Below are positions 1-37,638 of a DNA stretch of 37,638 nt, one piece after another. The notes beneath the pieces are model-generated. The model saw nothing but the letters and a program-made list of their open reading frames with translations. It made no database searches and was not told the DNA's origin. Origin of the DNA: Bdellovibrionales bacterium (GTDB taxonomy: Bacteria > Bdellovibrionota > Bdellovibrionia > Bdellovibrionales > UBA1609); contig JADZEO010000080.1 of assembly GCA_020850475.1 (NCBI GenBank), forward strand, positions 1-37,638, written 5' to 3'. Position numbers and translations under genes: made by a program. Numbering within the stretch: position 1 is the stretch's first letter; each line of letters starts with the position of its first letter.

Positions 1-473
1 ATTTGCAAATCCCTGAGCGCCAAGGTCGGCACCGGAGTGCCCTCGTTGGTCACATTCACCGCAAAATGAATCAACGCCGAAACCGGACTCACCGTCGCAA
101 TGCTAATGCTGAGTTTTCGAGAGTCGGCAAACAAATCGTCGCCGCTGCGAGTGAGCTTTTGCGCGAGTTCTTGGTTGCCCGCCTTTTCCCGGAGCAACTC
201 CAGGGTCAAACTCGCCAGTAAGCGCTGCAGGGCCACCGCCGTAACCAGGCGACAATCAAAAATTTCAACAATAAAATGAACCATGTCCGCCCCAGCGATC
301 GGGCTTCGCGCTCGAAGGTCTTCACCGTCGACCATGTGGTCCCAGGCGACCTCACAAGGTCCCCGCCAAGCCACGGCCGAATCGCCTTGCACACCCAATT
401 TCATATAGGCAAACAGCGAGCGCAGTTGGGTCCCGTCATACAGCTCACTTGAGTCGAGCCACTGAATCTTCAC
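1..473 (-). CDS. DUF366 family protein (3' end beyond window)
   Basis: The product begins KIQWLDSSELYDGTQLRSL and continues with LGVQGDSAVAWRGPCEV, an HMVD segment, MVHFIVEIFD, and later RKLSISIATVSPVSALIHF followed by NEGTPVPTLAL. I recognise this pattern from memory as the DUF366 family, a conserved protein of unknown biochemistry found in some bacteria and archaea. The start is GTG at 473, placed directly after the queC stop with no spacer; the Shine-Dalgarno (SD)-like GGAGGC lies inside the end of queC. The reading frame is open to the window edge, so the C-terminus is missing (157 codons seen). Its position immediately behind queC, in a run that also holds tgt and queA, suggests a link to deazapurine or queuosine metabolism, but that is inference from context only. 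Confidence 0.75.
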   Translation of the reverse strand, partial: MKIQWLDSSELYDGTQLRSLFAYMKLGVQGDSAVAWRGPCEVAWDHMVDGEDLRARSPIAGADMVHFIVEIFDCRLVTAVALQRLLASLTLELLREKAGNQELAQKLTRSGDDLFADSRKLSISIATVSPVSALIHFAVNVTNEGTPVPTLALRDLQ

Positions 474-1133
474 TTAAGCCTCCTTCATGGCGCGCAAAAA
501 GCGTTGGCAGGATTCGCAGCTCTCACACCAATGGGGTCCCGCTTGATAGCAGGGCCACAACAGTTCAAAAGGAACCTTCAATTTGCGCCCGACGCGCACA
601 ATTTCTGTCTTACTCAGGCGAGCGGTGTAGCACAAGGTCTTAACTTGGGTCGCTGTCGAGTAAGAAAAACTCTGATCGAGGGCAGTCATGAATTCGGGGG
701 TGTTATCAGGAAAAGTTTTGGCCTCTTCGGCATTAAAACCGGGAATCACCACCGAAGCGCCCAAGCTCTCGGCATAGGCCGCCCCAATATTGAGAAAAAC
801 TCCGTTGCGATTGGGCACCCAAACTCGCTGGGCGGTTCGCTGGGAAATTTCGAGACTGTCGATGCTCACTTCATGACCGCTCGGCACGGCCTGCTCGGTG
901 TCGTTGAGGGCACTCTTGGAAATCGCTCCAAGCCAGGAGAGACCAACCACTTGGTGGTTAACCTGCAAGCGCTCGCACAAGGCTTGAGCACTGGCGATTT
1001 CGCGCGAGGCCGCCCGTTGCCCATAGGCAAAAGTGAGCGCGCCCAGAATCAAGTTGGATTGGTGAGCTTGGTAGAGGTTCACCGCCGAATCCAATCCACC
1101 TGACAGGAGCACAATGGCCTTGGATTTGTTCAT
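474..1133 (-). CDS. queC: 7-cyano-7-deazaguanine synthase QueC
   Basis: QueC converts 7-carboxy-7-deazaguanine to preQ0 using ATP and ammonia, a cytoplasmic step of queuosine synthesis. The 219-residue product has the N-type ATP pyrophosphatase loop SGGLDS at residues 11-16. Near the C-terminus are four zinc-binding cysteines, C195, C203, C206 and C209 (C-x7-C-x2-C-x2-C), as expected for the family. The length is typical. The start is ATG at 1133, 11 bp behind the stop of the small charged protein upstream, with GAGGC as a weak ribosome site. The stop abuts the GTG of the DUF366 gene. tgt and queA, which act later in the same pathway, lie upstream in the same gene run. Confidence 0.95.
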   Translation of the reverse strand: MNKSKAIVLLSGGLDSAVNLYQAHQSNLILGALTFAYGQRAASREIASAQALCERLQVNHQVVGLSWLGAISKSALNDTEQAVPSGHEVSIDSLEISQRTAQRVWVPNRNGVFLNIGAAYAESLGASVVIPGFNAEEAKTFPDNTPEFMTALDQSFSYSTATQVKTLCYTARLSKTEIVRVGRKLKVPFELLWPCYQAGPHWCESCESCQRFLRAMKEA

Positions 1134-1144
1134 GGCGCTTGCCT

Positions 1145-1420
1145 CTACTTCTTTTTCGAGGAGGGTTCGTCCTTTTTGGTCGTGGCGGCCAAGGTTTCAC
1201 GAATGGCTTTGGCCTTGGCCAATACTTTTTCGGCGACCTTGTAAGCCACGTCGCCCTCGGCTTCCCACTTTTGGCGCTTTTCAGCCAGAATCCGGCGCAC
1301 CTTTTCAAAGCGTGAAGAGGTCAGATCCAGAATTTTCTGGTCCATTTCCTTCTTCGCCTTTGCCGCCCGGGCCCGCGCTTGGGTCGCCTTTTCGGTCAGC
1401 TTGTTCCGCAGTTCGTCCAA
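1145..1420 (-). CDS. small charged coiled-coil protein, unknown function
   Basis: I do not recognise a family. The 91-residue product is almost entirely Lys, Arg, Glu and Ala with few prolines or glycines, so it should be a long helix or coiled coil. It ends in a basic tail (KKDEPSSKKK). There is no signal peptide or membrane segment. The start is TTG at 1420, chosen because GAGGT sits about six bases upstream and no better start exists in frame. It lies between recJ (61 bp upstream) and queC (11 bp downstream), so it is probably co-transcribed with them. A nucleic-acid-binding or structural role is possible but unsupported. Confidence 0.6.
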   Translation of the reverse strand: MDELRNKLTEKATQARARAAKAKKEMDQKILDLTSSRFEKVRRILAEKRQKWEAEGDVAYKVAEKVLAKAKAIRETLAATTKKDEPSSKKK

Positions 1421-1481
1421 AGATTACCTCGAAATTGTGGCCATTGCTAACACAGGACAGCATTGGCCTCAAGTAAAACTT

Positions 1482-3212
1482 TCAGGACACAAACTGGAGA
1501 TCGCGGATGATCAGTTGAATGCGCTGTCGACCCGCAAAGTAGTTCCATTGCGGTTCGACCAACAGATCCACCACTGCACCAATGGAGTTAGAAAGGCGCT
1601 CAAGTAGGGCTCCCTTCGGCGGTGAAAACCAAAGGGCATCAAGACGCTGAGGACTCAGGCGATCGGCGACTTCCAAGGCCACGTGCCCGCCCCGCAACTC
1701 CCGCAAGGATTTGATCTCAAGGTCGCGAAGGCGCAAAACCACCGGATCCCATCCCACCCCAAACGGACCCATTTGCTGGAACCAATTCATGAACTGGGGG
1801 GTGACATCCCCCAGCGATCCTTCGGCATCATAAATCACGGCCGAGCTGCCAATAGCCGTGGATGACTCCTGGGGAGAGAAAAAACTCGCCAGAGCTTGGC
1901 CCAACTGCTCGGCCTTGGTTGGCTCGAGTTCAAACCCCGCCGCCGGAGCGTGTCCCCCAAACTTGATCAAGTGATCCGCAGCGCTTTCAAGGGCCGCCAA
2001 GACACTTTTGCCGTCGGCTTGGGGCAAGCGGGCGCTGCCGGTAATGGTGTTGCTCGTTTCGCTCAAGGAACCAACAAAGGCTGGCACCCCGAGGGTCTGC
2101 GCTAGCTTAGTGGCGACGAGGCCCACCACACCCTTGTGATAGGTGTGCGACCAAACCCACACAAACCCAAGGTCCGCCATGGGGAGCGCCCGCTCGAGAG
2201 CGTCGGCTTCGGCCTCGCTTTGAAGCTTCAGGCGCATTTCATTGTTGGCCATGACCTCGTCGACGAGGCGCCGCGCCTCTTCAGCCGTTTCGACCAAGTA
2301 AATATCAAGCGGCGAAATTCCCGTCTCCATCCTTGAGAGCGCATTTAATTTCGGCGCAAATCGAATAGCGACCTCTTGGGAAGTCAGCTCGCGACCGCCC
2401 AAACCGAGCTCGTCGAGGAGCACCCGCAGACCGGGCCGTTGAGTAACGGCCAACTCTTTAAGCCCATGTTTTACCAACACCCGATTTTCGCCCACGAGCG
2501 GAACCAAGTCAGTCAGGGTGCCGATGACGAAGCAATCAAGCAGACTCTTGGGATCAAAGTCCTTGGTCAAAAGCCCAAGTTCGCGAAATTTCATTCGGAG
2601 GGCGAGCACCAGGTAAAAAGCCACACCCGTTCCGCACAAATGCCCCAGTTGAGAGGGACAATGGCCTTTGTTCGGATTGACGACGGCCACTGCCGCCGGC
2701 AACACTTCCGCCGGTTGATGATGATCGGTAATGATCACTTCCAGACCTAACTCATTGGCCCGCGCAACCGCTTCGTTGGCCGTAATCCCGACGTCGACGG
2801 TGACCACCAACTGCGCCCCTTCGCGGTGAAAGGACTCAATCGCGGCGGCATGAAGACCGTAACCTTCGCTCAACCGCTTCGGCTGATAGGTTTTGAGCCG
2901 CGAATAGCCCAGTTCCTGAAGACCTTTGAGTAAGAGGGCAAGACCTGAGGTGCCATCGAGGTCAAAGTCGCCATAAAGTACGACCAACTCTTGCCTTTCG
3001 AAAGCCCTCAACAGCCGCTCAACGGCGGCGGCCATCCCGTCCAAAGCAAAAGGATTCGTGAGATTTTGCAGCTTAGGAGAAAAACACCGATCAACGTCGC
3101 TGGCGGAAGTGACTCCCCGAGCCTGGAGGATTTTCCAAATTAGCTCCGGCATCGACACCGGAGCAACTTGAGCTTGGAATTCCGCACGACGCTGCCATTG
3201 GCCTATTTCCAC
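1482..3212 (-). CDS. recJ: single-stranded-DNA-specific exonuclease RecJ
   Basis: RecJ degrades single-stranded DNA 5' to 3' in recombination and mismatch or base-excision repair. The 576-residue product has the DHH phosphoesterase motifs in order: DFDLDGTSG (motif I), TVDVGITANE (motif II) and ITDHHQP (motif III, the DHH itself), then CGTGVAF. The DHHA1 part follows with HKGVVGLVATKL and GGHAPAAGFELE, and a C-terminal OB-like region. Length matches the family. The start is GTG at 3212, eight bases after the secF stop; the ribosome site (TAGGTG) is poor and very close, so translation may be coupled to secF. The next in-frame candidates would cut into the conserved N-terminal region. Confidence 0.95.
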   Translation of the reverse strand: MEIGQWQRRAEFQAQVAPVSMPELIWKILQARGVTSASDVDRCFSPKLQNLTNPFALDGMAAAVERLLRAFERQELVVLYGDFDLDGTSGLALLLKGLQELGYSRLKTYQPKRLSEGYGLHAAAIESFHREGAQLVVTVDVGITANEAVARANELGLEVIITDHHQPAEVLPAAVAVVNPNKGHCPSQLGHLCGTGVAFYLVLALRMKFRELGLLTKDFDPKSLLDCFVIGTLTDLVPLVGENRVLVKHGLKELAVTQRPGLRVLLDELGLGGRELTSQEVAIRFAPKLNALSRMETGISPLDIYLVETAEEARRLVDEVMANNEMRLKLQSEAEADALERALPMADLGFVWVWSHTYHKGVVGLVATKLAQTLGVPAFVGSLSETSNTITGSARLPQADGKSVLAALESAADHLIKFGGHAPAAGFELEPTKAEQLGQALASFFSPQESSTAIGSSAVIYDAEGSLGDVTPQFMNWFQQMGPFGVGWDPVVLRLRDLEIKSLRELRGGHVALEVADRLSPQRLDALWFSPPKGALLERLSNSIGAVVDLLVEPQWNYFAGRQRIQLIIRDLQFVS

Positions 3213-3220
3213 GACACCTA

Positions 3221-4186
3221 CTACACGGCTTGTTTTTTAGCCAAGATGCCATCCATGACAACTACCAGCGGGCTGGCAACATAAACTGTGGAATATGCAC
3301 CGATAAAAATACCAATACCCATAGTAAGGGCAAAATCCTTAATGACCCCGCTCCCAAAAATATAAAGGCAGGCAACAGCAATAAATGTGGCGAAAGAAGT
3401 CAGAATAGTTCGACTCAATACATCGTTTACCGACCGATTAATAATCCACGGAAAAGTTTCGTCCCGAAAGATTCCCTCGTTCTCACGAACCCGATCGAAG
3501 GTCACAATCGTATCGTTAATTGAATAACCAACAATCGTCAAAATTGCTGCCATTGTTTGAACATTCACTTCAAGCCCAAACACAGCATAAACCCCAAGGG
3601 TCACGATCGCGTCATGGAATAAACAAATCACCGCTCCCGGTGCATATTTATAGTCAAAGCGCAGTCCGATATAGATCAACATGAGAATAATGCAGTAAAA
3701 ACCAGCCAAAATACTACTGCGCTTGAGGTCTGATCCCACTTGCGGTCCAACCGAATCAACTCTGCGAACCTCCGGGCCTTGTCCAGCAAAAGTTTGCGAT
3801 AACCCTTGGGTGAGTTTACTCACCAAACCCTGCACCAACTCGTTGGTTTCCTTGTCGGTCTTTCCTTCGACCGTTTCTAAACGAATCAAATACTCATTGT
3901 TCTCACCAAACCTTTGGACCGAAGCATTGTTGAGACCTAGATCGTCGGTAAAAGCCCGCACCTGTCCAGTCTCAACATTTTGGTTAAATTGAACCTGAAC
4001 CTCTGTTCCACCGGCAAAATCAATCCCGTAATTGAAACCTTTAATCGCAATGACCGCCAATGATGCAAGCACCGCGATAGTCGACGCAACAGTGCAAACG
4101 GCCCCCCACTTCAAAAAATCAAAGCGGCCAGGGTCGTTCTTTGAAGTCGGTTTTGTAGGATTTTGTTTTGTAGTTCGATTTCCCAT
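3221..4186 (-). CDS. secF: protein translocase subunit SecF
   Basis: SecF works with SecD and YajC at the SecYEG channel and uses the proton gradient to help exported proteins move into the periplasm. The product has an N-terminal membrane segment, the periplasmic signature NYGIDFAGGTEVQVQF, and the C-terminal five-helix bundle with LRFDYKYAPGAVICLFHD, VGYSINDTIVTFDRVRE and SRTILTSFATF. I chose ATG at 4186 (321 residues) because AGGTGAG lies seven bases before it; an in-frame GTG at 4198 would add four residues but overlaps that ribosome site. It follows secD by 19 bp in the same operon. Confidence 0.96.
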   Translation of the reverse strand: MGNRTTKQNPTKPTSKNDPGRFDFLKWGAVCTVASTIAVLASLAVIAIKGFNYGIDFAGGTEVQVQFNQNVETGQVRAFTDDLGLNNASVQRFGENNEYLIRLETVEGKTDKETNELVQGLVSKLTQGLSQTFAGQGPEVRRVDSVGPQVGSDLKRSSILAGFYCIILMLIYIGLRFDYKYAPGAVICLFHDAIVTLGVYAVFGLEVNVQTMAAILTIVGYSINDTIVTFDRVRENEGIFRDETFPWIINRSVNDVLSRTILTSFATFIAVACLYIFGSGVIKDFALTMGIGIFIGAYSTVYVASPLVVVMDGILAKKQAV

Positions 4187-4205
4187 GAAAATTCTCACCT
4201 ATTCC

Positions 4206-5909
4206 TTAAACACGAGCTAATGTTTTGACCTTCATCCAATTGACCATGACATCAAGGATGAGCTTGCAGATAAAAACTGCAGTGAACATTGACGTAACCA
4301 GACCCACAATGAGACTCACGGCAAAACCTCGAACCGAGCCCGTCCCGAAGTAAATTAATATAACACTCGTCCCGATTGTTGTTATGTTGGAATCGAGAAT
4401 TGCGCTCAAGGCGTTAGAAAACCCGTCTTTAATAGCAGCTTGGTTGCTAGACCCTTTGCGTAGCTCCTCTTTGATTCGCTCAAAAATAATGATGTTTGAA
4501 TCGACCGCCATACCTACGGTCAAGGCGATCCCGGCAACTCCGGGAAGAGTCAAAGTTGCACCCAAGGATGTAAGAATAGCCAATAGGAAGAGGACGTTCA
4601 GACCCAAGGTAACATTCGCAACAACACCAAGGCCCCGATAGTAAATCAGCATGAATATGAAAACCAAAACTGCACCCACTAAGGTCGCAAGTTTGCCATC
4701 ATCAATTGCATCTTGCCCAAGCGATGGGCCCACCGTGCGCTCTTCTAGTTGCTCAAGAGCCGCCGGCAAAGCGCCCGCCCGCAAGGCCGTCGCAATAAAG
4801 TTGGCTTCATTCATGGTTTCTTGGTAGTCGCGACCACCTAAGGTGATTCGCGCCGTGGCCGACGCAATCTTGCCTTGGATCACCGGGGCACTTTGCACCA
4901 CTTCATCAAGCACAATCGCCATTGGCTTGTTCACGTTCTTCTCAGTGATTTCGCTAAATTTGCGACGCCCGTCGGGATTGAAAGAAAAAATAACCTCCGG
5001 CTCACCGTATTCGCCCGGACGAACGTTGGCATCTTCGAGTTCGTTACCGCCAAGGTCCGTGTCTTTTGATACCACATAGGGAATCTTACCGGCTTCAAGA
5101 TTGACGGCGCTGTCGGGCTTTTGGAAGACCACGACGGTGTTCTCAGGGATTTTGCCGACGAGATCCTGATTGAGCCGCTTCACATAAGCGGAGTAGCCCA
5201 AGTTGTCTTTGCCAAGAGCATAGTTGCCGGCCGTCTCGGCATCAGTAATCAACTTACCTAACTTCTCCGGGTCCAGCTCCGTGTTGACGATGCGAAAATC
5301 CAGGCGCGCAGCTCGATTAATCAACTCCTTGGCTCGCTGAGCATCTTTAATGCCCGGCAGCTGCACCAGAATCCGACTATCGCCTTGGGCAGAAATATTT
5401 GGTTCAGCCACACCGAACTCGTCAATACGATTACGAATCACTTCGATGGCTTGGTTAATCACCTGCTTCTTGTATTCACGAATCACATTATCGTAATAGC
5501 GAAGCACCACTCGCACCCCGTCCGCCTCAATAATTTGCAAGGTGGCCGGGTAAAACTCCGTAATATAACTCTCTAGAGCCTTGAAATTTTCCGGTGACTT
5601 GAGCTGGACTTCGAGGTGTGTTTTATCGGAGTCGGCAACCTTGATGGAGTCATAACCAATTTTTTTGTCAGTGAGCTCGCCAACGAGACTTTTGGAAAGA
5701 CGCAAGGTTTTCTCGGCGATCACACCATCAGTGTCTACGCCCATCACCAAATGCAATCCACCCTGAATATCAAGGCCCAGCACCATTTTCTTTTTGGAGA
5801 ACCACCAGTCGTTTTCGCCGAAGTTGACAAAGTTGGGCATGATCCAAGCCAATCCCACGAGGATCGCCAGGACCATAATCACAATGCGGGCTTTGATACT
5901 TTCAATCAT
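4206..5909 (-). CDS. secD: protein translocase subunit SecD
   Basis: SecD is the larger partner of SecF in the accessory complex of the Sec translocase. The 567-residue product starts with a membrane anchor, followed by the signature VLGLDIQGGLHLVMGVD, the large P1 head domain with ILVQLPGIKDAQRAKELI, and the C-terminal membrane domain with GVAGIALTVGMAVDSNIIIF and ALSAILDSNITTIGTSVIL. The length is typical. Its ATG overlaps the yajC stop by four bases (ATGA), implying translational coupling. secF follows 19 bp later. Confidence 0.97.
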   Translation of the reverse strand: MIESIKARIVIMVLAILVGLAWIMPNFVNFGENDWWFSKKKMVLGLDIQGGLHLVMGVDTDGVIAEKTLRLSKSLVGELTDKKIGYDSIKVADSDKTHLEVQLKSPENFKALESYITEFYPATLQIIEADGVRVVLRYYDNVIREYKKQVINQAIEVIRNRIDEFGVAEPNISAQGDSRILVQLPGIKDAQRAKELINRAARLDFRIVNTELDPEKLGKLITDAETAGNYALGKDNLGYSAYVKRLNQDLVGKIPENTVVVFQKPDSAVNLEAGKIPYVVSKDTDLGGNELEDANVRPGEYGEPEVIFSFNPDGRRKFSEITEKNVNKPMAIVLDEVVQSAPVIQGKIASATARITLGGRDYQETMNEANFIATALRAGALPAALEQLEERTVGPSLGQDAIDDGKLATLVGAVLVFIFMLIYYRGLGVVANVTLGLNVLFLLAILTSLGATLTLPGVAGIALTVGMAVDSNIIIFERIKEELRKGSSNQAAIKDGFSNALSAILDSNITTIGTSVILIYFGTGSVRGFAVSLIVGLVTSMFTAVFICKLILDVMVNWMKVKTLARV

Positions 5910-6223
5910 TTTGCTTCCTCACTCACCGGTCCAGAAATTTGCGAACGTAAGATCCGCAACTTCACCCCATCTGCAACTTCGAGGGTGACGAACTTGTCGG
6001 TTAGACCCTCTATGGTTCCGAAGATCCCCCCACTTGTCAAAACCGAATCACCTCGCTTGAGGGCGCCCAGGAACTCCTGCTGTTTTTTAGCGCGCTTTTG
6101 TTGCGGACGAATGATGAGAAAGAAAAAGATCAAAAAGATAAAGAGAAAGGGCATCATTTGTTCGAAGAAACTGGGAGCGGCCTTACCGGCGGCCTGCTGC
6201 GCCCACGCCAATTGACTCAACAT
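5906..6223 (-). CDS. yajC: preprotein translocase subunit YajC
   Basis: YajC is a small inner-membrane partner of SecDF. The 105-residue product has a Gln/Ala-rich N-terminus, one strongly hydrophobic segment (about residues 22-42, ending LIIRPQQKRAKKQQ, the family hallmark) and a cytoplasmic domain with GDSVLTSGGIFGTI and VTLEVADGVKLRI. The start at 6223 has a strong ribosome site, GGAGGT, seven bases upstream. The stop overlaps the secD start by four bases. A 95-bp gap separates it from tgt upstream, with no terminator visible. Confidence 0.95.
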   Translation of the reverse strand: MLSQLAWAQQAAGKAAPSFFEQMMPFLFIFLIFFFLIIRPQQKRAKKQQEFLGALKRGDSVLTSGGIFGTIEGLTDKFVTLEVADGVKLRILRSQISGPVSEEAK

Positions 6224-6318
6224 ATATTACCTCCGCTTATTTTCGGGCTCACAAATGACCACTGGACTGGTTAAAAATCAACGACGAAGTGCGGAAAATG
6301 ATTCAGGAAAAATTCGAC

Positions 6319-8458
<2,140 letters not shown>

Positions 8459-8462
<4 letters not shown>

Positions 8463-9157
8463 TGCGGATTGGGTATAGCGCCTCGGCTCTTGGCTGGCAA
8501 AGGTTCGTCGGGAATTTGATAAGAAAGTCCCGTGAGCAGAGCAAAACCTTGATAATAGGTTCGCCCGGCCCCGTCGGAAGCATCACTTTGACTCTGAAGA
8601 TAATTGAGTTCGAGATTCCAGTCCCATTCGCCGGTCAAATTGAAGCGACCGCCGACTCCAAGATTGAAAAACCAATCGGCACGCGTGGTTTTGTCCGTGA
8701 CGTCTTCGGTGGCCGATCGCCCAAGGGCCATGATCTCGAGTTCGGAACGGAGCAAGTAAGCGCCGAAAACCCCACCCTTAATAAACAGACTAGAAAAGGG
8801 TTCGCTGGAAAAAACCAATTTGCCGACGAGCGGGATCAACAAGAAGTCAGATCGCGCTTCATAGGTGTAGGGCAGAATTCCAATCTTGCCGGTTCCGCCT
8901 GAGCCCGCTTGCAAATAGCCGATTCCCGTCTCGAACCGCCACCTCCCGCGCCCCAGGTCCACACTCAAACCGCCGATCAGGCGTTGATCCAACCTTCCCG
9001 TCGAGGTCCCCAATTCTCCCTTGAGTTCAAAAAGGGCGAGGCCTCCGTAAGGAGTGACGGCAACTGAGGAAACCGGGCCACTGGCCCCCCAACTGACCGG
9101 TCTTGCCAGCAGAGCGAGAATCGCCAGAAGCAGGAAGTGAGCGCGAGAAATTCGCAT
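8459..9157 (-). CDS. predicted outer-membrane beta-barrel protein
   Basis: The 232-residue product begins with an N-terminal export signal (MRISRAHFLLLAILALLARP, with a likely cut after VSWGA). The rest alternates polar and hydrophobic residues with many Gly and aromatic residues, for example RWRFETGIGYLQAGSGG, FSSLFIKGGVFGAYLL and WDWNLELNYLQSQSD, as expected of an eight- to ten-stranded barrel of the general outer-membrane beta-barrel type. It does not end in an aromatic residue, and a Pro-rich tail follows the last strand. It is translationally coupled to queA by a 4-bp overlap. It is odd to see a barrel gene leading a tRNA-modification and Sec operon. The ligand or role is unknown. Confidence 0.7.
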
Positions 9158-9229
9158 ATCAAATAGGATAAGAGGTTTACCCTGAACAAAGTAGAAAATC
9201 GCGGTGGTATCTCTCTAAAGGGCCGGAAA

Positions 9230-9255
9230 ATTAAAAAGCCGGGCTCTCGCCCGGC
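9230..9255 (-). terminator. Rho-independent terminator of the 50-residue membrane protein gene
   Basis: Read on the minus strand, GCCGGGC, loop GAGA and GCCCGGC form a perfect 7-bp GC-rich stem, followed directly by TTTTTAATTTT. It sits 58 bp behind the small gene and 73 bp ahead of the barrel-queA operon, so it separates the two transcription units. Confidence 0.9.
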
Positions 9256-9313
9256 GGCTCGCATGGGGAACGCAGTAATGGGGTAGTTGCACCATGCAAA
9301 TCAGAAATTCAAT

Positions 9314-9466
9314 TTACAGCCGACCAAAGTCGTCGGACTCGGGATCCTTTTTGTAACTCTGCCACCGCACCCGGGCCGCCTTAGGCCCGGCCATAAGGAG
9401 AAAGGTCGAGACCACCGTCACCGCATACAAAACACAGAACAGGGTGATTAAAACGGAATCGCTCAT
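9314..9466 (-). CDS. 50-residue single-pass membrane protein, unknown function
   Basis: This short gene encodes 50 residues, starting MSDSVLITLFCVLYAVTVVS and ending ESDDFGRL. Residues 4-28 form one hydrophobic membrane helix, followed by a basic stretch (PKAARVRWQSYKK) and an acidic tail. By the positive-inside rule the C-terminus should be cytoplasmic. AGGA lies six bases before the ATG, and a strong terminator follows at 9230-9255, so it looks like a self-contained small unit. I do not recognise a family. An overlapping ATG four bases upstream in another frame gives only a short frame and is less likely. Confidence 0.65.
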   Translation of the reverse strand: MSDSVLITLFCVLYAVTVVSTFLLMAGPKAARVRWQSYKKDPESDDFGRL

Positions 9467-9517
9467 TCATTGTCCTTTCCTTGAGTCACCAAGGGCCCAT
9501 CCTTGGGCCAGGGCCAC

Positions 9518-9537
9518 AGGAAGCGTCCATGCTTCCT
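9518..9537. repeat. small inverted repeat
   Basis: AGGAAGC, six-base spacer GTCCAT, then GCTTCCT form a perfect 7-bp stem upstream of the small membrane-protein gene. It has no clear T-tract on either strand. It may be a regulatory hairpin or protein site in the leader of that gene. Confidence 0.4.
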
Positions 9538-9592
9538 GATTTTAGCGCCGCATCCATGCAGCTCTCATAAGCAACGACAACGAGGGTGCGCG

Positions 9593-9611
9593 GTTGGGTT
9601 AATGGCCCAAC
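9593..9611 (-). repeat. hairpin behind the 299-residue secreted protein gene
   Basis: GTTGGG and CCCAAC pair across a 7-base loop 35 bp after the stop of the minus-strand gene at 9646. No T-tract follows on the minus strand, so it is at best a weak terminator or an mRNA 3'-end stabiliser. Confidence 0.35.
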
Positions 9612-9645
9612 GCAAATCGAGTTCAACTATATGATATTGTGGGAG

Positions 9646-10545
9646 TTACTCGGAGTATCCCATATAAAAGCCCCAGGCCTGATGGTGCTCATCAATGACC
9701 ACGAGCACATTGCGACTCCAGGGAAAGGGGTGCTCTTCGCCGCCATTAAAATAGAAGCGCTTAAGTATTCCCTGCCCTTTGAGAGCCTGAGCCAAGGGGG
9801 CAAAGGCCGGGTCTCCCTCGGGTCCCTCATGGGCTTGCCAGAAATCATCGATGGCCTTGAGTCCCGCCGTCACAAAACCAACTTTTTCCAGTTCAAATGC
9901 TTTGCGAAGTTGGCCGAACAATTCATCCGACTCAAGGACCGCGGGATCAAGCTGTACGGGATTGAAAAAACCCCGATCCAAGGTGGTCGACTCGCGAACC
10001 TTGCTCCAGATGGAGCGCAAAAACGCGTACGTCAAATGGCCCGGCTCCCGGAAGTTCTCTTCGGCCTTGCGATCTTGGGCCGCTTCCACGGCTCCAAAGT
10101 AAAGCAGCTTGTAGTTGGAGTTGGCTTTGAAAAAGCCCTCACTATCGACGTTGCTGCCTAAGTCCAGCAGGGCCTGTTCCTTAAACCATCGAATCATAGT
10201 GGCCAGGCGAGCCGAGTCCTTGCCCTTGCGATCGAGAATCGTTTTAACAATTTCATTGAGGTCAAGAGCATCGCGACAGACCGGAGTGCGAGGTTGCGAA
10301 GGCGTGGGCTCTGAGTTGGTAAAAACCGTATCCCTGCCGACGACCTTACGGCCCTTTTTGTTGTTGTCCTTTTCCCAGCGAGAGAGGCAGTCCACCAAGG
10401 ATTTTCGCTTGAGCTCCTGAAATGACTGCGCCACTTCATCAACGGAAACGCGCGACAGCTCGCGAGGGGGTTCAAAGGCTTGAGCGACAGGCGCGGAAAC
10501 CACGCCGCCCGCCAGCAAACCAAGGACTAGTATGAAGTTCGCCAT
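9646..10545 (-). CDS. secreted protein of unknown function
   Basis: The 299-residue product starts with a short hydrophobic export signal (MANFILVLGLLAGGVVSAP, likely cut after VAQA). I recognise no family. The mature part is mixed charged and helical in its first two thirds, with two cysteines (in LVDCLSRW and TPVCRDAL) that could form a disulfide in the periplasm. It ends in a strand-rich segment with FYFNGGEEHPFPWSRNVLVV and WGFYMGYSE. No membrane segment other than the signal is visible. It stands alone: the next minus-strand gene is far upstream and a hairpin follows it. Periplasmic location is inferred from the signal only. Confidence 0.65.
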   Translation of the reverse strand: MANFILVLGLLAGGVVSAPVAQAFEPPRELSRVSVDEVAQSFQELKRKSLVDCLSRWEKDNNKKGRKVVGRDTVFTNSEPTPSQPRTPVCRDALDLNEIVKTILDRKGKDSARLATMIRWFKEQALLDLGSNVDSEGFFKANSNYKLLYFGAVEAAQDRKAEENFREPGHLTYAFLRSIWSKVRESTTLDRGFFNPVQLDPAVLESDELFGQLRKAFELEKVGFVTAGLKAIDDFWQAHEGPEGDPAFAPLAQALKGQGILKRFYFNGGEEHPFPWSRNVLVVIDEHHQAWGFYMGYSE

Positions 10546-10630
10546 ATCCCCCGCCCCCTACGACGATCTAATGACCGACAATCAATGACGCATATCTAAG
10601 GCTGGGGGTTTTGGCAACCAAAGGGGGGAT

Positions 10631-10661
10631 TAAAAAACACAGGCGGGAAACATATCCCGCC
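10631..10661 (-). terminator. Rho-independent terminator with no obvious gene before it
   Basis: On the minus strand, GGCGGGA, a 6-base loop and TCCCGCC are followed by TGTG and a run of six T. The structure is a convincing terminator, but between it and the tRNA-Leu (opposite strand) I see no convincing minus-strand gene. It could end a small RNA or block antisense transcripts. Confidence 0.75.
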
Positions 10662-10849
10662 CGGTCGGTTGTCCTTAATTTTTTGTCCCCGCATCTGCAG
10701 GGGGAAGGCGGTAAGAGCGATTTATTACCTCTTCCATAAGGTATGACGCATTAGGTTGGGTTTTCGTTTCAACTCCTAGGCGTTTTTTCGAATTTCCAGA
10801 ATTTTAGCCTGGGAAATGCCTCATTTTGAGACACTCCCCCCCCTTTTTC

Positions 10850-10861
10850 GCCCGGCCGGGC
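10850..10861. repeat. 12-bp perfect palindrome upstream of the tRNA promoter
   Basis: GCCCGGCCGGGC is self-complementary and lies six bases before the -35 box of the tRNA-Leu promoter, next to C- and T-runs. A regulatory role is possible; chance in GC-rich DNA is also possible. Confidence 0.35.
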
Positions 10862-10867
10862 CCGGAA

Positions 10868-10896
10868 TTGACAGGTCTGCGGGGTGAGATTATCTT
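10868..10896 (+). promoter_or_regulatory. sigma-70 promoter of tRNA-Leu
   Basis: A perfect -35 TTGACA (10868-10873), a 17-bp spacer and the -10 TATCTT (10891-10896) lie about 30 bp before the mature tRNA 5' end, an ideal arrangement for the tRNA transcript. The spacer and downstream discriminator are GC-rich. Confidence 0.85.
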
Positions 10897-10925
10897 ATGC
10901 GCTTCATTTTTCGACCCAACTTGTT

Positions 10926-11012
10926 GCGCGAGTGGCGAAATTGGTAGACGCATCAGCTTGAGGGGCTGACGTTCGCAAGAACATGCTGGTTCAAGTCCAG
11001 TCTCGCGCACCA
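10926..11012 (+). tRNA. tRNA-Leu, anticodon GAG
   Basis: The 87-base gene folds as a class II tRNA. The acceptor is GCGCGAG paired with CTCGCGC, then discriminator A and an encoded CCA. The D-arm has the GGTAGA-type loop. The anticodon stem TCAGC/GCTGA encloses loop TTGAGGG, giving anticodon GAG at 10960-10962, which reads CUC and CUU. A long variable arm (CGTTCGCAAGAACATG) identifies leucine, and the T-arm carries TTCAAGT. A strong promoter lies just upstream. The opposite strand carries the familiar false reading frame that antisense tRNA-Leu sequences produce. Confidence 0.97.
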
Positions 11013-11042
11013 GAATCAATCGGATTCCAGATTACCGGCGAC

Positions 11043-11147
11043 AGGTTTCAGGTTTCAGGGTTCAGGGTTCAGGCTTCAGGCTTCAGGCTTCAGGCTTCAG
11101 GGTTCAGGCTTCAGGCTTCAGGCTTCAGGCTTCAGGCTTCAGGCTTC
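11043..11147. repeat. tandem heptamer array, 15 copies
   Basis: Fifteen head-to-tail copies of a 7-bp unit AGGCTTC and its variants AGGGTTC and AGGTTTC start 31 bp after the tRNA-Leu CCA end. Copies 1-2 are AGGTTTC, 3-4 and 9 are AGGGTTC, and the rest are AGGCTTC. The block order suggests repeated slippage or unequal exchange. It lies between the tRNA and the 3' end of the HNH gene. A frame through it gives a 7-residue amino-acid repeat that is not a believable protein. Confidence 0.95.
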
Positions 11148-11202
11148 AAGCATCGGGTGGGCAATCCCAATCCCCTGGTCAAGTTTTTTTGAGAGTCCCC
11201 AT

Positions 11203-12471
11203 TTATCCCAAGTGAATTCCCTTGTGGTGGCCCGAACAAAGCAGAGTCAGATTTTCTAATCGATCATCCCCCCCCAAATGTAGGGGTCTTAAGTGATGGA
11301 TCTCCAAAAACTTGGTCTCCTGACATCTCTTGCCCCGATGGTCGACGTGACTGCATCTCGATTCAAATTTCAAATGAACTCGATGTTTGGTCGCGGCTGG
11401 CAGAGGGCGTCTCACCAGGCGGCTGGTCCAAGACGAACCCGCGCGCGCTCTCGCTGGATCGCCGCTGGAATTTGACGCACTCGTTTCGCCAGCAATTCTT
11501 AAGAATTGTAAGTTGCTTATTTTTTGAGCAGAAGCTGAGGTCCCCACTGGTGTCGCAGACTCGCTGTCTGTCGCGCCCGAGGTTTCGGAAGGGGCCTTCA
11601 GTTTTCCTCTGATCAGTTGTCGTTTCGCCCGCTCGTTGGGATCGTGCTTGGACAAATAAAGATCGGCCATCGCCTCGAGAGTTTCCTCGAGAGTAGCCCC
11701 ACGCCGCAATTTTTGACCCAAGAGTCCCTGAGCGTGACGGATTTTGATCATGAGTCTTTCGGAAATCCCAACTTCCAGCTGCACTCGAGCGGTTACCCGA
11801 GCGCCCGCAGCTCCGGTCGCAATCGCCGGTCCGGTCGAAGCTCCAGTCAGCGTCGAGCCACCAGGTGACACAACTGACGTTTTTACTACCACCTTCTCGG
11901 CAATTTCACTTTGCGCCGGCACATAACTCATTCGACCGCGACCCAACTCGCGAGGGTTTGCCAGTGAAACCTCGCGCTCAAGCTTCTGTTGACTCGAGGT
12001 TTTGGCAAATTCAATCCATGTCGCTGAGTTCTCGCGGGTTAAAACGCTGGTCATCTTTCGCGCTTTGCTCACCGACAAGGCCCCACTGGCGATCTCGGCT
12101 TTGAGCTCGGGAATCTCGCGAGCCGCGCGACCGACATTGATAAAATTATAGGCGACACCTTCACTCAGTCCCAAGGCCTGCACCGCATATTGAAAGAGCG
12201 AGTTGTAACCGTAGCGCAAGTAGACCTTGCAGCGCTCGGCCTCATCGAGAACTTGCAGTAGTTCAAGTTCGGCCGTCTTTAAGCGCGCGACGGCAGCGAG
12301 CGCTTTGGCGTGAAGCTCTCGGATTTGAGGTGGTACGTCGAGACTGACTTTGAATCCGCCAGCAGATCTATAATGAGACCCATCATTAGACCTTTCATTA
12401 GAACCATCATCTGGATTTGAATTTTGAATTACGGCTTGATCTACATTTGGGATTGCCAATTGTTCGTTCAT
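11203..12471 (-). CDS. HNH endonuclease with helical N-terminal domain
   Basis: The C-terminal 55 residues form an HNH nuclease of the Cys-bearing type: CSHVD, RGKRCQ, LEIHHLRPLHLGG, then ENLTLLCSGHHKGIHLG at the very end. The N-terminal part (about residues 40-170) is a helical domain with ELELLQVLDEAERCKVYLRY and LGLSEGVAYNFINVGRAARE, found in front of HNH in many Gram-negative genomes, often in several copies. The middle is a Ser/Thr/Gly/Ala-rich linker. The ATG at 12471 has GGAGG well placed upstream. The cellular role is not established; DNA cleavage with a divalent metal is inferred. The coding sequence contains a perfect 16-bp palindrome at 11493-11508 that recurs 1.4 kb away. Confidence 0.88.
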   Translation of the reverse strand: MNEQLAIPNVDQAVIQNSNPDDGSNERSNDGSHYRSAGGFKVSLDVPPQIRELHAKALAAVARLKTAELELLQVLDEAERCKVYLRYGYNSLFQYAVQALGLSEGVAYNFINVGRAAREIPELKAEIASGALSVSKARKMTSVLTRENSATWIEFAKTSSQQKLEREVSLANPRELGRGRMSYVPAQSEIAEKVVVKTSVVSPGGSTLTGASTGPAIATGAAGARVTARVQLEVGISERLMIKIRHAQGLLGQKLRRGATLEETLEAMADLYLSKHDPNERAKRQLIRGKLKAPSETSGATDSESATPVGTSASAQKISNLQFLRIAGETSASNSSGDPARARAGSSWTSRLVRRPLPAATKHRVHLKFESRCSHVDHRGKRCQETKFLEIHHLRPLHLGGDDRLENLTLLCSGHHKGIHLG

Positions 12472-12694
12472 TAATTTTCCTCCGCCACCAAACCCTTATA
12501 ACACAAGGATTTGCGAGTACCTTTGATCTTAGTCGACGGATTTCATGTGGCTTAACACTCAACGGCCGAGGATGCCCATCACTGCTTTGGATTCACCAAA
12601 TGGAAAAAAAAATTGAAGAGAGGCAATAGAACTAAATCTGATGAGTTTTATGGTGACCATAATGCTGTCAACTGATTTTGTACAAAACTTACTA

Positions 12695-12810
12695 GCAGAC
12701 CATCAGGCCGCGTGCAGGTTGCAGACCCTCAGGCCGCATGCAAGTTACAGACCCTCAGGCCGCATGCAGGTTACGGACCCTCAGGCCGCGTGCAAGTTAC
12801 AGACCCTCAG
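12695..12810. repeat. 26-bp tandem repeat, about 4.5 copies
   Basis: Four full copies of a 26-bp unit begin at 12695, 12721, 12747 and 12773, with a 12-bp partial fifth. The core CTCAGGCCGC, then RTGCARGTT, is shared; copies differ by one to four bases, mostly purine transitions. There are no spacers, so it is not CRISPR. The unit length is not a multiple of three, so the reading frame rotates and the open frames through it are unlikely to be real genes. It abuts the decayed HNH fragment. Confidence 0.92.
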
Positions 12811-12828
12811 TATTCGCGCTCTGAATCG

Positions 12829-12882
12829 GGGTCACCACTGCAATTTGACACGCTCACTTTGTCTGCAATTCTTAAGAATTGT
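12829..12882 (-). pseudogene. decayed fragment of a second HNH endonuclease gene
   Basis: On the minus strand this translates QFLRIADKVSVSNCSGDP, matching QFLRIAGETSASNSSGDP inside the intact HNH gene (codons at 11456-11509). By hand alignment about 41 of 54 bases agree. All 16 bases of the palindrome CAATTCTTAAGAATTG are identical while the remaining part is much more diverged. A stop codon follows shortly, and no HNH motif or start is present, so it is a relic or a dispersed repeat rather than a gene. The region 12472-13011 holds only this relic and the 26-bp repeats. Confidence 0.65.
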
Positions 12883-13056
12883 GGAGTGGCAATACTTTAT
12901 TGCAATCTCGCTTGGTCAATTTCCCACCCCGGATGAGCGCGGCATTTTGTCAGGAAATGGTCAGAAGAATCCGCCACGCCTTGGAAAGCGGAAGGCCATC
13001 GACTACATCAAATGAATGAGTCAACTCACTCAAACCGCCAAACCAAGGGCGTCCAC

Positions 13057-13476
13057 TTGAATATTTTGTTTATGTGCGTAGCCAACTCGGCACGTAGTCA
13101 AATCGCTGAGGGACTGGCGCGAGCCATGCTGCCTTCGGAAACGCAAATTCAAAGCGCAGGGTCCAAACCAGGAACCCTCAACCCCTTTGCGGTCAGGGTG
13201 ATGAAGGAAATTGGTGTCGACATTTCAAAACACCGATCCAAAGCATTCTCCGATCTGCCAAATGAGTTTCGCAATCACCTTGATTACATCATTACCCTAT
13301 GCGCCGACGAAGTTTGCCCGATCGTGCCTTCGGGTGCCCAAAAACTTCATTGGCCCCTTCCCGACCCCGCAACCAAAGAGTCCGTGTCGGATGAAGAGTC
13401 GCTGCGACGTTTTCGCGATACTCGCGAGGCGCTAAAGGCCAAGCTCGCTCAATTTAAACTTGAGCTCCAACAATGA
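13057..13476 (+). CDS. arsC: arsenate reductase, low-molecular-weight phosphatase type
   Basis: ArsC reduces arsenate to arsenite in the cytoplasm. The product has the P-loop CVANSARS (C-x5-R) right at the N-terminus, a second and third redox cysteine in TLCADEVCP, and the catalytic Asp in LPDPA, matching the thioredoxin-coupled family related to low-molecular-weight tyrosine phosphatases. I chose TTG at 13057 because AAGGG lies seven bases upstream and it gives the usual length (139 residues) and usual N-terminus (NILFMCVANSARS). An ATG at 13012 would add 15 residues but has no ribosome site. The stop overlaps the aquaporin gene by four bases. No arsR regulator is in the window. Confidence 0.88.
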   Translation: MNILFMCVANSARSQIAEGLARAMLPSETQIQSAGSKPGTLNPFAVRVMKEIGVDISKHRSKAFSDLPNEFRNHLDYIITLCADEVCPIVPSGAQKLHWPLPDPATKESVSDEESLRRFRDTREALKAKLAQFKLELQQ

Positions 13477-14117
13477 ACCCCAAGTATCTCGCGGAGTTTT
13501 TGGGTTCTGCCGGTTTATTACTAGTGGTCGTGGGCTCCGGGATCATGGCTGAAGACCTGGCGCAAGGCAACCAAGCCATCGCCCTCTTAGGCAATTCACT
13601 CGCGACGGGGGCTGGACTTTTCGCTCTAATCCAAACTTTCGGTCCCGTCTCCGGCGCCCATTTTAATCCAGCCGTGAGTTTGGTTGAGACTCTTGAAAGG
13701 CGCCTCTCCTGGAGAGAGTTGAGGAGCTACTTAGCCATGCAAGTCCTGGGTGCCCTTGTTGGCGTTTTACTTGCGCATTTTATCTTTGCAAAAAAGTTGT
13801 TTCAACTTTCAACTCATGCACGACAGAGTGGGCCTCTGTTGGTTTCGGAATTGGTGGTTTCCTTTGGACTGCTGATGGTGATCGGTCTCGTGAGTCGGCG
13901 AAATCCTGCCGCGACTTCCGCGTCTGTCGCACTCTACATTACGGCCGGTTACTGGTGTACGTCTTCAACCTCATTTGCCAACCCAGCGGTGACTCTCGCG
14001 CGCAGTCTGACTGACACCTTTGCGGGAATCCTCTGGACGGGTGTGCCCGGTTTTGTCGTTGCACAACTGATTGGAGCTTACCTCGCCCATCGTGTGTTGA
14101 GGTTGCTTACTTCCTAA
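13473..14117 (+). CDS. aqpS: aquaporin-type channel, probably arsenite efflux
   Basis: The 214-residue product is a MIP-family channel with six hydrophobic helices and both pore loops: SGAHFNPAVS (loop B) and TSFANPAVT (loop E), each with the NPA signature. It is a four-base overlap (ATGA) behind arsC, so the two are translated together. In Sinorhizobium an aquaglyceroporin (AqpS) paired with ArsC lets arsenite leave the cell down its gradient; the same division of labour is inferred here. Substrate selectivity cannot be proven from the sequence; a water or glycerol channel is the alternative. The gene symbol is by analogy of context. Confidence 0.8.
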   Translation: MNPKYLAEFLGSAGLLLVVVGSGIMAEDLAQGNQAIALLGNSLATGAGLFALIQTFGPVSGAHFNPAVSLVETLERRLSWRELRSYLAMQVLGALVGVLLAHFIFAKKLFQLSTHARQSGPLLVSELVVSFGLLMVIGLVSRRNPAATSASVALYITAGYWCTSSTSFANPAVTLARSLTDTFAGILWTGVPGFVVAQLIGAYLAHRVLRLLTS

Positions 14118-14240
14118 TCACTTGGCACCACAAGAATACTCCAGTACTTCTTCTAGATTTAGAATTTTTTCAGACACTGAATATGTCAGATCTTTTATTT
14201 TCCTCACAGTCCAGACCGAATTTATGTTAGGAGTGAGCGC

Positions 14241-15833
14241 ATGAAAAAATCTAGAAAATTCCTAAAGGCTATGACTTCCTCCGTTTTTATGGTGTTTATA
14301 TTTCTGGCCGCAATGCCGGTTGAGGCGTCGAGAGAAAATGGCCCACAAGTTCGCATCTCGGCGACAATTCCAAGTATTGACTGGCATACGACAATGGATC
14401 TTGCATCCGCCCGAGTGATCTTAAATGTGATGGAAGGGCTCACGCGAATCGACGGAGCTGGCAAGGTTTCCCCGGCGATCGCTGAAAAATGGACGGTGTC
14501 GAAGGATTTCAGGACTTATACCTTTTACCTTAAGAAGAATGTGAAGTGGAGCGATGGTGTTCCTGTGAGCGCGCAGCACTTCGTCGATGCCTTCCATCGG
14601 CTTTTCGATCCGAAAACCGCTGCACGAGGTGCCTTTTTTCTTTGGGCGATCAAAGGATCTGAAGCCTATTCGACAGGTAAAGGACTGGTGACTGATCTCG
14701 GCCTTCATGCGATCGACGATTCAACTCTCGAGATGAAACTCGAACGACCATGTTCGTACTTACCCGCAATGCTCGCCCACACTGTCGCCATGCCTTTTCG
14801 CAAAGACCTCTTTGAAAAATTTGGTGACCAATGGACGACACCGGGGAAACTGGCCGTGGTGGGGCCCTACAATATTGAGTCTTGGACGCATGAACAAATC
14901 GTGCTTCAGGCGAATCCGAAGTTCCATGGTCCCACACCAACTGTTCCTCGTTTCACTCTTCGGATCGTCGAAGAAGACACGACAGCGCTGAATCTATACC
15001 GAGGAGGCAAGCTCGACGTCGTGTACGCTCCACCTCGGCTCGAGTGGCCGACACTGAAGCAGTCTCCTGAGTTCAAGATTTTCCCCAATGTTCGTGTGAA
15101 CGGCATGGTGTTCAATACCTCAAAGGCTCCATTTGACAATGCCCTCGTTCGAAAGGCGTTTGCTCATGCCACTGACGTGCCCTCGCTTGCCAAGGTTCTT
15201 GAAGGACCAAGCAGTGGAAACTCGCAAACAGTCTTTCGACCGCTTAAAGGTTGGATTCCAGAGGGATTCGTTGGGGCCAATCCTTCGGTCGGTCTGAGAT
15301 TCGATCCAGTGACTGCGGCAAAATACCTAGCGGACGCGGGCTACCCCGGCGGCAAAGGTTTTCCGAAGGTCGTAATGGGAACGGATGTTCGGGAAGAGCA
15401 CAAGATGATGGCCGAATATCTCCAGGCACAATGGAAAAAACACCTTGGTGTAAATGTGGAGATTGATATCCGAGATAGCCTTGGTCATCTTGGCCGCCTG
15501 CGCACGGATCCACCCCACATTTTCCGCTTCGGAATTGGCGCGGTCTATCACGATCCAGACATCTTCGCCTCAATCTTCATCAAGGGAACAGGGTTTAACT
15601 ATTCTCGGTGGACGAACGATCGATACGATCACTTGGTAGCGACGGCTGCGGGAACTCAAGATCCCGCTAAACGGGCTAAGATGTACGATGAGGCTCAGAA
15701 GGTCTTACTTGAAACAGAAGCTGTCATGATTCCGATGACAGTCGAAGCGCTCCCCGCCATTGTGTCTACGAAACTCAAGGGTTTCGACATCAACGTCCAA
15801 GGAGTTCCGATCATGCATTACGCAACTTTCTAG
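14241..15833 (+). CDS. periplasmic peptide-binding protein, OppA-like (SBP family 5)
   Basis: This 530-residue protein is an ABC-type substrate-binding protein of family 5, which captures oligopeptides in the periplasm. It has a long export signal (MKKSRKFLKAMTSSVFMVFI, cut near VEA) without a lipobox Cys. Family landmarks follow: SARVILNVMEGLTRID, WTVSKDFRTYTFYLKKNVKW, DGVPVSAQHFVDAF, ALNLYRGGKLDVVYAP and the C-terminal YSRWTNDRYDHLV. AGGAG lies upstream of the ATG. No permease or ATPase genes are adjacent, so it serves a transporter encoded elsewhere, or acts as an orphan sensor or chaperone. The 120 bp upstream are AT-rich and probably hold its promoter. Confidence 0.9.
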   Translation: MKKSRKFLKAMTSSVFMVFIFLAAMPVEASRENGPQVRISATIPSIDWHTTMDLASARVILNVMEGLTRIDGAGKVSPAIAEKWTVSKDFRTYTFYLKKNVKWSDGVPVSAQHFVDAFHRLFDPKTAARGAFFLWAIKGSEAYSTGKGLVTDLGLHAIDDSTLEMKLERPCSYLPAMLAHTVAMPFRKDLFEKFGDQWTTPGKLAVVGPYNIESWTHEQIVLQANPKFHGPTPTVPRFTLRIVEEDTTALNLYRGGKLDVVYAPPRLEWPTLKQSPEFKIFPNVRVNGMVFNTSKAPFDNALVRKAFAHATDVPSLAKVLEGPSSGNSQTVFRPLKGWIPEGFVGANPSVGLRFDPVTAAKYLADAGYPGGKGFPKVVMGTDVREEHKMMAEYLQAQWKKHLGVNVEIDIRDSLGHLGRLRTDPPHIFRFGIGAVYHDPDIFASIFIKGTGFNYSRWTNDRYDHLVATAAGTQDPAKRAKMYDEAQKVLLETEAVMIPMTVEALPAIVSTKLKGFDINVQGVPIMHYATF

Positions 15834-15973
15834 GTTCAAGTCTCCACTCTCTTAACCAGAAAGTTCGAAGTACATTTGGTGATTGGTCGCCCTGTTGCCC
15901 GACGTCTATGTGAATTACTGTGCGCATCGATTGCTGAGGGCGTTAACGATTTAACTAGTTGAGCGGCTGGAGA

Positions 15974-16543
15974 CTATTCTTTTTTGGCTTCTTTGCGCAT
16001 GACCGCGAAGTTGATGCCGTCCCAGCCTTCGGTGATAAGGACGGTCATGACTCGCTTGACCTCATAGATGGGGGTCTTCTGGTCGGCTTGGATGTTCATT
16101 TTGCGCTTTTCGCCTTTGGCAGGATCCACTTTCATGAAGGCCTTGTACTCTCTCAACTTTACCCGCAGAGGTTCGTAGCCTTCGTCGGTGGGAGGAATGC
16201 GTTGCATGTAAACTTTGTGCTTGGGCGAGACCAGAATCACTTCCTTAGTCGTGATAGTCACCAGAGGCTGATTCTCCAGAGGATTGGTGTTCTTGGCCTC
16301 AGGAATTTTCATTCCTTGTTTAGACATGAAGAAAATCTCGCCACTCGCGGAGAAGTTCATCAGCAGAAAAATAACCAGCATCGAGAAGATGTCAATCAAG
16401 GCCACTAGCGGTAGGCCTGGTTCTGATTTTTTGCGGGCCTTCTCGTGACGGCGCTCACGCAGGTGATGCAAATCAAACTTAGACTGTACGTGATACCCGG
16501 GGGCTAAAATTTTGCGGTGATAACTCCCTTTAACATAACTCAT
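15974..16543 (-). CDS. ExbD/TolR-family protein, second copy
   Basis: The 189-residue product has a charged cytoplasmic N-terminus of about 45 residues, one membrane helix in LPLVALIDIFSMLVIFLL with the conserved proton-path Asp, and a periplasmic domain ending in VMTVLITEGWDGINFAVM. This is the ExbD/TolR plan, with a longer N-terminus than usual. Its ATG overlaps the upstream ExbD stop by four bases. With the ExbB-like gene it should form a proton-driven stator complex in the inner membrane. The partner driven by it (TonB-, Tol-Pal- or gliding-like) is not encoded here. Confidence 0.85.
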   Translation of the reverse strand: MSYVKGSYHRKILAPGYHVQSKFDLHHLRERRHEKARKKSEPGLPLVALIDIFSMLVIFLLMNFSASGEIFFMSKQGMKIPEAKNTNPLENQPLVTITTKEVILVSPKHKVYMQRIPPTDEGYEPLRVKLREYKAFMKVDPAKGEKRKMNIQADQKTPIYEVKRVMTVLITEGWDGINFAVMRKEAKKE

Positions 16544-16983
16544 TGGGTGTTAACCCCCACATCGGTCCAACCACTGCCCATGAGCGCATCAAAAACCGAA
16601 ATCATGGTTTGATACATGACACTATTCTCAGTATTCAACTGAATGTCTTTTTTATCCGGGAACATTCGCTTCCACTCCGCTAAGACGGCCAAGACCTGGT
16701 CCACGTTGGCCCTTCCCTCCTTATCTATCACCAAAGGAAGTCGCGTGACCTGACCGTTAACGACCATCTGAATTTCATTGGCCATGACCGTGACCGCCAG
16801 CTGATCCGGTTTTTCTTCGGGCGGTGGTTCGTCGTCTTCGGCGGCGGTCACCAGCGAAGTGTTGGTAGAAAGCGCGTCGACGTTCATCCACACGGCTGTC
16901 ATCAGCAAAAAGCAAATGAGCACCGAGAACAAGTCGATGAAAGGGACTAGGTTGAGGTCTTCTTCACCACCGCCTCCCGCCAC
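16540..16983 (-). CDS. ExbD/TolR-family protein, first copy
   Basis: The 147-residue product has an unusually short N-terminus (MAGGGGEEDLNLVP) followed by one membrane helix, FIDLFSVLICFLLMTAVWM, with the key Asp. Next come an acidic Pro-rich linker (EDDEPPPEEKPD) and a periplasmic ExbD fold ending MISVFDALMGSGWTDVGV. It starts with GTG directly after the ExbB stop; AGGAGAGG lies just upstream. It differs clearly from the second ExbD, so the two are not a recent duplication. A TolQ-TolR-TolR arrangement of this kind is known from the Agl gliding motor of Myxococcus. Confidence 0.87.
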   Translation of the reverse strand: MAGGGGEEDLNLVPFIDLFSVLICFLLMTAVWMNVDALSTNTSLVTAAEDDEPPPEEKPDQLAVTVMANEIQMVVNGQVTRLPLVIDKEGRANVDQVLAVLAEWKRMFPDKKDIQLNTENSVMYQTMISVFDALMGSGWTDVGVNTQ

Positions 16984-17634
16984 TTAACCTCTCCTCGCCA
17001 ATTTATCTCGATGAGTTAGGATAAAGTTCAAGGTGCTCACACTCACTTCGTGAATATCGTCGATGACGTGAGTCGACCAGCTATTGAAGATGATGTAGGC
17101 CACCAGCGTCGGAATGGCCACGATCAGACCAAAGGCCGTACAGTTCATCGCTTCCGAAATGTTATGCGCAAGAACCGTGGCCTTTTCGGAAGCCGAAACA
17201 GTTGCCACAGTGGCGAACGCACCGATCATACCGATAACGGTTCCGAGCAGTCCGATCAGAGTGGCCATATTTGCAATTCCCGACAAAATCGAAACGTTTT
17301 TTTCCAATCGCGGACTTTCGCGAAGGGCGATCGCATCCATCGCCGTTTGAACCTCCTCATCGCCCAAGTTATTTGCGGCCGCAACCAAACCGGCGCGAAC
17401 GATGTTGGTGAGAGGAGACTTCGATTGTGAGACTATCGCCACCGCCTTATCGAGGTTTCCCTGCAAGATATAAGCGTTGATCTCGTGAAGAAGATTCTCT
17501 TTGTTAACGCTCGAAGCGGTCGAAATGACGGCAAACCGCTCGAACGCAATCGCTGCGCCAAAAACAGAACAACCTAAAATGGGCCACATGGGCCATCCAC
17601 CTGCTTTGAATGCTTCTGCGACGGACTCAAGCAT
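16984..17634 (-). CDS. MotA/TolQ/ExbB proton-channel family protein
   Basis: The product (216 residues from ATG 17634) is an ExbB/TolQ-type stator with three membrane segments: WPMWPILGCSVFGAAIAFERF near the N-terminus, and two in the C-terminal half (LIGLLGTVIGMIGAFATVA and CTAFGLIVAIPTLVAYIIFN). The GLLGTVIGMI signature is intact. I chose 17634 because GGAGAAGGT stands right upstream; an upstream in-frame start at 17709 would add 25 polar residues over that site. Two ExbD genes follow without gaps, so the three probably form one motor. Confidence 0.92.
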   Translation of the reverse strand: MLESVAEAFKAGGWPMWPILGCSVFGAAIAFERFAVISTASSVNKENLLHEINAYILQGNLDKAVAIVSQSKSPLTNIVRAGLVAAANNLGDEEVQTAMDAIALRESPRLEKNVSILSGIANMATLIGLLGTVIGMIGAFATVATVSASEKATVLAHNISEAMNCTAFGLIVAIPTLVAYIIFNSWSTHVIDDIHEVSVSTLNFILTHRDKLARRG

Positions 17635-17812
17635 ATTACCTTCTCCATACTTCTGTTGATTGGGCGCTGCCACCGGGCGCCCCTCTTCCATGGTGACTCT
17701 AAAGATCATAAATTGAACTCCCCACTCGACCCAAATGGATTGGACGGCTAGCTGAAAAACTAGCCATCCAGGGAGGTTGAAATATGTGACGCAAAACGAC
17801 AGGTTAGCTCAA

Positions 17813-17841
17813 TTGACAAATACCCTATGGGGGTATACAAT
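17813..17841 (+). promoter_or_regulatory. sigma-70 promoter with CsoR-like copper operator in its spacer
   Basis: The -35 TTGACA (17813-17818) and the -10 TACAAT (17836-17841) are spaced by exactly 17 bp. The spacer holds the near-palindrome ATACCCTATGGGGGTAT (17820-17836). The TACCC...GGGGTA arrangement matches operators of the CsoR/RcnR family, as recalled from the copper-sensing CsoR of Bacillus, which release DNA on binding Cu(I). The expected transcription start falls at about 17848-17849, on or next to the ATG of the gene, so the mRNA may lack a leader. Repression by a CsoR encoded elsewhere is inferred. Confidence 0.75.
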
Positions 17842-17848
17842 GGTGAGT

Positions 17849-18286
17849 ATGAATTCACTTTTGATCATGACAGCAGTCATTTCCGGATTTTTGTCGAGTT
17901 CAGCGTGGGCCCACGGAGAAGATCGGCCAGGCCCCCATGGCGGAACGATTCGAATGCCCGGCGCCTTCCACACCGAACTGGTCCTTCTAGCTAAGGGTGA
18001 GTTCAAGATCTACTTACTTGATATCAATTTCAAGAATCCCTCGACCAAGAAGTCAGAACTCCAAGTTAACTATTTTGGAGAGGCTTCTACCAAAGCCGAT
18101 TGTCAGGCCCAAAGGGACCACTACTATTTGTGTAAGCTTCCCCAGACGGTGGACTTCACCAAGAAGGGTGAACTCAAGGTCGTTGCAACTCGTGATGGCC
18201 AGCCCGGGGCTGAAGTGACTTACCCGCTACCGCTTCCAAGCGCAAATGCATCGCCGAGCAAAGAACAAACCCATCATCACCATTGA
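17849..18286 (+). CDS. His-rich periplasmic protein, probably copper-responsive
   Basis: From ATG 17849 the product has 145 residues: a hydrophobic export signal (MNSLLIMTAVISGFLSSSAW, cut near AWA), then HGEDRPGPHGGTIRMPGAFH, a small beta-rich domain with two Cys (in ADCQAQ and YLCKLP), and a His tail (THHHH). The HG...PHGG...H pattern and the His tail suggest metal binding. The signal lacks the usual N-terminal Lys or Arg. Upstream in-frame starts exist (ATG 17840, TTG 17777) but lie in or before the promoter core, so I prefer 17849 as a leaderless start. The CsoR-like operator points to copper; the exact role (metallochaperone or sequestration) is unknown. Confidence 0.7.
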   Translation: MNSLLIMTAVISGFLSSSAWAHGEDRPGPHGGTIRMPGAFHTELVLLAKGEFKIYLLDINFKNPSTKKSELQVNYFGEASTKADCQAQRDHYYLCKLPQTVDFTKKGELKVVATRDGQPGAEVTYPLPLPSANASPSKEQTHHHH

Positions 18287-18374
18287 GTCACGAAAGATTA
18301 CTATTTGACCTGCATTGATCTTGCTGAGACCGTGAGTTCCAACGGCAGCAGAGTTCTTCGCTAAGGAATCTCAC

Positions 18375-19181
18375 ATGGAACTGTGGTTAGAATTTACCCT
18401 GTTTCTAGGAGCTATGATGTTTTCAGCTCTCGGGACAATCGCCGGGTTCGGGGGCGGTATTTTTCTGATTCCGCTGATGGTGATCGGTTTTAGCGTACCG
18501 GTTGAAATTGCGATCGGTGTGACGGCACTCTCTTTGTTTCCCTCTAGTCTTTATTCGTCAGTTCTTAACTACCGCCAAAAGCTCATTGACCTGCCACTCC
18601 TAGTGGCCCTCGAGGTACCCACCATTTTTGGCGCCTATGGTGGCGCTCACTTGACTCGCTGGGTGCCCACTCGCCCGCTCGAGAGCGCCTTTGCTTGCTT
18701 TCTCTTTTTTCTCGCCTGGAAAACACTCCGCCCATCTGATGGTTCAAGCCCTCTCTTGCGGTGGGTGACTGCGCTCAACGAACAACGTCCCCAAGTGGTC
18801 AAGGGCAGTAACCCCGTGAGTCTCTGGTCCGCTATCTTTTTTGGTGGGTTCTCTGGAATTATTGCCGGACTCTTTGGCATCGGCGGTGGCATTTTAAAAA
18901 CCCCGATCATGATTCAGGTATTCAAGGTCCCGATCCGCAGAGCTACCGCCACGGCTTTGGGGATGATCGTCTTCACCAGTTTGATTTCTGGATCCACTCA
19001 CTATCAATTGGGCCACGTTTCAACCAGCTTGTTGGGGCCCTGTGCCGGTGGTTTTTTTACGGGCAGCATCGTCGGAAATTTTATTGGTCATCGAATCCAT
19101 GTCGATCACCTCAAGCGAATCATTGCTGCTTCGATTGGCCTTGCCGGCGTGGCAGTTCTTATCCACGCCGCATTTCTTTAA
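18375..19181 (+). CDS. TauE/SafE (TSUP) family permease
   Basis: The 268-residue product has eight or so hydrophobic segments in two related halves. Each half carries the Gly-rich family motif: GTIAGFGGGIFLIPLM near the N-terminus and GIIAGLFGIGGGILKTPIM in the second half. TSUP proteins export sulfite or other sulfur-containing anions or related organic anions; some occur in metal-resistance loci. AAGGA precedes the ATG. It lies 88 bp behind the His-rich protein on the same strand with no terminator seen between, so it may share the CsoR-controlled transcript. The stop overlaps that of the convergent gene in TTAA. Confidence 0.9.
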   Translation: MELWLEFTLFLGAMMFSALGTIAGFGGGIFLIPLMVIGFSVPVEIAIGVTALSLFPSSLYSSVLNYRQKLIDLPLLVALEVPTIFGAYGGAHLTRWVPTRPLESAFACFLFFLAWKTLRPSDGSSPLLRWVTALNEQRPQVVKGSNPVSLWSAIFFGGFSGIIAGLFGIGGGILKTPIMIQVFKVPIRRATATALGMIVFTSLISGSTHYQLGHVSTSLLGPCAGGFFTGSIVGNFIGHRIHVDHLKRIIAASIGLAGVAVLIHAAFL

Positions 19182-19777
19182 GGCGTTTGCTGCAACAGGG
19201 TCTCGAGGATTTGGTTCCAAGCGTTGACGTCGCTGACGATCGCCATCGCTTCTTGTGACCAAGCTGGGTAGTTGCTGATGTCATCTTGGTAACAGCGTGC
19301 CTCGGGCTGCTTTGTGTAGCGACTATAATTGGTCGCCCAGCAAGCCGCATTCTGCGCATCATAGAAAAAGGAAAAGAGCCCATTCCAGTCTTTGATCTTC
19401 CACCCAGCAAAGGATTCTTCACCGTAAAGCGGCAGATCGTCCGGAAAGATCTCAATCGCGATTTCTCGTAAGACCGTATCGCCCAAATCTTCTTCGTAGA
19501 AATAGATTGCGCCAAGCTCCGGCGAAATCACAGTGTAAGCACGCGCCGGATAACTCCCCACCGGGTAACAATAATGGCGAAAGACCGATAGGTGGTCATT
19601 TGAGTACAGACAACTTTGCAAACTGTCGTAGCCAAACACTAAAGCCTGATCTTGGCGAGGTAGAGATTGAGCTGCCATTTGCCGAATAACCTCTGCCACC
19701 GGAACGGCAGTGCGGGCTTGGGCCCCGATTACAAATGCGAAAAATCCCATCCATGCAGTCACCAGAAGTTTGGACAT
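19178..19777 (-). CDS. secreted protein of unknown function
   Basis: I recognise no family. The 199-residue product begins with an export signal (MSKLLVTAWMGFFAFVIGAQ, cut near AQA) and has four cysteines in the mature part (in LQSCLYS, RHYCYPV, AACWATN and EARCYQD), which could form two disulfides in the periplasm. It is rich in aromatic residues (for example SPELGAIYFYEEDLGD and WNGLFSFFYDAQ). It is convergent with the TSUP gene, with stop codons sharing TTAA. A GGGG-type ribosome site stands seven to eight bases before the ATG. Confidence 0.65.
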   Translation of the reverse strand: MSKLLVTAWMGFFAFVIGAQARTAVPVAEVIRQMAAQSLPRQDQALVFGYDSLQSCLYSNDHLSVFRHYCYPVGSYPARAYTVISPELGAIYFYEEDLGDTVLREIAIEIFPDDLPLYGEESFAGWKIKDWNGLFSFFYDAQNAACWATNYSRYTKQPEARCYQDDISNYPAWSQEAMAIVSDVNAWNQILETLLQQTP

Positions 19778-20011
19778 ACTTAGCCCCCTGTTCTTTAGTC
19801 TAGTATCAAAACATCCAGTCTAAATTGCACGGACTTTGTGAACCACCTAGACCAAGGACTGGGTTTTAGGACTCCAATTGGGTCCCAGTTTGCCACCACA
19901 ATGCTTGTCCAAACCAGCGTCCGAGAAGGCGTGTGAAAACGAGTATTGAAGGTCAGCCCGCTGGAGCAACCGCGACCAGTTTACATAATCCAATGGTAAC
20001 CATTCGTAAGT

Positions 20012-21160
20012 CTAGCGATTGGGGTAGCGATTAACGATTTCTCCCCAACGTGCAAACAAGTCATCGAGCGCCCAGCTGGGAAAGTATGACTCCTCTTGCC
20101 TACGCATAAGCTGGCGCGCTTGATAAACGTCGTGCAGCGCTAAGACCAGGGCTCGAGATAAGTGTGCGTTAACTGGGGCTTGGTCTATCGAAAAGTCACG
20201 GTGCCCCGGTACACCCAGCCCGTTGTCTATTAAGTTGGCGCGCACCAAAACTTCGCGGTCGCCGTCCCGGCGCATTTCGACCATCAGGTTTTTGATGGCC
20301 TCCTCATCAGGTTTTTTGGGAAAGCGATCGGAGTTGCCAAATAAGTAATCAAGCACCCGCACGACGACTTCCATCTCTTGCCACTCTCGGGTCCCTCGCC
20401 AATAGGCCACGCGGGTGGGATCTTGACGTCGCACCGCTTCGACCTCTAAGCCCATTGACCACTGCTGAAGCGAGCCCACTCCATAGGACTTACCTTCGTG
20501 AACCAGCACCGCTTCCAGAGTTTCTGGCACATGGATGGGCGCGTGACCACCGTGACGCCAATAGCTCTCCAAAATGCGGCCGTAGAATGACTGGGCTCGG
20601 ACCTCGCGCACGTGAAACAAAAATCGCAAAAATTCTTTGGGTTGAGTTTCAAAAAATCCGTCCCGCACGGGTGCTGATTGGGCGAGTGGCTTAAAGATCG
20701 ACTGGAACCGCTGCCCCTGATCGTCGGCTTGAATCACTTTTAATACACCATTGGTGCCGCCACCCAGACGCTCCACTCCCACGATTCGAGATCGGCGAAC
20801 TTGGCGCGCCCAACCTAAATGCGATTGACTGGTGGGCAACCAAACAAAAGACTCACCGTTAGGTGCCCAACTTTCGGTAATTGTGCGAATCCAGTTGTTA
20901 GCGTCAATGACTTCGCGTGAGCGAGGCACTTCGCGGCTCGAAGAAACCCCCACGCCCCGCGCGCGCTGCATGAAGGCCTCGACCCAGGCCTCACCCCGAT
21001 CAGACAACTGGGAAAACTCGATTCGACTCTTCCCGAGCAGCAGCTGAGTGACTTGATCTGGGCTAATGATGGAAAGGCGGCATTCCCCGGCCAGCCCCAA
21101 CGGGACCAGCCCCAATATGATTCCCACCAGCACTGCCCAACCCAGATAGTTCACCTTCAC
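20012..21160 (-). CDS. probable secreted protein kinase, Fam20/four-jointed/HipA-like fold
   Basis: From GTG 21160 the 382-residue product has an export signal (MKVNYLGWAVLVGIILGLVP, cut near LAG). Then come elements of an atypical kinase: a Gly-rich loop VERLGGGTNGVLKV (about residues 130-141), a candidate ATP-binding Lys in SIFKPL (K157), LDYLFGNSDRFPKKP with a catalytic-type Asp (D278), and NLIDNGLGVPG with a metal-binding-type Asp (D312). The order and the GNxDR...IDNG pair match Fam20C, four-jointed and HipA/PI4-kinase-like proteins. I chose 21160 because GAGGG lies seven bases upstream; GTG 21175 adds five residues. The substrate is unknown; the signal puts the activity outside the cytoplasm. 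Family identity is inference from motifs. Confidence 0.65.
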   Translation of the reverse strand: MKVNYLGWAVLVGIILGLVPLGLAGECRLSIISPDQVTQLLLGKSRIEFSQLSDRGEAWVEAFMQRARGVGVSSSREVPRSREVIDANNWIRTITESWAPNGESFVWLPTSQSHLGWARQVRRSRIVGVERLGGGTNGVLKVIQADDQGQRFQSIFKPLAQSAPVRDGFFETQPKEFLRFLFHVREVRAQSFYGRILESYWRHGGHAPIHVPETLEAVLVHEGKSYGVGSLQQWSMGLEVEAVRRQDPTRVAYWRGTREWQEMEVVVRVLDYLFGNSDRFPKKPDEEAIKNLMVEMRRDGDREVLVRANLIDNGLGVPGHRDFSIDQAPVNAHLSRALVLALHDVYQARQLMRRQEESYFPSWALDDLFARWGEIVNRYPNR

Positions 21161-21302
21161 CGTTACAACCCTCACCCGTCATTAAACCTTCCTTTGCCCG
21201 CGCTGCGCTCTAGGCTCAAGGACTGCGGGTGGAATGGCAAATTCTACGATCTATCGAACTCTCGAGACCCGATAAACTTGCAAGGCCTTACAACTCTTAC
21301 AT

Positions 21303-21330
21303 TTGACCAACTGAGTTTTTGGCCTAACAA
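21303..21330 (+). promoter_or_regulatory. candidate promoter of the barrel gene at 21358
   Basis: TTGACC (21303-21308), a 16-bp spacer and TAACAA (21325-21330) give a fair sigma-70 promoter 28 bp before the ATG, with AAGGAG between. The spacing is one base short of ideal and the -10 is imperfect. Confidence 0.5.
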
Positions 21331-21357
21331 TTAAGCTGAACTCGGTAAGGAGAAAAT

Positions 21358-21957
21358 ATGAAAATGCGCAAGAGCCTGGTTTTGGCGAGCTTGATGTGGG
21401 GGGCGATGACGGCCCAAGCAGATGTGGAATCTTGGTACACCTATTGGGGCCTGGGATTTGGCAACATGAAATACACCGGGGATCTGGATAAGGGCATTGA
21501 CGATCTTCAAAATGGCGGAGGCTTTAAAAAGTCCTCTACCATGGCCTCGGACCTTTTGGGGTTTTATTGGCCCGTCTTCGAGCAAAATACGATTATGGGC
21601 GTGGTCGTTAACGGAGTTACCGAGTCGTACCGAAGTTCTGGTCTGGACGTGGATGTCGGAGTCACGACCATGCAGACCTCGTTTAGCACGATGTATTTTT
21701 GGGGTGCCGAACCCGGTGACAACTTCTTTTTGCGCGGTGATATCGGTATTGGTCGGGTCACGGTATCAGTCACCAACGATCAGAATTGGGCCTACACCGG
21801 TGCGACCGACAGCGGGATTGGCGTGAGAGTGGGCGGAGGTTACGGTATTCCCATCAGCGGCGAAAGTCGCGTGCTCATCACTGTTCTCGTGGGAAAAAAC
21901 AGCACCGACGAAGGTGACGCCTCGTTTGGCTCCCTACTGGTCGGCGGTTTGTGGTAA
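21358..21957 (+). CDS. predicted outer-membrane beta-barrel protein
   Basis: The 199-residue product has an export signal (MKMRKSLVLASLMWGAMTAQ, cut near AQA). It then shows alternating barrel-type strands such as WYTYWGLGFGNMKYTG, FFLRGDIGIGRVTVSV and GIGVRVGGGYGIPI, and ends LLVGGLW with a C-terminal aromatic residue, as expected for insertion by the Bam machinery. AAGGAG stands five bases before the ATG. It appears monocistronic: it has a candidate promoter and a long hairpin that begins within its last codons. I do not recognise a specific family. Confidence 0.75.
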   Translation: MKMRKSLVLASLMWGAMTAQADVESWYTYWGLGFGNMKYTGDLDKGIDDLQNGGGFKKSSTMASDLLGFYWPVFEQNTIMGVVVNGVTESYRSSGLDVDVGVTTMQTSFSTMYFWGAEPGDNFFLRGDIGIGRVTVSVTNDQNWAYTGATDSGIGVRVGGGYGIPISGESRVLITVLVGKNSTDEGDASFGSLLVGGLW

Positions 21958-21988
21958 ACCCGCCCGCAAGCGGGCTTTGGTTTACCAC
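21951..21988. terminator. long hairpin between convergent genes, overlapping the barrel stop codon
   Basis: GTGGTAAACC at 21951-21960 (containing the last Trp codon and TAA stop) pairs perfectly with GGTTTACCAC at 21979-21988, and an inner GCCCGC/GCGGGC stem lies between them, followed by TTT. The structure is symmetrical enough to end transcription from both sides, though T-runs are short. Confidence 0.7.
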
Positions 21989-22005
21989 CAGAAAATTGGT
22001 TGAGA

Positions 22006-24552
22006 TTATTTTCGACGTGGAGTTACGACTTGCACATCGACGCGAACGACCCCTTCCAGTGAGACGTCTTCGCTAAACTTGAGCACACCTTTTTCAACCT
22101 GGTATAAGCTCTTGAGGACTTCGTGGGCTTCGCCATTGCCGTAGATCAACCGCACGCGCCAAACCCATTCGGTCTCAGGATCGATGTTGAGCTGATAGCT
22201 TCTACTGATCCAACGGGTGATGAGATCGAGCACGAAGGTCAAAGCCGTATCGTAGGAGTCCAAACAAACCGGGAATAGTTTCGAGTTTCCTTCCCCGAGC
22301 AAGGTGTGCAGACGAGTGTACGAATGTCCCGGCGGAATGTACACACTCTCCGGCACACAGTTTGGATCCCCCGGCGGCACAATAAACGAGGCGACAAAGA
22401 AGCGATCCGCAAACGACGAATGAAGTTTCTCAGCCACGGTCTGCACGGGATCATTCGAAGGTCCGACCATACTTGCTGATTCCCAATTTCCCGCCACGGC
22501 CTTGTACTGAGTAGAAGGCTGCAATCGATAACCGCCATCGTGTTTACAGCTCGAGGTATCGAGTTGATGCCCAGTCGCAGCACAGGCGGCTGACAAGTGA
22601 CTTATGTTGGCCGGTAAACACATGTTGCCGTTGTCAAACCGTTTGCCCGCGCACTTCGCCAAGGCGGGTAATTGAACACACTCATTTTCACATTTGCTCG
22701 GCAACATGAACAGCTCAGAGGTTCCCGAGTTGGACAAAAAGTGTTGCACAGCCTGATTCCATTGATCCGTGCTACAAGCCGTCTTACCTACACTGCAAGT
22801 CGCAGGCGAGGTCACTGGAAGCGAGGTTGTGCGAATCGAGTGTGAACAAGTGTAGTTGCACGTCTTAAGGTCGTTGACGTTACCACTTCCCAAGTTGTTG
22901 GCGGCCAACTGCTTCAGAGTGGCGTCGCCCATGCAATCGGTGGGACCAACCGAGCCGTTTTGATCGGCGCCGAGTCCGCTGCATTGATAGATCGTTCGAT
23001 CCGTCAAGGTGAACGTGTTGGTCGGGAAACTCTCCGAACACTTGACGTTACACTCGTAAATATTGCCAGGCGAAATGTAACTCGGCGATTTGGAATCGGC
23101 AAATTCCCGTTGCGAAGCATTGCAACTGGTATTGCAGTTCGCGGGCTTTGAGGGCAGATTCTCGGAGCGCAGAGTGTTGCCATCCGTTACACAACGATGT
23201 TGGCAATTCACTAAATTGGCCGCGCCGATCCCCGCCAATCCGGCGGCTGCGGTCGGCTCACCAGCCGTGCAAGCCCGATAGCCTTCGGTTTGACCGTTAT
23301 CAGCACAAGTGCCACCACCGTAATCAGCAATGGGTTTATTGGTCTGCGCACTCAACTGATTTTGACAGTGAAGCTTACATGAGCCGGGTACCAATCCATA
23401 CGGCCTCAAGTTGGCTGGAATCGAGGCTAACACCTCATCGCAGCTCACCGCTTTTCCGGCGATATTCTCGGCCGCACAATATCCCTCGTAAGGATTGCCA
23501 CTGTTATAATTATAGATGTGAGTCACCTGCTCGGCCTCAGGCAAGCTATCCACGAGGACATAGCGCTCATAGCTGACCCATTCTTTACGCTGCTTCACTT
23601 GGTAGTAGTAGTACTTGCGATAGCGATTCCACCGATACTCGACTTTCCAAGACTCCACCGGAGTTTTAGATTGGTAACTCACGGTTTCAGTCACCTTGCG
23701 GTAGCTGTAATTGAGTCGCTGTTCTTTGTTCGGTAGATAGCTCATTTCATAGGTATAAGTGCAGCCGACATCCCCTGGTTGGCAAGCAACCGCCGAGGGA
23801 TCGTTGAGCACCTTTTGCACTTCTTGAGTTTTTTCATCCAAACAGCCCAACGAATCAGTCGCATCATCCTCATTGGTAGCCAAAATAAAAGCCTGAAACG
23901 ACTGCGACGACTGATTGGCCTTGGCCGCCCGAAGAAGGGTGCAAAGGGTTTGCTCTTTGTCGTCACCCTTGACCCCAACACTTGAGATGCTCGAAACATA
24001 TTCATTGGTAAAGTCGGCAAATTCGGGATCAGTCATGCTCGACCAAAACGGCAGCGCATGTCCAGAGGTCGTGTGCGACTTGGAGATCGAGTAACGCTTT
24101 ACATTCCAATAGGAAGTTGATGGAGACAGCGTTCCGATTTGCGAAAGCGGAATTTCCAGGAAACCGTCGGGTCCGCGATAGCGAACCAAGTCGGCCAAAT
24201 CAACTGACGATTTGTCGCCCGTCAAACTCTGCGTCGTTGTATAAAGGGCCATGTCCCCTGAAAAGCCACGTAAGCGACTGGTCACGGACTGAAATGAAGA
24301 TGCCACTTCATCCTGAATCGGTTTCATTGAATTGGAGTTATCCAAAATTGTCGATACCGAGATCGATGGGCGATTTTCTTTTTCTTCGGGATTGAACGAG
24401 ATTCCCCTGAGTTCGCCGTCGACGCCGGCCTTTACCAGCTCGTCGGTGGAGTCAAAGCCCACGTCGGAACAGTTCTGGAAGGTTCCCATCATCAAGGTGA
24501 AAGAAACCGTTAATAAGAGTACGCCGCTAAGGTAGTAGTTACTTCTCTTCAT
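22006..24552 (-). CDS. large Cys-rich surface protein with vWA-like domain
   Basis: The 848-residue product has an N-terminal export signal ending TFQNCSD; C28 could be lipidated, but the residues before it are not a standard lipobox. A vWA-type fold follows, with the metal-site motif D71-x-S73-x-S75 in ILDNSNSM and a later AFILATNEDDATDSL strand. Residues 301-331 are packed with Tyr, Trp, Lys and Arg. Residues 390-670 carry about 25 cysteines, including six C-x3-C pairs (C392/396, 450/454, 473/477, 501/505, 565/569, 621/625), suggesting repeated disulfide modules. vWA proteins with an intact metal site often bind other proteins or matrix. The gene stands alone; no partner is evident. Confidence 0.7.
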   Translation of the reverse strand: MKRSNYYLSGVLLLTVSFTLMMGTFQNCSDVGFDSTDELVKAGVDGELRGISFNPEEKENRPSISVSTILDNSNSMKPIQDEVASSFQSVTSRLRGFSGDMALYTTTQSLTGDKSSVDLADLVRYRGPDGFLEIPLSQIGTLSPSTSYWNVKRYSISKSHTTSGHALPFWSSMTDPEFADFTNEYVSSISSVGVKGDDKEQTLCTLLRAAKANQSSQSFQAFILATNEDDATDSLGCLDEKTQEVQKVLNDPSAVACQPGDVGCTYTYEMSYLPNKEQRLNYSYRKVTETVSYQSKTPVESWKVEYRWNRYRKYYYYQVKQRKEWVSYERYVLVDSLPEAEQVTHIYNYNSGNPYEGYCAAENIAGKAVSCDEVLASIPANLRPYGLVPGSCKLHCQNQLSAQTNKPIADYGGGTCADNGQTEGYRACTAGEPTAAAGLAGIGAANLVNCQHRCVTDGNTLRSENLPSKPANCNTSCNASQREFADSKSPSYISPGNIYECNVKCSESFPTNTFTLTDRTIYQCSGLGADQNGSVGPTDCMGDATLKQLAANNLGSGNVNDLKTCNYTCSHSIRTTSLPVTSPATCSVGKTACSTDQWNQAVQHFLSNSGTSELFMLPSKCENECVQLPALAKCAGKRFDNGNMCLPANISHLSAACAATGHQLDTSSCKHDGGYRLQPSTQYKAVAGNWESASMVGPSNDPVQTVAEKLHSSFADRFFVASFIVPPGDPNCVPESVYIPPGHSYTRLHTLLGEGNSKLFPVCLDSYDTALTFVLDLITRWISRSYQLNIDPETEWVWRVRLIYGNGEAHEVLKSLYQVEKGVLKFSEDVSLEGVVRVDVQVVTPRRK

Positions 24553-24597
24553 GTCCGCTCCTGAATCCGATTACCATCCAAATTCATTCTGCGGCTT

Positions 24598-24625
24598 GCG
24601 ATCATTTGTGATCGCTTTTGTTTTT
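24598..24625 (+). terminator. plus-strand terminator just upstream of the vWA gene
   Basis: GCGATCA, loop TTTG and TGATCGC form a perfect 7-bp stem followed by TTTTGTTTTTG on the plus strand. No plus-strand gene precedes it; the vWA gene starts 45 bp away on the other strand. It may stop antisense transcription through that gene. Confidence 0.65.
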
Positions 24626-24692
24626 GTAAACTTGCACCAGCCCCGGTCAATTCAAAGCGTATACTTGCCCCTCGCGCTTTGAACGCTGGATC

Positions 24693-24973
24693 TTAAGCAA
24701 AGTTGGCATCCTGCCAGCAAACCTGCGTTTTGATCCGACTTTTAGTATAGCTGAGGACTTTCGCAGGTTGTGGACTTTGATCGGGTTTCTCACTCTGAGA
24801 CAAATCATTGTTCTCAAAATGCAGTAATCGTTCATCGACTTTACACACCGAATGTTCCAGACTGAGTATGTTTATTTTTTTGTCGAGAAGATCGCCAGGC
24901 CCAAAGTCGACGACAGAAACAAAATAATTACCGCCGAAAATCCCCTTCCCACCTCGGCACAACGGTTGCTCAC
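24693..24973 (-). pseudogene. possible frameshifted pilin-like or small membrane protein gene
   Basis: From GTG 24973 the minus strand reads MSNRCAEVGRGFSAVIILFL and on to GLAIFSTKK, a basic start then one hydrophobic helix as in pilin-like or TadE-like proteins, before a stop. Just at that point is a run of seven A (24875-24881 on the complement). Switching frame there opens a continuation, INILSLEHSVCKVDERLLHF and on to a stop at 24693. A one-base change in the run would join them into one protein of about 93 residues. Position 5 after the GF is not the Glu of true pilins. Frameshift mutation, sequencing error or slippage are all possible. I see no gene in the remaining part of 24553-25241. 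Confidence 0.35.
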
Positions 24974-25241
24974 TTGATTAAGTGAAAAACCAGCCAGGGT
25001 TGGCTGCACTCAAAAGAAAGAGTTTTTGTATGTAAGGTCGACGGGACCGACGGAGCGTCGGAGCACCCGCACCCCAGCTCTTTTTGCCCCCTAAGGACGG
25101 AAAAAGCATTTGCAGGAACACATATTATAAGGAGGGATGAGCGATTATAGGTTTTGTGACTTACACACACGCACATTTTAAGGTCAATGTCTGAAATTGC
25201 CTGGAGCAAGAGCGGGTTACAAATCTTGCTCCGGGCCCTAA

Positions 25242-25739
25242 CTACATCGCCCAGTAGAGATCCCAAGCCGTCTTTGCCAATTTACGATAAGGCTCGCCGA
25301 TCGTCGTCATTGGAACTAATACCAAAAGCGAAACAAGATAGAAGGCCGTGGTCCAAACATCAATCCAAAGCCGACGCGCCCAATGCTGAGTGCGCGCCAA
25401 TAGCACGGCTCGCAAGGCCAAGATCAAAATCAGTGCCCCCAATTGGACCCACCAAAAGAGACGCCAGTCGGATTTATGCAAAAGGTCATCGATGTTTTGT
25501 AGAACGTCGCGATCAGCCACACCTTTGAGAATGTTTTGAATGGGCTTGGCCAACTCCTCGAGTTTTCGCCGCACGTCCTCGACTTGCTGCATACCCTGAT
25601 CCAAAGAGGATTTGAGCTCTTGGATCGGGTCCGATTGCTGGGTTGGTGGCGCCTGAGGAGGCGTTTGGGCAATCGCCCCTGAGGTCACAAGCAACCAACC
25701 CATTTGAAGAACGACCATGCGAATCAAAAACCATGTCAT
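25242..25739 (-). CDS. membrane protein with export signal and coiled coil, unknown function
   Basis: From ATG 25739 the product has 165 residues: an export signal (MTWFLIRMVVLQMGWLLVTS, cut near AIA), a Gln/Pro-rich stretch (QTPPQAPPTQQ), a predicted helical or coiled-coil segment (about residues 35-85, with LDQGMQQVEDVRRKLEELAK), and two membrane helices near the C-terminus (WWVQLGALILILALRAVLL and the AFYLVSLLVLVPM region). GGGAG lies nine bases before this ATG; longer in-frame starts up to 25856 would run across the divergent promoter region and add a basic non-signal stretch. The N-terminal domain should be periplasmic. I know no family for it. Confidence 0.6.
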   Translation of the reverse strand: MTWFLIRMVVLQMGWLLVTSGAIAQTPPQAPPTQQSDPIQELKSSLDQGMQQVEDVRRKLEELAKPIQNILKGVADRDVLQNIDDLLHKSDWRLFWWVQLGALILILALRAVLLARTQHWARRLWIDVWTTAFYLVSLLVLVPMTTIGEPYRKLAKTAWDLYWAM

Positions 25740-25801
25740 CTGCACAATCTCCCTGGTGTCTCTCCTGCTATCCGCAAAAAACCAAACTCTAACAACAACA
25801 T

Positions 25802-25824
25802 GACAAATTCTTCCCGAATTTGTC
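25802..25824. promoter_or_regulatory. perfect inverted repeat in divergent intergenic region
   Basis: GACAAATTC and GAATTTGTC form a 9-bp perfect dyad around a 5-base centre, eight bases upstream of the candidate -35 box of the porin gene and between two divergent genes. No T-tract follows, so an operator for a dimeric regulator is more likely than a terminator. Confidence 0.5.
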
Positions 25825-25831
25825 GTCGACT

Positions 25832-25860
25832 TTGCAAGCCTATTCTGGAATACCATAAAT
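25832..25860 (+). promoter_or_regulatory. candidate promoter of the porin gene
   Basis: TTGCAA (25832-25837), a 17-bp spacer and ATAAAT (25855-25860) give a plausible sigma-70 promoter 29 bp before the porin ATG, directly downstream of the inverted repeat. Confidence 0.45.
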
Positions 25861-25889
25861 CAAGAACACTTCAACTGCGAGGTAAAGAC

Positions 25890-26981
25890 ATGCGAGCGCT
25901 GAGTTATACTGTTAGCCTTGTCCTTTTGGGACTTTTCCAAACTGCCGGAGGAGCTGTTGAATTGGCCAGCGGCACCAACCTCACCACCGACTTGCGATTT
26001 AGAACTCAAATGGTCAAGGAGGAAGACAAGGCCGACCGTCATTTGCAACGCATACGCGGACGCCTTGGGGTGGAGGGCCAAGTAAACGAAAAAGTATTGT
26101 TGGGTGCGCGGCTCGCGACCTCCCAGGGCAACAAAGCCACCTCAACCAATACGGACCTGGGCGGCACGGATAGCGACGGCATGGAAAAGCACACCATTTG
26201 GGTCGACAAATTCTTTTTTGCCTGGTCAGCCAATGAAAATCTTAAAGTGACGGGCGGCAAATTTGAACAGCCCTTTTTTCGCCCCAACAACGACGAAATG
26301 ATTTTTGATAGCGACGTGACGCCCGAGGGACTCGCGGTCAACTACAGTTGCAAATGCAGTGAGGATCTGAACTGGTGGGTCACTGCGAGCGGCCAGTGGA
26401 TTGACGAAGTCCATGGAACCCTACCTGCTTCCTTGGGTGGCGGTGAGGCTTACGCCGATGCCACATTGGGCGGAGCACAAGCTGGTGTGACCGCCACGAT
26501 GGCGGGAGCCAAGTGGACCATCGGTGCCGCGAAATATGATTTCAATAATCTCGGCAATACCACAGCCCTGGGGACCCTGCCCTCAACCGAAGGGTACAAA
26601 CTCACCAACGCCTTTCTTGAAGTGGGGTTTGAAGCTGGCTCCATGCCGATGAAGGTCTACGCTGATTATGTCACCAATAGCGAAGCCGATGATGACAACA
26701 CCGCGACCACGGTTGGAATTAAACTCAACAAAGCCAAAGAGCCCGGTCAGTGGGAATTGGATGTTTGGCAGCGAACGGCCAAGCCCAATGCGGTTGTGAA
26801 CCACATTGCCGACGGCGATGTCGGCTACAACGATGTCGAGGCCACGCGAGTGGTGCTTAACTACCTCATGGCGGTTAACTCGAACGTCAAGCTCTCTTAC
26901 ATCACCTCCACTCGCGATGCGAGTACGGCCACCGACACCAGCTATGACGTCGGCCAAGTTGATTTCGAATTTAAGTTTTGA
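25890..26981 (+). CDS. putative porin, outer-membrane beta-barrel
   Basis: From ATG 25890 the 363-residue product has an export signal (MRALSYTVSLVLLGLFQTAG, cut near GGA). The mature part begins TNLTTDLRFRTQMV with RIRGRLGVEGQVNEKVLLGA and ends DFEFKF with a terminal Phe, the signal for outer-membrane assembly. The strand pattern and the FFFAWSANENLKVTGGKFEQPFF-type region (read in pieces) resemble the putative porin family. GAGGT lies six bases upstream of this ATG; the frame is open further upstream to 25704, but that part overlaps the divergent gene and has no signal. It should allow small solutes through the outer membrane. Confidence 0.8.
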   Translation: MRALSYTVSLVLLGLFQTAGGAVELASGTNLTTDLRFRTQMVKEEDKADRHLQRIRGRLGVEGQVNEKVLLGARLATSQGNKATSTNTDLGGTDSDGMEKHTIWVDKFFFAWSANENLKVTGGKFEQPFFRPNNDEMIFDSDVTPEGLAVNYSCKCSEDLNWWVTASGQWIDEVHGTLPASLGGGEAYADATLGGAQAGVTATMAGAKWTIGAAKYDFNNLGNTTALGTLPSTEGYKLTNAFLEVGFEAGSMPMKVYADYVTNSEADDDNTATTVGIKLNKAKEPGQWELDVWQRTAKPNAVVNHIADGDVGYNDVEATRVVLNYLMAVNSNVKLSYITSTRDASTATDTSYDVGQVDFEFKF

Positions 26982-27000
26982 TTTTTAGCGCTCCCCCGTC

Positions 27001-27019
27001 CGGCAGTTATCCACTGCCG
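27001..27019. repeat. hairpin between convergent porin and phosphorylase genes
   Basis: CGGCAGT, a 5-base loop and ACTGCCG form a perfect stem in the 49-bp gap between two convergent genes. There is no T-run on the plus strand after it; it may act as a shared weak terminator or end-protecting structure. Confidence 0.5.
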
Positions 27020-27030
27020 GAACGGTGGTA

Positions 27031-27801
27031 CTAGTGGCGAAGAGTGGCAACAGCCACTTGCCACGCCAGATTCATTCCGACCTTAACCGGCCCCACGTGA
27101 AACTGGGGATCCCATTCAGGAGTGGTCAAGCGATCACTGACCACCAAGAGGCACGCGAGGGGCACCTGCCGGTAGCGAGCGGCCGCAAATGCTGCGGCGG
27201 CCTCCATGTCAACCACCGAAATCCCTTGGGCTGCAAACTCGGCAATTTCTTCGCGAGTCTCTCGATAGGGCGAATCAATGGTCCACGTCGTGGTTCGGGG
27301 GATTGCAATTCCTAAATGTTTGATTTCGGTTTCGGCTCTTCGCAAGAGCAACGAATCACTCTCTGCTTCCGCCTCGGGTGGCAGATAGTGATGGGACGTG
27401 CCCTCTTCCCGCAAGGCCTTCTCGCATAAAACAACCGAGCCAATCGCCAAGTGGGGGTTCAGTGCACCGCAGGTACCGATTGCAAAAAAGCGCTTCACTC
27501 CGAAGGCCGCCAGTTCTTCAATTTTGGCGGCCACCGCAGGGGCGCCAATACCAAACCCACTCAGCGTCGCTAAGCGATGGTCGAACTTTTTGAAAAACCC
27601 CAAACGTCCACCCATAAAGGGACGAACGTCGACTTCGTCTTCCTCCTGAACCTGTTTGGCAAAGCCACTGGAGTAAATAATGACCACCGATTCGGGCGAA
27701 TCATACTGGAGCTGCCCTTGATTCTGCAGGTAGGAAATCATTTTCTCTGGTTGAATGTATCCCGGCAGTCGCCACTTATCGGCTCGACGTGGAAACGGCA
27801 T
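27031..27801 (-). CDS. nucleoside phosphorylase (uridine/purine phosphorylase family)
   Basis: The 256-residue product belongs to the PNP/UDP phosphorylase superfamily, which splits nucleosides with phosphate to a base and ribose-1-phosphate. Landmarks are the phosphate-side GFGIGAPAVAAKIEELAA, FFAIGTCGALN, and the substrate-binding VVDMEAAAAFAAA, followed by LLVVSDRLT. The base specificity cannot be decided; the layout is closest to uridine phosphorylases. The start follows the HPt stop by five bases, so both are probably one transcript. A nucleotide-salvage role would suit a bacterium that consumes other cells' nucleic acids, but that is inference. Confidence 0.85.
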   Translation of the reverse strand: MPFPRRADKWRLPGYIQPEKMISYLQNQGQLQYDSPESVVIIYSSGFAKQVQEEDEVDVRPFMGGRLGFFKKFDHRLATLSGFGIGAPAVAAKIEELAAFGVKRFFAIGTCGALNPHLAIGSVVLCEKALREEGTSHHYLPPEAEAESDSLLLRRAETEIKHLGIAIPRTTTWTIDSPYRETREEIAEFAAQGISVVDMEAAAAFAAARYRQVPLACLLVVSDRLTTPEWDPQFHVGPVKVGMNLAWQVAVATLRH

Positions 27802-27806
27802 TGCCT

Positions 27807-28160
27807 TTACCTGATTTCTGTTTGAAAGGTGCGCAAATCCTTAAGGAGCTCTTGAATTTCCAAAACCAGACGATCCAATACCTCGAGTTTCCCGGCAAAG
27901 TCGGCCTTTTTGCCCGCTTGCTCCAAGATCTCCGCTAACTCCGCCGCTCGCTGGGCGTAAAAGTTTCGCAGATTGCCTTTCAGACGATGAGCCATCGCTT
28001 CCAGAGTGCGTGCGTCCTGCTCGACGCAACTCTGGCGAATCTTTTCAACCAACTGCTGCCAGTCGGCATCAAAGAGAGTCAACAAACTATCAAATAATTC
28101 CTGGTCACCCTCGATCAGGGCCATGAAATTGTCTCGATCAAAAGTCGCAAAGCGCTTCAC
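27807..28160 (-). CDS. stand-alone histidine phosphotransfer (HPt) protein
   Basis: The 117-residue product is a single HPt domain with the phosphorylated His in AHRLKGNLRNFYA (H58, K61), close to the consensus AHxLKG. Such proteins pass phosphate between receiver domains in multi-step phosphorelays. It has no output or receiver domain. It lies 141 bp behind hemH and 5 bp before the nucleoside phosphorylase. A two-component pair sits in the heme operon upstream, but that kinase has no receiver domain, so a direct relay with it is not evident. Confidence 0.88.
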   Translation of the reverse strand: MKRFATFDRDNFMALIEGDQELFDSLLTLFDADWQQLVEKIRQSCVEQDARTLEAMAHRLKGNLRNFYAQRAAELAEILEQAGKKADFAGKLEVLDRLVLEIQELLKDLRTFQTEIR

Positions 28161-28301
28161 TGGTCAACAATCCTTATTTGACATGGTGGGCAACTACCCA
28201 CATGGTATCGAAACCCAATGATTGTGACCAGTTGTCCCGCTCAGCGCCTCATCGTATTGAGACTTAAGGCCTGGTCAGCCAGTCTCAGTTCAAGGGGCAA
28301 C

Positions 28302-29351
28302 TTACTTTGGACTAAGATCGATCTGCCATCGGTCGGAATTCAGTAACGACGGAACGGAACGAACCCACGCGGCCGAAGAGTTAAGACTGGGAACCAATCT
28401 TAGATCTTCTCCACCTTGTGACAAAAAGTGCTCCCGTGCCCTGGCTCCCACCTCTTCTAAGGTCTCCAGGCAATCCACCACAAAGGAAGGACAGGCACCG
28501 AGTAGGCGTCGCCGTCCTGCTCGGGCGAGGCGGTCGATTTCGTCCACCAAACTCGGACCAATCCACCTCGACCGACCCAAGCGCGACTGAAAGGCCGTCG
28601 ACGCAGGAAGTGCCGGAGCTTGGAGGGCCGCAACAATGAGGCGCGTGGTGGCCAAACACTGAGCTCGATAACACAGTCGATTGGACTTACCCCACTGCGC
28701 ACAGCAAGAGTCATCAAACCGACAGGCACTCGCCACCTCACCCCGCCGACGAAGATGGCTCTCGGGAAGCCCGTGGTAGCTCAATACTAAATGATCGGCC
28801 GCAAAGTTTTCGAGAGCTTGCTGAATTAGCCACGCCTCACTCTCAATAAAGGCCGGTTGATCAAAGAAAAAGGGCAGAGACTTGACCTTGCGAGGACGCC
28901 AAGCAATTTCGCTCAAAGAAGTGCGAACCTTTTCGAGCGCTGTGGTGGTCGACGAGTCGGCAAATTGCGGGTACAGCGGGAGCACGTACAACTCCTCGGC
29001 CCCTTGGGCGCGCAGCTCCAGTAATGCCTCGCGAATCGAAGGCTCGCCATAGCGCATGCCAAGCGATACCACCCATTGGTTGTCTAGGCACCGTTGAACT
29101 TCAGACCGCCAGCGCCGACTATGCACGAGTAGCGGTGAACCTTCCTTTAACCAAATCGAACGATAGTTTTCGGCACTGTGGTGGCGTCGTCGGGGAACAA
29201 TCAACCAGTTGACCAAGAGCCAACGCCAAGGGTTCGGCAAATCAATCACCCAAGGATCGTTCAAGAACTCGCGCAGATATCTTCCGGTCGCTTCGGGAGT
29301 GGGCGCCGCCGTCGTACCGAGGTTAACAAACAAGACTCCGCGGCGACTCAT
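28302..29351 (-). CDS. hemH: ferrochelatase HemH
   Basis: HemH inserts Fe(II) into protoporphyrin IX, the last step of protoheme synthesis. The 349-residue product has LFVNLGTTAAP at the start, FLNDPWVIDLP, YVLPLYPQFADSS, the catalytic His in LSYHGLPESHL (H193) and PSFVVDCLETLEE with the acidic pair near the C-terminus. An internal segment carries cysteines 210, 216, 217, 227 and 232 in a C...CC...CYRAQC pattern, which might hold an iron-sulfur cluster. ATG at 29351 has GAGG six to nine bases upstream; it overlaps the hemY stop by one base (TGATG). An in-frame GTG one codon earlier is possible. Confidence 0.95.
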   Translation of the reverse strand: MSRRGVLFVNLGTTAAPTPEATGRYLREFLNDPWVIDLPNPWRWLLVNWLIVPRRRHHSAENYRSIWLKEGSPLLVHSRRWRSEVQRCLDNQWVVSLGMRYGEPSIREALLELRAQGAEELYVLPLYPQFADSSTTTALEKVRTSLSEIAWRPRKVKSLPFFFDQPAFIESEAWLIQQALENFAADHLVLSYHGLPESHLRRRGEVASACRFDDSCCAQWGKSNRLCYRAQCLATTRLIVAALQAPALPASTAFQSRLGRSRWIGPSLVDEIDRLARAGRRRLLGACPSFVVDCLETLEEVGARAREHFLSQGGEDLRLVPSLNSSAAWVRSVPSLLNSDRWQIDLSPK

Positions 29352-30589
29352 CACCCGCCTCGTTGTTCCAAGAGCGAAGGCATTCTGAGCCCGCGTTCGA
29401 TGAGGCCCGCCAACCCAATTTGCCCCAAGTAATTGCCGTTGAGAAACAGTCCGCGCGGGAGCTGCAAATCCGCCAAGACTTCTTCCAAATAAAGATCGTA
29501 ATACGGAAGGGCCTCAGGCCAGCGAAACACCGAAGTCGCTAAGGGGTCCACCTCCTGGCCCGCAAGACGTCGCCGATCTCGCCGTACGGCCCGAACAATT
29601 TCGTCTTCGGAACCATCGACCAACCCGGGATGTCTGGCGCCGCCGACTATCCAGGTCTCACTGTGTACCGAGGTGCGCCCGCGGAATAAGTCGCCTGGAA
29701 ACAGGACACCGAGACATTCCATCCCCTCACTCTCGGCAAACAGGCAGCCAAAGCCCTTGAGAAAAGCGGCCTCACGGGGATAAAAAGCGGTCAGGGATGC
29801 CACCGGCAGGACGCGAACTCCCTTGAGTTGCTGCGCCAAGCGAGGCGCCACTTCCCCGAGATCACGAGCGGCATGAAAAACTGATCCAGCATAGACGTGA
29901 GGAGTCGCACCGCCGTCCCAAGACGACCAATCATAACGTTGACCGAAATAAAAACGGACGCCCAATTCTCGGCAAGTCTTTTCAAGTGCGTCGACCAAAG
30001 ATCCCATCCCGTGCAAGGGCGCGATGGTGCCAGTCACGCGCGGACGCGCCGAGAGTTTGCCTTGCGTCCGCGACGCGCGGGAATTCATCAGTAAGGTCGC
30101 GCTCAGTTCGGACGTCCGCGAAGCATACACGCCCAACAAGGCGGGCGCGAGTAGACGGTCATTCACACTTCGACCCAAATGACGAAGCGTCCACTGTTCA
30201 ACGGTCTCTCCGGCGTGCGGTTGCCAGGCGTTTTTTCCTCGAACTGCCAGACGCACGAGTCGGCCAAAAAGTTGAAGCGAGTCCCCAAGTGAAAAAGGCC
30301 AGCGTTGGGGGCGACCGTCAACCAGAACGTATCGCGCGCGGCCTTGCGGCTGAACGCCAACAAAGGGAACCTTCAAGCGCTCGAGCAACTTTTCGACGAC
30401 AACTGAATTAATGATGCCATTGGCCGCGGCCTCTGCCAGGCCGTACTGAGTGGTCTCGGTACGAATGAGTCCGCCCGCTCTCTCTTGCGCTTCGTAGACC
30501 TCAACGTCGAAGCCCGCTTCAGCGAGGGCCAGCGCACTGGTGAGACCCGACACGCCCGCCCCCACAACGACAACTCTTTGGTGACTCAT
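29351..30589 (-). CDS. hemY: protoporphyrinogen oxidase HemY (FAD type)
   Basis: HemY oxidises the porphyrinogen to the aromatic porphyrin with FAD and oxygen. From ATG 30589 the 412-residue product begins MSHQRVVVVGAGVSGLTSAL, the dinucleotide-binding fold, then VEVYEAQERAGGLIRT. The C-terminal FAD segment is LFLNGNYLGQIGLAGLIERG. The longer open frame to 30712 overlaps hemN and lacks a ribosome site; TAGGA lies six bases before 30589. The length is a little shorter than typical HemY (450-470). It is called HemY rather than a desaturase or amine oxidase because of its place between hemN and hemH. Confidence 0.88.
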   Translation of the reverse strand: MSHQRVVVVGAGVSGLTSALALAEAGFDVEVYEAQERAGGLIRTETTQYGLAEAAANGIINSVVVEKLLERLKVPFVGVQPQGRARYVLVDGRPQRWPFSLGDSLQLFGRLVRLAVRGKNAWQPHAGETVEQWTLRHLGRSVNDRLLAPALLGVYASRTSELSATLLMNSRASRTQGKLSARPRVTGTIAPLHGMGSLVDALEKTCRELGVRFYFGQRYDWSSWDGGATPHVYAGSVFHAARDLGEVAPRLAQQLKGVRVLPVASLTAFYPREAAFLKGFGCLFAESEGMECLGVLFPGDLFRGRTSVHSETWIVGGARHPGLVDGSEDEIVRAVRRDRRRLAGQEVDPLATSVFRWPEALPYYDLYLEEVLADLQLPRGLFLNGNYLGQIGLAGLIERGLRMPSLLEQRGG

Positions 30590-30597
30590 GAAGTGTC

Positions 30598-31953
30598 CTA
30601 CATTGACTGCGAAAATACTTTGACCTGGGGCTGCTGGCGCCTCATTCGCAAATCCAGCGCCATACAAACATTGCGCAAAAACGGCATCCCTTGCGGGGTG
30701 AGTTGCAAACATCCATCTTCCACCCGCACAACTTGATCTTCGATCATGGGGGCAAGAAACTCTTTGACGTCGGCTTCTTGGGCGTCATTCCACAAACGAA
30801 CCCGGGAAGTCGTCATAAACTTGAGAATTTGCTCTCGCTGACGGCGATCCTCGTCGTTTAACAAATGCCCTCGCAGTGTCGGGAGTTTACCCGCATCCAC
30901 CTGACGTTCATAAACCGGCAACACCTTTTCGTTTTGATGAAAGCACGTGGGGGCTTCGGAAATGGAACTTACCCCCAGGCCCAAAAGAATGTTCGTCCGC
31001 TGATCGGTGTATCCCATAAAGTTACGATGGAGAGTTCCGGACTTGCTCGCCTTGGCTAAATTGTCATGCGGTAAGGCGAAGTGGTCCATCCCAATTTCTT
31101 CATACCCGCCGTCGAGGAGGATGTCGCGAGCCACTTCGTAGAGTTCTCGCTTGGCACTCCCTTCGGGCAGATCGTCATCTTTGAACAGACGTTGAGCAGG
31201 TTTAATCCACGGAACCTTGGCAAAAGAATAGAGAGCGATACGGTCCGGTCGCAACTCCAAAGTGAGTCGCGCCATTTCGCGCACACTTTGGGTTGTTTGC
31301 TTGGGTAAACCATAAACTAAATCAAAATTGATCGATTGATACCCGACCGCGCGCGCCCGATCATACACTTCCCGCGTCAGCTCGTACGGCTGTATGCGAT
31401 TGATCAAACGTTGAGTCTCCGGATCGAAGTCCTGAACACCGAGACTCAAACGGCGAAATCCAAACCCCTGCAAGACTTTGAGTTGTTCCAGCGTCGCCCG
31501 CCGCGGATCCACTTCCACGGCTCCTTCGAAATGCTGAGGATCGAGGTGAACGTGTTTTAGAATACCCTCAACCATGCGCGAAAGACTCGAAGCGGAAAAC
31601 CAAGTCGGGGAGCCGCCACCTAAGTGAATCTCCCGCAGCGGCTGTTGACTCAGCCCAGGGACTTGCTCGCGGTACAGCGCGAACTCTCTGTGCAGATGAT
31701 CGATGTAAGGATCTTCCTTATCATGATTCTTGGTAATCGACGTATTGCACCCGCAAAAGGAGCAAAGGCTCTCGCAAAAGGGCGTATGAATATAAAGGGA
31801 CCATGGCACCAAGGGGCCCTCGGCAAAACCCTGATTAAGAGCCGTCAGCCACTGGGCGGTCGAAGGTGAATCACTCCAATAGGGCACCGTCGGATAGCTG
31901 GTGTAGCGAGGCGCCGGTACATCATATTTGCTCAGCAGGGCATGGGTATTCAC
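30598..31953 (-). CDS. hemN: oxygen-independent coproporphyrinogen III oxidase HemN
   Basis: HemN is a radical-SAM enzyme that decarboxylates coproporphyrinogen III without oxygen. The 451-residue product has the family start PRYTSYPTVPYW, the cluster motif FCESLCSFCGC (C-x3-C-x2-C with the extra Cys), GGGSPTWFSASSL and FRRLSLGVQDFDP. The length matches true HemN rather than the shorter HemW. It overlaps hemE by four bases and is followed by hemY after eight bases. Using HemN with an oxygen-dependent HemY suggests operation over a range of oxygen levels. Confidence 0.95.
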   Translation of the reverse strand: MNTHALLSKYDVPAPRYTSYPTVPYWSDSPSTAQWLTALNQGFAEGPLVPWSLYIHTPFCESLCSFCGCNTSITKNHDKEDPYIDHLHREFALYREQVPGLSQQPLREIHLGGGSPTWFSASSLSRMVEGILKHVHLDPQHFEGAVEVDPRRATLEQLKVLQGFGFRRLSLGVQDFDPETQRLINRIQPYELTREVYDRARAVGYQSINFDLVYGLPKQTTQSVREMARLTLELRPDRIALYSFAKVPWIKPAQRLFKDDDLPEGSAKRELYEVARDILLDGGYEEIGMDHFALPHDNLAKASKSGTLHRNFMGYTDQRTNILLGLGVSSISEAPTCFHQNEKVLPVYERQVDAGKLPTLRGHLLNDEDRRQREQILKFMTTSRVRLWNDAQEADVKEFLAPMIEDQVVRVEDGCLQLTPQGMPFLRNVCMALDLRMRRQQPQVKVFSQSM

Positions 31954-32972
31954 GCAAAACTCTCCCGTACCAAATCAACAAAGCGGCGCACATGGGCCTC
32001 AGGGGTTGCGGGCAAAACGCCGTGACCGAATCCACAAATCCAGCCGGCTCGTTGCTCTTGAGTGAGCTCACGCAATGGAGCCAAGTAAGCCTTCAGTTTG
32101 CGCTCAAAATCCTCAGCCGAGGTAAACAGCAAGTTCTGATCAAAATTTCCCTGTACAAAACCTTGCTGCGACTCCCTCAGCACCTGGGCCAAATCCCAAC
32201 GATGATCAACACCAATGCCAGCCAGCGGAGACCGGGGGGTACGCAGGGCTGTTAAATGAACCGCCTGAGTTCCTTGAGTGTAGTAGCCGATTCGTTGCGG
32301 GAATGCTTGCGCCAACTGTTGAATGGGTCCGACCACCAGATCTTGAAAGATCCCTGGCGCCAATTCACCCGCGGCCGTGTCAAAAATCATCACGATCTCG
32401 GCGCCGCCCTCAATTTGGAGCTCGATATTTTTCACCAAAAAGGGCACCATCAGCTCGCAAAATGAGGGAAACAAAGATGACCAACGCTTGGCCTCTTTCA
32501 ACCCGCCCTTATGACTGCCCTCGACGGCATAAGTAAACAAAGTCCAGGGTCCGCCGACAAAACCAATTAAGCTCTTGGAATTGGGCAGCAGCGCCCGAGT
32601 GGCCCGCATGGCCTCGCGCTGGAACTCCATGCCGCCAATCGCTTCATCACCGGCCTTCAGTCGCACCAGAGTCTCAGGAGTTAAGGTCCACTCGAGTTGC
32701 GGTCCTGGAGCGTAGCTTAAACCCATTCCCAATGCCTCAAGCGGAAACAAAATGTCGCTAAATAAAATTGCCGCATCAAAATCAAAATCCATAACGGGAC
32801 CCAAGGCCACCTGCGCGGCGAGCTCGGGCTGCTTGCACAATTCGACAAAGGAATAGCGTTCCTTCAAATTTTGATAGTGGCGATGGTAACGTCCCGCTTG
32901 GCGCATCAACCAAATGGGCGGCGTCTTTTGTGGACGGTGGTTTAAAGCATTGGTGAATCGCTCATTGGCCAT
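31950..32972 (-). CDS. hemE: uroporphyrinogen decarboxylase HemE
   Basis: HemE removes four carboxyl groups from uroporphyrinogen III to give coproporphyrinogen III. The 340-residue product begins with the signature PPIWLMRQAGRYHRHYQ (the first half of the family motif), followed by DAAILFSDILFPLEALGMG with the catalytic Asp, and GFVGGPWTLFTYAVEG. The C-terminal region contains FGHGVLPATPEAHVRRFVD. Its ATG lies 11 bases inside the response-regulator gene and its stop overlaps the hemN start by four bases. Confidence 0.97.
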   Translation of the reverse strand: MANERFTNALNHRPQKTPPIWLMRQAGRYHRHYQNLKERYSFVELCKQPELAAQVALGPVMDFDFDAAILFSDILFPLEALGMGLSYAPGPQLEWTLTPETLVRLKAGDEAIGGMEFQREAMRATRALLPNSKSLIGFVGGPWTLFTYAVEGSHKGGLKEAKRWSSLFPSFCELMVPFLVKNIELQIEGGAEIVMIFDTAAGELAPGIFQDLVVGPIQQLAQAFPQRIGYYTQGTQAVHLTALRTPRSPLAGIGVDHRWDLAQVLRESQQGFVQGNFDQNLLFTSAEDFERKLKAYLAPLRELTQEQRAGWICGFGHGVLPATPEAHVRRFVDLVRESFA

Positions 32973-33645
32973 TAGAAACTCCTTCGCTTCGCCACTGGTA
33001 GCCGACCCCGCGGACGGAATGGATCTTCGCGCTGTGGGGCTCGCCGATGGCCTGCCGCAAGCGCACGATCACATTGTCAACCGTGCGATTGGTCGGAAAA
33101 CTTTCTTCTCCCCAAACCTTTTCGATAATCTCGTCGCGACTAACGACGGCTGGCGACCGTTCAATCAACAATCGTAACACCCCAAAGTCCTTTTCCGGCA
33201 GACGATCACAGGCGCCATCGGCGCGCTCGACCAAGCGTTGGTCAAAGTCAATTTTAAGCCCTTCAAAGTCCAATTCCTTCAACGGTCGATGATTGCGTAA
33301 AACGTGCTCAATGCGCATCAACAATTCTTTGAAGTGAAAAGGTTTGGGAACAAATTCTTCGGCCCCGAGTTCGTAGCCTTCGAGGCGCGCCTCAGCCGAA
33401 CCTTGCGCCGTAACAAAAAGAAATGGCGTGGGATGCTGAGCTCGCATCTTGCGGGCAAAATCAAATCCCGAACCATCAGGTAAACTTACATCCAGAATAA
33501 TCAAATTAAAAGTCTCCTCGGCCAGCGCCCGTCGCGCCTCACTCAGCTGATCCGCCCACTTCACTTGGTAGCCCTCGCGGCTCAGCCGCTCCACCAAGGT
33601 TTGTCCCAAATTGCTGTCGTCTTCGACCAACAAAAGGCGCTTCAC
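32962..33645 (-). CDS. OmpR-family response regulator
   Basis: The 227-residue product has a receiver domain with the acidic pair VEDD at residues 7-10, phosphorylated Asp in ILDVSLPDGSG (D52), the switch Thr in FVTAQ (T79) and Lys in VPKPF (K101). A winged-helix DNA-binding domain follows with SRDEIIEKVWGE, NRTVDNVIVRLRQ and SVRGVGYQW. It overlaps the kinase gene by four bases and hemE by 11 bases. Its targets are unknown; its place inside the heme operon suggests auto-regulation or control linked to heme supply. Confidence 0.95.
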   Translation of the reverse strand: MKRLLLVEDDSNLGQTLVERLSREGYQVKWADQLSEARRALAEETFNLIILDVSLPDGSGFDFARKMRAQHPTPFLFVTAQGSAEARLEGYELGAEEFVPKPFHFKELLMRIEHVLRNHRPLKELDFEGLKIDFDQRLVERADGACDRLPEKDFGVLRLLIERSPAVVSRDEIIEKVWGEESFPTNRTVDNVIVRLRQAIGEPHSAKIHSVRGVGYQWRSEGVSNGQ

Positions 33646-34529
33646 GGCAAACTTCCTTCGAAAGTCAGGTCAACGGCAAAACCACCGGTAACCGGAGTAT
33701 CAAACTGAACCTCGCCGCCCATGCGCTGGGCGAGTTGATCAATCGTATAGAGACCAACCCCCGAGCCACTTGAAGGATTGTGCCGTTCAAACAAGGTCCC
33801 CAACCGCGCCACGGATCCTTGAAAACCGCGACCATCATCCGCCACCCGGAGCTTCACGCGATGAGCGCCCTCGCGCCACGCCGAAAACCGCACGTGTTTG
33901 GCCTTGCCGTGCACCTGTGAGTTCTGCAAGATATTGGACAAAATACTCTCGAGAGCCCGTCGATCGGCCCGCAAGAGGGCATCGCCATCTAATTCAATAG
34001 CCAAATTAGGCCACCGCTCTTTGAGACTTTCCAAAGTCGACTTCAGCGAAACGGTTTCCATTAACAGCGCCAAGTTTTTTTCGCTCGCCAAAAAGAGTGA
34101 ATTCTCGAGTTGCAATTGCAAGCGCACCACGTCCGCTTCGAGTCGCGCCAGCGCCGGTGAGTTGCCGGCCTGTTCGCGAATGATCTCAGTCTGCAATTGC
34201 AAACTGGTGAGTGCCGTCTTGAGGTCGTGACTAAAAGTGGCCAGGAATTTTCGCAAGGTCCGGGCCGAACGGCGCTCATTACCGATGAGGTAAATTAAAA
34301 ACACCCCGCCACCTGTCAACAAGAGCATCCAGGCAGAGCCTTCCCAAATCAGCATTTTGCGCTGGCGGAGAACTTCCTCGTGCAGCGAGGCCTGATGAGC
34401 ATCGAGTTGCCCAAGCAAAGACAGACCCAAGTAAAGCCACCACCCGGCGAGCGAGAGGGTGAACACCAGCCAAACGGCCGCGCCCACCATCTTCCAACTG
34501 AGTTTGGGTTCACCTCGTTTAGCGCTCAT
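33642..34529 (-). CDS. sensor histidine kinase with two membrane helices
   Basis: The 295-residue product has two membrane segments (about 14-39 and 60-83) joined by only about 20 periplasmic residues, so there is no real external sensor domain. The phosphorylated His is in [13 protein letters not shown] (H101), then an N-box [11 protein letters not shown]1 box VADDGRGF and [14 protein letters not shown]. The short sensor loop suggests it reads a membrane or internal state. It overlaps hemL by 11 bases and the response regulator by four, and is almost certainly the partner of the latter. Confidence 0.93.
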
Positions 34530-35817
34530 ACATCTCCGTTACAGCCTCGACAAAAACTTCTTCGGCCTTGTCGAGAGCGGCGCCGAAATGGGCCGACGAC
34601 ACAAAGGCCACCTCAAAAGCACTGGGTGCCAAATAGACTCCGCGCTCTAAGCAGGCGTGAAAGAACTTGCGATAGAGATCAGCTTGTCCCGTCACAAAAT
34701 CCTTCACCGAGCGCAGCGGTTGATCCGTGCGGGGATGAAACCAAAAAAGCGAAGCATATTCGCTGACCGCCCAAGGACGATCGAGACGTTCAAAGTGCTG
34801 ATTGAGTTTTTGGCAAAATTGCGAGGTTTGATCATTGAGTTTGCCTAAGATCTGTCCTTGCTCCATCTTTTTGAGCGTGGCGAGCCCTGCCACCATTCCC
34901 ACCGGATTGGCACTCAAGGTGCCGGCTTGATAAACCGGCCCGGCCGGTGCGACCAAATTCATCAGGTCCTGCCGCCCACCATAGCAGCCGACAGGAAAGC
35001 CGCCCCCAATCACTTTTCCATAGGTCACCAAATCAGGACGAATTCCTAAGCGTTCCGCCATGCCGCCGATGCCGACCCGAAAGCCCGAGATCACTTCATC
35101 AAAAATCACCAGGGCTCCGTGCTGGCGAGCGAGTTCAACCACTCGACGAATAAACTCTTCGCGCTGAATGAGTAGACCGAAATTAGCCGGCAACGGCTCC
35201 AAAATCACCGCCGCAATCTCTCGCCCCGAGCGGGCAAAGACCTTTTCAACGGCGTCTTCGTTGTCGAGCGGTGCGATCAACGTGGTCGAGGCAATTTCCT
35301 GAGGAACTCCGGCACTGTCGCTGGCCACCTCACCGGCCAGGCCGCTTCCGGCTTTTACCAACATGCTGTCAACATGGCCGTGATAACAGCCGTCAAACTT
35401 AAGGATCTTAGAGCGCCCCGTCGCCGCGCGTGCGACTCTGAGTGCACTCATCACCGCCTCAGTTCCCGAGCAAACAAACCGCACTTGCTCCAACCAAGGA
35501 ATGCGACTCACCATCCACTCCGCTAGCTCCAGGGAATAAGGCTCGCAGGCGCCCAGAGTCCAGGCGCGGCTCAAAATCTTTTCGACTTCGCGAGAGACAT
35601 CGGGATCGCGATGACCAAGAATATTTGGTCCAAAACTCTGACAAAAATCCACATAGCGGCGGCCTTCGACGGACTCCAGATAAGCGCCCTCGGCAAAACG
35701 GAAAAACACCGGTTCACCGCCGACACTTTTGCTGGCGCGGACCGGACTATGAACTCCGCCGGGGGAAATCTTGAGGGCGCGTTCGTATAAACTTTTTGAG
35801 GTGATGGCTTCAGCCAT
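34519..35817 (-). CDS. hemL: glutamate-1-semialdehyde 2,1-aminomutase HemL
   Basis: HemL is a PLP enzyme that turns glutamate-1-semialdehyde into 5-aminolevulinate, the second step of the C5 route. The 432-residue product has [66 protein letters not shown], and the PLP-binding Lys in [14 protein letters not shown]. The length is standard. It starts eight bases inside the end of hemCD and overlaps the kinase gene by 11 bases. Confidence 0.97.
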
Positions 35818-37318
35818 GGGTTTGGTCTCCTTCAGTCAAAGTCCGATACCAATCTTCGTAACTCAAAAACACTTGCAACTTCTCTGCGGCCACCTGGTTC
35901 TGGAGTAAGCGCCAAGTGTTTCCCGGACCGCAGGCATGATATCCTTGCGCAATCATCTCGGGGAACAACTCCCGCGCTCGCCAAAAACTCGAAGCGCTCA
36001 TCCAGTAGAAGTGAGTCTTGCCACGCAAAACTGGGTTCTCCGCTTCCGGCTCCAAGGCATAAGTCGCCAACACCGTCATCCGCCCGTCGTCAAACCCTTC
36101 CGCGTGGGTCAGCTTCAACCAATCGACCCGTTTCCCGCAGAGAGTTTCAATCATTGGTGCCTCTTGTTCACCCAAAGATTCGGCACAACCATTGACCCAC
36201 ACTCCGCGAGCCGCGAGCCCGCGCCAGGATTTAAGGCCGCTGGTCCAGATGGCAGCAAAGTCCTGGTTCTCCCAGGCAGGCGGAAAGGCCTCCGCCCGTG
36301 CAACCCACAGACCTTGCGCCCGAGGTGGCGGCCCGACTTCCAGCTCCCGTCGTCCATACCACCGGATGGCATTCGGGGGAACGGGAAACATCTGATCGCG
36401 ATGGGCCTGCCAATTTTTTCCCAAACCCTCGCGCTCCAGTTGAAACTTGTGAAGCTTGACGCCGGTGTCGGTGAGTCCCTGCAAAAACAGCACTCCCCCA
36501 TATTCGCGACGAAGGAAGTTAACCCCAATTTTTTGGTGGCAGCCGCCCCCGAAGCTGGACAAAATGGCTCGTTCACGCTGGGCGGCCGCAAAAGTTTCGC
36601 GACAATTCACACGACCGAGTAAAGCCTGCAAATCGCTGCGGCCTTCGGCAATTTCAATTGCCAGCGCGCCCTGAGCCGCCGCCGTGGGATTGAGGGTCAG
36701 GGGCAGGGCCATCCAGTCACAGGCGGCCAAGGCCCGACGGATTTCCGTTTTAACCGAGGCGAATTCGGCTTCAGGGGCCTCCAGCAAACGGTCCAAGGCA
36801 GCCTTGGCGACAATCAGCGCCTCCGCGGGCTCGGTTAATAATTTGCGCAACCGAGTCGGAATATTCCCCCGCACGGGCACGAATTGAATTTCCGGTTGAC
36901 CGGGCAAGAGCGTTTTCAACGATTGTTGCAAATTGTAACTACGGCGAGGCGAGGACGACAGCACCCGCCACTGAGCCCGAGAACGCGCGTCCTTTCTGAC
37001 CAGCAACAGATCACGGACATCGGCGCGCGGGAGAGTGGCCACCACCTGAGTGCCGGGCCGCGCTTCGGTCGGGAGGTCCTTCCAGGAGTGCACGACCAGA
37101 TCAAACTCTCCGCCAACCAGGCCCTCATAAAAATCCTGAGTAAAGAGACCCTTCTCCACAGCTCCGTCCATCGCGACATCCAAATTGCGATCGCCAAACG
37201 AGGAGCGGAACTCAAATTCAATTTGCACGGCGGGTTCGATACGACGAAGAGCCTCGGCCACTCGATAAGCTTGGAGGCGGGCGAGGTCGCTTTGTCGTGA
37301 GGCAATCTTTAGGCGCAT
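35810..37318 (-). CDS. hemC: HemC-HemD fusion: hydroxymethylbilane synthase plus probable uroporphyrinogen-III synthase
   Basis: Residues 1-310 are HemC, which joins four porphobilinogens. Visible are [14 protein letters not shown], the catalytic Asp in HSWKDLPTE (D81), [30 protein letters not shown], and the cofactor Cys in [10 protein letters not shown] (C260). The protein runs to 502 residues, about 190 more than HemC alone. The extra part has a HemD-like look: [25 protein letters not shown] and [20 protein letters not shown], then [12 protein letters not shown]. HemD is poorly conserved, so this half is less sure, but no other hemD is in the operon. It overlaps hemA by 10 bp and hemL by 8 bp. 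Confidence 0.9.
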
Positions 37319-37638
37319 AAATCATCCCAACCAAAGGGACGATTTCGCACAGCCTTGCCGATTTGAGCCATGATGTTGTTGATTTCCAGATGAGCGGCGG
37401 CCACCGCAGCCTCGGTGGATTGTCGATTTGCTTCGATCTGCGCAAAAAACTCAGTGAGATTAGTTACCAAAAATTTTTGTGACGACAGTGGGTCTGTGGC
37501 GCATTCACCACGCAAATCAAGGACGGCTTTGAGTTGGGGCAAGCACTCAACCTGCCACTGAGAGAACCACTCACTCGAAACCGGAGCCGCGAGAATCAAG
37601 GCCTCGTCAGCAAAGGTCGTCGGGGTCGTCAGGTCCAC
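37309..37638 (-). CDS. hemA: probable glutamyl-tRNA reductase HemA, C-terminal part
   Basis: Only the last 109 residues fall in the window; the gene continues beyond 37638. They contain ALILAAPVSSEWFSQW, LKAVLDLRGECATDPL and LTEFFAQIEANRQSTEAAV, followed by a helical end. The order viDLR, then a linker, then a long amphipathic helix resembles the end of the NADPH domain and the dimerisation helix of glutamyl-tRNA reductase. The call rests largely on position: hemA usually leads a hemA-hemC operon, and the 10-bp overlap with hemCD fits. Low direct similarity makes this less certain than the other hem genes. Confidence 0.6.
   Translation of the reverse strand: MDLTTPTTFADEALILAAPVSSEWFSQWQVECLPQLKAVLDLRGECATDPLSSQKFLVTNLTEFFAQIEANRQSTEAAVAAAHLEINNIMAQIGKAVRNRPFGWDDLCA

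What the first reader, a model, noticed from the sequence alone, without database searches (positions are those of the whole stretch)
20012..21160. Secreted atypical kinase of the Fam20/HipA-like fold
An export signal is followed by a Gly-rich loop, FKP Lys, GNSDR and IDNG in the order of Fam20, four-jointed and HipA kinases. A kinase working outside the cytoplasm of a possible predator could modify its own envelope or a prey's proteins or glycans. I know of no described system of this kind in such bacteria.
Basis: inference. Interest (0 to 1): 0.7.

Follow-up and report, generated by a model that had tools for sequence, protein, structure and literature searches.

The report
Exported PI4-kinase/Fam20-like bacterial kinase
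This gene encodes a kinase-fold enzyme that the bacterium appears to send out of its cytoplasm; it is a very divergent member of a little-noticed set of exported kinases found across this bacterial phylum, related to the animal lipid kinase PI4KII and the Golgi kinase Fam20, with an unknown target.

Summary
It has an N-terminal export signal and, in order, a Gly-rich loop, FKP lysine (K162), alphaC-like Glu (E191), GSLQ hinge, LDYLFGNSDR (D283), N296 and LIDNG (D317).

A 29%-identical protein in another family of the phylum (SZAS-2) keeps every one of these and is also exported. The two give no Pfam, NCBIfam or PDB hit over any cut-off in the kinase domain. Profile-profile comparison places them with 24 exported PI3/PI4-kinase-like proteins from the same phylum (probability 97%, E 4e-10, whole domain). 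PI4KII comes next, then Fam20 and actin-fragmin kinase, all above shuffles; HipA is at background. AlphaFold with that alignment gives a confident kinase fold (pLDDT 82, pTM 0.83); all 27 PDB matches at E<=0.001 are PI3K/PI4K/PIKK.

So "exported atypical kinase" is right, "Fam20" is a distant cousin and "HipA" is wrong. The wider finding: PI3/4K-like proteins occur in 47 of 291 genomes of this phylum, with export signals in 26 of 27 ORFs examined. Substrate, ATP source and any predatory role are untested.

The parts
20012..21175 (-). Coding sequence of the exported kinase, 387 aa from GTG 21175 (alternative GTG start at 21160)
21089..21175 (-). N-terminal export signal, MRVVTVKVNYLGWAVLVGIILGLVPLGLA; possible signal peptidase I site GLA|GE (or an uncleaved anchor)
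   Evidence: sequence; heuristic; the SZAS-2 homologue also has one
20744..20770 (-). Gly-rich loop RLGGGTNGV (residues 136-144), between the first two strands of the model
20690..20692 (-). K162 of FKP, predicted ATP-phosphate-binding lysine in strand 3
   Evidence: nearly invariant in 25 sequences; in strand E66-73 of the model
20603..20605 (-). E191, predicted alphaC glutamate pairing with K162
   Evidence: nearly invariant; in helix H97-117 of the model
20465..20476 (-). Hinge GSLQ (residues 234-237); PI4K2B has GSFQ, SZAS-2 has GSMQ
20324..20353 (-). Catalytic loop LDYLFGNSDR (275-284), catalytic D283
   Evidence: D276, D283, R284 invariant in 25 sequences
20288..20290 (-). N296, predicted metal-binding Asn
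   Evidence: invariant in 25 sequences
20219..20233 (-). LIDNG (315-319), D317 = DFG-Asp equivalent
   Evidence: D317 invariant; just after strand E217-225 of the model

Best explanation
The gene encodes a catalytically complete protein-kinase-fold enzyme of the PI3/PI4-kinase/Fam20 branch (closest named relative: PI4-kinase type II). It is carried through the inner membrane by a Sec-type signal and works outside the producer's cytoplasm. By homology ATP binds between the lobes (Gly-rich loop, K162-E191, D317 and N296 for metal) and D283 serves as catalytic base, moving phosphate to a protein, glycan or lipid. Because the periplasm and medium hold little ATP, I think the likeliest site of action is another cell (prey or host), or else the cell's own envelope when ATP is supplied. 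Shown by computation: the ORF, signal-like N-terminus, conserved catalytic set, class membership and fold. Inferred: export in fact, activity, substrate and place of action.
For: Conserved catalytic residues in an independent exported homologue and in 25 sequences. Profile-profile: exported PI3/4K-like class 69.1, E 3.8e-10, shuffled maximum 19.6 of 60; PI4K2 46.3 against 19.5 and AFK 30.4 against 20.4. An HMM of 24 class members that excluded this protein scores it E 0.0022 and SZAS-2 3e-4; the best of 1,395 decoys is 2.3. AlphaFold pLDDT 81.7, pTM 0.83. Foldseek: all 27 PDB matches at E<=0.001 are of the PI3K/PI4K/PIKK superfamily. Export: 26 of 27 class ORFs have a signal-like N-terminus against 34 of 73 neighbouring ORFs, Fisher p 2e-6.
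Against: The protein itself reaches no Pfam family. The good model used an alignment made mostly of class members, so the fold is not independent evidence; the two-sequence run gave pLDDT 36. TM-scores to PDB entries are modest (0.3-0.44). The export call uses a loose rule. No ATP source, substrate or partner gene is known, and the gene stands alone among unrelated genes.
Confidence: 0.7

Rival explanations
1. It is a true bacterial Fam20/four-jointed kinase, phosphorylating secreted proteins or glycans.
For: Same motif order and an export signal; Fam20 profile scores 34.5 against a shuffled maximum of 19.7. The exported class as a whole matches C. elegans FAM20 at 5.5e-17 and human FAM20C at 6.6e-14.
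Against: PI4K2 and the exported PI3/4K-like class score higher. Fam20 signatures GN-DRHHYE and HLDNGRGFG and the Cys-rich insert are absent. PF06702 gives no hit for this protein. No Fam20 entry is in the listed top 50 of the fold search.
Confidence: 0.12
2. It is a HipA-like toxin kinase.
For: GN-D in the catalytic loop; 6 of 25 class members touch Pfam HipA_2 at E<=0.1.
Against: HipA scores at background with this protein (17.1; 13 of 60 shuffles as high) and with the class HMM (E 7.3). No antitoxin gene beside it. Export does not fit a cytoplasmic toxin-antitoxin pair.
Confidence: 0.02
3. It has the kinase fold but does another chemistry (AMPylation, glutamylation) or is a pseudokinase scaffold.
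For: Kinase-fold proteins with other activities are known (PMC10870513). ATP is scarce outside the cytoplasm. The SZAS-2 homologue is fused to an NMNAT-like adenylyltransferase domain.
Against: All residues of a phosphotransferase are kept here and in the aligned set of 25.
Confidence: 0.15
4. The N-terminal segment is an uncleaved membrane anchor and the kinase stays tethered on the periplasmic face, modifying the producer's own envelope.
For: Long hydrophobic stretch with positive charges before it; weak cleavage site; one class member has a lipobox, as does an AFK-like protein of G341 (L049).
Against: SZAS-2 and most class members have ordinary-looking signal peptides. Local ATP is lacking.
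Confidence: 0.25

Closest known systems
Phosphatidylinositol 4-kinase type II (PI4K2A/B; PF00454; PDB 4HND, 4WTV, 9HHM)
   Same: Same order and spacing of FKP, GS(F/L)Q hinge, LDY..N.DR and IDNGL..P; hhalign probability 86-90%; in the fold-search list
   Different: Below the Pfam PF00454 cut-off; bacterial and exported; PI4KII's palmitoylated Cys-rich insert (known from the literature) has no counterpart; lipid substrate untested
Exported PI3/PI4-kinase-like proteins of this phylum (unnamed; found here)
   Same: Export signal plus the same domain over its full length, E 3.8e-10
   Different: This protein and SZAS-2 are an outlying pair: DRF instead of the usual DRH, IDNG instead of the usual IDHG, extra residues before N296
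Fam20A/B/C secretory-pathway kinases (PF06702)
   Same: Secretory location, FKP lysine, GN-DR and LDNG motifs
   Different: Lower profile score, no Fam20 signature residues or Cys-rich insert
Actin-fragmin kinase (PF09192, PDB 1CJA)
   Same: LDVIVNNSDRLP..NLDNIML block resembles LDYLFGNSDRFP..IKNLMV
   Different: Only the catalytic block aligns; IDNG replaced by IDSK
CotH spore-coat kinases (PF08757)
   Same: Bacterial atypical kinases distantly related to Fam20C (PMC7821199)
   Different: No PF08757 hit; not spore-associated

Membership tests
Exported PI3/4K-like class of this phylum | Homologous kinase domain over its whole length | tested here: met
   hhalign 69.1, E 3.8e-10, shuffled maximum 19.6; HMM E 0.0022, above all 1,395 decoys
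Exported PI3/4K-like class of this phylum | N-terminal export signal | tested here: met
   heuristic; SignalP not available
PI3/PI4 kinase (PF00454) | Score over the Pfam gathering cut-off | tested here: not met
   no hit for this protein
PI3/PI4 kinase (PF00454) | PI4KII hinge and catalytic motifs and fold | tested here: met
   (sub-threshold in the sequence search, significant in profile-profile)
PI3/PI4 kinase (PF00454) | Phosphorylates phosphoinositides | not testable with these tools
   needs an assay
Fam20 | PF06702 match; GN-DRHHYE and HLDNGRGFG; Cys-rich insert | tested here: not met
Fam20 | Distant profile similarity | tested here: met
   34.5 against 19.7 in shuffles
HipA | PF07804 match or profile similarity above background; adjacent antitoxin | tested here: not met
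   no HipB-like gene seen next to it
Actin-fragmin kinase (PF09192) | PF09192 match | tested here: not met
   no hit for this protein; SZAS-2 only E 0.31
Any active kinase of the PKL fold | Lys, Glu, catalytic Asp, Asn and DFG-type Asp all present | tested here: met
   activity itself not testable here

The most novel reading that the evidence does not exclude
This phylum (Bdellovibrionota-type bacteria) carries a diverse 'exported kinome' of PI4KII/Fam20-type kinases delivered into or onto prey or host cells, where the other cell's ATP powers phosphorylation of its lipids, glycans or proteins; this gene is one of its most divergent members.
Probability: 0.3. Interest if true: 0.85.

Novelty: new variant of a known kind. 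Interest (0 to 1): 0.6.

Why it matters
Phosphorylation outside the bacterial cytoplasm is hardly known in Gram-negative bacteria, because ATP is thought absent there. A recurrent set of exported, catalytically intact PI4KII/Fam20-like kinases in a phylum that includes predators makes a direct question testable: do such bacteria phosphorylate prey or envelope molecules? It also gives bacterial relatives lying between PI4-kinase type II and the animal secretory kinase Fam20, which bears on where Fam20 came from.

Tried and rejected
Single-sequence searches of Pfam, NCBIfam, PDB, plasmids, phages and viral contigs: nothing. The profile A1 hit designed beta-propellers and a designed TIM barrel in the PDB: repeat-driven chance matches, discarded. 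Sub-threshold phylum-wide hits with 317-328-aa ORFs were unrelated when read. The first AlphaFold run on two sequences failed and was not used. A comparison with only a 77-residue Fam20 fragment looked like background; with full Fam20 domains it rose above shuffles. In one search the line for the exported class came from a stale file and is invalid; it was redone. HipA was considered and rejected.

Full report
WHAT IS THERE. The ORF runs 20012-21175 on the minus strand, 387 aa from a GTG. The first 29 residues form a positively charged start, a long hydrophobic stretch and a GLA|GE site. Then follow a stretch without a match and, from about residue 120 to the end, a domain with the motif order of kinases: RLGGGTNGV, IFKP (K162), VRE..A (E191), VPET, GSLQ, LDYLFGNSDR (D283), N296, LIDNGLGVPGH (D317). 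Alone, the protein matches no Pfam, NCBIfam or PDB entry.

RELATIVES. In 369 genomes of the phylum there is one clear homologue, in the MAG named Bdellovibrionales bacterium SZAS-2. That protein is 846 aa: its own signal-like peptide, an NMNAT/NadD-like domain (NCBIfam NF005519 E 3.5e-8, below cut-off) and the same kinase domain. Ten bases downstream on the same strand lies a signal-bearing protein with a sub-cut-off calcineurin-phosphoesterase match (PF00149 E 0.002). No homologue at E <= 0.001 was found in the other genomes of the window's own class, so the gene is rare and patchy; its GC (0.558) is a little above its neighbours'.

FROM MOTIF TO FAMILY. A profile of the two against the PDB gave sub-threshold but in-register matches to PI4K2B (hinge, catalytic loop and IDNGL; E about 0.1) and actin-fragmin kinase. 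Profile-profile comparison against real PDB sequences printed gave: PI4K2 46.3 (shuffled maximum 19.5), AFK with two bacterial AFK-like proteins 30.4 (20.4), Fam20 34.5 (19.7) and E. coli HipA 17.1 (13 of 60 shuffles as high).

THE EXPORTED CLASS. That led to a search of 291 phylum genomes with PF00454: 47 had matches at E<=0.01, 32 over the Pfam cut-off; one of 14 control genomes had a match, none over the cut-off. Read as proteins, these are 263-1,464 aa and nearly all begin with a signal-like peptide: 26 of 27 distinct ORFs, against 34 of 73 other long ORFs in the same loci under the same loose rule (Fisher p 2e-6). Similar domains outside the phylum (two actinobacterial plasmids, one Myxococcus phage) have no signal-like start, so export seems particular to this set, though sampling outside is tiny. 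An HMM of 24 of these, without the window protein or SZAS-2, matches PI4K2A (4e-19), C. elegans FAM20 (5.5e-17), FAM20C (6.6e-14), SZAS-2 (3e-4) and the window protein (0.0022); the best of 1,395 decoys is 2.3 and HipA 7.3. Profile-profile, the window/SZAS-2 pair aligns to the class over the whole domain: probability 97%, E 3.8e-10, score 69.1 against 19.6 in shuffles. This is the main evidence for placing the gene.

STRUCTURE. With the 25-row alignment AlphaFold gives pLDDT 81.7 and pTM 0.83. Strands and helices follow the kinase order, with K162 in strand 3, E191 in the long helix, D283 after the next long helix, N296 at the start of the next strand and D317 just after the last one. Foldseek's 27 PDB matches at E<=0.001 are all of the PI3K/PI4K/PIKK superfamily, mostly VPS34, with PI3K delta, PI4KII beta and ATM-labelled entries. 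The alignment was built from the class, so this supports but does not independently prove the fold.

HOW IT MAY WORK. All residues for phosphotransfer are kept. Export puts it where ATP is scarce; Fam20 relies on ATP import into the Golgi (established knowledge). For a bacterium in a phylum with predators, action inside or on another cell is an attractive answer, but nothing here tests it, and the lifestyle of this genome is unknown to me. The SZAS-2 fusion and neighbour (nucleotidyl-transfer and phosphoesterase domains, both signal-bearing) hint at nucleotide or phosphate chemistry outside the cell.

NOVELTY. I found no paper describing exported PI3/4K-like kinases in Bdellovibrio or its phylum, in an open-access library only. 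CotH is a known bacterial kinase distantly related to Fam20C (PMC7821199), and Legionella effectors include families that cluster with Fam20/CotH (PMC9758233). Hence: a new variant of a known kind, with a wider pattern that deserves its own study.

Noticed in passing
L035:6270-8810 and 8821-9750 (SZAS-2): Exported fusion of an NMNAT/NadD-like domain (GTLDPYHEGH motif intact) with the kinase domain, followed 10 bp later by a signal-bearing calcineurin-like phosphoesterase.
   Followed up: partly
L049:7098-8255 and 8294-9880 (genome G341): Two tandem exported actin-fragmin-kinase-like proteins (one matches 1CJA at 3e-11); the second is a lipoprotein with about 19-residue tandem repeats (TPAPVIHATKDEEHISVVR) before the kinase.
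   Followed up: partly
L049:13530-14855: A signal-bearing P-loop (zeta-toxin-like) protein near the two exported kinases, another ATP-using enzyme apparently outside the cytoplasm.
   Followed up: no
L097, L098, L099, L100, L074: A conserved 735-769-aa exported protein with a C-terminal PI3/4K-like domain in several genomes of one genus of the same order; a good target for knock-out.
   Followed up: partly
window 13012-14117: Low-molecular-weight phosphatase/ArsC-like gene next to a MIP channel gene, resembling an arsenic-resistance pair (PF01451, PF00230).
   Followed up: no
window 22006-24552: 848-aa secreted or lipoprotein-like protein with a DNSNSM (VWA-like) motif and many Cys, no Pfam match, found in 10 of 29 genomes of the family, the window's own included.
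   Followed up: partly
window 19178-19777: 199-aa signal-bearing protein of unknown family, same strand, 235 bp downstream of the kinase gene.
   Followed up: no
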